DNA of 64,000 nucleotides from Owenia fusiformis (lineage: Eukaryota; Annelida; Polychaeta; Sabellida; Oweniidae). Shown piece by piece: positions 1 to 64,000 of the stretch. The DNA is taken from positions 23,381,936-23,445,935 of the forward strand of contig CAIIXF020000006.1 in NCBI GenBank assembly GCA_903813345.2, given 5' to 3'. The position numbers were made by a program, and so were the translations under genes. A model generated the notes under the pieces. That model did no database searches, was not told the origin of the DNA, and saw only the letters and a program-made list of their open reading frames with translations. The stretch's first letter is position 1. Each line of letters starts with the position of its first letter.

Positions 1-1119
1 CTAGCTGTTCCATGTTCCACTGTCTCCATTATTTCCATTTCCTCTACCCCTGCCTCTACCTCTTTGTCCTCTGCCACCACCTCTTGGTGCTCCACTGCTT
101 GCTGCTGCTTGGGTCCTTGGTACGCTCCATTCTCCATTGCCATCTGTACTTTCTTCAGTTTGCTTTGTATAAGTAGTATAATTTTTCTTCACTAGGCGGC
201 CACTTCCTGTTAGTGTATATTTATCTCCATTTGGAATATTCTAAAGCAGCTCCCTTGTATTAAGCTCAATAAGTCGTTCTTCGTGTGACTTGGCGGAATG
301 GATGTACACCTTTTGAAATTTTGTCTTGTTTCTCAGGAGTTGTTTATTTCTTAAGGCTTGAATCTTTGTCTCCGTTGATGTTAGTTCCACTTTAACTACC
401 CCAGGAACATTTTCACGTCTGCTTTTTGTTCTTTCCACCTTAGTAATTATTGACTTTGAAAGCTCTAACCCCACAGACATTAGTGTCTCAATCTTTGCCT
501 TAATATTCTCTCCAGAGAAGTATGGGACGTTACGCACTATTATCGACCTATTCGGTGGATAATCAGGTTGATCACATTTATGGGGTATGCTTTTGATTTT
601 ATTAACGTTCTCCTCAAGTCCTTTCATACGATCCTCCATTTCTTTGCCTTGTTTTTTCATTGTATGCTCGAATAACAAAGCACCTTCCTTGTAATTTGCG
701 AGCTCGGCCTTTATTTGTATTTCCATATTAGAGAGGCGCTCTCCTATAGATTTTAATTCATTTCGGAATTCAGCTGGAACTGCTTTAACAAGATCGTCCT
801 TGACTGCATTTATAAGTTTGTCTTTGATATCATTAAGAATATCATTTTGAAGAGAATCAGTTGTAGTTTCGAATTCCGGGACTTGTTTTTTATTTGTGGA
901 GATGTGTTGTTTTGGTCCCTTAGATGTACTGTCCTCTGTTGGAGATTCTTCTGCCTGGTAGAAGGGAGTGTCACATGATTGTTCTTGGCGTTTTGAAGGA
1001 GGTGTATTCAATACATCACTCTCATCATCCCAGGAACTTGGGGTGTTGGACCATGATTTCCTAAGAGTTTGTGTTTTCCTTCTTACCCTTTTGCGCTTCT
1101 TTGGTGTTTTTGGTGCCAT
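1..1119 (-). pseudogene. LINE-type ORF1 protein, interrupted by one in-frame stop
   Basis: Reading leftward from the ATG at 1117-1119 (context MAPKTPKKRKR), the frame runs 292 codons to a TAG at 241-243. It then continues in the same frame for 79 more codons to a second TAG at 1-3. The protein has a lysine/arginine-rich N-terminus like a nuclear or nucleic-acid-binding tail, a Ser/Thr-rich linker, a long heptad-like coiled-coil stretch, an RRM-like segment beginning near RSIIVRNVPYF, and an RGG-rich C-terminus (GGGRGQRGRGRGRG). Coiled coil plus RRM-like domain plus basic tail is the layout of LINE ORF1 nucleic-acid chaperones. The internal TAG means this copy is dead or reads only a truncated product. 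No reverse transcriptase is visible; it would lie off the left edge. Family assignment is inference. Confidence 0.6.
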
Positions 1120-1194
1120 ATTTTGTAAGGGTAATATCCAGTTGGTCGTATACAGTGGGTCCTGTTTGTTAATACAGTTAATAGAGAGGATCAC

Positions 1195-1355
1195 ACGATA
1201 AAAACGTTATTGAATGATTTGAAGTGCAATACAGGATATATTCTGTCTCAATATTCTGTATTGGCACTCGACTTTGTCTCGTTCTAATACAAAATTTCTC
1301 GAAGAGAATACTGGTATATCCTGTATTGTACTTCAAATCATTCAATAACTTATAT
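1195..1355. repeat. Fold-back repeat, first copy
   Basis: A 40 bp arm at about 1202-1243, containing TTGAATGATTTGAAGTGCAA, recurs inverted at about 1305-1350. The spacer is about 60 bp. This is the layout of a small fold-back or MITE element. Confidence 0.6.
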
Positions 1356-1524
1356 TATTGTATGATCTGTAAAATTAAGCAATCTGATTGGTCAGTTCTT
1401 GTGCTGTACCAATCTGTATTGCAACTGAGGTTGTCCCTGTATTGCTACTGAGATTGTCCCTATTGTTCATCTCCGTAGCAATAAAGAAAATATTGGTACG
1501 GACGGGACAATCTCAGCAGCAATA

Positions 1525-1705
1525 CAGAGGATCACATGATAAAAACGTTATTGAATGATTTGAAGTGCAATACAGGATATATTCTGTCTCGATATTCTGT
1601 AGTGGCACTCGACTTCGTACTTGATAAATTCTGTATTGGCACGAGACGAATATCGAGACAGAATATATCCTGTATTGCACTCCAAATCATTCAATAACTT
1701 ATATT
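1525..1705. repeat. Fold-back repeat, second copy
   Basis: Same arms as the element at 1195-1355: left arm about 1530-1595, inverted arm about 1650-1702. A third, single arm lies at about 2880-2925. The 1.2-3 kb block is therefore built from several insertions of one family. Confidence 0.6.
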
Positions 1706-1710
1706 GGGTA

Positions 1711-1962
1711 TCTGTATTTATCCCACGATTAATGTGTTATCTGACTGTACAATAACAGCTATTGATATTTCTGATATTATTGAAATCCGTGTGATATTTT
1801 CCAGAAAATCGTTTATCAAACTCATATGCGTGTGATATCGTTTATCTCACGCATATCCGTGTGATATCACATTTGCATTTCGCGCCACAATATTGTTGGA
1901 AATTAGGTCAGATAATTTATTCTCTTTTGAGAAAATAGGTCCGTTAATTTATTCTCTTTAAA
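1711..1962 (+). repeat. Left member of a ~245 bp direct repeat
   Basis: The sequence from TATTTATCCCACGATTAATG to TTAATTTATTCTCTTTAA recurs almost unchanged, in the same orientation, at 3424-3671. The two copies flank about 1.46 kb. Differences include a 4 bp indel near TGTTATCTG and scattered substitutions. Internal GTGATATC-rich inverted segments are visible. Confidence 0.75.
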
Positions 1963-2720
1963 GTGTCTCACATATTCGATCAAAATTTGCCATGCAAACA
2001 TGTTAGTCTACTTTACTGGCCCCCCTTGCTGTAACAAGGAACCCAAAACACATTAAAATGTAAACATAAACCAATTAGTCACTTCACTATGAAAGTGAGG
2101 GGTGTTAGTCCATTCACACAGTGTATTCTGCTAATACATATTTGCTAACACAATATCAGTGGTCATTTACTGTGTCAACTTAGTAACCCTTGCATATCGT
2201 GCTCACTCAAGTATTGAATATTTTTTTATGATCTAAATGTTTGTGGTTCATAAAAAAATGTGTTAGGAATACATTAATTAATATATTCATTCAAACAGCA
2301 CTAGAATGCGGGAAGAAAGAGCAATGGTGACAAAATGCAGACAGAATTTTCCGTAAGGGTTTCAAACATTACTTCATGTGTACTGTTATTTTTAGTGCTG
2401 TATTTATAGATATAATTTCACGTATCAAAATCATATTTTCCAGCAATGACTTCAAATTCGGAACCACACCCATATCACATTTTCTTCAATAACTCCAAAC
2501 ATGTGTAAACATTGACCATGTGCATATAAATTCAGATTTCACGAGCTCTTTCCTACTCGAGTACCTCATACACCCCTGCATGGATTTGAGTTGGATTCGC
2601 CTTTTATACGTGAGCCGACACACTCGCAAACGCTGATTGGATAAAGATTGCGAGAATCTTTAAGTCTTCGTCTGACGAAGAATTGGCGAATTTCGACATT
2701 CAAATGGGAAACTTATGGGA
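1963..2720. other. Non-coding stretch
   Basis: AT-rich sequence with no supportable exon, RNA gene or long repeat. It lies 5' of the first FNBP4 exon seen here and is probably FNBP4 intron or older transposon remains. Confidence 0.4.
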
Positions 2721-2721
2721 T

Positions 2722-2880
2722 AAACCCAATATCACATAATTTCTCGTGATATCATTTTATCGCCTCGTAGGTATCAAATATCAACACTCATTCGCTTCGC
2801 TCACTCGTGTTGATATTTGATATCAACTAGGCGATAAAAATGATATCACTCAAAATGATGTGATATTCTGTATATATTGC
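2722..2880. mobile_element. Palindromic MITE with CGCTTCGCTCACTCG centre
   Basis: The centre (TTCGCTTCGCTCACTCGTG) is flanked by inverted copies of TATCAAATATCAACA and by TTTTATCGCC / GGCGATAAAA arms. A near-identical copy lies at 5828-5966, and diverged relatives lie at 3290-3420, 25850-25960 and 50560-50690. Confidence 0.65.
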
Positions 2881-3289
2881 TCAATATATCCTGTATTGCA
2901 CTTCAAATCATTCAATAACTTATATTCGGTATCTGTATATATTTCTCAGGGTCTATTCAACGATGTCCGGAGAAATGATGTGGAGTTGGATATCTGTATT
3001 TATTCCATAGTTAGCATGATATTCATAGGATAACATGTGAAAATAAAAACGGTATTTTTGTAATCAGTGGTAAAATATGATATTTTTGACAAATTTTCAC
3101 TTAACCATAGCATACGGTTTTTTAGCCATGACATACGACGTCGTATGCGATGGTTTATGGATTTTTGCTACTTCAGACTCAAAACGAGGCTAAGTGTCAA
3201 CATCGCCGGATCGTTTGGAAAATTCGAATTAAATGACTTAATTTCCGAAGATTCTGATGATGACTTTAACTATGGAATAAAAAGAACAT

Positions 3290-3422
3290 CCTATGATTTA
3301 CTCGTGATATGATTTTAATCCACTCATGGTTATTGAAATCTGCACTCTCTCGCTACGCTCGCTCGTGCAGATATCATATCCTTTCGTGGATAAAAATCAT
3401 ATCACTCATAAATCATAGGATA
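3290..3422. mobile_element. Palindromic MITE, diverged copy
   Basis: The centre TCTCGCTACGCTCGCTCGTG is flanked by inverted GATATGATTTTAATCCAC / GTGGATAAAAATCATATC arms. Same architecture as the element at 2722, with a different arm sequence. Confidence 0.6.
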
Positions 3423-3423
3423 T

Positions 3424-3671
3424 CCTCTATTTATCCCACGATTAATGTGTTATCTGTACAATAACAGCTATTGATATTTCTGATATTATTGAAATCTGTG
3501 TGATATTTTCCAGAAAATCGTTTATCAAACTCATATGCGTGTGATATCGTTTATCTCACGCATATCCGTGTGATATCACATTTGCATTTCGCGCCACAAT
3601 ATTGTTGGAAATTAGGTCAGATAATTCATTCTCTTTTGAGAAAACAGGTCCGTTAATTTATTCTCTTTAAG
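3424..3671 (+). repeat. Right member of the ~245 bp direct repeat
   Basis: Partner of 1711-1962. The interval between the two holds a fold-back arm and two palindromic MITEs. This could be a composite insertion or a local tandem duplication later filled with insertions. Confidence 0.75.
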
Positions 3672-3802
3672 TTTCATTGGTGTATTGAATTACGATTGTG
3701 TATATAATTTGATAAGGCTGCTAACTAACGATTAAAAATTGTATTTACTTTTAATTGTTAAAAAAAGTGTTTCAAATATTCAATTGATATTCTAATTTCT
3801 AG

Positions 3803-5773
3803 TTTTTATGTCACCACCAAAAGTGGTGACATATTGTTATGGTCTCCGTTTTTTGGCGACGGCGTCCGGCGGTTGGAGGTTGGCGTCCGGCGTCCGGCGG
3901 TTGGCGTCCGGCGTCTGTAACAATTTCTTACAACTTCCTATAACTTAACAAATACTGTTTAGACTGACTTCAATTTTTTTCTAAATCATCTACATGTTCT
4001 CAGAAGTTCAAATCTGACTTTAGATTTGACATTTGACCTTCAATGACCTTCTCAAGGTCAAAAAGGTCTTTTTTCAACTTGCTTCACATTGACTAAATTT
4101 TTTTTCAAAATCATCTACATGTTCTCAGAAATTCAAATCTGACTTTAGATTTGACATTTGACCTTCAAATCTGACTTTAGATTTGACATTTGACCTTCAA
4201 TGACCTTCTCAAGGTCAAAAAAGGTCTGTTTTCACCTTGCTTCAAATTGACTAAATTTTTTTTTCAAAATCATCTACGTGTTCTCAGAAATTCAAATCTG
4301 ACTTAAGATTTGACTTAAGATTTGACATTTGACCTTCAATGACCTTCTCAAGGTCAAAAAAGGTCTGTTTTCAACTTGCTTCAAATTGACTAAAAAATTT
4401 TTTCAAAATCATCTACGTGTTCTCAGGAATTCAAATCTGACTTTAGATTTGACTTAAGATTTGACATTTGACCTTCAATGACCTTCTCAAAGTCAAAAAA
4501 GGTCAAAAAGGTCTTTTTTTCAACTTGCTTCAAATTGACTAAATTTTTTTTTCAAAATCATCTACGTGTTCTCAGGAATTCAAATCTGACTTTAGATTTG
4601 ACATTTGACCTTCAATGACCTTCTCAAAGTCAAAAAAGGTCAAAAAGGTCTTTTTTTCAACTTGCTTCAAATTGACTAAATTTTTTTTTCAAAATCATCT
4701 ACGTGTTCTCAGGAATTCAAATCTGACTTTAGATTTGACATTTGACCTTCAATGACCTTCTCAAAGTCAAAAAAGGTCAAAAAGGTCTTTTTTCAACTTG
4801 CTTCAAATTGACTAAATTTTTTTTTCAAAATCATCTACATGTTCTCAGAAATTCAAATCTGACTTTAGATTTGACATTTGACCTTCAAGGACCTTCTCAA
4901 TGTCAAAAAAGGTCAAAAAGGTATTTTTTCATCTTGCTTCAAATTGACTAAATTTTTTTTTCAAAATCATCTACATGTTCTCAGAAATTCAAATATGACT
5001 TTAGATTTGACTTTAGATTTGACATTTGACCTTCAATGACCTTCTCAAGGTCGAAAAAGGTCAAAAAGGTCTTTTTTCAACTTGCTTCAAATTGACTAAT
5101 TTTTTTTTTCAAAATCATCTACATGTTCTCAGAAATTCAAATCTGACTTTAGATTTGACATTTGACCTTTAATGACCTTCTCAAGGTCAAAAAAGGTCAA
5201 AAAGGTCTGTTTTCAACTTGCTTCAAATTGACCAACTTTTTTTTTCAAAATCATCTACATCTTTTCAGAAGTTCAAATTTGACTTTTCAAGTTCTCAGAA
5301 GTTCAAATCTGACTTTAGATTTGACCTTTGACCTTCAATGACCTTCTCAAGGTCTTTTTTCAACTTGCTTCAAATTGACTAATTTTTTTTTTCAAAATCA
5401 TCTACATGTTCTCAGAAGTTCAAATCCGACTTTAGATTTGACATTTGACCTTCAATGACCTTTTCAAGGTCAAAAAGGTCTTTTTTCAACTTGCTTCAAA
5501 TTTACTTAATTTTTGTTTCAAAATCATCTACATGTTCTCAGAAGTTCAAATCTGACTTTACATTTGACCTTCAATGACCTTCTCAATGTCAAAAAAAGTC
5601 AAAGAGGTATTTTTTCAACTTGCTTCAAATTGACGAATTTTTTTTTCAAAATCATCTACATGTTCTAAGAAGTTCAAATCAAACCTTCTTAAGGTCAAAA
5701 GGTATTTTCCAACTTGCTTTAAATTGACCAAATTGTTTTAGGTGGTGACATTTTGTCATGTTAATGCCTTGTT
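3803..5773 (+). mobile_element. Non-autonomous element with ATGTCACCACC termini and internal ~110 bp tandem repeats
   Basis: The left end has ATGTCACCACC at 3808, followed by a short hairpin (ACCACCAAAAGTGGTGAC). The right end has GGTGGTGACAT at 5741-5751, followed by TTAATGCCTTGTT. The ends are therefore 11 bp inverted repeats. The body is about 13 imperfect units of about 100-130 bp, each containing TGACCTTCAATGACCTTCTC followed by one to three AGGTC(A) motifs, an A/T homopolymer and ATCATCTAC. A GGCGTCCGGCG-rich segment lies next to the left hairpin. There is no transposase. A reverse-orientation copy lies at 35260-37001 and a decayed copy at 11485-11941. Confidence 0.75.
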
Positions 5774-5827
5774 ATTGTCTGCCAATGTCCTGGAAATTGG
5801 ATCAGAACATCACAAGGTGATTGTAAT

Positions 5828-5966
5828 CATGGGATAAACCCAATATCACATAATTTCTCGTGATATCATTTTATCGCCTCGTAGATATCAAATATCAACA
5901 CTCATTCGCTTCGCTCACTCGTGTTGATATTTGCTATCAACTCGGCGATAAAAATGATGTGATATT
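5828..5966. mobile_element. Palindromic MITE with CGCTTCGCTCACTCG centre
   Basis: Near-identical to 2722-2880, including the flanking GGGATAAACCCAATATCACA segment and the TGATATTCTGTATATAT tail. It sits just upstream of the first FNBP4 exon in the window. Confidence 0.65.
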
Positions 5967-6186
5967 CTGTATATATTTTTGAGGGTACATTCAACTGTTG
6001 TGCCCATTATCCATACAAGTACTTACACAATATTGATATGACGTTTACTTTCAACATGCTTTCAAATGTTTGCCAATATGCTGTAAAAATTCATGATCTC
6101 CCTTATTTGTGAAAAATTATTTCTTGTATGTTATTTTCAATTTAAAAAAATGTCAAAAGTATTCATGTTCAGTTAATGTTTTCCAG

Positions 6187-6388
6187 TGCCGACTACCCTG
6201 TGGGAGCCAATGCTGGATGAGAACACCCAGTGCTATTATTACTGGAACACCACTACTAATGAAGTAACATGGGAAGCTCCCCCTGAATACACTGCATACC
6301 TGGAACAGCACAAACAGTATGTTATTGAGGAAGAAGCATGGACAAAGAGACAGGGCCAAGTAAAGAGTGCCCCTACAATTCCAGAGAG
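6187..6388 (+). CDS. FNBP4: FNBP4 exon encoding WW domain 1
   Basis: Acceptor TTTTCCAG before 6187 and donor GTAAGAAT at 6389. Residues LWEPMLDENTQCYYYWNTT and NEVTWEAPPEY form a complete WW domain with both tryptophans and the terminal proline. The exon ends in phase 2. Confidence 0.93.
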
Positions 6389-9300
6389 GTAAGAATTATA
6401 GGTTATTTCTGAGAGGTTTGAAGTATTATATTTGGGCTGAAGGTTCTTTAAAGAAATCAGTTTATTTATTGTTATGTCACCTCCAGTGGCGGCAATTGAC
6501 ATATTGTTATAGTCTCCACCTTTTTGTGATTGGTGTTTGGCATTTAGCATCTGTGACAAGGTGATGACATGTTGCATGTTTATGCCTTGTCAAGAATATA
6601 ATATAAAGTGATTTATAGAAAAATGTTGAATTAGATTAAATAACTGTTAAGTACCTAAAATACCGATATAAATATTTTTGTGAATTTTGTGAATTCATTT
6701 CAGTGCAGCAAAAGATCCTCCCATCCAGCAAACAGCAAGTTCAGAAAATGATTCCGATGAAGAGGTGTATTGCGGACCTGCACTTCCTGTTTCCGAAGAT
6801 GAATCAGACACAGAAGTACTATCGACATTTCGAAATACATTTGGATCAGGAAAGAAAAACCGCTCAAGCCCTATCAATCTTGTTGGTTATGCGAATGACA
6901 GTGTTAACACACCAAATGATTCTTTGAACAATCCTGATGAAGTTGACGATGATTTTGAACCTAGATCTTTGGCTAAAGTTCAAGGTCCACTATTACCTGA
7001 CAATAACAAGCCCCTGAGGCTTATAGGACCTACAATGCCCTCTAAGGATGATGCCCTTTATACCCTCCACCTTCCTAACCAATACCAGGCACTCGATATC
7101 GATAGTGCAGACCAGGAAAATACTGATGCTGAAAATGATGAAGAAAACAAGGAAGAGAGTGTTGCTGAGCCTCAGTTTATTGGACCAGTGATTCCAGTTA
7201 CTGCTAAACCTCAGAGTAAGCCTGGCTTAGCTGGAGTTGTGGATTATGATGATGATGATGATGATTCATCTGAACACTCTATTAACAGAGAGGATGATGG
7301 CATCACTAGTAATCAAGTGGTGGAAAATGTGAAATCAGAGAGTTCAATTGATGCTGCGGAGAATCATGAAGAAAATGTGAACATTGAAGAAAATGTGAAA
7401 GCTGAAGACGAAAAAAAATATGATGTTGCAGATCAGCCTATGTCACATGATGACTATATGCAGTTTGATTTCTATAATAAGAAATATGATGAACCAACTG
7501 ATGAAAATGATCCTCAAAATCAAGCTTTAACATTTGGTAAACCTCTAGTGACCTCTTTTGAGAAGCCTTCCCTAAAAAGTGAGGAAATCAAGAAGGAAGA
7601 ACCCTTGGGAGAAAAAGATTCATCTGATGAAAGTGAGGACTCATTAGATAACAATGAGGATCCTGCAAAAAGTGAGGAGATTCATCAAAACACTGAACAG
7701 CCCAAAGTTAAAATTGTGGCTGTTTCAGAGAAAGAAGATAACAAAGAGACAGTGTCTGCTAATAAAACGGTATCTGATGGAAAGGAGTCCAAAGGGGAGG
7801 AGCTAGATAAAGAGGTGGAGTCTGATAAAGAGGCAGAGGTTAGTGAAGGGGAGGACTCTATGGATGACTTTGATCCTGATGACATTGACCGACAGCTAGA
7901 GCTAGCCCTTGAGAGAAAAAAGGTGGGAACATTAAGAGTAGAGTAGAGGCAGTCACGATTTAGTACTATTCTTGTTGATTCTTGGCATGGATTATTTTGT
8001 ACTCCATTTTTGGTTATCCGAGAGTTTGGGTACATCTGTGGGGTGAATAATCACACTTTACTGGGCTGAATTGTGACTGACCCTTCTCTATGTAAAGGCA
8101 TAGTTATAGAATCAAATGATTGATTGGAAAAGCATGATATACCTTGAAATGTTCAAATATCTAACAAAAAATTAAAAAGAACCATGAATTATTTCAGAAG
8201 AAACTTGTGAAGTCGGAGGCTAAACCACCAGTTGAAAAAGCTTTGGACCAGGTAGTAAGTAGCAAAGATATAACTGGGAAGAGGATCTCTGAAGAGCCAA
8301 GAGATGATGCTCCTGTGAAGAAGGCTAAACTAGAGGGTAAGAGCTACATTTAAATTCAACAAAATGCTAAATCTTGACATCCTTCTACAAAAATTATTCA
8401 AATTTTATTTGTCATACTTTTTGCAGAAACTGTAGAAGTACAGGAATCACTACAAACATCATCTTTAATGGATAAAAGGCTGGACATAAAGGAGAAAATG
8501 GAAATAGCGGATCTCTCCGGACTACTCCTGGAGAAGTTGCAATTTTTAAATATTACCCGAAAAAACATCTCAACTTTACAAGTACAGTTGATACAGATTG
8601 AGGTATGGTCCTTTTTTCATGCCTTCATAAAATTCATTCTTGTTTTTAGATTGAAAATTGAAGCACCTTTTCTGAAGGTACTTTAATATTGCATTTGGCT
8701 ATACTGAGTCCATGAAGTAAGTACAAAATTATGTATATGTACATTCTTCAGGATTTAAGTCAATAATAGCAGGTCTTCCCATCTGAAATTCTCAAAACAC
8801 ATTATTGAACCACAGGCCCGTAGCCAGGATTTGCCAAGGGGGGGGGGGTTCAGTTTTCAAAAATTTCCAGGGGGGGTTCACATTTGACAATTTTGGCCCA
8901 AATATGGCTAAAATCACTTGAGAAGTGCTCAAAATGGTGAAAAACTGCATGATTTTGAAAGAATTTTTGGCCAGGGGGGGATCGCCCGAACCCTGCGAAC
9001 TCCCCCTGACTACGGGCCTGTCAATGGTAGTATAACGATTGAAATCACTTAAGTGCTCATATTGAAGTTATTTATCCATTCAACGAAAGCAGTTACAGTA
9101 AAACCTGTCTCATTTGAACACCACTTGAATCGGCTAGAGGTAATCTGATTGGCAGGTGTTCACATTTCAAGTAAAGGTCTCTAAGTCACCTTCAGAAGTA
9201 TTGTTACTTTTTGTGGATGGTGTTCGGCAGTTGATGTTGGTCAGTCTGCGTCTGTAATATGGTGTTTGGCAGTTGGTGTCTGTAATGTAGGTGGACATTT

Positions 9301-12300
9301 TGCATGTTATGCCTTGTTTAACATGGTAATCTATGACAATACCCCTAATGAATGTGTTCTCTTATTTTAGACACGGGTTCAAGATTGGCGCAATGGAGGT
9401 CTGAATACCCACTATCTGTTAGAGAAACTCAAGGAATCTGAGGAACAAATCAAGGAATATGAACAGAATTCCACTCCACCTGGCTGGTCCTGCCACTGGG
9501 ACAGGTACTGTCAACATTTCCTTATTTGGACATGATTTCTATGTGAATGCGCCATATTTGGACATGTTATCCTTATTTGGTATACAGTCCTTATTTGGTT
9601 GTGTGATTCTCCCTAGTGAATGTTCATATTTAGGATGTGGTCTGTCCAACAAGTGGAAGGCGACCGTTTGACCTATTTATAAACTAAGAAAGTGTTTCAA
9701 GCAAAATGACTATGTTAATTCTTGAAAAATAGCAGAGCTATCTGCCAAATGGGATAGATCCTGTAGCCAGAAAATACAACAGGGGTACATATATTGAACT
9801 GTATAGAGTAGACTTGGAATGAACTGTTATATCTCTAAATGACAAGTTACAACATCAGCAGGAAGCCAGATGCATTATGGGTGACTCGTAAGCTGAACCT
9901 CTGTTCGTAAGTTTTTCAATCCCACACAGTAAGTCCTTCCAAAAATCATCATGGAGATCATACTTCATATTTTAAAGTCATGCTCAATATGTTCAAAATA
10001 AATAGTGATAATTTGGAAAAGTTTTCAACTTTTAATATTTCTACCTTGAATATCGCTATATTTCAAGTATAATTATTTCATCAAAATATTGAGCGCTGTT
10101 CACAATCCCTCAAAATAACATAACCATTTTCATAAAATTATAATTTGATAACAAGTCTTGCATGCCTGGGTGATGTGACTGCAAAATATTACTTGAGCTC
10201 CATGATATGTTTTGGAAGGAAAATATTTTGTTTGATGGTGTTTTAGTTTGACATTGCATAAAATTCTGAGTCATTGAGTGATTACCACCTATGGTATATT
10301 GATTAAAAATTAAGTACTGTATTTCTTGAATATGTTAATATCTGTTTATGTCGTACAGTAAAACCTGTCTAATCCAAAATTCAATAGGACTGGCCAAAAG
10401 AGATTGGCAAGTGATTTTGAGGATTTTTAACTTGGAAGTTTATGGCAGAAATGGACCCAAAAAGTGTTCACATAAAAGGTCTTCAAATTAGAGAGGTTTT
10501 TGGATATACAGGTTATACTGTAGTCTACCTGTGATGTTTTACTTGAATAAATTGACTTGCACAGTGTATCTATTTTTGCTGTTTTCCAGGGGATGCTGAA
10601 GACGATTTAAAGATGTCAGTTTATGCGACTTCAACCAAATGCCAATGTGCATTTTGGTTAAATAACTATGATTAGATTGTGGCATCTTGCTGCAGTGTAT
10701 TATATTGTTATCAACATCTCTCTAAAATTCATGATTTTTATGGTCATTTCTGCATAAAATAACCCAGTCATATATGATATATAAAAATACCATTTTCCAA
10801 CCAACCATAAAGTTCATGAGTTTTAATGAAAGTTGATTTATGCATATTTTGAGTAAAACATGTAAATAAAAATAACCTGAATATTTATCCATGGATGGTC
10901 TACTTAATTAATTGATATAATTCAAAATATTTTAATAAAAGTTTCATGCATTTCATGGAAGTTGAGAGTTTTTAAGATTGTGATTTGAGTAGATCAGAAA
11001 CCATGGTGCTATTCAGTAAACAGAGCAATCAGTCTGACCTTTGTCGTTTTTTCTTGTTGCTACGGCAACTGTTTTCAGGTCATTCAAGCGCTATTTCTAC
11101 ATGAATGAGGTCACCGGTGATTCCCAGTGGGATTTCCCCAAGGATGACATTGAGGATGATACGGCCCAATCAGAATCTGACAGTGACAGCTCTGATGAAG
11201 AGCGCAAGGTTGAAACTGCCAAAGTCAAGGCCACACAGTCTGAGGTCAAGGTCACAAGTTCTGAGCTTAAAATGGATGACAATCTGAAGGATCAATATGC
11301 CTTGTTTGAACAGGAGATGAATGGTAGGTTTTTAGTATTTATTAAAATTCTGTTCAATCACCCCTTTAATTTGTAACTTTGTAAGAAATTGAAATCATTC
11401 TTTGTAATGTTAATATAACTTTCTTGTAGATTACACTTGTTATTCCAAATATTGATCATTTTGTTTTTTGCTCAGGATTAAAAGTTTTTATGTCACCACC
11501 AAAAAGTTGGCAGTTGGTGGTTAGCGTCTGTAACAAATTCTTAGAACTTCCAATAACTTAACAAATACTGTTTAGACTGACTGTTATCAGAAGTTCAAAT
11601 CTGACTATAGATTTGAGATTTGACCTTCAATGACCTTCTCAAGGTCAAAAAAAGATTTGACCTTCAATGACCTATTTAAGGCAAAAAAAGATTAGACCTT
11701 CAATGACCTTCTCAAGGTCAAAAAAGGTAAAGGGTCTTAATTTAGATTTGAGGTTTCACCTTCAACAACTTTCTCAGGGAAAAAAACAAAAAAGGTCTTT
11801 TTCAACTTGCATCAAACGAATTTTTTTTCAAAATCATCTACACTAAGTTCTCAGAAATGCAAATCCAACTTAAGATTGAACTCATAATATTGTGAGCAAC
11901 TAGGTGGTGACATTTTGTCAGTCATGTTAATGCCTTGTTAATAAGTGTTAAAACATTAGAACAGTTCCATAGCAATGACTTGTTGATACATGTACATTGA
12001 TATCATATTTTTAATCAGTTGGTTAATTTTTAGTATTAATTCACCATTATCAGGAACTTTTTCAATGTTCTTTGAAAATGGTGAAACCCTTATTTTAGTT
12101 AACTCTTGTTAGGATTGTTCCCTATATGAATTGATATACATGTACTTTAGATGTACCAGACTCGACTGTGTCCAGCTCTGTGACCCAGAAACCAACCTCA
12201 ATGGATCAGTCCACAGCTGAGCCCCACAATCCCAGGCCTCCCCTACCTCTGTCTACAGCCCTGTCTCTTCCCCCTCCCCCACCCCCTCCAGAACCAAGTG

Positions 12301-15300
12301 CTCCGCCTCCTGTTTCCTCCTCGTACAGCCAGGAAGCAAGCAGTACAGTGTCCCAGCAGGGGGCCTGCTATCCTCCCAGGGATGATCCCCCTCCCCCAGG
12401 AACTGAAAGCCCTCCTCCACTGCCCCGCCATAACACATCAGATGATATGGATCTTGATGATGAGTCAGATACTGAGCCGACACAGTCCACTCCTGCACCC
12501 CCTCCCCCAGCTCATGTTCCTCTTGCCCTTCCCCCTCCATTACCTTACTACCCCCCAGATATATCAGGCGGGATTTCAAGCACAAATCAGCCCCATGCAC
12601 CCCCACCTCCTATGCCATACCCTACACTGTCATCCCTCTCTGCCTCTCCCGCACCCTCCCCTCCCCCGGCACCCTCAATAATTGCCCAACCCCAGAAATA
12701 TGAAGCTCACAGCAGCGCCATCTCTAGCCAGCCAATGACATATCGGGCGCCTGATGTTGATACTTCAGCCGTAATCGCTGCAGCTCCTAGCTCCTACACT
12801 GCACCTTCGTTGTCAAGGCAACCAGAGCCATACACATCCCAGGAGGCAACAGCATCGTCAAGTAGTACAGTTAGAAGCTCAAGTGGCTCACATACCAAGG
12901 AAAAGAAGAAAAAGAAAGACAAGGTAAACCCTCTATATTTTTATTATGTCATTATGTCACTGCCAATAAGTGGCAAAATATTGCTATCATGTACAGTTTT
13001 TTATGTCACCACCACAAGTGGTGAAATATTGTTATAATCTCCAACTTTTTTTGTGGATTGTGTTCAGCAGTTGGCATTTGATATTTTGTAATGTTATTTA
13101 ATGTATGGTAGATTGACAAGTGGATGACTAATAAGATCACGAAGCATTCAGTTTTATATTAAAAGGAAGAAAAATAGAATAAAATGTTCATAGTATAAAA
13201 TGATGCTCATGTCACAATGAACTTGATATAAATCACGTAGTCCATATAATATAGTCACGTTTTACACGCAACTCATGTCATTTGATGAATAAATGATTTA
13301 AATGTCTTCAATTTTTAAGCTCCTCTGGGTCATTATGGTTCAGTAAAATCCATCAATATCATTCACTTGTTTTGCTGTGGACCATAAATGCTTTCCTTCC
13401 AACATATCAACAATAATATACTGAGTAAATATAAGTTTATTATGATAATAGAAACAAATATATATATAAAAACACTTTTTTAACATTATTAAGGCCCACA
13501 TTCAGCACTGTCTCGCTAGATATTATAAAGAGCAAAATATGCACCAAGCACTAAAAATTACGATATAAAAATTTGATTGAAATTGTCAAATCAGTTTTAG
13601 TGATGCAGTGATAGAGTATCTTTGGATATTTATTTGATGATAAGGAAATGTGTCCTCTCTGTTGTCAAGAGGTTCAAATGTCATTCATCATTTCAATAAC
13701 CTCTGTGATCTCATATGATTTTCTACATCAGCCAGTAATAGGCTGAATTATACACTTGTGACTAAACTATTTTACAGTTTAATAAAAAATATTCAAGATT
13801 GCTTTATACAACATGCTTGAATTCTAGTTCATAATACTTGAAAATTATACAAAATCTATAACTTCAACCTTGTGATTCAAAGCTTTATACAACATGCTTG
13901 AATTCTAGTTCATAATGCTTGAAAATTATACAAAATCTATAACTTCAACCTTGTGATTCAAAGCTTTATACAACATGCTTGAATTCTAGTTCATAATGCT
14001 TGAAAATTAGACAAAATTGATAACTTCAACCTTTTGATTCAAAGCTTTAAACAACATGCTTGAAGTCTAGGAGTTCATAATGCTTGAAAATTATACTAAA
14101 TCTATAACTTCAAACTTGTGATTCAAAGCTTTATACAACATGCTTGAATTCTAGTTCATAATGCTTGAAAATTATACAAAATCTATAACTTTAACCTTGT
14201 GATTCAAAGCTTTATACAACATGCTTGAAGTCTAGGAGTTCATAATGCTTGAAAATTATACAAAATCTATAACTTCAACCTTGTGATTCAAAGCTTTATA
14301 CAACATGCTTGAAGTCTAGGAGCTCATAATGCTTGAAAATCATACAAAATGTATAACTTCAACCTTGTGATTCAAAGCTTTATGCAACATGCTTGAAGTC
14401 TAGTAGTTCATAATGCTTGAAAATTATACAAAATCTATAACTTCAAGCTTGTGATTCAAAGCTTTATACAACATGCTTGAAGTCTAGTAGTTCATAATGC
14501 TTGAAAATTATACAAAATCTATAACTTCAAGCTTTTGATACAAAGCTTTATACAACTTGCTTGAAGTCTAGGAGCTCATAATGCTTGAAAATTATACAAA
14601 ATCTATAACTTCAAACGTGTGATTCAAAGCTTTATACAAATAAAATCTTTAAACAAAATCTATATCTTCAATTTTGTGATTCACTGCCAACAGCTGGCTA
14701 CGGAAAATTGTCACTTTCAATATGGTTAGAAATAATCCCAGTATCATCCAAGTTATGAGAAGATGTAATCTATATACCTGGCCCAAGCATGTTGCTCTCT
14801 GTATGTAGATTATACTAACAGGCAAATATAGCATTACGATCAGGTTCAGTAGACTGCTGACAGCTTGGAGTTGGGACATCTGGTTCCAGCTAAATAAAGA
14901 TGGCGCCATTATGCAGATGTTTAGTAGTGCAACAAATACTAACAACATCAGAATCCAGGCAGCAGTTTTCGAATTGAAGCAATCTATTTGCGGTTCTAAA
15001 TCAATTCTCCGTTTTGTGTCGCCACTGGACATTGTGGTATTCATTTTGAGTAAAGTTTCATCGGTTCCAAATAACCTTGCATCGTTTTGTTTTACTGCTT
15101 CTTCGTGTTTGATCAAAATGGCTATATTGTCATCAGATTTAGGAGGCTTTAGTATGCTGGCGCTTATATATATTGTGACACACATCAGGATAATATCCAA
15201 GACAATCATTATTGTTGTTATATAACTGGATCTCGGAACATCTCCCAACTTGCGTAACTTTGATTTCAACATGCTGAATGTTTTCTTTTGTGTATTATAT

Positions 15301-18300
15301 TTTAGATTTCAGAAGTTAGTTATTCAAGTTAGTTGTCCTGATGTGATCATCAGTTGCAGAAACTTTAGATTTGTCCTTTTATCAGTTTTATGGTATTAAA
15401 TTTGTCCTGATATTGTTTCTTGGTTAGATATAATTATCAGTACAGTTGTATTTTAGTATTCCAATCAGACTATCAGAGAGAAGCCACCATGTAAATATTG
15501 TTGAATTGGTAACTCTTTGTCTGTTTTCTTTGTCTCTTTACTTTTAAACGACTGCACAGGCACAGAGTGACATGTAAACTGTATTTGATCCTACAATGTA
15601 AAATATAAATTGCATTGAGTATTTAGTTCATTTATAAATTTTGACAGCTATTCAGGTTCTTAGTATTTAAATTATTCATCGCATTCAAAGTGCTATATTG
15701 TAATTTTCCTATTTCTTTTTCGTGTTATTTCTTTGATTTTCCTTTACTGGGGTGCCATTCTTTAGTAAAGGATTTAAGCACAATATCTTATCCATAAAAT
15801 GAAATACTGTAATGTTAATTATGCACATTTAAATATTAAAGTTAAGAGTAGCAAAGGATATTAGAATTAGGGGAATGCATTATTTAAATAACATCTGATG
15901 AATAGTCCCTTGTGCTTTAAATCCTTTCCTACACACACAAAGCAGAGAAATATAATAGAACTGGCAAACATTTTGCAAGGGCAGAGCGCAGCTGCTTCCC
16001 AGGATACTGAGCCCTAGACAAAATAGAAATAATGCATTAACATTCAGATAATGAATAACTATCCTAATCTCCGATTGGTCATAGAAGTGCTAATTTTTTA
16101 AAGGTTCTTTTACTCGTTTGAATCTGATATGCATCAAAAGTGTTAGATTCATGTTAAATTTTTCATCAATTGAATTTCAAATTATAAATAAGACAATCAC
16201 ACTGACCAACTTAAATTACTGATGATATGTTTTTTCCTCTACTATGGATACAACTTAAGTCAATATTTACACCCAAATGAAGGATTATTTCCCGGGGATT
16301 ATTTACATTTTCATTCAAACAAAATTAACCTTGAGCTCTAGTGAATATATGTTAGCTTCTATTTCTGGTGTTCAGACCATTGTTTGCTAATGGATTTGGT
16401 TTTCTTATACCAAAGCCTCATCGGTTATATTTAAGATTAGTTTCTGCATTCCATCTGTGTAAGTGATATTTCAGTTATTTTTAAGTGAAACCCTTTGGTA
16501 CCTTTAAAAAGTGCTTTAAATGAGAGTTGAAGTAATGGTAATTGAAAAGCGTTCTACTTACACATAAGTTTTAATATGTTTCCGACTTTTTGCATAACTT
16601 GAAGTCTTCTACTTACACATAAGTTTTAATATGTTTTCAACTTTTTGCATAACTTGAAGTCTTCTACTTACACATAAGTTTTGATATGTTTTGAGACTTT
16701 TTGCATAACTTGAAATCTTCTACTTACACATAAGTTTTAATATGTTTTCAACTTTTTGCATAACTTGAAGTCTTCTAATTACACATAAGTTTTAATATGT
16801 TTTCAACTTTTTGCATAACTTGAAGTCTTCTACTTACACATAAGTTTTAATATGTATTCAACTTTTTGCATAACTTGAAGTCTTCTACTTACACATAAGT
16901 TTTAATATGTTTTCAACTTTTTGCATATCCTCATATGGGTTTTTCTGATGGTCCTGGTGTGCTCTTAGTTATTCTCATGTTTTATTTTTATGACTTTGAA
17001 TGAAATAATGAATTACATGGAAAATAAATACCTTTTAGCTCTGATATGGGTCTGGCCAGTAGGATATCATCTATAATATTGCCAAACACCCGCACTGTGT
17101 TAAGTTCACTTCATACCTGTTATAACTATTATTGGCAGCTTTTCTCAATTTAATATAGGCAGATGAATTGAAAGTTAGTTAAAGGCAGGATCAGAGAAAG
17201 AGAGTTGAAATTCCAAACAACCTTAATAATTGATTGTAATGGTTTTTGTGTTTCCCCAAATATGATATATCTCAAGAGATCTGACACACCTTATCAAATA
17301 GTAAAGTTATTATTTTAAGATTGAAAGTGGAAAAAGTGAAAATTCTCATAAATATGGATATCTTTCGGTGTAGAAAAATGGACACATACATTTAAATGCT
17401 AGAATTATGGGTTTCCATGTATACAGTATGAATTATGGGGATTTTTAGTAAACGAATAATAAATAAGAATTGTAAAACGAGAACAATTATTTGATAAATT
17501 GCTTACTATCTCTGATCCTGCCTTTAATAAAAATGATGAATATCAGAACTACTCAAAGTGCCCATATTTCTCATAGTGAATTGGATATTAGATGCAGGTT
17601 GAACAGAATAAGCTATCTTGTTGTAATTTTATAATTTTAATTCAATTGCATTAAGAGATGTTATGTACAAACACACAATGGTAAAGTTTAGAAATGCATA
17701 TGCTACTATATTGGTCTGATTGGGTTCTATTCCTTGAAGAACTGCATTTGATAATCACCCATTAAACCTGTAGTAAGAAAAACATGTGAAATGATCGGAA
17801 TAATCTTAAATAATTCATCAAATGAACAGTTAAAGCTTGAATGAAATAGGTTTTCTCAGCCTAAAGCTGTAAGAATGTGGTTTTTATGTCACCACCAGAA
17901 GAAGTGACATATTGTTCAACTTTTTTGTGAATTATGTTCAGTTGTTCGTGTTTGACAGTTGGTGTTTAATGTACAGTGCTTGGCATCTGTAACATATGGT
18001 AGGTGGTGACATTTTGCATATCTGCATTATAGAGTCATTGCGTTAACTATTACAAAAATAAATAAATAACTGTAAGATTGAGTCCAACGTGATATGTGAT
18101 GTCATACTTAAGAATAGTTTTGGTTTACTGATTTCTGGGTAATCACTAATCACAAGTCATAGCTACCACATCAGAAGGTCCGAAACATCTCGGATATAAA
18201 AACGAGGGCTTACAAGCAGGAATGGTTATTCAATATAGGGACATGAATAGTGTACATGATACAAACTTGAGTCTTGTGTATGAATGACAAATATTATACA

Positions 18301-19953
18301 TCTTTGAAAACACTTGTATGATGGTTAAGTTGCGATATATTTTACACACATCTAAGTGTCATGTGATAGTGAACTCTATGTTAGACTATGAACAACCACG
18401 TATACACTGCAATTTGAAATATAACTTATCCAGTTTTACATTTTAAGTGAAAAACACCAGAAATATGAATTCAGAATCTCTTGTTATTATGAATATATAA
18501 GCACCAGTGCCAAAGGGAAAGGACCAAAAGTTGTAATGGAACTTAGCAAGAAAAAGCAAATTCTAAGTGCAAACCAGTCAAGAAAAAAAAACCCCCATAC
18601 ATATATCCCAAAACCATGATCTAACGTGAAAAGAAACAATGTCTAATACCCCCTTTCCCCCCACCATTCAAGAACCAATATCACAATCCAAGACCAGAAC
18701 ACCAAGGGACATTTCATTCATACTGAAGTCATTACAATACATGTTGAAGAAAAAATTAGAAATTGATAGCCAATACTCATAACCTCAAAAATAGTTGTAG
18801 ATACAAGTACTCATACAAGATAGAGCATTCAGTCTCAAATGATGTGGGATAGATAAAATCCAGTCTTCAAGTCCATAGGCGTTTCAAAGGGTCAACATCC
18901 ATTCACAAAAGCCGTCGCCATAAAGAATGAAGAATGATTCCAAGTCAATAATCATGTCCTTTCAATAAAATATAATACAAATCTTATATGTTATTCAGCA
19001 ATATAGCAACTTCAAAATTTGAAAGCAAGATTTTGAATGAAATGCAACAGATCCAAACCATTTAATTTATAGGTTGTCTGCTTGAAATTATTGCTCTGTG
19101 TAACTGTTCACATCAAGTACTGGTGATGAAGTACAATTTCAGTTTCAGTGCTATTAATGTTACAGATATATATATATATAATAAAAAGATTCACCGAAGA
19201 AGAAATTGATGATTTATCACTGAAAATCTGTCACTGAGAAAAAAATTAATAAAAGGCAGAGAGTCCTAGATCAGTTAATAATCGTAAATGACTTTATTTT
19301 TACAGAAAAAGTTGGGTGCAGGTCTGTCCTTGAAGAAGAAACAATTTCCCAACTTAGTCAATAAATGGCAAAAAGTCCAGGAGCAGTTTGTTCAGCAAGC
19401 AGAGCAAGATGATAAAGTCCAGAGTGCCCTAGAGGAATACGATCAACATGCTCTCAATGCTAAGCGGTTTGAGATGTGGAAGAAACAACAGTTAGAAAGG
19501 TCAGTTCTACCTCAGTTTTACCAAAAATTCTACCTAGAGCCTCAGTCACATTTGCTTTACGGCGGGCGTAACTTCACAAAATCGATATAGAAAATCGACA
19601 CTGTACTGCTTATCCCTATGTTATATGCTGCACATTTTCTCAATTTGGGAAGCTACAGCCGCTGTGGGGTTACCATAGATCAAATGTGACTGAGGCATTA
19701 GTTACAGCTATGCATTATTTCTTTATTAATTGCTACGTTGGGTGCCACATCATAAATACTTGTTTATCTTGAGTATATTTGTGTACTGTACTCAGTATTC
19801 TACAATATTCAGTGTTTCTAAATATTAAGCAGTACTAATCTTCAATGTTATCATTTCAGTGGTGAACTGGAGGACAATCCTAACTTCATGGAAATTGCTC
19901 CAGACTGGAGGGAGAGACGGTTAGCTATGAAACAATCAAAGGGTGACACTTGA
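6187..19953 (+). CDS. FNBP4: Formin-binding protein 4 (FNBP4), 3' part of the gene, nine coding exons
   Basis: Joined exons: 6187-6388, 6704-7922, 8198-8336, 8427-8602, 9371-9504, 11079-11323, 12151-12923, 19306-19499, 19860-19953. They encode 1057 residues with matching phases and end in TGA. WW domain 1 is at window residues 5-31 (W5, YYYW, W28, P31). A long acidic Ser/Glu-rich region follows, then an LLLEKLQFLNI helix region. WW domain 2 (GWSCHWD split from RYFYMNE...SQWDFP) comes next, then a polyproline/Ser region, a KKKKKD basic block and a conserved C-terminus (NLVNKWQKVQ, FEMWKKQQLE, APDWRERR). FNBP4 WW domains bind proline-rich formin segments, and the protein is nuclear or spliceosome-associated in vertebrates. 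The first visible exon starts in phase with two leading bases, so upstream exons lie off the left edge. Confidence 0.95.
6468..6590 (+). mobile_element. Short ATGTCACC-family element remnant in FNBP4 intron
   Basis: Starts TTATGTCACCTCCAGTGG and ends with GGTGATGACATGTTGC followed by TTTATGCCTTGTC. These are diverged ends of the family at 3803-5773 with no internal tandem repeats. Confidence 0.5.
6704..7922 (+). CDS. FNBP4: FNBP4 large acidic exon
   Basis: Acceptor ATTTCAG ends at 6703; donor AAG/GTGGGAAC at 7923. The exon encodes 406 codons rich in Asp, Glu, Ser and Lys, including short repeats such as GPVIP and GPTMP, and ends DRQLELALERKK, the counterpart of vertebrate LELELVLERKK. The first base completes the AGT serine codon from the previous exon. 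Confidence 0.92.
8198..8336 (+). CDS. FNBP4: FNBP4 exon
   Basis: Acceptor ATTTCAG ends at 8197; donor GTAAGAGC at 8337. Encodes KKLVKSEAKPP...PVKKAKLE, Lys/Glu-rich. Ends in phase 1. Confidence 0.85.
8427..8602 (+). CDS. FNBP4: FNBP4 exon with helical segment
   Basis: Acceptor TTTTGCAG ends at 8426; donor GTATGGTC at 8603. Encodes ...LSGLLLEKLQFLNITRKN and ISTLQVQLIQIE, matching the conserved vertebrate region (KFEFLGINRQSISNFHVLLLQTE) just before WW2. Confidence 0.9.
8813..9020. mobile_element. MITE with CAGGCCCGTAG inverted ends
   Basis: Left end CAGGCCCGTAGCCAG; right end CTGACTACGGGCCTG. The body holds GGGGGG runs and AAAATTTCCAGG. It lies wholly within an FNBP4 intron. Confidence 0.65.
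9371..9504 (+). CDS. FNBP4: FNBP4 exon, start of WW domain 2
   Basis: Acceptor TTATTTTAG ends at 9370; donor GTACTG at 9505. Encodes TRVQDWRNGGLNTHYLLEKL and ...PPGWSCHWDR, the counterpart of vertebrate TRIADWREGALNGNYLKRKL...GWSCHWDRD. Phase 2 at the end. Confidence 0.92.
9505..11078 (+). other. FNBP4 intron, no gene seen
   Basis: AT-rich intron. A segment from about 10354 to 10525 starts ACAGTAAAACCTGTCTAAT and ends ACAGGTTATACTGTA, resembling an old Tc1/Pogo-type MITE. A related fragment starts near 9100. Nothing else is supportable. Confidence 0.5.
11079..11323 (+). CDS. FNBP4: FNBP4 exon, end of WW domain 2
   Basis: Acceptor TTTTCAG ends at 11078; donor GTAGGTTT at 11324. Encodes SFKRYFYMNEVTGDSQWDFP, completing WW2, then an acidic SESDSDSSDEE segment and a Lys/Val/Ser-rich linker ending YALFEQEMN. 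Phase 1 at the end. Confidence 0.93.
11485..11941 (+). mobile_element. Decayed copy of the ATGTCACCACC tandem-repeat element
   Basis: ATGTCACCACC at 11490 and GGTGGTGACAT at 11903-11913, followed by TTAATGCCTTGTT. The core keeps about two or three worn copies of the TTTGACCTTCAATGACCTTC unit. It is much shorter than the copies at 3803 and 35260. Confidence 0.65.
12151..12923 (+). CDS. FNBP4: FNBP4 polyproline exon
   Basis: Acceptor TACTTTAG ends at 12150; donor GTAAACCC at 12924. Encodes a Pro/Ser-rich region with runs LPPPPPPPEP, DDPPPPG and APPPPMPYP, an acidic DDMDLDDESDTEPTQ patch, and a terminal KEKKKKKDK. Proline runs of this kind bind SH3 and WW domains and profilin; partners here are not determined. 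Several long antisense and out-of-frame ORFs overlap it only because of its C-rich composition. Confidence 0.92.
13800..14690. repeat. ~82 bp minisatellite, about 10 units, anchored in the end of the four-TM ORF
   Basis: Units run CTTTATACAACATGCTTGAA...TAACTTCAACCTTGTGATTC, with period about 80-84 bp. The last unit at the right enters the coding end of the minus-strand ORF. On the minus strand the ORF end (AATCACAAAATTGAAGATAT, then AGATTTTGTT) is the diverged first unit of the array. Confidence 0.85.
14649..15272 (-). CDS. Four-transmembrane protein of unknown function, nested antisense in FNBP4 intron
   Basis: Single ORF of 207 residues. It has hydrophobic segments at about residues 18-41, 103-124, 138-157 and 168-190. 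A polar loop at 42-102 carries one N-glycosylation sequon (NTT at 78), and the short N-terminus is basic (MLKSKLRKLGDVPR). This is a tetraspanning layout, but there is no tetraspanin CCG motif or claudin W-GLW-C-C motif, so I do not assign a family. The ATG is preceded by AAACATTCAG, so an upstream exon joined by splicing is possible. The last ten codons are the template of the adjacent minisatellite. It could be an intronless gene, a terminal exon, or a chance ORF; the four clean membrane segments favour a real product. Confidence 0.55.
   Translation of the reverse strand: MLKSKLRKLGDVPRSSYITTIMIVLDIILMCVTIYISASILKPPKSDDNIAILIKHEEAVKQNDARLFGTDETLLKMNTTMSSGDTKRRIDLEPQIDCFNSKTAAWILMLLVFVALLNICIMAPSLFSWNQMSQLQAVSSLLNLIVMLYLPVSIIYIQRATCLGQVYRLHLLITWMILGLFLTILKVTIFRSQLLAVNHKIEDIDFV
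16550..16930. repeat. ~55 bp minisatellite in FNBP4 intron, about 7 units
   Basis: Repeated unit TCTTCTACTTACACATAAGT...TTTTGCATAACTTGAAG. The units are nearly identical, which implies recent expansion or homogenisation. Confidence 0.85.
17881..18020 (+). mobile_element. Short ATGTCACCACC-family element
   Basis: TTTTTATGTCACCACCAGAA at the left and GGTGGTGACATTTTGCATA at the right. About 140 bp with no tandem core, so it is a solo-ends version of the family at 3803. Confidence 0.7.
19306..19499 (+). CDS. FNBP4: FNBP4 penultimate exon
   Basis: Acceptor TTTTTACAG ends at 19305; donor AG/GTCAGT at 19500. Encodes KKLGAGLSLKKKQFPNLVNK and WQKVQEQF...RFEMWKKQQLE, the counterpart of vertebrate MPSLVKKWQSIQRE...RIEEWKQQQL. 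Phase 2 at the end. Confidence 0.93.
19860..19953 (+). CDS. FNBP4: FNBP4 terminal coding exon
   Basis: Acceptor CATTTCAG ends at 19859. Encodes SGELEDNPNFMEIAPDWRER then RLAMKQSKGDT and TGA at 19951-19953. PDWRER matches vertebrate PEDWRARLKRRK. The final codons ATGAAACAATCAAAGGGTGA form unit 1 of the downstream minisatellite. Confidence 0.93.
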
Positions 19954-20455
19954 CATCACTTTTATGTTTTCTATGAAACAATCAAAGGGTGACACTAGAC
20001 ATCACTTTTATATATTATGTGAAACAATCTAAGGGTGACAGCCGACACCACTCTATTATATAATGTGAAGCAGTCTAAAGGAGACACTTGACATCACTTC
20101 AGTATATAATGTGAAACAATGTAAGGACACCTGACATCACTATGTATAATGTGAAATAGTCTTAGGGTGACACATGCCATCACTATTATATAATGTGAAA
20201 CAATCTAAGGGTGACACATGCCATCACTATTATATAATGTGAAACAATCTAAGGGTGACACATGCCATCACTATTATATAATGTGAAACAATCTAAGGGT
20301 GACACATGACATCACTATTATATAATGTGAAACAATCTAAGAGTGACACATGCCATCACTATTTTATAATGTGAAACAGTCTAAGAGTGATACCTGACAT
20401 CAATTTATAATGTGAAACAGTCTTATGGTGATACATGACACCACTACATGTGTGG
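19927..20455 (+). repeat. ~44 bp minisatellite starting inside the last FNBP4 codons and filling the 3' UTR
   Basis: About 12 units of ATG(TG)AAACAATCTAAGGGTGA followed by CACATGCCATCACTATTATATA. The first unit is the FNBP4 coding end including the TGA stop. Later units degrade it (ATGTGAAAC, GACACATG). The internal units around 20148-20370 are almost identical. Confidence 0.9.
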
Positions 20456-20785
20456 GACACAAACTTTATTATTTGAAAGTGTTATACCGATATCATAATG
20501 GCACACCAGTGACATTGTGTGAAACACTAGAAACGGATGGCTTCTGACATTACAAAGGTGAGACATTAGCCTATGTCATCGTGCTTGTTTATTGATGCAT
20601 AACGATCACAGACTAACTGGGTCATATCACTGGGCATTACACTCTCATATGCTAGAGATTAACACTAATGTTCTTCTGTTTAAAGAGATTTCAAGATGTG
20701 TATTCAGAAAAAACAAGTGTTCAATTCTATTGTACTAATTGAATGCCATCTATAGATGGGTTCTTTTCCATATTTAGCCCAAGCA

Positions 20786-20893
20786 AATAAAGGATTTACA
20801 TACCAGGTTTTCTTATGGTAAAGTCTTGAGAAATTAAGCCCCAATTTTTGTTTCTCTGCAATAAATACCTATACAGCCCATATTTTGAATAAA
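20786..20893 (+). promoter_or_regulatory. Cluster of three AATAAA polyadenylation signals, probable FNBP4 3' end
   Basis: AATAAA at 20786-20791, 20860-20865 and 20888-20893, about 830-940 bp after the FNBP4 stop. They are plausible alternatives; no transcript evidence is available. Confidence 0.45.
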
Positions 20894-20929
20894 CTGAATA
20901 TTTTTTGCTGAGAAAAAATGTTCAGTGTT

Positions 20930-21657
20930 CACTTCAGAGATGGTAATTTATACAGTATCCAATAGAGTGTACTGTACTTCCAATAATTGACTAGAATAAA
21001 GCATGTTAGATGTTCCATGTCATGAAAAAATCTGGAATTTGCTGTAAAAGATTGGCATCGTGCAATTGAATCAGGTGACTGGGAAATTATTTTGATCAGT
21101 CCTGTTATATTCTGCAAATTGTATAATAATATGTTGATATTTATACAAGAATAAACACTTTTGTACAAATATGCAATTGTTTTATTGTAGAATGTCACAC
21201 AGTTCAGATGAATATATACAATTTAATCAAAAATAAGATGATAGAAATACAGTACTTAAAGGCTACTTTGAAAAGTGGAATCAATCATTATAACCTGTAG
21301 AAATGGGACAAAAAATTGCACAAGTAAAACTTTATTAAGGTGGACCAAGAAAAAGTAATCTTAGTGCCAGCTTATGCCTTTTATGTCATCCCACTCAGCC
21401 TACCTTAATGTAGATGGTAATGGCAATGGTATTTTTCAAACAGACACTTTCTGAAAATTATACAATTGATAAAGAAGGTAAAATGCCATTTTTGAGTCAT
21501 TGGGCACAAGATAATATGTAGTCTGATGTACAATTTTTAAGGTATTTATGAATCAAAATAGTCCATCAAAAATTTGACATACTTCATAAATACACTTTAT
21601 ACTTCCAATACATCATTTGAATCATAAGAATATTCCATATAAAACTACAAAAATATC
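20930..21657. other. Spacer between FNBP4 3' end and the 21.7 kb transposon
   Basis: AT-rich and repeat-poor. A minus-strand ORF in it has no recognisable features. Nothing supportable. Confidence 0.4.
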
Positions 21658-21662
21658 AACAA

Positions 21663-23971
21663 CACGGTGACCAAGAGTTAACAGTGCAAATCGGCCCGGT
21701 CGTGTTTTTTTAAACTCTTTAGTCGTGTTTTGTAAGAACATGGGATGCGACATTCGATAGAATGGAGCAAAATGGTAAGAATATTCTATATTTTACAAAC
21801 TTACATATCTTGACTTCTACCTAAGATGTTCTTCTTCATACCCACGAATCTATTTTGGGGATAAATCCATCATACTTCATATCAATCGCAATTATATACC
21901 AAAAGTGCCAGAAATATGTACTTAATTTGCATTTAGTGTTATTTAATCAAGTTTAAACAGACAATCCATTCAACAACGTGGAATAATATTCACTACTCTA
22001 AAGATCGTGTAAATATTTTAACTGTATTTATCTTAAAATTGCCATAAATGACCGTAAATGTAGAAAGTGGAGTTAACTATGGAGAAGGGACAATATAACG
22101 TCATGGACGTGTCTTATAATAAGCATGTTAACGTTTTGGAATTGTAAAGATAACGTTTTAGACGTGATAAAATTAACGACTTTGAATTGTCTTGTAATAT
22201 TGTTCACATTGACCATGTTTTGTTGCTTAATAATTTGTCTGTGCTTCTGAAAATAATCGTATTAGTACTTTGAAGATAAGTGTTTGTACTACATGACTAT
22301 TCACATATTTTGTAATTTCAGTTCCTCTGAATAAGTGCCCCGCGTGCTCTTTCAAAAGCGCTCATAAGAACACTTTCCTTGAACATTATGAGAAGGTTCA
22401 TCCGACTGATCTGTTCAGAATTGACATCCCTATCCACGATCTAGTACTAAAATAAATTGAAAAACTAAATTCTTACTATCTCGTATTTCTGCTAGAAGTT
22501 AAAACTCAAAAGGTATCTTCTTAATCAATAATATAATTTATAGTTTATGTTGGTTTTATAATAATTTGCGGGCCTAGTGCGACACACACTATTAACCAGA
22601 AACAAATAGTATGCATTATTACACAAGTAGATCCCCACCATCTGTTCATGTATTAGTATAAAACACGGGAATATACATTATGTGTCACCCGTTTATTGTA
22701 ATTTGTAGTCAAGATATGAATAAATAAGAATAAATAAAAAAGACAGATATATGATTTAACAAGATCAACAGATGTTGTAATTTAATTCGCTAGGAAACTA
22801 TGTTACAGTACAGTTCATAGATCACTCATAGAACGATAGCAGCATATGTAGCGTTTTTTACCTATTGCAATTTGAAAATTAAAATTGAAATTGTATTGCA
22901 TTTTGTGAGGCGAATTAGGGAATAACATCGAATCAAATTGTTAAAAATCCCGAGGCAAACCTAATAGATATTGAGCATACGATTTTAATACCGGTGAAGT
23001 TATTCCTTACATTAGGTGATCATATATATGCATTTACATGTAGTGCATCACAAACTAAACATTTCCTCTCATTTTAAATAAATTTATTTACGTTCATGTC
23101 AGGGAAAAGTGAGTTTAAGGCCAATAGGGACGTTTTAAAACGTATTTGAGGCAAATTCAAAAATAGCAACGAGCCATTTAATGAGCGACAGGGCAATTAA
23201 AAAATAATATGACTGGTAAAATTTTCAAAATGACGAGCGACGAGGCAAAGCTCGCTTGCATTAACCATGCGTGTCTGATTCTAACCATTTTGATTTAAGT
23301 ATCAAATTCGGTAGTGATCCCATAGATCAATCTTGACATATTATGTCGTACATTTGATTATTGTTAATCATTTATAATTAAGATAGTGTCACTCAGACAA
23401 CAACTTCTTCCACATTGTGATCATTTTTTGGGAAATACATAATGTTAATTGTGCTGTTTCCCACTTCCAAATCGTTAAACCTCAATGTCTCTACACGTCT
23501 AGAACGTTTCACTAACAGGTCAACGTCATTAACCGCAATCTTTTCAACACGTCTAAAGAGTTTAATCTAAAAAATATTATTCGGTCAATTGCTACTTATT
23601 TAAGCTCTTCTAACTTTTGATTTTCGCACATATTGTGAATGCTTTCCTTATGAATCGATGTATTCATTGAATACAAGTCAGGCAAGTGATTTTCAGGCAA
23701 AAATATGTATAACACTGACAGAATTGCTCATTTCCCGATATAACAAGACTATAGCATACGATTCGTGCAAATAACACGTTTACGAATACCTGAAGTTAAG
23801 ATATATAGTATGGAAAGCAATATAAATTACTTACTTTTACATAAAGTCAAGTGACAGCAATTTCATGACCAAATTTATCAACCTACCTCTCAAATTTTCA
23901 AAAAAACACGACTAAAGAGTTTAAAAAAACACGACCGGGCCGATTTGCACTGTTAACTCTTGGTCACCGTG
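21663..23971 (+). mobile_element. 2.3 kb DNA transposon with perfect 69 bp inverted repeats and 5 bp target duplication
   Basis: The left terminus CACGGTGACCAAGAGTTAAC is repeated in inverse at the right end (GTTAACTCTTGGTCACCGTG). Identity continues for about 69 bp, to TAGTCGTGTTTT. Both flanks carry AACAA (21658-21662 and 23972-23976), a 5 bp target-site duplication. Subterminal motifs recur in opposite orientation: TAACGTTTTAGACGTG-like boxes near 22090-22180 and ACACGTCTAGAACGTTT-like boxes near 23490-23570. CAC-starting ends with a 5 bp duplication fit the Transib/ProtoRAG group best. No RAG1-like transposase core is visible, so this is a non-autonomous derivative. Confidence 0.75.
22322..22455 (+). 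CDS. Candidate terminal exon encoding one C2H2 zinc finger, inside the 2.3 kb transposon
   Basis: Acceptor GTAATTTCAG ends at 22321. With two leading bases the frame reads PLNKCPACSFKSAHKNTFLE, then HYEKVHPTDLFRIDIPIHDL and VLK with TAA at 22453-22455; AATAAA overlaps the stop. The finger is C-X2-C-X12-H-X4-H. No partner exon was found in the element. It could be a transposon-borne domain, a captured host 3' exon, or an alternative last exon for a plus-strand transcript such as FNBP4. Confidence 0.45.
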
Positions 23972-24618
23972 AACAAGTGAGAGTGACTAATGATGAGATA
24001 TTCTGGAAATAGGTTGTACTTCAGTGTTTTAACATGGGTGGTCATCTTATGGGAATGATGAGATCGAAGGTAACATTTAATTCTTAGTACAGCTTTTTTA
24101 CACAACAAATATCAGGTCTTAAAATAAGTTCCGTCATTTCAGACCAATCAAATTGGAGATGCTGATATTTTACCAATCAATAACAAGATGTTTTGTAGAT
24201 GTTATGTGAACATTTCATGAAAAAATATCAAAAATCTTTGAAATGAGAGCATTTTCTGCTAACTTATTGAACGACCTGGTATTTGTACCTACTACAGTAT
24301 ATACTGAATTACAGATATGACTGAATCTAATCCATTATTCAATGATAGCGCTATTTCTAAATACCTGATTGGCTCATGTGACAAAAATATATTCTGTATT
24401 ACACTCCATCTACTAAAGGACTGATCTAGTCAACTTATTTGAAAAAGTGCACCCAAGACATGTGTATGTTAATTCTATTTAACTGACAACTTGCAGACCT
24501 GATCTACCGTTAACATTCGCTTGAGACAGATAGAACAGTGTACTATTTTCTTGTATGCACATTGTGCCCTGAAGCCACTGTTTAAAGCTTGTAATCCAAT
24601 GATTATAATATCACAATG

Positions 24619-24977
24619 TACAGGGTGATCCAAAATTAAGATCAAAGATGTTGCTATTTGAATTCTACGGATTCAGTTTTCAAACGATGTTTGCAGATTG
24701 GGTCTGACCCTAACTAATGTTGAGTAATATGTAATAATCGTGCAATTCAGAATTTTGAAAAAAAACATTTTTACATTATCATAAGTAAAGACCATGAGTT
24801 TGACATTTTTATTTCTATTCAAAAACAATTTGCCCATAATAACCATCTATTTTTAATTTTGAGGCGGTAACTCAATAATGATTGCGGATGTTTCACAGTC
24901 TCAAGAGCTATGAGTACAATGGCAACATCTTTGAATATGGCAACATCTTTGATCTTTAACTTCAGGATCACCCTGTA
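24619..24977. mobile_element. MITE with ACAGGGTGATC inverted ends
   Basis: Left TACAGGGTGATCCAAAATTA and right ATCACCCTGTA. Inner inverted GATCAAAGATGTTGC / GCAACATCTTTGATC makes the TIR about 36 bp. TA at both borders fits Tc1/mariner-type insertion. Confidence 0.7.
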
Positions 24978-25128
24978 CATACACATACCGATACAAGTAC
25001 TATGTTTAATGCTCTCTCATGAATTTAAATGCTTCATTATCCCTATGGTAAATCCATTGGTGTGTTTAATCACTATGGTGAATCCATTGTTGTGTTTAAT
25101 TACTATGGTGAATTCATATATCCTGCTA

Positions 25129-25278
25129 TCAGGAGTACACCATACTCTCATGTTCATGTTCATAGAAAGATTGGGCCACTCTTGTTGAGTCCCTTTTAGC
25201 AGTGTTCAGTTTATCTTCAGTCACTAGTGATAGATTGTTCTGGTATAAAGCCACCCTTGTCTTTAAATCTTCATACAA
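25129..25278 (-). CDS. NUP160: NUP160 terminal coding exon
   Basis: Acceptor TTGTTTCAG; encodes LYEDLKTRVALYQNNLSLVT through to HEHESMVYS and TGA (25129-25131). It corresponds to vertebrate LDKLEDYQQKVDKATRDLL. No strong AATAAA follows closely; the nearest (24808-24813 on the minus strand) lies in a MITE. Confidence 0.88.
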   Translation of the reverse strand: MYEDLKTRVALYQNNLSLVTEDKLNTAKRDSTRVAQSFYEHEHESMVYS

Positions 25279-28200
25279 CTGAAACAATAGAATAAATAAA
25301 CAAAAATAAAAAAAAAACTGTTTTGAGGTTCAGGGATAACCTCTTAAGCTCACTTTTATCAGCTTAAGCCTGTTCAAATCATTATTACCTACTATGAAAT
25401 AATGCTATTGTATAGAGAACAAATAGCAATATTTCATGTTTCAAATGTGTTGGTAGTTATAATTCCTTGATCTTTTTTGAACATATTTGATTCTTGCACA
25501 AAACAAATAACGTACTAGTTATCTAATGAATTTGATAAACACAACTTACCTGTATAAACATGGCATCATTTCTAACCTCGCCAAGTGCATTCAACAATTG
25601 GTCCAGACAAGTATATGGCAACCAAACACTTGGTGATGTGACATTCAATGAGGTCTTCAGACCGAAATATTCTCCTCCTTTCCCAAGAACTGCATCTATG
25701 TATTCTATAGCTAAATGGGCAGCATGGTCTAGCCAATCATGGTCCAGGTAAAGGCGCAGTAACTCTGCAGGATTTACTTTCTAAAAGTAGATATAATGCA
25801 TTAACTAATAACATGACAAAATGTCATAATTTATGTAATTATAAATGGTTACGATAACGCCCATCTCCACGAGTGAGCGCAGCGAATGAGTAAGATCAGC
25901 GATATCCAAGAGTGGATAAAAATGATAGCTGAGAAAATCATAGGATATCATATTTATCCTATGGTGGCTTTTTTGTATGGACTTGGATAATTAGACCTAA
26001 AAGTTGTTGCTTTCTAATTCTTTTCTAATTTCTTAATTTTATTTTCTTTGAACCAATTTTTATAAAATGATCGCATGAAAAATTCTCATTTTTACTGAGC
26101 ACATAACCTTGGAACTATATTGGCAAACAGACAAATGGTTATTACAATTTTTTCGAAATTCTTGTATTCAAATTTCTTTTCAATTTTTTTTTCAAATTTT
26201 TTTTTTCAATTTTTTTTCAGTTTTTGTTTTTCAAAATTTTATATTCAAATTTTTATCTTGTGTCGTCATCCCCATATATATTTGGTATCCATCAGATTAA
26301 AAAACCTTTATTCCATACTTTGTGTTATAGGTAAATAAAATGCAGGAATATAATTGATATCTGAAGCCAGCGGGTGATATCAGCGAGTGATATACATTGT
26401 ACATATCACCCGCTGATATCACCCACTCATCAGATCTACAACGTCACAAATTCATAGAGTAGAAACTGAGCCAGGGGACTTAACTACAAACCCTCATAAT
26501 CTACTAAGTATAGAATAAATCAGATATTAAATGCTCGATTTTTGATATTGGTTATATCCTGCAGTAAATACGGTTGCTCGGAATGATATATTGTATTTCC
26601 CTCAGATATGCCCTGTATCAAAAACCTCACATTCAATAACCTCTGTATGCTGTTTACTTATGCATATGTACTTCATATACCTTATATGCTGCTATGAACC
26701 AGTTGGGCAAGCTGAATCCCTGAGAGAGAAGTCTTAGTGCTACACACTTGTGATATGTGGAACCTTCAGTTGCATATTTATCAAGGTACAAATGTAGTAG
26801 TCTCCAAGCCTGATCAGCGGAACTAAAATTAGAAACATAATCTTGATGGCTTTAGGTCATGAAGTGGTAACATATTTTTGAAGACTTTTGGTATCTTTTG
26901 GTATATTTTTGATAATATTCTGTAGTAGCCTCTGTAACAATTGGTTACGCTTCTGTAATTACAACCATGCAATTATCTTGAATTATTTACTATGTGCCTT
27001 GCTGAATAAAATGTACCGTTTTACCTTATTTCTTTACTGTTGAGCGTCTGAGTGAGTTCATTATCATTGAGCCATGACCAGGCATCAGCTGTGTAATCAT
27101 TATCCCCTGCATGTAATATAAGAGCCTTACCTTATTTCTTTACTGTTGAGCGTCTGAGTGAGTTCATTATCATTGAGCCATGACCAGGCATCAGCTGTGT
27201 AATCGTTATCCCCCTGCATGTAATATAAGAGCCTTACCTTATTTCTTTACTGTTGAGTGTCTGAGTGAGTTCATTATCATTGAGCCATGACCAGGCATCA
27301 GCTGTGTAATCATTATATTTGCATGTAATATAAGAGCCTTACCTTATTTCTTTACTGTTGAGCGTCTGAGTGAGTTCATTATCATTGAGCCATGACCAGG
27401 CATCAGCTGTGTAATCATTATCCCCTGCATGTAATATAAGAGCCTTACTTTATTTCTTTACTGTTGAGCGTCTGAGTGAGTTCATTATCATTGAGCCATG
27501 ACCAGGCATCAGCTGTGTAATCGTTATCCCCCTGCATGTAATATAAGAGCCTTACCTTATTTCTTTACTGTTGAGTGTCTGAGTGAGTTCATTATCATTG
27601 AGCCATGACCAGGCATCAGCTGTGTAATCGTTATCTCCCTGCATGTAATATAAGAGCCTTACCTTATTTCTTTACTGTTGAGTGTCTGAGTGAGTTCATT
27701 ATCATTGAGCCATGACCAGGCATCAGCTGTGTAATCATTATCTCCCTGCATGTAATATAAGAGCCTTACCTTATTTCTTTACTGTTGAGTGTCTGAGTGA
27801 GTTCATTATCATTGAGCCATGACCAGGCATCAGCTGTGTAATCATTATCCCCTGCATGTAATATAAGAGCCTTACCTTATTTCTTTACTGTTGAGCGTCT
27901 GAGTGAGTTCATTATCATTAGCTGTGTAATCGTTATCCCCCTGCATGTAATATAAGAGCCTTACCTTATTTCTTTACTGTTGAGTGTCTGAGTGAGTTCA
28001 TTATCATTGAGCCATGACCAGGCATCAGCTGTGTAATCGTTATCTCCCTGCATGTAATATAAGAGCCTTACCTTATTTCTTTACTGTTGAGTGTCTGAGT
28101 GAGTTCATTATCATTGAGCCATGACCAGGCATCAGCTGTGTAATCATTATCTCCCTGCATGTAATATAAGAGCCTTACCTTATTTCTTTACTGTTGAGTG

Positions 28201-31200
28201 TCTGAGTGAGTTCATTATCATTGAGCCATGACCAGGCATCAGCTGTGTAATCGTTATCTCCCTGCATGTAATATAAGAGCCTTACCTTATTTCTTTACTG
28301 TTGAGTGTCTGAGTGAGTTCATTATCATTGAGCCATGACCAGGCATCAGTTGTGTAATCGTTATCCCCCTGCATGTAATATAAGAGCCTTACCTTATTTC
28401 TTTACTGTTGAGTGTCTGAGTGAGTTCATTATCATTGAGCCATGACCAGGCATCAGCTGTGTAATCGTTATCCCCCTGCATGTAATATAAGAGCCTTACC
28501 TTATTTCTTTACTGTTGAGTGTCTGAGTGAGTTCATTATCATTGAGCCATGACCAGGCATCAGCTGTGTAATCGTTATCCCCCTGCATGTAATATAAGAG
28601 CCTTACCTTATTTCTTTACTGTTGAGTGTCTGAGTGAGTTCATTATCATTGAGCCATGACCAGGCATCAGCTGTGTAATCATTATCTCCCTGCATGTAAT
28701 ATAAGAGCCTTACCTTATTTCTTTACTGTTGAGTGTCTGAGTGAGTTCATTATCATTGAGCCATGACCAGGCATCAGCTGTGTAATCGTTATCTCCCTGC
28801 ATGTAATATAAGAGCCTTACCTTATTTCTTTACTGTTGAGTGTCTGAGTGAGTTCATTATCATTGAGCCATGACCAGGCATCAGTTGTGTAATCGTTATC
28901 CCCCTGCATGTAATATAAGAGCCTTACCTTATTTCTTTACTGTTGAGTGTCTGAGTGAGTTTATTATCATTGAGCCATGACCAGGCATCAGCTGTGTAAT
29001 CGTTATCCCCCTGCATGTAATATAAGAGCCTTACCTTATTTCTTTACTGTTGAGTGTCTGAGTGAGTTCATTATCATTGAGCCATGACCAGGCATCAGCT
29101 GTGTAATCATTATCCTCCTGCATGTAATATAAGAGCCTTACCTTATTTCTTTACTGTTGAGTGTCTGAGTGAGTTCATTATCATTGAGCCATGACCAGGC
29201 ATCAGCTGTGTAATCCTTATCCTCCTGCATGTAATATAAGAGCCTTACCTTATTTCTTTACTGTTGAGTGTCTGAGTGAGTTCATTATCATTGAGCCATG
29301 ACCAGGCATCAGCTGTGTAATCCTTATCCTCCTGCATGTAATATAAGAGCCTTACCTTATTTCTTTACTGTTGAGTGTCTGAGTGAGTTCATTATCATTG
29401 AGCCATGACCAGGCATCAGCTGTGTAATCCTTATCCTCCTGCATGTAATATAAGAGCCTTACCTTATTTCTTTACTGTTGAGTGTCTGAGTGAGTTCATT
29501 ATCATTGAGCCATGACCAGGCATCAGCTGTGTAATCGTTATCCCCTTGCATGTAAGAACTACTATTCTGTGAAAGACGTATACACCTGGAACATAATAGT
29601 ATCAAATAGAGTAATTATTTTTTTGTATGTAGTCCAAGAAATAATGTGAAATACTATACATTTGTGGCACATGCATATGAGTATATATGAATAAATACTG
29701 AGAATCAAGCACTAGGTACATCTAAAAGTATATGTATGATTTTCTTAATAATCTCTTTTGAAATTGCTCTATAAATGAATAAGGAAGGACAGATGGATGC
29801 CTAGTCAATCCCGTAGGCTAAATGTGCAAGCTAAAAACTTCAGAGAATTGAAAACTAAGTACACGTACATGTATGTCTTATAAATATATGTATGATTGTC
29901 TTAAGGACCACTTAAATTGCCCTTACCTCGACGCAAGTCCCTCGAAGATGGTGGCCAAAGAGAGGCCATATGCTTTACTTAGTGTCACAGCATTATCAAA
30001 TAAACCAGCATTTACTAGGAGACCTATCGTTTCGGGGGCAGATAAAGTTGGACCTGCAAATAAAGTTCATTTAAGTTCAATCACATTTTCTTCGTGTACA
30101 GTATTTTCTTGTGACTTTTAAACTGCGATAGTGCTTCCTATGATGGGAGGGCTGTTAGTCACTTTTACGAAGGCCCCCAACGGGCTTTAAGGACCATTCA
30201 CGTAAAGCTTATATGGCAAATCATCAAGGCAACTGCCAAGTCGTCAAATGATGTGATTATGATTCAAGATATGACGTATCATATAAACTATGACTGGTCA
30301 GTGACATATTTACTCCATGGAGCAGCTATAAACAAACAAATAATCGTAACGTCACACATCTCTGTAACATGTGACATCATTAACATGTTACCTAACCAAC
30401 AACAAAACAAGAACACAAATGTGTACAAAATGTCCCCACCTATGGGTGATCCCGTCAAATGGTTATCCTAAAAATGAGTAGACAAGACTTTACCGACACA
30501 ATTTGAGGACGGAAAATCCAAAATGGCCACCTTAAAATTTACCCAGAATGCCAAAAAAATAGTCAGTTCTTGATTTTCATACTAAGAACCACCCCTAAAA
30601 ATTTGAAATTGATCCGTCACACAGTTAACCAGAAAACATGTAAACAAGACTTTACAGACAAGATTTGAGGACAGAAAATCCAAAATGGCTGCCTTGACAT
30701 TTATCCAGAATGCCAAAAAACTAATCTGTTCTATATTTTCATACTAAGAATCATCCCTGAAAATTTGAAATTGATCTACCAAACGGTTCACCTGAGAATG
30801 CGTAGACAAGACTTTACAAACAAATTTTAGGACAGAAAATTCAAAATGGCTGCCTTGACATTTACCCAGAATGCCCAAAAGCTAATCAGATCTAGATTTT
30901 CATACTAAGAATCATCCCTGAAAATTTGAAATTGATCAACCAAACGGTTCACCTAAAAATGCGTAGACAAGACTTTACGGGCAAGATTTTAAGACGGAAA
31001 ATCCAAAATGGCTGCCTTGACATTTACCCAGAATGCCAAAAAACTAATCAGATCTAGATTTTCATACTGAAAATCATCCCTGAAAATTTGAAATTGATCT
31101 ACCAAACGGTTCACCTGGAAATGCGTAGACAAGACTTTACAGACAAGATTTCAGGACGGAAAATCCAAAATGGCTGCCTTGACATTTACCCAGAATGCCC

Positions 31201-34200
31201 AAAATCTAATCAGATCTAGCTTTTCATACTGAGAATCATCAATGAAAATTTTAAATTGATTTACCAAACGGTTCACCTGAAAATGCGTAGACAAGACTTT
31301 ACAGACAAGATTTTAGGACGGAAAATCCAAAATGGCTGCCTTGACATTTATCCAGAATGCCCAAAAACTAATCAGATCTAGATTTTCATACTAAGAATCA
31401 TCCCTGAAAATTTGAAATTGATCTACCAAACGGTTGACCTGAAAACGCGTAGACAAGACTTTACAGACAAGATTTTAGGACGGAAAAATCCAAAATGGCC
31501 GACAATAAAAAAGTGATTATGAGTTTTTGCTGATTTCTTTTTACAAAATTATCACATATAACTACTGTTAACAATAACATAGGCTTTTACAACAAAGTTC
31601 ACCTAAAATTATTTATAAAGCTACGAAATAGTTTAAGTATGAAAACTGAAAAACACCATTCAATATGATACAAAGTATTATCGTGCGCTAACTTTTCTTA
31701 AAACATTCAAAATGGCTGACGTGACTGAGCTAACAGGTCCAAAACCTAATCAGATCTAGAATGAAGTGAGCTGAACAAGATGTTAAAGTTTTAAAAGCAA
31801 CTGTGAAGCCGTTTTTCTTAAAGTTTGCAGACAAGGATTTTAGCATTTGACTTCAAAATGGCCGACAGGAAGTAGGTATAGAGTTAATTTTTTTTCATCC
31901 ACATCTGTATGCACTCATAAGTTATCCCTGAAAATTTGAAGGTGATATCTGTAGCTGTTTTGGAGAAAACTGCCGGACGTACGGACGGACAGACAGACGG
32001 ACGGAAGCGCCTAGGCCGACAATATGGCCCCACACTATGTGGTGGGGACATAACAAGCATTTACTTTGTTCATTGCTGTTCTCTATATGAGCCTGCATAT
32101 GGCATTCATATTTTCTAGTGAAATTCACTGGATCAGGCCTCGCGCTTAACTTTTTTCATCAGGTAGTTGTTTCACTACTTAGTGAATTTTCCAGGTAGCT
32201 ATTTCAGAGAAGCAGGTAGTTATAATTTTGATGAGAGATTTCTTTATTTTTCTGACTTAGCAGCGCAATAATAAGATATTACATTGTAAATAAATGTATA
32301 CTTACCCAGATATAACTATGTTTTAAGGCAATTTACATACACAATTCATTGATAGTAAGAATGAAGTCGACTATGATTGGTCTGTTTTGCGCAATTGGAA
32401 TTCAGCTCGAACAAGAATTAACAAAGATCAGCTGATCGGCAAATCAATTGAAAATCTGTAAATTTTCACATGGAGAGTTGCTAGTTGAGGTGCTAGTGAA
32501 GTTAGCTAGTTGGAGGAATTAACAAGTAGTGTTTTTGGAAAAACAGGTAGCAAATCACTACCTTAGCAATGCTAATTTCGAGGCCTGCTGGATAATCTTG
32601 TTTCTTTAAAGATGTTGAAGATTATTACTGGTTCTGCTCCCATTTGTTGCATAGTGATTAATAATACTTTTCGGACTATCTGTGCCAGTGCATACCTAAC
32701 ATTATTGTTAATTTGACCAATTTCTTCCTATTTTGGGGGGGATAGTATTGGAAGACCCCTATTGTACACCCCTACTATAAACTTGATTCAAAGTTCCTCC
32801 ATTGCAATACTGATTTATAATATGATTAACTCAACTGAAGAACCTTTACCGATCAACCCAACTCTTAATGTGAGAACTATAAAATAAAGGTTTTTATCCC
32901 CCCTAAGTGCTTTAAATGATTGTATAATAGCATTATTTAACTGCAATATAAAACCAACACTCATCGTATACAACTCTAGAGAACTATATACAACTCCTGG
33001 ATAGCGTGAATATATCATATACTCACTTGACTATAAACACGATATACAGAATCAACCATGATATAACCTCATAATACGTACCAGTCATATATGAGGGTTC
33101 TGGGTCCTTTTGGTGGAATGACAGCCTACTGTGAACCAACATGTATTCCTTTTCAATATCTTGCAACTCCAACAGTTCAATGCGTTGAGTTACTGAAAAT
33201 AAAACACAATGATAATGAGCTAAAAAGGGTGAGGGAAAATAAACTTAAATTTTTTTTGAAACTTCTTTTTCAATTGAAGTATGTTTACCTAATTGAATTA
33301 ATCTGCAGAGAAACACTAATATTCAATTCTAAAAACAAAAAATTCGTATAAATAGAGATTTAGAAAAAAAACAAGAATCTTTAAATCAAATTTCAAAACA
33401 ACCTTTTTTGAGAGCCCAACTTTCTGTGTCATAAGTTGTTGAAACTGACAGACATACCGATAGAGACAAATCTGGGCCAATAATGTGCCCCTTAATCTAC
33501 CTCAGTGGTTAAGGATATATACCACTGGGTAGTGGTACCAAATGAGGGATTAGTTACATGTAAATCTACCATTATTTTAAAGAAAATATGAGTGGTAGGC
33601 TATATGTATTGAATTGATACATACACATCGTTTCTCTAATTTCCCCATCAATGTTTCTCTTTGGGGACACACCATGTATGGGTTCTTCTGGGGACTGAAA
33701 CATAAAGTGAGCTTATGAAAAATTGAAAAAGTGTAATAAATATTTTCTAATATAGAAATAAATAATAGAATAATATAGACATTTTTTTCATGACAGATAT
33801 TACAGTGTACAGGCAAAATATAAACTATAATTTTTTGCAGATGAAAATATGCATAACAAATTGTTTTACATTACAGAAAACTTTATTTTGTAAAGCTTGA
33901 ATTTCTGCACATGTAGTCTAGCTACAAGCCCTGGAGACCCTCCACTACAGTGTCTACACCTTGAAGGGTGGGTGGGGGTCCAGAGAATTGAAGCAAGATT
34001 AAGCATTCTGCACATTCAATGGTTAAGTGCTTTGAATACTACAACCAATATTTCAACGAAGAGATCTAGAGCTGCAATTTTTGAATCAAAAAAATTGAGA
34101 ATCCTACCAATGATTTAGCTCTGGGGACTGGCTTGACAATCCAGGCATATTTGGGATCGACCAATCGTAATGCATTAAGACATGCTAGGTAACACTTTGC

Positions 34201-37200
34201 TTGTCTTTGGAGACCTTTTAGACCAGGGAGCTCCCGACCGAGACGCATGCCATACTCATACATAACACTTCCAGCTGAAAGCAAATAAAAATAAATGATC
34301 AGAAGAGAAGTGTAAAATACTGGAAGCAATCCTTATAACAAGGCATCAACATGACAAAATACTCCCAGCCCGTTAGTTTCCCCCCCCCCCCTGTAAGAAC
34401 AAGATGGTGCAACACCTGCCAAATTCAAAAAACAATTCAAATATGGTTCAATAATTCTAAATTTCGCCAAAAAATGTGATATCATTGTGATATCAATCGT
34501 ACATGGTGTGCAATGAACCCAGTATTAAATATACAAACTCTCTCCAAGGAGATTCTAAGTGAAAGGGTGAATTATTTTATTCCATTTGAACTTAGTTAGC
34601 CTCTTTGAATGTTTAGCACATCTAAATAAATATCTGGTTGGGCAAAACTAATCCATTACATGGATTAGTGTGGCCAGTTTATAATGCCCAACTTGCTGGG
34701 TAATATTTTATAATGAAATAAATGGTCATATAATATTATTCATGCCAACAGAATTCTATTATCTTTTGTAAACTATCTATGCAACTAGCAGGTATAGCGA
34801 AGTTGCACAAAAACACTTAAATATCATTCATGAGATCCTGTACTATTTATCGCAGTTTTACCAAAGTTTAACCTTTTTACAGATCAGTCTAGTCTTACAA
34901 CATACAGTACATTCAAAGGCTGTATTAAGTCCATATGAACTATTTTATCTCAAAATGTTTTCATAGGCAAGGCTAAAACAAGTGATAGCAACTAATGAAA
35001 AATAGGTTATATGTCTCAGTCTTAAGTAAACAATGACAAGTATGCAGATTTTTATTGTATACAAAGTTTAATACATTAACACAGAAAGGAGCTTTCAGCA
35101 ACAGGTTCATATATAAAGTAAGTATATTTTTCTTTTAATACCATGAAGTCAAACCAAAGAGAACATAGTTATAGTCATAAATAAACATACTGTACTAACT
35201 GCATATAAATTAAGGATTTAAGCCCTGGGTTCAGTGCATTGTAGACCAAATCATTGCTCAACAAGGCATTAACATGACAAAATGTCACCACCTAAAACAA
35301 TTTGGTCAATTTAAAGCAAGTTGAAAAAATACCTCTTTGACTTTTTTTGACATTGAGAAGGTCATTGAAGGTCAAATGTCAAATGTAAAGTCAGATTTGA
35401 ACTTCTGAGAACATGTAGATGATTTTGAAAAAAAAATTAAGTAAATTTGAAGCAAGTTGAAAAAAGACCTTTTTGACCTTGAAAAGGTCATTGAAGGTCA
35501 AATGTCAAATCTAAAGTCAGATTTGAACTTTTGAGAACATGTAGATGATTTTGAAAAAAAAATTAAGTAAATTTGAAGCAAGTTGAAAAAAGACCTTTTT
35601 GACCTTGAAGGTCAAAGGTCAAATCTAAAGTCAGATTTGAACTTCTGAGAACTTGTTAAGTCAAATTTGAACTTCTGAAAAGATGTAGATGATTTTGAAA
35701 AAAAAATTTGGTCAATTTGAAGCAAGTTGAAAACAGACCTTTTTGACCTTTTTTGACCTTGAGAAGGTCATTAAAGGTGAAATGTGAAATCTAAAGTCAG
35801 ATTTGAATTTCTGAGAACATGTAGATGATTTTGAAAAAAAAAATTAGTCAATTTGAAGCAAGTTGAAAAAAGACCTTTTTGACCTTGAGAAGGTCATTGA
35901 AGGTCAAATGTCAAATCTAAAGTCAAATCTTAAGTCATATTTGAATTTCTGAGAACATGTAGATGATTTTGAAAAAAAAATTTAGTCAATTTGAAGCAAG
36001 TTGAAAACAGACCTTTTTGACCTTTTTTGACATTGAGAAGGTCATTGAAGGTCAAATGTCAAATCTAAAGTCAGATTTGAATTTCTGATAACATGTAGAT
36101 GATTTTGAAAAAAAAATTTAGTCAATTTGAAGCAAGTTGAAAACAGACCTTTTTGACCTTTTTTGACATTGAGAAGGTCATTGAAGGTCAAATGTCAAAT
36201 CTAAAGTCAGATTTGAATTTCTGATAACATGTAGATGATTTTGAAAAAAAAATTTAGTCAATTTGAAGCAAGTTGAAAAAAGACCTTTTTGACCTTTTTT
36301 GACTTTGAGAAGGTCATTGAAGGTCAAATGTCAAATCTTAAGTCAAATCTAAAGTCAGATTTGAATTTCTGAGAACACGTAGATGATTTTGAAAAAAAAT
36401 TTTAGTCAATTTGAAGCAAGTTGAAAACAGACCTTTTTGACCTTGAGAAGGTCATTGAAGGTCAAATGTCAAATCTTAAGTCAAATCTTAAGTCAGATTT
36501 GAATTTCTGAGAACACGTAGATGATTTTGAAAAAAAAATTTAGTCAATTTGAAGCAAGTTGAAAACAGACCTTTTTGACCTTGAGAAGGTCATTGAAGGT
36601 CAAATGTCAAATCTAAAGTCAGATTTGAAGGTCAAATGTCAAATCTAAAGTCAAATCTAAAGTGAGATTTGAATTTCTGAGAACATGTAGATGATTTTGA
36701 AAAAAAATTTAGTCAATGTGAAGCAAGTTGAAAAAAGACCTTTTTGACCTTGAGAAGGTCATTGAAGGTCAAATGTCAAATCTAAAGTCAGATTTGAACT
36801 TCTGAGAACATGTAGATGATTTAGAAAAAAATTGAAGTCAATCTAAACAGTATTTGTTATGTTATAGGAAGTTGTAAGAAATTGTTACAGACGCCAACCG
36901 CCGGACGCCAACCACCAACCGCCGGACGCCGGACGCCAACCGCCGTCGCAAAAAAACGGAGACCATAACAATATGTCACCACTTTTGGTGGTGACATAAA
37001 AAGGTGTTATTTTAACCTTCGAGATGTGAGATGCGCAGATTACAGGCTTTAGCACTATTAGTGAATATGAATACACACTTTAGTACTAAAGTGAATATGA
37101 ATACACACTAAACATTAAGGTGAATATGAATACAAGTTTAAGTGCTGAAATGAACGTGAAAAAACTTTAGTCCTAAAGTTAATATGAATAAACACTTTGG

Positions 37201-40200
37201 TACTAAAGTATATATGAATACTCGCTTTAGTGCTTAAAGATGAATATACGCTTTGGTACTAAAGTGCACATGAATACTTGCTTTAGTGCTAAAGTACAGA
37301 TGAATACATATGCTTTAATACTTCGATTCGGTGCATGTGAATACACAATTTAGTACTAAAGTGAATATGAACACACTTTAGTACTAAAGTTAATATGCAT
37401 TCACACTTTGGTACTAAAGTACATATTGAATACTTGCTTTAGTGCTAAAGTACAGATGAATACCAACTTTGGTACTAAAGTGAATATGAATACACACTTT
37501 GGTACTAAAGTGCATATGAATACTTGCTTTAGTGCGAAAGTACAGATGAATACATATGCTTTCATACTTCGGTGCATGTGAATACATTATACACACACAC
37601 ACAACTGAGTGCCACAAAAAAAATTACAAAGGATTTGTATCTAGGAAAAACAAATTCCTGTCAAAATCTAAATGTCAATTAAAATGGAAATACTAATATG
37701 TATTGAGATATTTACTTTACATGAAGGGTGCCACCATGTCCATGGACATACTATTTCATCAATTCTGTAAGCATACATTTACCTTATACTTTCCAATGGT
37801 ATATTCAAACCCTGGGACAAAGAGCTTCATTCTTTGATTCTCATTTGCCTAACTAATATCTCTCACAATTTGCAGGCTGCCACAATGTCAAGCACAGCAA
37901 TATGTAGGAGGGCCACCATGAAAGACCACAAGGCAATCATAGAGATGGACAACATGGTGTACAATGGTTTAGACTATTTAGATGCTAACTATCCACTTTA
38001 CATGCAACAACCATACAGATTCTGTTTCCTATGTGAGGATAATGGGAAAGTTGTAAGAAAACATTTTCACTTTTATTAAAGTTGCTAGACACTCCCATTA
38101 AAATATCAGGTTACAGCCACACTTTAACATGGCACTGAAAGTCAGGATTAGTAAGTTTAATTGTCAGCATTGCTTAATACTTGATTTTGATTTGCTAAGC
38201 TTGAGGACTTTTAAATTTAAAAAATGTTCTTTCTGTTTTTAAATGTCTTATTACAACCAAACAAAATGATGAAGTTAAAATCTAACTACCGAATATGAAC
38301 ATCAAACCATTGAAAGATACACAAAACAAAATTTGAAGCAATACATTTTCTCAATCAATATGAAATCTGAGAAAATTGAGCAGCTTTATTAAAATATCAA
38401 AAATCCACTTATTTTGGCACTTCCATAAGTGTGCCTCCTATTTATACCCCATGTCCCTCTGTGAATACTATTTTTATGGCTATCAAATATCCATTTGAGA
38501 TTAAGATTTAAAGATTTAAATTTTGCATTAGGAGACACTTGTACTCATCGTTTTGTGTAACCACTTACTATATCATGTACTAAACATATATTTGTATTAC
38601 GATCCCTAGAGAGATAAAGTACAGGGTGACACCAAAATGACACACACCCACATAATGTTGCATAACTTTTTTGTGAGCAAAAATTCTGATTTGTTTTATG
38701 GCACAAAAAACTCAGCATCCATGGTACAACTCCAAAAGAAGTTCCAGGTGACTAGCACAACTAAATGCAGATTTATGAGTGATACAAGAGATGTGTAGTC
38801 TATTCCTTTACAGGTACACCACAAAAATAACATTCACCTTTTGTAACAAATTTTGGAAAAAAGTTATAATGATTTTATCAATGACAATTATATCATTTTG
38901 TGATTAATTGATTGGACTTTCTTTCTTTGAAGGCACAAGCAAAAATCTTTAGTATTTACAAATTTATGTTACAAAAGGTAGGTGGCATTTTTTGTGTAGA
39001 ATCCAGGTATGCCTGCAGAGGGATGGGTGATGTTTACAGCAAATCTTGAAACGCTCATAAAATTTGAGCCACTTAAGCTACACATCTGAACTTTCTGGAT
39101 GTTTCGCATTATGTCTACTTTAAATGTGCCAAAGGACAAAAACTACGTAAGGTGGGTGTCCTTTTTTGTGTCACCCTGTAGTTATAATAACTCTGGCCCT
39201 CTAGGTTAAATAAAATGATTTATAAAAAAATGTTGCATTTTCTACATTCTACTCTCTAAATAGATGGCATATGTTCAAGCAACATTGATAGATGATGGAA
39301 GATCGCTGATTCGCCAAGCTGGCAGGTCAAGTCCTGGGCACCATGGGGAAGGCTACTTCAAGATGCTAAGAAGCTACATGACCGATCAGATGAAGATTCT
39401 GTGCCCAAGTGCTGATAGAATTGTGTACAGTGCAATTTATGGAGATTTCCAAAAGGATCGTATGGAACATGGAACAGAGGGGACTAAACTCATTGAAACT
39501 AGGGTAAATGCCATTAAAATTAGGGTTAATACCTCTGGAAGGTAACTAGGGTAAAAATAATTGAAACAAATACGACTAAAACTAGAGTCAATACAATTGA
39601 AACATAAGTCCAATACTGTTGAGTCGAATCCAGGCTCTAAAATCGGTTGAAACCAGAGAATTTTTCATTTTTGCCACCTTTTGACATTTTACAACATACC
39701 TATACAACTTTGAACTTCATACCTATACAACAAAAAAGTTAGATGGCAGAGATCATTTCTGCACATTTTAAAACAATTTTTGTGTAAATTGGATAATAAA
39801 AATTGTTCAAATAAGAGCAATTTTAGTGAAAGATTTTGTGACAGATTTTCTCGTCACTCTGGGTTTCGAGTTCTGAGGTGACAAGAAATCTCGTCACTTC
39901 AGGTTGTCAAGAGGTTAAACACAGTAAGGACTAAATATATAAGGGTTATGTACTGGGAGGTTTTGGATATGGGGTTTATCCAGAGGGAGATATGCATATC
40001 TACCTGAGGGATTGAGGGACCGAAGGTAGATGTGCATACCTCACGAGGGATGAACCCAATATCCAAACCGACCGTACATAAATGCTTTATCCTATACCAA
40101 GTAGAGTTTTCAGGGGCATATGGCCATTTCAACAGTACAAGGTGTAAAAATAAACAAATCAAGTCATTTTATTGCATTACCGGAAGCGGGAAGATATGCA

Positions 40201-43200
40201 CCGGAAGCGGGAAGATATGCACCGAAGCGGGAGATATGGAGGTTCTGGATATGGAAACCTCAAAATCAGGATACGGGATATATCTGACCAACTTATCTCC
40301 CGAAAACTCTACTTGGCATAGGATAAGAATCTTTATTTCTCACGAACAAAGAATAATATGAATTAAGCCTACTATATCTTGTTGCTCATCATTTCAATTA
40401 ATAATTTTTAAATTCAATTAATTAATGAACCAATATCAAATGACATAAAATGAACAGCATATTCTGGTTATTTCAGTATCGCAGAAACATCAGACTACCT
40501 CCTCGACAGAGCCTTGATGACATTCCTCATTTCACGAACCACCCCATAGTACACAGAATCACCCCATATGAGTTAGAAGCCATAGTAGAAGAAGATCGTA
40601 AAGATGGTTGGAAAATATTTCCAGCCAAGAGCTTTACAAGTGAGTGGGAACCTATGAGTATGATAGATGGTGTTAAATCAAATATTCAAATAATTGCATA
40701 TCGATCGCTGCTATTTGCAAGTTATGATACCAATGGGAAGTGTGTTGCTGTGAGTGCTTTGAATGGATTCCCGATAACACCAGGGCAAAGAAGTGATTGT
40801 GACTTCTATGGTCCTAACCTGAATCACTTACAGGCCCATATGATCGCTCATGCTGAAGAGGCCCACAAGAAATCCAAGAAGGCAAATTGTGATTTATACT
40901 TCTGTGTTTATTTCCCTCAGACAATATCACTGGAGAAAATGACTGACTTTGCAGATAAAGAACTAGCCTGGGAGATTAGTGATATACATGATGGGAATGT
41001 TTATATAACTGCAGAGAGACCACTGACCAGACATGCTAAACTGTGAACTTAGATAATTTTCCCATTTTTCCAATTTTAGTCAACATAATAACATATATTG
41101 AAAATAGTATTTGTAAATGACTGACCCAAAATCTGCATAAATAAACTGATTTTGGAGATAAAATGAACTCTAAAAAACGGTTCCTTTTATTTTTTATGTA
41201 GAATTTCTGCTAGAGATATAAGGCATCAATGCTACTGTTATGGATATGGGAACTTTAAAGGCAGTGCCTAAGGAAGCACTGGCCCTAAAATGAATATCTG
41301 TCACTTCTATCTCATGCTGCTTCATACACAAAAAAATAAGTAATGAACTAAGATAATGAACTTAAGATATATACAACTTATATATTATGATATAACTGTT
41401 TATTCAACTTGGCCACTTAAGGCCAGAGTGCACTTTGGAAAAAATGCTACCCCCTCGTTTTCCTTCATTTTAATGTTTTGGACTAAGAAAAATGTCAAAA
41501 TTGCCCACTGTTCATATTAAAGCAATACTTATTCAACTTTGTACCATGCATACTTTGGTATTGTTATTATATCCATATTCCTGATCCATTTCCCTTTACA
41601 ATGGAATATTCAAACCCTTGGACAAATAGTGCTGACCTTTGTTTGCTCAACAATACAGAGGTTAATCCACAGGCGCACTTTGGAGAGTCTTTATCTATTA
41701 TTATTACATTTTGTTCTCAAACATTGAAAATTTCATTGAACTCAATACTTGAAGGAGGATAAAGATCTTTTTATTTGCGTAACTTAAAATATAATATGAA
41801 CTCAAGATTGACTCGCGATTGCAAATCTGGAGTCTAATTTGTTAATGCCAGATTTCAGTATTTTTCCCTCTTGAGTAAGTTTTCTTGCCAAGCAGAAGGT
41901 TATGAACTTAAAGTTAAGATCAAGGCAATTAATCATCCTAGCTTCATCTTAGTTTGACATAAATCTGGACTAGGAAAACCAGACTATGCTGATTCTTAAA
42001 CCAGATAAACGTCATATATCAGTCCAGTTGTAACCGTAACTAGCTAGCCTAGCTGCTAGAGCACATTAAAATCTAAGAAATCTGGCTAGCATTTCATTGT
42101 GCTAATGTTGTGGTAGTGTTTAACTGAATGCCTTACCAGTCTGTATGTTGATAATGGCTGGTTCATTTAGATTTTTATTGCATAGGAAGTTAAATGCATT
42201 GACAAAGAAGCAAGCATTCAGCAACAGGTTCATCCATAAAGTAAGTATATTTTTATTTATTTTATTGTTACGAGGTCAAAACCAAAGAAAACATATACAT
42301 GTTGTTATCTATACAACTACTCAAGTGTGCATATATTATGAATTTATGCTTTTTATCAGTGTCTACCCAGCACTGTAGCAACTACATGCCATCAACGAAT
42401 GTGTTTTCTTTTTATCAATCAATTTCAAATCATATGTGAGTGAACCTTATAACATGGCAAAATTGATGACAAATCATTGATTTATCATACCTGGCCACAT
42501 TAATTATAGTCAACAAGAATAAATGGAATAAAAATTATATATTTAGATAGTACATGTATTTATTATATGCCTTGCAGGTAGCTTCCATACCGAGCATGGC
42601 AATATGTAGGAGGGCCACTATGAAAGACCATAATGCAATCATAGAGATGAACAACATGGTTTTCAATGGCCTAGACTATTTAGATGCCAACTATCCCCTA
42701 TATATGCAGCAACCATATAGGTTCTGCTTTCTCTGTGAGGACAATGGAAAAGTGGTAAATTCATTTTTCTACATTAATATTGTGAATTCTATTTCTTATG
42801 GCTACGATTTAGACAATTAAATGGCAAATATCTATTTGATATTGTATTCAGATTGCATTGAGATTTCCATTCAAATGTTGCATTTTCTACTTTCTACTCT
42901 CTAAATAGATGGCGTACATTCAAGCAACATTGATAGATGGTGGAAAATCGCTGATTCGCCAAGCTGGCAGATCAAGACTTGGGCACCACAGGGAAGGCTA
43001 CTTCAAGATGCTAAGAAGCTACATGACTGATCAGATGATGATTCTATGCCCAAGTGCTGACAGAATTGTGTACACTGCTCTTTATGGAGATTTCCAAAAG
43101 GATCGGGTAGAACAGGGAATAGAGGGAACTAAACTCATTGAGACTAGGGTAAATACAATGAGCGATCTGTCATAAATAGCGCCATATATCATAGAATCTC

Positions 43201-46200
43201 AATCTTTATTCATTAAATAATTTTTCTTTAATACCATAACATAATAGCAAAAATATTACATTCTGGTTATTTCAGTATCGCAGAATCATCAGACTACCTC
43301 CTCGACAGAGCCTTGATGACATTCCTCATTTTACGAACCACCCCATAATACACAGAATCACCCCATATGAGTTAGAAGCCATAGTAGAAGAAGATCGTAA
43401 AAATGGTTGGAAAATATTTCCCTCCAAGAGTTTGGTTAGTGAATATGAACCAATGAGTATGATAGATGGTGTCAAATCAAATATCCAAATGATCGTCTAC
43501 CGTTCTCTGCTCTTTGCAAGTTACGACACCAATGGGAAATGTGTTGCTGTGAGTGCCCTGAACAAAATCCCAATAATCTTAGGGCAAAGAAGTGATTGTG
43601 ACTTCTACGGTCCTAACCTTAATCACTTACAGGCCCATATGATCATCCATGCTAAAGAGGCCCACAAGAAATCCAAGAAGGCAAATTGTGATTTATACTT
43701 CTGTGTTTATTTCCCCCAGACAATATCACTGGAGAAAATGACGGACTTTGCAGATAAAGAACTAGGTTGGGAGATTAGTGATATACATGATGGGAATGTT
43801 TATATAACTGCAGAGAGACCACTGCCCAGACAAGCTAAACTGTGAATTTAAATAATCAGTCAATTTGTATTTTGTATACATCCACTGAATGTAAGTAGTT
43901 TGAAACAAATAAAAATACAGTACTTTTAAAATGCCGTTATTTTTTAGTATCAAATACATCCAACCCTGATTTCAAATAAGCCATTTTTATTTTTTTTATT
44001 ATTCAATTTTTATTTAGACCAAAATAATATGTTACAACAATAGCTGTTTAATTGCTATTCAGCAATATAAAAGAGCATATAGGTGCATACTAAGCATACT
44101 GGTCAGGCACAAGGGTTCTCTGGGTCTAGGGTGATATCAGGTCTGGAAGCTGGGTCAGTAATCATAAGGTGATCTATTAAAGGGAAATAACATGAACAAG
44201 GCATGTTTTATACAATGCAGAAAAACAAAACATTAATATAATGGAAGGTGATTTTATAACAAGAAATAAATTTAGCCAAGCAGAATTTACATGTTTAAAA
44301 CAAGTACAGTATAGTATAAGTTACATCACATGTAATCAATATAATAGAAAGTGATTTTATAACAAGAATTAAAGGTAGCCGCCAAGCAGAAATTACAAAA
44401 GTGAGTATTTAGGTCAAGATAAATAAATTACATATGGTGAATGAATATCTAAGCACAAGTTCAAAAGGGAAAGGACCAAAAGTTGCAATGGAACCCAGCA
44501 AGAAAATGCAAACTTAAGTGTAAACCACCAGTCAAAAAAACAACCAGTGTATCCCAAAACCATGATCTAATGTCATATACAAACAGTTTCACATCTCCTT
44601 CAGTCAGGCTAACCTTATAAAGAGCATGTCTATTCTCTTATCAGCATATGAAGTGACCTTATGTTTAATTTATACATGTATTATGAACAGTACATGCATA
44701 TACAGAGTTTACTCTACTATACCTTGCATTTGGTGTTCATAAGCAACCCACTTGGCTTATTAGTAATGATTATGTTATTTGTTTTTATTTGTGTGTTCCT
44801 TATGAATGGTTTATCGGATGACGTTAGATGTAATAAGGTACTTTCAAAAATATACTAAACAATACAATTGGACAAACAGAGTATCTTATGCATTTCTAGG
44901 CGTTAGGTATAGTAGAGTGAAGTTATACATGTGCATTATAAAGAACATTCAGGATCATCTCAGATACAAAAAGGTAAAGTAAGTTCATTTTTCTCTCAGA
45001 TTAAACAGATCAATTAAAACACAGGGCTTTTACAAATGACCATTATTATATCACTCATATTCATCATTCTGTTAGCCACGATTTAAGAATTTATTGTTTT
45101 TCAATATCTTTAATAAGGATATACAAATGATATCATGGTTCATTATCTGTTAATGTTTTTCATGATATGGTTATAACAAGGTACATTATCTGTTAATTTT
45201 CTTACATCTGTCCAACAGAATTATGCAATGCGTGTTGTTCAAAAGTTGGTTGGAATCATTAAAACAATGGAGGGGGGGGGGATGCTAGTATTCTTTTTAT
45301 GAAAAAACTAAAAACATTACCATTATCAAAACTAAAGAATATACAAAATATGACATAAAATTTATAATACATAAAAATATGAAAATCTTTGGCGACATTA
45401 ATAAAGTCGAAATATGCAGATGAATTTGGTTCTCCAAACAGAAAATTGTCCTTTGCAGGCTGCCACAATGTCAAGCACAGCAATATGTAGGAGGGCCACT
45501 ATGAAAGACCACAAAGCAATCATAGAGATGGACAACATGGTGTACAATGGAGTAGACTATTTAGATGCTAACTATCCACTTTACATGCAACAACCATACA
45601 GATTCTGTTTCCTATGTGAGGATAATGGGAAGGTTGTAAGTAGATTTTTCTTTTGAGAAATACCTAGTAGATCAGAAATTATATTCTGACGAATAGTATG
45701 AGTTTATTTAATATTTGAATGGCACTGAATAAACTGAAGAATGTTTTTAATTAATCTATAGTAGATAGAGACTGTATATTAAGGCATGAACAATACATGT
45801 TCTTTAGCCATCTTGTGCTTATTTTTTGCGTTAATTGTGCAGGAAGATTTTGCTTCCATAGCAATAAAAAAATGATGAAATATGTTTTCTGCTTTTTGAA
45901 CAGATGGCATACATTCAACAAACCCTAGTAGATGGAGGAAAAACATTGATTAGCCAAGCTGGCAGATCAAGACCTGGACACCGTGGTGAAGGCTACTTTA
46001 AGATGCTGATTAACTATGTGAACGAACAGATAAAGATCCTATGTCCAAGTGTTGAAAGAACAGTATACAATTCAGAATACGGAGAATTCCATCAAAATCG
46101 TGAAGTAAACTTCATAGAAAAGAGGGTAAGTGGCATAATCAACATCCATGTACAAAAAATATTATTATGACTTTACAAGTTAATTTTTCAAAATATGTCT

Positions 46201-49200
46201 CTAAATGACATACCCTGCGTGCAGAGTCTAGTTAAACTACACTCTGCCTAGTATAAACCATATTACAGTTTAGTAGCCCCGCCCCCACGACGGATACCGG
46301 TGACAGTTTTGGAAATAAATCACTTCTGACCTACGCGCTGATGTAATCAGCGAGCTTGAAGAAACATACGCTAAATGCGTGCTAATTAAATATGCGCATG
46401 TCATTGGCCGATTCCGGGCTCAAGGGTGACGTCAGAAGGAATGACTATATATAGAACGTCGGTCAAATTTGGCCAACGAACACTGATTGGCGCGGTGAGT
46501 TCACAGGTTTATTTTAGTTTGAAAGAGTGAAGACGAAGCTCTCTTTTAAGAAGTGAAGTCAAACGAATGCAAAGGGTATAAATGACACAGTCTAACATAC
46601 AAATAGGGAAGTAAGGGGCTTAAGAACAAATAAGAAATTTTCAATTCTCTAATTATCAAACATTTTGTTTGTTCCAGAATCGTCAAACATTCAAACTAAC
46701 TCCCCAACAAAGTCTTCGTGACATTCCTTGCTTCATGAACCACCCCATAGTGCACAGAATCACACCATATGAGTTAGAAGCCATAGTAGAAGAAGATCGT
46801 AAAAATGGTTGGAAAATATTTCCTGCCAAGAGCTTAACAAGCGAGTGGGAACCTATGAGTATGATAGATGGTGTTAAATCAAATGTTCAAATAATTGCAT
46901 ATCGTTCACTGCTGTTTGCGAGTTACGACACCAATGGAAAATGTGTTGCTGTGAGTGCCTTGAATGGATACACTATAACCCTAGGATGGAGAAGTGATTG
47001 TGACTTCTATGGTCCTAACCTCAATCACTTACAGGCCCATATGATCGCTCATGCTAAAGAGGCTCATAAGAAATCCCAAAAGATTAACTGTGATCTGTAC
47101 TTCTGTGTGAATATCCCCCTGAGCATATCACTAGAAAACCTGAATGTTTTTGCAGAAAAAGAACTTGGATGGGAAAGGTCTTCTGTATTAGGGAATGTTT
47201 ATTTTAGTGCAGTAGAAAAAGTCTTCAAACAAGCTAAACTATGAAATACTTCTTGAGGCCAACTCTGCTTATTTTAAGAATTCCTGTCTGTTGAACATCT
47301 GACTTTGTTGAATCTGTTAGGTTCAAATTATAAATCAACCATTCTACTTGTATTGGTCTTGTATTTAAAAGACTACATACAAATAAACCACCAGTCAGGA
47401 CAAAACACATATAGGTATAGGAAAATTACATTGCTTGTCTAGATGTTCTCAAATCCTGTATTTGTAAGTAAAACTTATTGAATTGAACACCTCTGTAAAT
47501 GGAGACTTCCATGGTGAAACACTACTTTGGTGTACCATAGGCATTCAAATTACCCAGTTTTTACTGTATTTTGGATTGCTTTTGCATCCAGGTACTGCAT
47601 AGAACAACCTTTGAATTGTATTTGGATCAACAATACTTTTCTAAATAAACGGTACATTAGATATCAAAAAATGTTTTAATATTTTAAGTAAAATGTACCT
47701 TTTCTAAATAAATAGTACATGTAAACTCCAAAACATCTGTATTATTATCTGAGGTAAAATGTACCTTTTCTAAATAAATAGTACTGTACATGTAAACTCC
47801 AAAACATCTGTTTTATTATCTGAGGTAAAATGTACCTTTTCTAAATAAATAGTACTGTACATGTAAACTCCAAAACATCTGTTTTATTATCTGAGGTAAA
47901 ATGTACCTTTTCAAAAGTTGCTCCTCAATTGAGTAGAGGAGGCCATAATAGTTGTGTGTTAAGCCAGGTCAACATATCTCGCACAAGACTATGATATTCA
48001 CAATATCATCATATATGTCCATGTAAGGGAACTTCACAAGAGGCTCACAAGAAACTCGAGAAGACAAATTGTGATTTATACATCTGTGTTTATTTCTCTC
48101 AGACAATATCACTTGAGAAAATGACTGACTTTGCAGATAAAAAACAAGGCAACACTTCTCTAAATTCTCTAAACTACTTTAAATAAATTTTACACTAAAC
48201 TCACTAAGGAAGTATAATCCCCACCCATCAAATGAACTCTTGATTTTCAAAATCTATTGGTTCATATGATCAAAATACACTGTTTATGTTGACGAGCACT
48301 TTTTCAAAATAGACTGGATGAGGGAAATAAACACAGAAGTACAAATCACAATTTGTCTTCTTGAGTTTCTTGTGAGCCTCTTGTGAAGTTCCCTTACATG
48401 GACATATATGATGATATTGTGAATATCATAGAGTCTCGTGCGAGATATGTTGACCTGGCTTAACATATAAATGTAATGTACATGGACACTTTTTACTGGA
48501 AAGACTCTTACAGCAACTATAGCATGGCAATCTAGGTCATCCACTCAATAAAGGAAGGAAATATCTAAGTTTATTCTTAGGCAATAGTCGTGGGGGTGGG
48601 GTTGCTAAACTGTAATATAGTCTACACTAAGGAGAGGGTAGTTTATAAGCAGACTGTACACAGGGTAGGTCCAGCCAGCATTCAAAAATAGACTGATGAA
48701 CTGTACTGTATACCAACAAAAGGTAAGGTCAAGTAAAGGTCACATTAAGATCACGAGCAAGGCATGTTTTTAACAAGGCATTAACATGCAAAATGTCACC
48801 ACCTGCCATTTGATACAGACATCAACCACCGATTGCCAACAACCAACCATCGAATCCCAAACTCAGTCAACAAAAAGGTTTGAGGCTGTAACACTTGGGG
48901 TGGTGACATCAAACAAATATTAATCAATATAAAAAAGTGAACAAGAACAAGAATTGGTATTAGGAGTCAGGAATCAGGAGTTTTAGGTTAAGATAAACAA
49001 GGCATTGACATGCAAAATTCCACCACCTACCATTTGTTACAGATGCAAAATGGCAAACACTGTCCATGAGACTATAACAATGTCACCACTTATGGAAGAG
49101 ACATGCTTAGTTTCTATTCATAATCAAACAGGTTCAAATTCCTTTCAGTCTTAAGAGCACTTATGTTTTCCTATCAGTGTATGAACTGGGCTTTTGCCTA

Positions 49201-52200
49201 ATCTATATAATGTACAGGAGTGTACAAAGTTAATACATACACACAAAAAGGAACATTCAGGAACACCTCAGATTCAAAACAAAAAAGGTACAGTAATCTA
49301 TTTTTCTCTAAGATCAAACATGTCAATGAAAAAATATAGCTTTTACACAATAGCCATTATCATTATTATGACAATGATATACCATATGAAATAATAAAGA
49401 GACGTACCACACTAGAAAATGTTGATAAGGCGATATAAGTCAGTAATATAGCCAAATGATGATGCAAAAATGAAAAAGAATTCAAAAATAATACAACATA
49501 TTTTGCAGACTGCCATCATGTCAAGCACAGCAATATGTAGGAGGGCCACTATGAAAGACCACAAGGCTATTATAGAGATGGACAACATGGTGTATAATGG
49601 AGTAGACTATTTAGATGCCAACTATCCACTTTACATGCAACAACCATACAGATTCTGTTTCCTATGTGAGGATAATGGGAAGGTTGTAAGTAGATTTTTC
49701 TTTTGATTAACACCTAGTAGACTAGAGACAATGTATTCTGATAAATAGCCAGAGTTAATTTAATATATGAATGCTCCAAATAATCTAGGGGGAAATTCTT
49801 CAGTAATTAAAAAAATGACGAAATCCTGACTACTTTCATTTTATTTGAAACAGTATCTCTAGGCTTGAATAAGACGTATATAATTCTTGGCCATCATGCA
49901 CTAGTACTTATTTTTTGAGTTAGTTTTGTGTGAAGATTTTGGGACTTACTTTCACAAAAAATGACGAAACAAAGGACAGGTGTCATTAAGGGCCCTTTTT
50001 AGCCCCCAAAGATATATGATAATAATGCATATCATATTGAAGAATAATCATTTGTGCTTTATAAAAATACAATTTCAGCGAATTTTGACCTTTGATGTTC
50101 ACACAACAGTCATTTAAAGATCATATACCATTTTTGGTGTTTTTACAAAAAATTCTTTATTTATTGTTGTCTAAGTAAATAGTATATAAATATTAACCAA
50201 TTTAAATATATTAAAATGTAATATATGAAATACTGAAGAAAAGATACGATTAAAATTATTTTCATGGAAAAGCACATAGGGCAATATTGACAAAATGCAA
50301 ATGCTATTTTGGTAGGTTCTGGGCTAGGAATGGGTACATTTCAACTGTGAATGTAATGGATTACTATTGAATTTTATCAATTATCACAGGGCAACATTTA
50401 AGCAACTTAAATACAAGGAAAATCAAAGATTTCCTCTCATTTCTAAAACGAGGAACAAAAGCATGAATTCAAGGAAAATAAATGATGGCCTGTGCCAAAA
50501 TATATAACATATAAGAAAGTTGTGGCACAGTAAAGGATATGTATAGGATATCATATGATTTTAAATGATTTCATCTTTATCTCCGAGGTGATATCAATAT
50601 CTTGCCAAGTTAGCATAGCGAATTAGCGCAGATATTGATATCAATGAGTTGGATTAACACAATATCACGAAAATTCATAGGATGTTCTATTTTAACCAAA
50701 GTTCACCTCTAAAACTAAACAAAGCATATCAAAACAACATCCATTCATTCATTCATCCCCGTGATGTCATGAAATCACTATGTAACAAAACACATCATAT
50801 TGGTGGTAGTTTTCAAATCCCTGCCAAAAGGTGATATCTGTGAAATATTTTCCGTATTCCACAGATATCACTTTTTCCACGCATTTGCAAAATATCATAA
50901 ATATGTTTTCATGTTACCTAACAGAGCAGAACAGAGTTCAACTATGGGATAAAGAATAAAAAATATGTACATAATTGAATTACCACTCCAAAAATATTAA
51001 ATATGAGGGTTTAAAGGAAGAATATTGAATATGAGATTCAAAAAGACAAGTGGCCTCATGTCTCACATTACCCAAACCCCAGATCCTCAATGTCATATAT
51101 ACTTGTATACTGTATATCAATGTTATTTACTGGGAGGATGAAATATGGAGTGTATACGATATTTCCAGATGGATATTTTTTCCCTAGAAGTGGAACCCAA
51201 ACTCAGTCATGACATAGAAGCTAACTTTTGCAATTAATAGAAACTTGTTTTTTATTATATTTTTGTGTTCTCTATTTGAGATGAAATAATATGAGATTCA
51301 TTTCTACAAGAGGATGGAACGAATGTGAACTTGGATATTGAACTATACTCCTTTTCTGAATAAACAGAACAACATTTTATCCAAGCCAATTAAGAAAACC
51401 AAGGCCAATGAGTGTAATTTATGCCCAGTTAAACTAACACAGTAACAACTTTTTGTCTGGACTCACTTATTATGTAAGAATAAATTGTATTACTGTTTAC
51501 TGCATTAAATGTCAAGTATACTATCTGTATTTAATTTCAAATGCCTATCTCACTTATCGAAGGTATACAAGAAATGTTATTTTGAAACAAATTCAGCACA
51601 ACCAAAACCATGTCCACATAATATGACAAATCCAAGATGGCTGCCACAATTTTAGATCCATGCACATGTGAAGAAGTTAGAAATACACATGGTCCACAAG
51701 TTCCATCCCCAATAAAATGGGAAGTTTAAGGTTTTCACACATATCAACTCTATTCCTATACACTTTATATTTGTGGTAAGGCTTGTGATCTAGGAAAACT
51801 AAACATGTTCATGTACCTCCTATCCTCTGAAGCTAAAAACAGAAATAGTGACTCCGATTGAGAAAAATGAATCTTATGGGCTCCATATACATTTAGAGTG
51901 GCTGTCCGGCTTAAGTTAGATACTACTGATAATCTGAGATTGAAAATTATGTCAAGTTTAGTCCTCAGCCTCTCATAACGGATAACTTGGAGGTAATTGT
52001 GTTGTTACTGCAAAAATCTCTATTTCTTCATCACAAATCTACCATCTTTTGCATCTGTCAAAACCCTTCATTTCATGTTAATTTTCAGACTTTTGCTTGT
52101 GCCATCATTAAATATATATATTCAACTTGTTATTCAGAATATTTTAAGAACTTTTCATGAATTTTTTTATTTTCACACTTTTGAAAAAATGACTAAGTCA

Positions 52201-55200
52201 GAGAATGGCCTCTTAATGGCATGTCCCCTTTTCCCCTTTTGAACAGATGGCATACTCTCAACAAACGCTAGTAGATGGAGGAAAAACATTGATTGGTCAA
52301 GCTGGCAGATCAAGACCTGGGCACCGTGGTGAAGGCTACTTTAAGATGCTGATTAACTATGTGAATGAACAGATAAAGATCCTATGTCCAAGTGTTGAGA
52401 GAAGAGTATACACTGCAGTATATGGAGAATTCCATCAAAAGCGTGAAGTAAACTTCATAGAAAAGAGGGTAAGTTCCATAATTAACATCGATGTACAATA
52501 AATATCATTATGATTTTACACATTCATTATTTAAAATATGTCTCTAAATAAAACAGTCTAACACTTAAATAGGGCCAGGGAAGTAAAGGGCACTAAGAAA
52601 AGAACATGTATTAGATATTGTTAATTTTATGATTATCAAACTCAAAAGGGTTATATCAAACCAATTCAATATATCTAATGAAAATCATAATTGAGAGGAA
52701 CTTTTTCATATATCTGTCATGTTAGTTCATACGAATAAGCCACCTAATGGTGAAACTGGTAACTAACTACTGGCACATTGGTAATTGTCAATCTTTTCAT
52801 GACTCGGTCATTTTGATTTGATGTTCAGTAGTATCAACTAATGTCATGAAAAGCATCCAAATAAAAGTCAAAGTCAAATTCAACACCTATTTAACCATTT
52901 TGTTTGTTCCAGTATCGTCAAACATTCAAACTAACTCCCCAACAAAGTCTTCGTGACATTCCTTGCTTCATGAACCACCCCATAGTGCACAGAATCACAC
53001 CATATGAGTTTGAAGCTATAGTAGAAGAAGATCGTAAAGATGGTTGGAAAATATTTCCTGCCAAGAGCTTTATAAGTGAGTGGGAACCTATGAGTATGAT
53101 AGACGGTGTCAAATCAAATATTCAAATAATTGCATATCGATCGCTGCTATTTGCAAATTACGACACCAATGGAAAATGTGTTTCTGTGAGTGCCTTGAAT
53201 GGATACCCTACAAGCCAAGGACAGAGAAGTGATTGTGACTTCTACGGCCCTAACCCGAATCACTTACAAGCCCATATGATTGCCCATGCTAAGGAGGCTC
53301 ATAAGAAATCCCAAAAGATTAACTGTGATCTGTACTTTTGTGTGGCTTTCCCCCTGAGCATATCACTAGAGAAACTGAATGTTTTTGCAGAAAAGGAACT
53401 TGGATGGGAAAGGTCTTCTGTATTAGGAAATGTTTATTTTAGTGCAGTAGCAAAAGTGTTCAAACAAGCTAAATTATAAATTGCTATAAGTGTCAATTCT
53501 TGTCATATATAAGATAATCATGTCTAAACTATGTGGCTTTATTGTATTTTAAAAGTCCAAATTAAGAATGAACCATTCTACTTGGCCTAGTGTCTAAAAG
53601 ACTAAATACTATACATTTAATGCCAGTAAATGCACCCACAATGCGTAATAATTACAATGAGTATTTACAACTTTTGGTATAGGAAAATAACATTGCTTCT
53701 CTAGATGTTTTCAAATCTTAAACATGAACTGCATACAGTGGAGACGATGGGCTCGATTGCCATATCATACTGCATTTGAACGGCGATACGGCAATTGCCG
53801 TATAGAACGTCATTATTTGTAATAACGGTTATCTTTTAAAAATCTAAACAATTCCGGACTTCAAATTCATATTAAATCATATAACATCCATAGTAAGTAC
53901 AATTTTAAAGTATTTTCCATAAATAGGGGGTTTATTTAATGACATGAAATATTTTGTCCTAGATATCGTTTATTTCTACTCCAGTGCACAAGGGCCGATT
54001 ACAACCTGAAATCCCTGAAATTGTGAAATTGCAACAGACCCTCCTTGTACTTAATTTCGGCAATATTAAATAAAGAGATGGCATGAATTTTTTTATTGAT
54101 ATTAGAAGAACATATATAAAATAAACTTTTCCTCACGTGCATTTAAATTCTGCCGTGTGCAATTACTCCCGTGGGTTCTCAAAGTTTCACTTATTTTAGG
54201 CAAAAGACAAAACGTACTTTGGGGGCTAAGGTGCTCTTCAGACATTCCAGAGGCGAGAATAACATGAAACCAGACAGGTTTTCATTTTAATTTTATCGTT
54301 TTTATAAATAACATAGTCTTCCTGCATGCATTTTGGGTTTGATTCATCCTTTACACTGACGTTTTAGGTATAAAAGTCTCGGCTTTAAGTCATTACTAGA
54401 TCGCGTTCAAAGTACTAAGTACCGTTCGCATTACCATTGTTCTCAGACGGACATAGCCTTGCCCAAGTCGGTCTCTTTTACTATCTTGATTTCTATTATG
54501 ACCGCCTTGTACCAAAGAGAAAGCCACGTGCTTTACCGACTCAATGTTTATGTCGGTAAAATTTGACCAATCAATGACGGCCCTGCAGCGTTAGCTCATT
54601 ATTATGCACGGTCAAAAACAAGTACACTTTTTACTTTTCGCCGGGACTTTTCACGAACAAATCTTGCATGAATTCATCATGAAAATACAAATGTTTTATC
54701 AGATAAATATCAATCAGAGTTTAGTGGATGCCGGAGCATCGATCGGTAACTGGAGTTGAGAAGATTTCAACAATAAACGTTGAAACGATCGCTGAATTCA
54801 AATGAACATGTAGGCTGAGATTCAATCACTGATCGACTACATGATTGGACTCGGTCTTGCATTTTCATCGCGAAATCAGTTTTAAATCTATTGCATGATT
54901 TAATTTATATTAATGACTCTTACATTCACTAAGTACATTTAATTACATAATATATTGTAACTCTAAAGAAACGATCGATCAGATCATTGAATTTCAAATC
55001 GGGAAGATTGCTTTGCTTACACGTATGCAGGTCAACCTGATAACGTTTTGATTGGTCAATCAGCCTGAAGTCACACGTCGTGTCCACGCGTATATCTGTT
55101 AATCAATAAGGTTTCGCGATATCCCTGATAGCATAGGTATTATGGAAATCTCGAAACCGTTGAATAACTCTGCATAATATCAGCGCAGGTGTATTGGATT

Positions 55201-58200
55201 GTACAAGGCGGTAATAATTCAAGATCAGATGAGTAAAAAAATACCGACTTGGGCAAGGCTAAGACGGACAATGCTGCCTGGATAATTTCGTCCAGCAACC
55301 AATTCGCCCAGAAACAAAACCAAGAGACGTATGTAGCAAGTGCCATTTCTAGAAACTCAGTTTAGAGTCGGGAAAGTGACTTGAGAATGCAGGAAAACTG
55401 ACCAATCAGAATGCCCGATTCCTCAGTATTTCTCAAGTGAATCTTCGATTATGGAGAAACTTTTTCACGCTCGAATTCAACCTATCTATATTGCACATGG
55501 ATCGCTTCAAAAGTGATACAATTTGGAAGCTGGTTTTGTCAGCTTCACTATGACATTATGCTTTTAGAAATCGACCGAGAAATGGCGGAGAAAAAGACCG
55601 AAAAGTGTCATTTCTAAAATGGCGAGATTTTGGAGAGCTAAAGTGGATTGGGACTGCTAGAAAGCCAGCCAATCAGAACGCAGGATTTCTTATGTGAAAC
55701 TTGGAATTCGAGAAATCGCCTTTACCTTCTATTTCCTCAGTTTTCTCGCAATTTGGTCACTACAAATTAGCTAGACGTATCTAGGTTAGTAGCACACGTA
55801 TGTGGGTTAGTAGGTTTGCTCTGTCAAGGCCGCGCATGTATCAATATATAAGCAGATCTCGGCCGTTTCAGCATACTTCATACAGGTATGAATCGTTACG
55901 TGTACTTTCATGGAATCCACGCAGATTGAAAAATGTTGATACATATTTGATCATTTCCATTTACTAGTATTAAGCCTCAATTCGTAATTATATTACAGCG
56001 GAAATTTGCGTCCGAAAACCTACTTACTTCAACCTGAGACTAACATAAACAGATAAAAGGAATTTTAAACTTTATCCGAGAGTTGTATCTCCCGTGTCGC
56101 GCCACCCGCAATTAGATATGTATAGTCTCAGCTTCAACATAGGAGGAGGAATGACATGTACATCATACAAACTTCATTCAAATACATACAGTAATAAACT
56201 CATAATTATAAAGAAATTCTTGAAACCTTTATTGCAATTGCAAATGCGCAAAGAAGACTTTATTTCATGTATTTGGTTCCGTAATACTTGTCAAACTATA
56301 TGCCTTCATGCACATTAGACTGCCAAGAACGTTTTTATAGCGATCTACCACGGCGCAATAGATCTACTACTAAGTTTTGTTTTTTCGTGGATAATGACAA
56401 ATATTCTACCATTTCCCTTTCCTTCCCATTTCCCAAGGAAAAATCTTTTTAACTGAATCTTTCACAGATTTCATATCGCAAATAAACAGTATCGCATAAT
56501 ATAATCGACAATGTTTTGATTAAATATACTGGCCATACTAACTGACTAATAATTGATATATCTTGTTGATACTAGGTTCAGTCTATTTTCGTAATTAAAA
56601 ATCAGTGATTTAAATGCTAAACCTAATTTTGAATATTGTTTATCCAAAGTAAAATTGGTTGTCTCAGTGCGTTTGAGATATCAAACATCATACTTTCAAT
56701 AGAAATAAAAATGTATTTCAAAGATTGGTGTTTCAGTCTTAAGCGCAGTATTGATTATATTTAAGTATTGCACTACGCTGGAGCCTAGAAAGTATAAAAA
56801 TGACTTTTTAATTTTAACCAGCGTAAAATTGAATTTCGAATTATAATATTTGCTTGAGTCATGTTAATAGACCTTCCAGAGCTGTTGTATTTGGGCGATA
56901 ATAAAAAATAAATACTCTTAATAAAATTGACGCACGATACGGCAATTGCCATATTATGCTTTAATAGCGCTGAGTTGCTAGACATGCGCGTTTGGAATTA
57001 AAATAAGACGATACGGCAATTGCCGTATCGTCGTTCAATTGCAATATGATACAGCAATTGAGCCCATCGTCTCCACTGCTGGCATACATTGTATTGCAAT
57101 GTGACTATAACAATAGTACAGTACAATACAGCTCTTGGCCTAAAACTATCAAATGGAACACTTCTGTAAATGAAGGCTTCAAAGTGAAACACTACTATGA
57201 GGTACCAAAGGCATTCCACCTCCACAGATTTAACTGTTTTTTGAATTGCTTTTGGCATTCAGGTACTGCAAATAATTCGCTGTATAGAACAACCTATGAA
57301 TTGTATTTGGATTAACAAATACTTTTCTGTATAAATCGTCGATCTAAACTCCAAAATGTCTAATGTTTTATTATCTGAAGTAAAATGTACCTTTTCTAAA
57401 GTTGCTCCTGGATTGGGTAGAGGAGGTTGTTATAGTTACATGTAGCCAGGTCAACAGATCTCACTCGAGACTCTGATATTCATGACATCATTATATAGTA
57501 CAGAGACTATATTACAGTTTAGTAGCCCCGCCCCACAACCTATGCCTGTGACAGTCCAAGTCATAAATCATTTCAAACCTAACACGCTAATCTTTTCTCA
57601 ACCAATCAATGGGCTGGAAGGAACACATGCTAAATGTGTGCTCATTAACTAGGAATGATGTCGGAGAAAATGAGCATATATAGAAAGTCATCCGTATTTC
57701 ATCTCTGAACTCTGAATGGCTCAGTGAGTTCAGAGATTCATTGTAAACTGAAAGAGTGAAGATGGAGCTCTCTTTTAAGAAGCAAAGTCGAATTAATTGC
57801 ACCATAGGCTTACAAGAACTCCAAGAAGGCAAACTGTGATTTATACTTCTGTGCTTATTTCCATCAGACAATATCACTGGAGAAAATGACTCACTTTGCA
57901 CCTGCCATTTGTTACAGACACCTAACAACGTCCATAAAAATGTAATAGAAAGTGACTTAAAAGCAAGTATTAAAGGTAGCCAAGCAGAAGTTACATGTTT
58001 AAAATTAGTATTAAGGTTGAGATAATTTACATTTGGTTAATGATCTCTTCATATACTAACAGGTTCATGTCTCTTTTGTTCAGGCTAACCTTTAAAAGCA
58101 CTTCTGTTCTCTTATCAGTGTATGTTATCTATATTATGTACAGGAGTGTACAAAGTTAATACAAACACACCGAATGGAACATTCAGGAACACCTCAGATA

Positions 58201-61200
58201 CAAAACAAAAAAGGTACAGTTATCTTTTTGTCGCTAAGATCAAGTAAACAATGACCATTATTATATCACTGCCAAATAAACAGATGTACCATCCTAAGAA
58301 ATATTGATCAGTTACATTGCCAAAAGATGATGCACAAGTAATACAAAATTGGACTCAAAAATATTAAAATATAAGTTTGCAGGCATCCATCATGTCAAGA
58401 ACAGCAATATGTAGGAGGGCCACTATGAAAGACCACAAGGCAATCATAGAGATGGACAACATGGTGTTCAATGGAATAGACTATTTAGATGCCAACTATC
58501 CACTTTACATGCAACAACCAAATAGGTTCTGTTTCCTATGTGAGGATAATGGGAAGGTTGTAAGTAGATTTTTCTATTGATTTATACCTTGTACACTAGA
58601 GACAATGTATTCCGATAAATAGCCCAAGTTTATCAAATACTAGTATGTAGTTGAATGGCTCTGAATAATCTAGGGGGATATTCTTCAGTAATTAAAAAAT
58701 TGACTAAATCCTGACTACCTGTAACTTGAGACAGTATCTTTAGACTTGAATAAGGCATATTCAAATTTTGGCCATCATGTTCTTATATTTTGAGTTAGTC
58801 TAATTGTGTGGGAAGATAAGATTTTGGGATTTACTTTCTTGCTTTCATAAAAATGCTGAAACAAATTTTCCCCTTTTGAACAGATGGCATACTCTCAACA
58901 AACGCTAGTAGATGGAGGAAAAACATTGATTGGCCAAGCTGGCAGATCAAGAGCTGGGCACCGTGGTGAAGGCTATTTTAAGATGCTGATTAACTATGTG
59001 AACGAACAGATAAAGATCCTATGTCCAAGTGTTGAGAGAAGAGTATACACTGCAGTATATGGAGAATTCCATCAAAAGCGTGAAGTAAACTTCATAGAAA
59101 AGAGGGTAAGTTCCATAATTATCATCAATGAACAATAAATATCATTATGACTTTCCTAGTTTTTTTTATTCAAAATATGTCTCTAAATAAAACAGTGTAA
59201 CATTTAAATAGGGAAGTTAAGGACGGGTAAGGAATTTTCAATTCTAATCAAACACATAAGGGTAAATATATCTAGTACATGTATATGAAAACTGAACCAA
59301 TAAATCTAATGAAAATTGAAGCTTAGATGAACTTTCAATTCAACACCTATTTAAGTCTTTTCTTTGTTTCAGAATCGTCAAACATTCAAACTAACTCCCG
59401 AACAAAGTCTTTGTGAAATTCATTGCTTCATGAACCAACCCACTGTATACAGAATCACCCCATATGAGTTAGAAGCCATCGTAGAAGAAGATTGTAAAAA
59501 TGGTTGGAAAATATTTCCTGCCAAGAGCTTAACAAGCGAGTGGGAACCTATGAGTATGATAGATGGTGTTAAATCAAATGTTCAAATAATTGCCTATCGT
59601 TCACTGCTGTTTGCGAGTTACGACATCAATGGAAAATGTGTTGCTGTGAGTGCCTTGAATGGATACACTATAACCCGAGGGCGGAGAAGTGATTGTGACT
59701 TCTATGGCCCTAACCTCAATCACTTACAAGCCCATATGATCGCCCATGCTAAGGAGGCTCATAAGAAATCCCAAAAGGTTAAATGTGATCTGTACTTCTG
59801 TGTGCATTTCCCCCTGAGTATATCACCAGAGAAACTGAACGTTTTTGCTGAAGAAGAACTTGGATGGGAAAAGTCTTCTGTACATGAAGGGAATGTTTAT
59901 TTCAGCGCAGAATCGAAAGTCTTCAAACAAGCCAAACTATAAAATGCTATTAGAGGCCAACTCTGCTTATTTTATTGAATTCCTGGATTTATTGTATTTT
60001 AAAATTCCAAATTATAAATCAACCATTCTACTTGGCCTAGTACTTACAAATTATATTATTTAACACCACCAAATGCATCCAGATATCCACAATGCACTAG
60101 TCAATATATCACATGTAGTTTCAAGTATTGGAAAATTGCATTACAAGTCTAGTTGTTCTCAAATTCTGTGAATATTGCAATTACATGACTATAGAAATAG
60201 AATAGTACAGCCATTACCCTGTATTTGCAAGCAAAATCTATCAAATGGAACACCTCTGGAAATGGAAACTTCCAAAGTAAAACACTACTATGAATTCCAC
60301 TTCCACAAATTTTACTTATTTTGAATTGCTTTTGGCATCCAGATACTACAAATAGAAAATTATTTACTGTAAAGATCAGAATGCTTTTCTAAATAAAAAG
60401 TACATGTAAAGGACGATTCTCGGTTTGGAGAACAGTCTCCTGGGCTAATAATTGTTTTCATGAAAAATATAGAAATATTACCCAAATTAAATTATGAATA
60501 TTCAAAAGAGGACATTTAAATCTACAAGATGTAAAAATAATAACAAATTGGTCTGAAGCAGGGATAACGCTCAATTAGACCGATTCAATAAAATACAAGT
60601 CTCTATTTGGGGAAAGAAGTTCATCAGTGTACTGCGCTAATATTTTTTTGCGAAAAATCTAGAAATATTACCCAAATTAAATTATGACTATTCAAAAGAA
60701 GACATTCAAATCTATATTATGTAAAAAAATCAAATTTGTCTGAAGCAGGGATAATGCTCATTTAGATTGATGAACTTCGTTCTCCAAACCGAGAATCGTC
60801 CTTTAAATATATATTTTCATATTTTCATTAAAATGTACCTTTTCTAAAGTTGCTCCTATATACATGGAATGAGTAGAGGAGGTCATAATAGTTGTGTGTA
60901 GCCAGGTCTACAGATCTTGCACGAGACTCTATGATATTGACAACATCGTCATACATATCGATGTAAGGGAATTCCACCAGTGCCCTCAATTGGGACCTTT
61001 CACATAGCACCACGATGAATTGTCGTAGACAATCTTTTCGTCTGTAAAAGAAGTATTACTCTACACGCAGGGTCTCATTGGAATTTCTAATAACAGGCAA
61101 GATGATTGAAAACATAATGCAAAATTATATTTTAACATGAAAAATGTTGAAAAATTCATGAAAACAATAGAAAACTTTGGAAAATCAAGAGAAAACCACT

Positions 61201-63475
61201 TGTTACATGCTTACATCGAAATCCATTTTTAAGTTTCAAGTTCTTACCTAGAAGGGTCTATATTTGCTATCATGGCAGAGTAAGCCTCCTCATTGTGACA
61301 CAATTCAAGGTGATGTTTAAAGGACTTTGACCATAGTGTTGGCTGTAACACAAATTGTTTTAAGTGTATATTCTTCATAAAATGGCATTCAGTGGACTGA
61401 AATGGTAGAAAATATTTGATTTCTGTAAAATGAAGGGAAATGGAAGCTAGGACAAGTGTCGTTAATTACCAGCAAATATCCCGTTATGACATAAATGATC
61501 TTTTTGATTGCTGACAAATTGATAAGACAGATAGGTGATTCCATACACTCATCACGTGAGCCCAAAAAATGCTACATATTTGCTATGTTATATTTCCCAA
61601 GAAGTCCTCTTTAAATGATAACATTATATTAACTTACAATGTTAGGGTCCCCAGGTTCTGCTATCCGTATGGCTGTTGTTGCTAATGATATGACAAGATC
61701 AGGGAGGTTGAACTCTTCCAACAGTTTGATTACCTTTAACAGAGAATATCCATATAAGGGATTTCGAGGGAAAACATAAAATTGACCAATAATGAGGCCA
61801 ATTTCATATTTTCTCGAGGAAAAATTCATATTCCATCACGACCATCAATAACCTATTTATTCCATAATATTTTTCTGAAACGTGTTTTGTATCTTGTTTT
61901 CCAAAGATGATGACATTAAATGATACAATTTAATTCATCGAATGACATTTTCAACTTTAATATGAACAAGTTTTAAAATAGAAATAATTTATAATACTAG
62001 ATGGATCATGATGAGCCATAATAACACAATATTAAGTCTCATGAAACTTTCTGATAGTTCTAATACAGGATTTTGGCTGATATGGGATTCAATACGAGAT
62101 CTGATACAGGATTTTCTGAATTTCAGTTTTACTCCCAAGTTTATTTCGCAGGGAAAACATGTTAGTATGGAATAAACTCTAAGATTATATATTTGACATT
62201 ATATTGGCATCGGCTCAGGTCTCAGATTCTAATATGATAAAAACTGTAATCTGAATTGGATTCCTCAAATCAGATTTTGTGAATGATAATGAAATGTTAT
62301 AGCCTTGGAAAATGTGACTTTTATGTTGATGTGAACTTGGAATCCTAGAAAGAATCAATCTGATTGACGGTTTTTAGATTCCCTAAAAATCACATGCTTC
62401 TTCCTTACCTTGAGGTAGTATAGAATCTCTAGTTTTGGAATAGACTCATCATCACACATAAGTAATTTCTGCAGCAAGAACTCTTCATTCCCAACACCAT
62501 GTACTGCCTCTAGGAAGCAGTCTAATGCCTTTTCTGGCTCACTGAAATATAACAAAAAAAACAAAAGAATTCAAGTTCCCATGGTGATATATAATTCTAT
62601 GGCCTCTCCTTTTAGAGATAATTTCTCATAAACAACAGGTTCAATTCATAAATTCAAATTTAAGTGAACATAGAGTGACCATTTGGGGCAAAATGTATTC
62701 CATCATTTAATATCTCCATTAGATATAAAAAAGACCATAAAAACGCAATAAATATACATATAGCTTAAGTTGCAAAATGCAAATGCAAAATAAATCTGTC
62801 AAATGGAAAAAATTTACAATAATTTCGAGGCAGAAGAAAAAGTGGGACTGCCCTTAGAGCTAATATGCATTAATAATGAAACACAGAACATCATTTCAAA
62901 ATAAAGAAAGAAATTGAGGTTACTTACTTTGAGTTCAGATATGATTGGCCAAGAAGGAACTTGCGTGAGGATGGGTTCCACTCACACCAGTGATGAACAA
63001 TCCAGAAATACTCCTGTAACTGACTGTACTGACATTGTAGCATGAGGAACTCTGGGAACAGGAAGTTCACACTGATTGGCCAGCTGGAATTGGTTGTCAA
63101 GGAAATAAGGCACAATATACAATACATGAATGACAAAAAGAGTTTTTGATTATGATTTTTGAATGAGGAAATAGGGAGGAACTAAATTGTGGAAAGTGGT
63201 AAAAGAATTCAGAAATAATCGTTATATTTAGATATCTGAAATTCCAATTCTCCAAAAAATAACCGTAAGGCAATAAGTTGAGCCACACAAACAATATTTT
63301 CTTTAACTTAAAGGATACAGTAGCTGTCCTGCAATAGTAGCTGTGGGTTGTAATGTACTAGACCAGAATGCACAGGGGTCTTCTTCTAAAAAGTTATTTT
63401 GGGAGAGAAGCAGACGGCATTGTGGACCCCCTACACCACGCATAAACAACTCTGCTAAAGACATGACCTTGTGAC
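25129..63475 (-). CDS. NUP160: Nucleoporin NUP160, C-terminal half, fourteen coding exons
   Basis: Joined, minus strand: 63319-63475, 62928-63083, 62409-62541, 61638-61733, 61248-61342, 60839-61041, 34108-34274, 33625-33694, 33082-33192, 29927-30053, 29463-29585, 26681-26822, 25550-25780, 25129-25278. These give 652 residues, with phases consistent at every junction and a TGA stop. Diagnostic matches to vertebrate NUP160 include VVNIIESRARSVDLATHNYY, SVMYEYGMRLGRELPGL, AYGLSLATIFEGLA, QAWRLLHLYLDKY and PAELLRLYLDHDWL. NUP160 is a Y-complex (NUP107-160) scaffold nucleoporin; this half is the alpha-solenoid that reaches the complex hub. Upstream exons lie beyond the right edge. One intron is about 26.6 kb and contains five unrelated genes. 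Confidence 0.96.
25550..25780 (-). CDS. NUP160: NUP160 exon
   Basis: 77 codons in phase 0. KVNPAELLRLYLDHDWLDHA and IEYIDAVLGKGGEYFGLK match vertebrate AAELLRLYLNYDLLEEA and EYVDAVLGKGHQYFG. Donor GTAAGTTG. Confidence 0.95.
25781..26680 (-). other. NUP160 intron with a palindromic MITE and a hairpin
   Basis: 25850-25960 is a diverged palindromic MITE (GAGTGAGCGCAGCGAATGAG centre). 26360-26425 is a hairpin built from GGGTGATATCAGCG and its complement. A poly-T-rich tract lies at 26145-26250. No exon. Confidence 0.5.
26681..26822 (-). CDS. NUP160: NUP160 exon
   Basis: Acceptor CTAATTTTAG. The first base completes AGT; then SADQAWRLLHLYLDKYATEG through to SLPNWFIAAYK. Matches vertebrate TDEAWRLLSTYLERYK and PLPNWLINSYK. 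Donor GTATATGA. Confidence 0.95.
27021..29458 (-). repeat. Tandem array of 23 partial NUP160 exon copies with decoy 5' splice sites
   Basis: Unit starts (plus strand TTAC preceding CTTATTTCTTTACTG) are spaced 105-107 bp, with one 89 bp unit at 27872-27960. Each unit holds the last ~83 bp of the NUP160 exon at 29463-29585 plus the first ~15 bp of its intron, so nearly every unit carries AAATAAG/GTAAGG in the minus sense. The exon itself is unit 24. Units are 95-99% alike by eye. Reading through any copy gives ATA AGG TAA, a stop. Inclusion of a copy as an 82-83 bp exon would also shift frame. The array is therefore expected to be intronic. Confidence 0.92.
29463..29585 (-). CDS. NUP160: NUP160 exon that seeded the 24-unit array
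   Basis: Acceptor ATTATGTTCCAG; donor GTAAGGCTC. Encodes (R)CIRLSQNSSSYMQGDNDYTA and DAWSWLNDNELTQTLNSKEI. This aligns with vertebrate CIKLQFGGEAAQAEAWAWLA...TKE. Only this copy has the 5' part of the exon (CIRLSQNSS), and only its donor gives an open frame into the next exon. Confidence 0.93.
29927..30053 (-). CDS. NUP160: NUP160 exon
   Basis: Acceptor TTTATTTGCAG; donor GTAAGGGC. PTLSAPETIGLLVNAGLFDN then AVTLSKAYGLSLATIFEGLA match vertebrate VTLLVQAGLFDTAISLCQTF and PVFEGLAFK. Phase 2 on both sides. Confidence 0.95.
30430..32051 (-). mobile_element. Non-autonomous element with ATGTCCCCACC ends and ~160 bp internal tandem repeats
   Basis: ATGTCCCCACC at 30430-30440 and GGTGGGGACAT at 32041-32051 are inverted repeats that differ by one base from the ATGTCACCACC family. 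The core has about seven units of about 160 bp (GCGTAGACAAGACTTTACAG, GGAAAATCCAAAATGGCTGC, TTTCATACTAAGAATCATCC). An ACGGACGGACAGACAGACGG segment lies next to the right end. Hairpin-bearing and simple-repeat ends show it is inserted in minus orientation. It lies in a NUP160 intron and has no ORF of note. Confidence 0.75.
32134..32587. mobile_element. MITE with CAGGCCTCG inverted ends
   Basis: CAGGCCTCGCGCTTA at the left and TTTCGAGGCCTG at the right. Subterminal CAGGTAG-rich boxes occur near both ends. About 450 bp in a NUP160 intron. Confidence 0.6.
32588..33081 (-). other. NUP160 intron remainder
   Basis: No exon, RNA gene or repeat family recognised. Confidence 0.4.
33082..33192 (-). CDS. 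NUP160: NUP160 exon
   Basis: Acceptor TTATTTTCAG; donor GTACGTAT. TQRIELLELQDIEKEYMLVH and SRLSFHQKDPEPSYMTG match vertebrate RQIEILELEDLEKECSLARI and RLTLAQHDPS. Confidence 0.95.
33625..33694 (-). CDS. NUP160: NUP160 short exon (70 bp)
   Basis: Acceptor TTATGTTTCAG; donor GTATGTATC. SPEEPIHGVSPKRNIDGEIR then ETM(L) matches vertebrate GASPKRNHDGE. The donor was chosen over a GTGTAT two bases earlier because only it keeps frame into TQRIELLE. Confidence 0.88.
34108..34274 (-). CDS. NUP160: NUP160 exon
   Basis: Acceptor TGCTTTCAG; donor GTAGGATT. GSVMYEYGMRLGRELPGLKG then KCYLACLNALRLVDPKYAWI match vertebrate VMFEYGMRLGREV and CYLAALNCLRLIRPEYAWI. It is the first exon after the 26.6 kb gene-bearing intron. 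Confidence 0.96.
35062..35117 (+). other. Probable 5' non-coding exon of acetyltransferase copy 1
   Basis: The end TTTCAGCAACAGGTTCATAT, with donor ATAAA/GTAAGTATAT, is matched at copy 2 (TTCAGCAACAGGTTCATCCA, same donor, 42240). It precedes a 2.76 kb intron that now holds the 35260-37001 element. The 5' boundary is estimated. Confidence 0.5.
35260..37001 (-). mobile_element. Reverse copy of the ATGTCACCACC tandem-repeat element
   Basis: ATGTCACCACC at 35282-35292 and GGTGGTGACAT at 36987-36997, with the CGCCGGACGCC-rich segment beside the right-hand hairpin. It is the reverse complement of 3803-5773 in layout. About 12 tandem units carry TTTGACCTTGAGAAGGTCAT and AAGGTCAAATGTCAAATC. It lies in 5' intron 1 of acetyltransferase copy 1. 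Confidence 0.75.
37030..37600. repeat. ~36 bp degenerate minisatellite
   Basis: Repeats of CTTTAGTACTAAAGTGAATA then TGAATACACA, with a palindromic TTTAGTACTAAA core. The minus-strand ORF in this block only reads the repeat (STKVGIHLYF units) and is not treated as a gene. Confidence 0.8.
37885..38052 (+). CDS. Copy 1 coding exon 1
   Basis: 56 codons from MSSTAICRRATMK to EDNGKV; donor GTAAGAAA. The exon begins at 37876 with 9 non-coding bases. Confidence 0.82.
37885..41046 (+). CDS. Histidine N-acetyltransferase-like protein, copy 1
   Basis: CDS 37885-38052, 39264-39503, 40477-41046; 325 residues. The N-terminal GNAT half has CRRATMKDHKAIIEMDNMVY then NGLDYLDANYPLYMQ, comparable to GGLDYLPTRYTSWLQ in fish HISAT. 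The acetyl-CoA loop region is GHHGEGYFKML (residues 81-91). The C-terminal half carries the HISAT/NAT16-type extension (EWEPMSM, CDFYGPNLNHLQAHMIAHAE, CDLYFCVYFP). Fish HISAT uses acetyl-CoA to acetylate the alpha-amine of L-histidine; the substrate here is not known. The ATG follows an in-exon acceptor (TTTGCAG at 37875), so transcription starts in an upstream exon. AATAAA at 41140-41145. It sits antisense in a NUP160 intron. Confidence 0.82.
38620..39180. mobile_element. MITE with ACAGGGTGACAC ends in copy 1 intron
   Basis: TACAGGGTGACACCAAAATG at the left and GTGTCACCCTGTA at the right, with TA borders. The ends match the element at 24619-24977 for the first nine bases (ACAGGGTGA). Confidence 0.65.
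39264..39503 (+). CDS. Copy 1 coding exon 2
   Basis: 80 codons, MAYVQATLIDDGRS to GTKLIETR. Acceptor CTCTAAATAG; donor GTAAATGC. Contains the GHHGEG acetyl-CoA loop. Confidence 0.82.
39945..40330. repeat. Repeat insertion in copy 1 intron 2
   Basis: Inverted pair CCTATACCAAGTAGAGTTTT (40091) and AAAACTCTACTTGGCATAGG (about 40303). Tandem GGAAGCGGGAAGATATGCAC near 40184 and inverted GATATGGGGTTTAT/ATGAACCCAATATC near 39968/40048. Probably a MITE complex. ORFs across it are not genes. Confidence 0.5.
40477..41046 (+). CDS. Copy 1 coding exon 3
   Basis: 189 codons plus TGA, YRRNIRLPPRQSLDD to PLTRHAKL. Acceptor GGTTATTTCAG. Confidence 0.85.
   Translation, partial: YRRNIRLPPRQSLDDIPHFTNHPIVHRITPYELEAIVEEDRKDGWKIFPAKSFTSEWEPMSMIDGVKSNIQIIAYRSLLFASYDTNGKCVAVSALNGFPITPGQRSDCDFYGPNLNHLQAHMIAHAEEAHKKSKKANCDLYFCVYFPQTISLEKMTDFADKELAWEISDIHDGNVYITAERPLTRHAKL
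42185..42240 (+). other. Probable 5' non-coding exon of copy 2
   Basis: Ends CAACAGGTTCATCCATAAA at donor GTAAGTATAT, conserved with copy 1 (35117). The 5' boundary is estimated. Confidence 0.5.
42596..42754 (+). CDS. Copy 2 coding exon 1
   Basis: 53 codons. Acceptor CCTTGCAG ends at 42577; donor GTAAATTC at 42755. An upstream in-frame ATG at 42554 lies before the acceptor and is not used. Confidence 0.75.
42596..43845 (+). CDS. Histidine N-acetyltransferase-like protein, copy 2, with shifted start and altered cofactor loop
   Basis: CDS 42596-42754, 42909-43148, 43276-43845; 322 residues. The ATG used by the other copies is ATA here (42587-42589), but the fourth codon has become ATG, giving MAICRRATMKDHNAIIEMNN. 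The cofactor loop reads GHHREGYF instead of GHHGEG or GHRGEG: the first conserved glycine is Arg81, which may weaken acetyl-CoA binding. The rest of the frame is open, splice sites are intact, and AATAAA lies at 43908-43913. Closest sibling is copy 1 (both keep the six-residue HGTEGT/QGIEGT-type insertion). Could be a functional paralogue with changed activity or a gene in early decay. Confidence 0.8.
42909..43148 (+). CDS. Copy 2 coding exon 2
   Basis: 80 codons, MAYIQATLIDGGKS to GTKLIETR. Acceptor CTCTAAATAG; donor GTAAATAC. Confidence 0.8.
43276..43845 (+). CDS. Copy 2 coding exon 3
   Basis: 189 codons plus TGA, from YRRIIRLPPRQSLDD. The frame is open from the acceptor GGTTATTTCAG, well upstream of the first internal ATG at 43432. 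Confidence 0.83.
   Translation, partial: YRRIIRLPPRQSLDDIPHFTNHPIIHRITPYELEAIVEEDRKNGWKIFPSKSLVSEYEPMSMIDGVKSNIQMIVYRSLLFASYDTNGKCVAVSALNKIPIILGQRSDCDFYGPNLNHLQAHMIIHAKEAHKKSKKANCDLYFCVYFPQTISLEKMTDFADKELGWEISDIHDGNVYITAERPLPRQAKL
44450..44585. repeat. Dispersed repeat shared with the FNBP4 intron
   Basis: AAAGGGAAAGGACCAAAAGT ... CAAAACCATGATCTAA is shared with about 18510-18625. Family unknown. Confidence 0.5.
44930..44973 (+). other. Probable 5' non-coding exon of copy 3
   Basis: GAACATTCAGGATCATCTCAG...AAAAAG before GTAAAGTAAG, aligned with copies 4 and 5 (GAACATTCAGGAACACCTCA). The 5' boundary is estimated. Confidence 0.5.
45468..45635 (+). CDS. Copy 3 coding exon 1
   Basis: 56 codons, MSSTAICRRATMK to EDNGKV. 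Acceptor CTTTGCAG at 45458; donor GTAAGTAG. Confidence 0.82.
45468..47244 (+). CDS. Histidine N-acetyltransferase-like protein, copy 3
   Basis: CDS 45468-45635, 45904-46125, 46678-47244; 318 residues. Same GNAT plus HISAT-type C-terminal half as copy 1, with the loop GHRGEGYFKML intact. Exon 2 is 18 bp shorter than in copies 1 and 2 (YGEFHQNREVNFIEKR ends the exon), and this defines a second subfamily with copies 4 and 5. The C-terminus ends FKQAKL. Intron 2 contains the 46240-46570 repeat. The region after the stop carries NUP160 exon relics. Confidence 0.82.
45904..46125 (+). CDS. Copy 3 coding exon 2
   Basis: 74 codons, MAYIQQTLVDGGKT to NFIEKR. Acceptor TTTGAACAG; donor GTAAGTGG. Confidence 0.82.
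46240..46570 (+). mobile_element. Repeat with a promoter-like segment in copy 3 intron 2
   Basis: Starts ATTACAGTTTAGTAGCCCCG and contains TATATATAGAACGTCGG and GAAGCTCTCTTTTAAGAAG. A diverged second copy is at 57500-57795, and an inverted end piece at 48590-48655. TATA-like box plus conserved downstream segment suggests an LTR or a promoter-bearing element; class not determined. Confidence 0.55.
46678..47244 (+). CDS. Copy 3 coding exon 3
   Basis: 188 codons plus TGA, NRQTFKLTPQQSLRD to FKQAKL. Acceptor TTTGTTCCAG. Confidence 0.85.
   Translation, partial: NRQTFKLTPQQSLRDIPCFMNHPIVHRITPYELEAIVEEDRKNGWKIFPAKSLTSEWEPMSMIDGVKSNVQIIAYRSLLFASYDTNGKCVAVSALNGYTITLGWRSDCDFYGPNLNHLQAHMIAHAKEAHKKSQKINCDLYFCVNIPLSISLENLNVFAEKELGWERSSVLGNVYFSAVEKVFKQAKL
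47650..47925. repeat. ~71 bp tandem repeat containing a NUP160 exon/donor junction
   Basis: About four units of GGTAAAATGTACCTTTTCTA, AATAAATAGTACTGTACATG and AACTCCAAAACATCTG. AAAATGTACCTTTTCTAAA is the plus-strand image of the NUP160 donor end at 60833-60850. The array grew from the end of the relic exon beside it. Confidence 0.75.
47898..48036 (-). pseudogene. Degenerate copy of NUP160 exon 60839-61041
   Basis: AAAGTTGCTCC, GAGTAGAGGAGGCCATAATA, GCCAGGTCAACATATCT and CCATGTAAGGGAA follow the native exon in order, with indels and substitutions that close the frame. It ends at the position matching EFPYID and is joined directly to an acetyltransferase exon 3 fragment. Confidence 0.8.
48037..48150 (+). 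pseudogene. Acetyltransferase exon 3 fragment fused to the NUP160 relic
   Basis: Matches the KKANCDLYFCVYFPQTISLE and KMTDFADKEL coding region of copies 1 and 2. No exons 1 or 2 nearby. Confidence 0.8.
48315..48463 (-). pseudogene. Inverted copy of the fused acetyltransferase/NUP160 relic
   Basis: Reverse complement of 47970-48110, including the same fusion point (TTCACAAGAGGCTCACAAGA in reverse). The inverted duplication therefore followed the fusion. It can form a stem of about 140 bp with its partner. Confidence 0.8.
48772..48910 (-). mobile_element. Short ATGTCACCACC-family element, reverse orientation
   Basis: AACAAGGCATTAACATGCAA, AATGTCACCACC at the left and GGGGTGGTGACATC at the right. 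A more decayed piece follows at about 48996-49095. Confidence 0.6.
49204..49287 (+). other. Probable 5' non-coding exon of copy 4, with TATA-like box
   Basis: CTATATAATGTACAGGAGTG is followed by a stretch conserved with copy 5 (GTACAAAGTTAATACA, GGAACATTCAGGAACACCTC) ending AAAAAAG at donor GTACAG. The TATA-like sequence at 49203-49208 would place the start about 25-30 bp downstream. Boundaries estimated. Confidence 0.5.
49518..49685 (+). CDS. Copy 4 coding exon 1
   Basis: 56 codons, MSSTAICRRATMK to EDNGKV. Acceptor TTTTGCAG at 49508; donor GTAAGTAG. Confidence 0.82.
49518..53479 (+). CDS. Histidine N-acetyltransferase-like protein, copy 4
   Basis: CDS 49518-49685, 52247-52468, 52913-53479; 318 residues. 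Same domains as copy 3, with loop GHRGEGYFKML intact and a short exon 2. The first coding intron has grown to 2.56 kb and holds a palindromic MITE (50560-50690) and a GATATCTGTGAAATATTTTC-type hairpin (50838-50895). A 3.3 kb hAT-like insertion sits in its 3' flank. Frame and splice sites are intact. Confidence 0.82.
50560..50690. mobile_element. Palindromic MITE, diverged copy
   Basis: GGTGATATCAATATCTTGCC and GCGCAGATATTGATATCAAT arms around AGCATAGCGAATTAGCGC; same layout as 3290-3422. Confidence 0.5.
52247..52468 (+). CDS. Copy 4 coding exon 2
   Basis: 74 codons, MAYSQQTLVDGGKT to NFIEKR. Acceptor TTTTGAACAG; donor GTAAGTTC. Confidence 0.82.
52913..53479 (+). CDS. Copy 4 coding exon 3
   Basis: 188 codons plus TAA, YRQTFKLTPQQSLRD to FKQAKL. 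Acceptor TTTGTTCCAG. Confidence 0.85.
   Translation, partial: YRQTFKLTPQQSLRDIPCFMNHPIVHRITPYEFEAIVEEDRKDGWKIFPAKSFISEWEPMSMIDGVKSNIQIIAYRSLLFANYDTNGKCVSVSALNGYPTSQGQRSDCDFYGPNPNHLQAHMIAHAKEAHKKSQKINCDLYFCVAFPLSISLEKLNVFAEKELGWERSSVLGNVYFSAVAKVFKQAKL
53736..57077. mobile_element. 3.3 kb hAT-like transposon with ~70 bp inverted repeats
   Basis: CAGTGGAGACGATGGGCTC at the left and GAGCCCATCGTCTCCACTG at the right. Similarity continues about 70 bp inward to the palindrome ATACGGCAATTGCCGTAT. Flanks ACTGCATA and CTGGCATA resemble an imperfect 8 bp duplication. The flanking sequence of copy 5 (60130-60250) runs through the equivalent site without this insert. No transposase ORF was found, so it is non-autonomous. 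It encloses a second inverted-repeat element at about 54435-55280. Confidence 0.7.
54435..55280. mobile_element. Nested element with GCCTTGCCCAAGTCGG inverted repeats
   Basis: AGACGGACATAGCCTTGCCC at 54447 and its inverted counterpart GGGCAAGGCTAAGACGGACA near 55247. The arms extend about 80 bp to GACCGCCTTGTAC / GTACAAGGCGGT. Sits inside the hAT-like element. Confidence 0.6.
57395..57480 (-). pseudogene. Second degenerate copy of NUP160 exon 60839-61041
   Basis: AAAATGTACCTTTTCTAAAG, TTGCTCC, GGGTAGAGGAGGT, AGCCAGGTCAACAGATCTC and GAGACTCTGATATT follow the donor half of the native exon. Truncated and frame-broken; lies 3' of copy 4. Confidence 0.8.
57500..57795 (+). mobile_element. Second copy of the promoter-like repeat
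   Basis: ATTACAGTTTAGTAGCCCCG, CATATATAGAAAGTC, TGAAAGAGTGAAGATGGAGC and CTCTCTTTTAAGAAG match 46260-46565 in order. Located between the NUP160 relic and an acetyltransferase fragment. Confidence 0.55.
57806..57902 (+). pseudogene. Acetyltransferase exon 3 fragment
   Basis: GCTTACAAGAACTCCAAGAA then AACTGTGATTTATACTTCTG and CAGACAATATCACTGGAGAA match exon 3 of copies 1 and 2. It is truncated at both ends. Confidence 0.8.
58127..58213 (+). other. Probable 5' non-coding exon of copy 5, with TATA-like box
   Basis: CTATATTATGTACAGGAGTG then GGAACATTCAGGAACACCTC and AAAAAAG at donor GTACAG, near-identical to copy 4. Boundaries estimated. Confidence 0.5.
58392..58559 (+). CDS. Copy 5 coding exon 1
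   Basis: 56 codons. Acceptor GTTTGCAG at 58382; donor GTAAGTAG. Confidence 0.82.
58392..59942 (+). CDS. Histidine N-acetyltransferase-like protein, copy 5
   Basis: CDS 58392-58559, 58884-59105, 59373-59942; 319 residues. Starts MSRTAICRRATMKDHKAIIE; loop GHRGEGYFKML intact. Exon 2 is of the short type. Exon 3 has SVHEGNVYFSAESK where copies 3 and 4 have SVLGNVYFSAV, a one-residue difference. It is the most compact copy, without inserted elements in its introns, and lies next to the intact NUP160 exon 60839-61041, about 0.9 kb beyond its stop. Confidence 0.82.
58884..59105 (+). CDS. Copy 5 coding exon 2
   Basis: 74 codons, MAYSQQTLVDGGKT to NFIEKR. Acceptor TTTTGAACAG; donor GTAAGTTC. Confidence 0.82.
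59373..59942 (+). CDS. Copy 5 coding exon 3
   Basis: 189 codons plus TAA, NRQTFKLTPEQSLCE to FKQAKL. Acceptor TTTGTTTCAG. Confidence 0.85.
   Translation, partial: NRQTFKLTPEQSLCEIHCFMNQPTVYRITPYELEAIVEEDCKNGWKIFPAKSLTSEWEPMSMIDGVKSNVQIIAYRSLLFASYDINGKCVAVSALNGYTITRGRRSDCDFYGPNLNHLQAHMIAHAKEAHKKSQKVKCDLYFCVHFPLSISPEKLNVFAEEELGWEKSSVHEGNVYFSAESKVFKQAKL
60409..60803. mobile_element. MITE with AAGGACGATTCTCGG ends and TA duplication
   Basis: AAGGACGATTCTCGGTTTGG at the left and CCAAACCGAGAATCGTCCTT at the right, flanked by TA on both sides, fits Tc1/mariner. The interior is a partial tandem duplication (GAAATATTACCCAAATTAAA at 60473 and 60663). It lies just 3' of the NUP160 donor at 60838. Confidence 0.8.
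60839..61041 (-). CDS. NUP160: NUP160 exon, source of the relic copies
   Basis: Acceptor CTTTTACAG; donor GTACATTT. RKDCLRQFIVVLCERSQLRA, LVEFPYIDMYDDVVNIIESR and ARSVDLATHNYYDLLYSFHV then YRSNFRK match vertebrate NUP160 strongly. Its donor-side half occurs as relics at 47898, 48381-48463 (inverted) and 57395. Confidence 0.96.
61248..61342 (-). CDS. NUP160: NUP160 exon
   Basis: Acceptor TGTGTTACAG; donor GTAAGAAC. PTLWSKSFKHHLELCHNEEA then YSAMIANIDPS matches vertebrate FKHHLDLGHNSQAYEAL. Phase 2 at the end. Confidence 0.94.
61343..61637 (-). other. NUP160 intron
   Basis: No feature recognised. Confidence 0.5.
61638..61733 (-). CDS. NUP160: NUP160 exon
   Basis: 32 codons in phase 0. VIKLLEEFNLPDLVISLATT then AIRIAEPGDPNI matches vertebrate VLRLLDVIGLPELVIQLATS. 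Donor GTAAGTTA. Confidence 0.94.
61734..62408 (-). other. NUP160 intron
   Basis: AT-rich; no exon or repeat family recognised. Confidence 0.5.
62409..62541 (-). CDS. NUP160: NUP160 exon
   Basis: Acceptor TATATTTCAG; donor GTAAGGAA. EPEKALDCFLEAVHGVGNEE then FLLQKLLMCDDESIPKLEIL and YYLK match vertebrate KALECFCQAASEVGKEEFL and RLQYYDKV. Confidence 0.94.
62542..62927 (-). other. NUP160 intron
   Basis: No feature recognised. Confidence 0.5.
62928..63083 (-). CDS. NUP160: NUP160 exon
   Basis: Acceptor CAATTCCAG; donor GTAAGTAA. WPISVNFLFPEFLMLQCQYS then QLQEYFWIVHHWCEWNPSSR and KFLLGQSYLNS. LFPEFLM.CQY..LQ.Y and the FLLG.SYL segment match the family. Confidence 0.92.
63319..63475 (-). CDS. 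NUP160: NUP160 exon, most 5' in the window
   Basis: Acceptor ATATTCCAG; donor GTATCCTT. HKVMSLAELFMRGVGGPQCR then LLLSQNNFLEEDPCAFWSST. KVM.LAELF.RG matches the family. The donor was chosen because CT + C gives Leu before WPISV. Confidence 0.88.
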
Positions 63476-64000
63476 CTGGAATATAGAATGTGCATTAAAT
63501 TATGATTAGAAGATAAAAAGAACAATCGAAAAGATAATAACTACTGTATGTCAAAAAATACTTAAAAAATAACAACTTTGTCAAAAATACACTGAAAATT
63601 ACTTGCCCTTTTGAAGAAAGAACACATTATGCTTCAAATGCATTTCAACCAGCTTTTTTAAGACAGTTCAGTCGTTTTTCCAAACTCTAACATTAAAGGA
63701 ATATTCCTTGCCAGACCCTTTCTCTCTTGATATGGTAGCTATAATCATATATATAGTTTCCATATTTAGCAAAACATGGGAAATGTTTTAATATGGTCAA
63801 TACTGATCATTTAAAAATCTAGTGCTTATTTCCAGTGAGCTGCCATCTTTTAAGATTTCTTCCAGGAAGTGATGTCATCAACTCTCAACTTCTATAACCT
63901 TGCCCAAAACAGTATAGGAAAGTAGCACAAAATCACTTCTAGACAAGTGATCATTACTTTCTGTGCAAAAATATTTTCAGGGCTTGTCAACTTAAAATAA
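63476..64000 (-). other. NUP160 intron running off the window
   Basis: No exon recognised to the right edge; upstream NUP160 exons must lie beyond 64000. Confidence 0.6.

What the first reader, a model, noticed from the sequence alone, without database searches (positions are those of the whole stretch)
26823..29585. NUP160 exon end and its 5' splice site amplified into a 24-unit array
Seen: the last ~83 bp of a NUP160 exon plus ~15 bp of intron repeats 24 times at 105-107 bp (one 89 bp unit). The true exon is the unit nearest the promoter and the only one with the CIRLSQNSS-coding part. At least 22 extra AAATAAG/GTAAGG donors sit in a 2.6 kb intron of an essential gene. Read-through meets ATA AGG TAA at once, and 82-83 bp copies would shift frame. 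Inference: splicing must pick the first of 24 near-identical donors, or the gene tolerates unproductive isoforms. The 24 bp between copies is too short for a normal intron.
Basis: partly seen in the sequence, partly recalled or inferred. Interest (0 to 1): 0.85.

Follow-up and report, generated by a model that had tools for sequence, protein, structure and literature searches.

The report
Exon-edge tandem array in NUP160 gene
The end of one NUP160 exon, with its splice signal, is repeated 24 times into the next intron; it is a large example of a little-known kind of repeat, described in lancelets and one human gene, that also sits at other exons of this animal's genome.

Summary
The array is real in the assembly. 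NUP160 exon 29463-29585 (minus strand) is followed by 23 further copies of its last ~83-100 nt with its 5' splice site, filling 2,438 of the intron's 2,640 nt. Twenty-two of 24 donors are the identical AAGGTAAGG. Only the first gives an open NUP160 frame: all 23 other donors, and all 68 single cassettes with the ACATGCAG acceptor, meet a stop. One NUP160 locus was found.

It is neither a new kind nor a one-off. It matches amphioxus 'mirages' and the human CBS 31-bp VNTR. This genome looks lophotrochozoan, not amphioxus, and holds more. In 34 arrays of tandem donors, the frame ending at the first donor matched Pfam at E<=1e-3 in 9 (OPA1, FANCI, BLOC1S5 and others), against 0 of 34 antisense controls. 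Acceptor-side mirror images exist (a PI3/PI4-kinase, VPS33A).

Best reading: minisatellites born at exon edges survive because splicing uses the outermost site, so extra copies fall into the intron. Which donors are used in RNA is untested. New member of a known kind, unusually large, in a genome where the kind recurs.

The parts
29463..29585 (-). NUP160 exon, 123 nt, phase 2 to 2; its last part is copy 1 of the array
27025..29462 (-). array copies 2-24 (18 x 107, 3 x 106, 105 and 89 nt), each an exon end with a 5' splice site; intronic
26823..29462 (-). intron, 2,640 nt, of which 2,438 nt are array
26681..26822 (-). next NUP160 exon
29927..30066 (-). previous NUP160 exon (end 29927 from the donor; far edge approximate, from the open reading frame)

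Best explanation
It is a donor-side 'mirage': a minisatellite seeded by tandem duplication of the 3' end of a NUP160 exon with its 5' splice site, then enlarged by unequal exchange and homogenised. Splicing most likely joins donor 1 (the donor nearest the exon's own acceptor, which fixes the exon at 123 nt) to the exon at 26822, and removes the whole array as intron. Expansions at exon edges persist because the outermost site still defines the exon, so the extra copies become near-neutral intron; mis-spliced RNA carries an early stop and would decay. Shown: anatomy, frames, stops, one gene locus, recurrence of such arrays at both exon edges in this genome. Inferred: use of donor 1, the exchange mechanism, near-neutrality, decay of errors.
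For: Anatomy and frames. Copies fall in 13 types, with a run D-E-F at units 7-9 and again at 12-14 (133 of 5000 shuffled orders hold a repeated run of three different types), as block duplication would give. Base changes occur in 8 unit columns, 1 of them in the 9 donor columns, so decoy donors look neither purged nor specially kept. Tandem arrays are abundant: 14.7% of the window, this array included. Donor arrays elsewhere abut real exons: 9 of 34 first-donor frames hit Pfam at E<=1e-3 against 0 of 34 antisense. In acceptor-side arrays the last copy runs into the rest of the exon: PI3/PI4-kinase E 5e-12 and AMP-binding E 1.5e-13, VPS33A E 2.3e-22, among six loci picked by eye. The amphioxus globin paper says mirages appear not to interfere with regular splicing (PMC3087553, passages). 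In human CBS a duplicated intron 7/exon 8 boundary still yields normal mRNA (PMC2630376, passages).
Against: No RNA. Nothing local singles out donor 1 among the exact donors. From recall, in vitro work with duplicated strong 5' splice sites often favours the intron-proximal site, the wrong end here. The decoy acceptor has 11 pyrimidines in 20, not much worse than the true sites (13 and 12), so cassette inclusion is not excluded. 25 of 34 surveyed arrays gave no Pfam hit at E<=1e-3; some look like plain intronic repeats. In the FANCI array (L040) 7 of 30 further donors, and in the tetraspanin-like array (L021) 16 of 16, can be reached without a stop.
Confidence: 0.84

Rival explanations
1. A leaky ladder: several of the 24 donors, or cassette units spliced across non-adjacent copies, are used at appreciable rate. 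The products carry stops and decay, so unit number sets NUP160 output (a poison-site array).
For: 22 donors are identical; 22 of 23 repeat units carry an acceptor-like ACATGCAG; 23 of 23 alternative donors and 68 of 68 such cassettes give a stop; predicted accessibility does not favour donor 1.
Against: No RNA or conservation evidence. Amphioxus mirages are reported to splice normally. Most such arrays here also carry stops (11 of 13 picked by eye), as chance reading would give, so stops are no sign of design.
Confidence: 0.1
2. Assembly artefact: one or a few real units inflated by the assembler.
For: Raw reads were not available; near-identical tandem copies are error-prone.
Against: 13 unit types, four unit lengths besides copy 1 and a block pattern; similar arrays at other loci.
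Confidence: 0.04
3. The later copies are real extra exons that add NUP160 sequence.
For: Within each unit the exon frame itself is open.
Against: Unit spacing 107 nt breaks frame and each donor supplies a stop; 68 of 68 ACATGCAG cassettes stop. 61 of 562 acceptor-donor combinations using any AG stay open, but through purine-rich AGs.
Confidence: 0.02

Closest known systems
Amphioxus 'mirages' (Adh3, globins BflGb6 and BflGb9, troponin C, PGBD5 and others)
   Same: Minisatellite-like tandem copies of an exon-intron boundary, splice signals included; either exon edge; concerted evolution; copies lie in the intron (PMC3087553 passages; PMC3902484 passage).
   Different: This genome looks lophotrochozoan. 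24 units here against 6 and 3 in the two BflGb6 haplotypes. RT-PCR evidence exists for amphioxus, none here. The original Adh paper was not held.
Human CBS 31-bp VNTR, c.1444_1467+7(16_21)
   Same: By its name the unit is 24 nt of exon end plus 7 nt of intron, in 16-21 copies: the same geometry with nearly the same copy number (PMC2630376 passages).
   Different: 31 against 107 nt. Polymorphic in people. Alternative splicing at the VNTR is recalled from Lievers 2001, which was not held.
Internal tandem repeats at human exon-intron boundaries in segmental duplications
   Same: Minisatellites that straddle exon-intron boundaries and can alter splicing (PMC2812944 passages).
   Different: About 30-bp units, 4 copies on average; recent primate paralogues.
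Intron gain by tandem duplication of exon with splice motifs (potato RdRp)
   Same: A tandem duplication with splice motifs turns exon-like DNA into intron.
   Different: There a duplication makes a new intron; here an existing intron is lengthened. Paper seen only in a search listing (PMC4974935).

Membership tests
Mirage (exon-boundary minisatellite) | tandem array of near-identical units | tested here: met
   24 copies
Mirage (exon-boundary minisatellite) | unit spans an exon-intron boundary with its splice signal | tested here: met
   the exon is supported by NUP160 homology
Mirage (exon-boundary minisatellite) | the copy at the array edge is the authentic exon, the others intronic | tested here: met
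   by frame and homology; not by RNA
Mirage (exon-boundary minisatellite) | regular splicing not disturbed | not testable with these tools
   no RNA data
Mirage (exon-boundary minisatellite) | length differs between alleles | not testable with these tools
   one assembly, one locus found
Poison-exon regulation | candidate alternative exons introduce an early stop | tested here: met
   68 of 68 ACATGCAG cassettes
Poison-exon regulation | the exons are included in RNA and conserved | not testable with these tools
   no RNA and no related eukaryote genomes held
Recursive splice site | pyrimidine tract and AG directly before GTAAG | tested here: not met
   the sequence before GTAAGG is CAACAGTAAAGAAATAAG, purine-rich

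The most novel reading that the evidence does not exclude
In this lophotrochozoan lineage exon-edge minisatellites are a genome-wide class (perhaps a hundred or more genes), on both donor and acceptor edges. The splicing machinery must routinely take the outermost of up to dozens of identical sites, so these loci form a natural copy-number series for the rule by which exon definition beats site proximity; in some genes the leftover leakage tunes expression by unit number.
Probability: 0.3. Interest if true: 0.75.

Novelty: new member of a known kind. Interest (0 to 1): 0.52.

Why it matters
The locus puts 22 identical 5' splice sites in a row, the first of them the exon's own, and only that one is productive. 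It is a natural test of whether splicing picks the site nearest the upstream acceptor or the one nearest the intron's end. The survey suggests that exon-edge minisatellites, described in the papers found here from some amphioxus and human genes, recur through at least one lophotrochozoan genome. They lengthen introns quickly, can mislead gene prediction, and offer raw material for new introns or exons.

Tried and rejected
Species: contigs C1-C12 appear with lengths shown of 32-62 Mb, and 498 Mb resembles Owenia fusiformis (505.8 Mb, 12 chromosome-scale scaffolds; passages of PMC9977687), but this was not tested and is not claimed. Mollusc haemocyanin not found (not decisive); no COX1 match; the 18S search failed and was not repeated.

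Second NUP160 gene: none found; all 27 reported matches are in the window. Local RNA structure as the chooser of donor 1: no difference from the other exact donors; the two variant donors are predicted more open, 0.144 and 0.104. Intron flank as source of the 24-nt spacer: 1297 of 2000 shuffles as good. Recursive splicing: no pyrimidine tract. Myosin-head exons as a look for arrays not chosen by a splice motif: 92 matches listed (65 of 210 candidates scored), by eye none repeated at about 100-bp spacing, so such arrays are not at most exons.

Survey limits. Only the first 100 of 527 matches and 100 of 598 are shown. They hold, by my count, 23 and 15 arrays, one shared. I fetched 20 of the 23 (three left out by the 20-region limit) and the 14 new ones of the 15; L051 and L052 may belong together. 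Six of 34 peptides were under 20 aa, were not scanned and count as misses. At E<=0.1 the tally is 13 of 34 (one, L034 DUF4322, looks spurious) against 2 of 34 antisense. FANCI scored below its curated cut-off (25.6 against 37.8 bits). The 13 arrays, and the 6 acceptor loci out of 26 arrays that I count, were picked by eye. PDB searches gave weak support for L039 (ABCC5, 0.01) and L025 (SDA1, 0.029) and nothing for L026, L030 and L033. Pattern counts against the reversed-pattern control are 527/312, 598/186 and, for acceptors, 86/27; they count overlapping matches, not arrays.

Papers. One search gave the amphioxus lead. Among the titles listed (one search lists 10 of 23) I saw no report of such arrays in annelids or molluscs; I did not open those other papers, apart from passages of PMC2812944 and of a chicken MUC2 paper, which was not relevant. 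One search found the CBS paper; one search found nothing on CBS VNTR splicing. One search gave no paper for the proximity rule, which stays recalled.
Full report
What is there. The minus strand of the window carries NUP160: exon peptides match human NUP160 in the PDB (E 4.4e-96) and Pfam TPR_Nup160_C (E 1.3e-80). The exon at 29463-29585 is 123 nt, enters and leaves in phase 2, and reads CIRLSQNSSSYMQGDNDYTADAWSWLNDNELTQTLNSKEI. Directly after its donor come 23 more copies of its last part, ending at 27025. Unit lengths are 107 (18 units), 106 (3), 105 (1) and 89 (1). The array makes up 2,438 of the intron's 2,640 nt, leaving 202 nt of unique intron before the exon at 26681-26822. A genome-wide DNA search reports the sequence only here (24 places), and a protein search reports NUP160 exons only here (27 matches).

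The unit. Most units read GTAAGGCTCTTATATTACATGCAG and then 83 nt of exon ending AAATAAG. The first 4-6 nt are intron. The rest of the 24-nt spacer is better explained by the exon (TTACATGCA occurs in both; 16 of 2000 shuffled spacers align as well) than by the intron flank (1297 of 2000). The last copy's donor, GTAAAACGG, runs into the unique intron, so it is probably the ancestral junction; the stronger GTAAGG would have arisen within the array (inference). Twenty-two donors are AAGGTAAGG (U1 duplex -10.0 kcal/mol by ViennaRNA), one is AAAGTAAGG (-5.0) and the last is AAGGTAAAA (-6.8).

Consequences for the message. Only donor 1 joins to the next exon in an open frame. With any of the other 23 donors the same stop follows the exon at once. 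All 68 combinations of an ACATGCAG acceptor with a donor 20-400 nt downstream, as one cassette exon, also meet a stop within the cassette. With every AG in the array allowed as acceptor, 61 of 562 combinations stay open, through AGs such as GTAAG or CAACAG that lack a pyrimidine tract (that they are poor acceptors is my judgement). Skipping the exon would be in frame. Predicted local accessibility of donor 1 (0.012) is like that of the other exact donors (0.009-0.021). What marks donor 1 is its position next to the exon's own acceptor.

How the array evolves. Thirteen unit types occur in the order AAABCDEFGGDEFEHIFEJKLMK (units 2-24). The run D-E-F recurs five units apart; 133 of 5000 shuffled orders contain a repeated run of three different types. 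This fits, without proving, duplication of blocks by unequal exchange. Indels apart, bases differ in 8 alignment columns of the 23 repeat units, 1 of them among the 9 donor columns, so there is no sign that decoy donors are removed or specially preserved.

Known kind. Minisatellite-like copies of exon-intron boundaries were named 'mirages' in amphioxus Adh and later seen in other genes. The globin paper reports 6 and 3 units in two haplotypes of BflGb6 and says its RT-PCR, with the Adh3 data, suggests no interference with regular splicing (PMC3087553, passages). Another paper adds PGBD5 and cites troponin C (PMC3902484, passage). In humans the CBS 31-bp VNTR is written c.1444_1467+7(16_21), that is, exon end plus 7 nt of intron in 16-21 copies, and the same gene has a 68-bp duplicated intron 7/exon 8 boundary that is spliced to normal mRNA (PMC2630376, passages). 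Human boundary repeats in segmental duplications are also described (PMC2812944, passages). The NUP160 array meets the structural criteria that could be tested.

Not amphioxus. The own-genome Hox cluster contains a homeodomain followed by NNIEKLTGP, the Lox5-type signature of lophotrochozoans (signature recalled; sequences). Window GC is 34%. The species was not identified.

Not alone. A scan for three AGGTAAGT spaced 78-108 nt apart gave 527 matches (reversed control 312); AAGGTAAG gave 598 (control 186). From the 100 rows shown in each I fetched 34 arrays, took the longest open frame ending at the first donor, and scanned it against Pfam. Nine of 34 match at E<=1e-3: Muted (BLOC1S5), NIF-type phosphatase, GFO/IDH oxidoreductase, Rubicon-homology domain, FANCI, OPA1, tRNA-binding domain, sodium:neurotransmitter symporter and a class II tRNA synthetase. 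The eleventh frame of the second set had no hit. Antisense controls from the same stretches: 0 of 34. At E<=0.1 it is 13 against 2. Misses include arrays that look like plain intronic repeats (for example L027 and L028). Among 13 exon-like arrays picked by eye from L021-L040, read-through meets a stop before any further exact donor in 11; the exceptions are L021 (tetraspanin-like, all 16 further donors reachable) and L040 (FANCI, 7 of 30).

Mirror image. The acceptor pattern TTTTGCAG gave 86 matches (control 27), which I count as 26 arrays. In five of six loci picked by eye the last copy, as I read it, runs into a longer open exon. Three have firm homology: PI3/PI4-kinase and AMP-binding enzyme and VPS33A; a fourth is weak (2OG-Fe(II) oxygenase, 0.0062). 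Antisense controls: 0 of 6. So in these cases the copy that joins the rest of the exon is the outermost one, and the others lie in the intron.

Explanation. Tandem arrays are abundant here (14.7% of the window, this array included). An expansion that starts in an exon would normally wreck the protein. It can persist if it also contains the splice site, because the outermost site still defines the exon and the extra copies become intron. This filter would account for donor-side and acceptor-side arrays, for housekeeping genes being hit, and for the lack of a trace of selection on the decoys. It stays an inference until RNA and a full count of exon-internal arrays are available. Scaling the shown rows (23 arrays in 100 of 527 matches; 15 in 100 of 598) and the share that abut exons suggests something like a hundred such loci for these two motifs and this spacing; this is rough.

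Verdict. It is a large new example of a known kind, in a genome where the kind recurs. Interest is moderate: the single locus is less unique than it looked, but the set of loci makes the rule of splice-site choice among identical sites testable in nature.

Noticed in passing
window 37771-59942 (+): Five tandem copies of a three-part N-acetyltransferase gene (closest Pfam Hisat_C, E 6.2e-6, just under its cut-off) lie on the opposite strand between NUP160 exons near 34.3 kb and 61.8 kb, so apparently nested in a NUP160 intron.
   Followed up: partly
G000 C9:37986009-37994334 (-): Twelve myosin-head matches to the same profile part (about 18-84), 0.3-1.9 kb apart: probably a cluster of alternative muscle myosin exons.
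   Followed up: no
L021 (G000 C1:441446-444200): Tetraspanin-like exon (Pfam E 0.016) with 17 exact donors at 54-nt or 108-nt steps; the units are in frame and stop-free, so use of later donors would add 18 residues per unit.
   Followed up: partly
window 4172-5680 and 35294-36798: The same ~136-bp minisatellite in opposite orientations, each beside GC-rich CCGGCG-type repeats; looks like a dispersed repeat family.
   Followed up: no
L041 (G000 C10:27219200-27221200): PI3/PI4-kinase exon (HVDFGYILGRDPKPM) whose 3' splice site and first ~56 nt are repeated about 17 times upstream at 79 nt.
   Followed up: partly
L046 (G000 C12:14246300-14248000): Acceptor-side array about 3 kb upstream of myosin-head matches (C12:14250203-14251441); the exon reads like the start of a myosin motor but had no Pfam hit.
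   Followed up: no
window 27025-29462: Unit variation is concentrated in a short G-rich stretch just after ACATGCA (4 of the 8 variable columns lie in columns 41-48); cause unknown.
   Followed up: no
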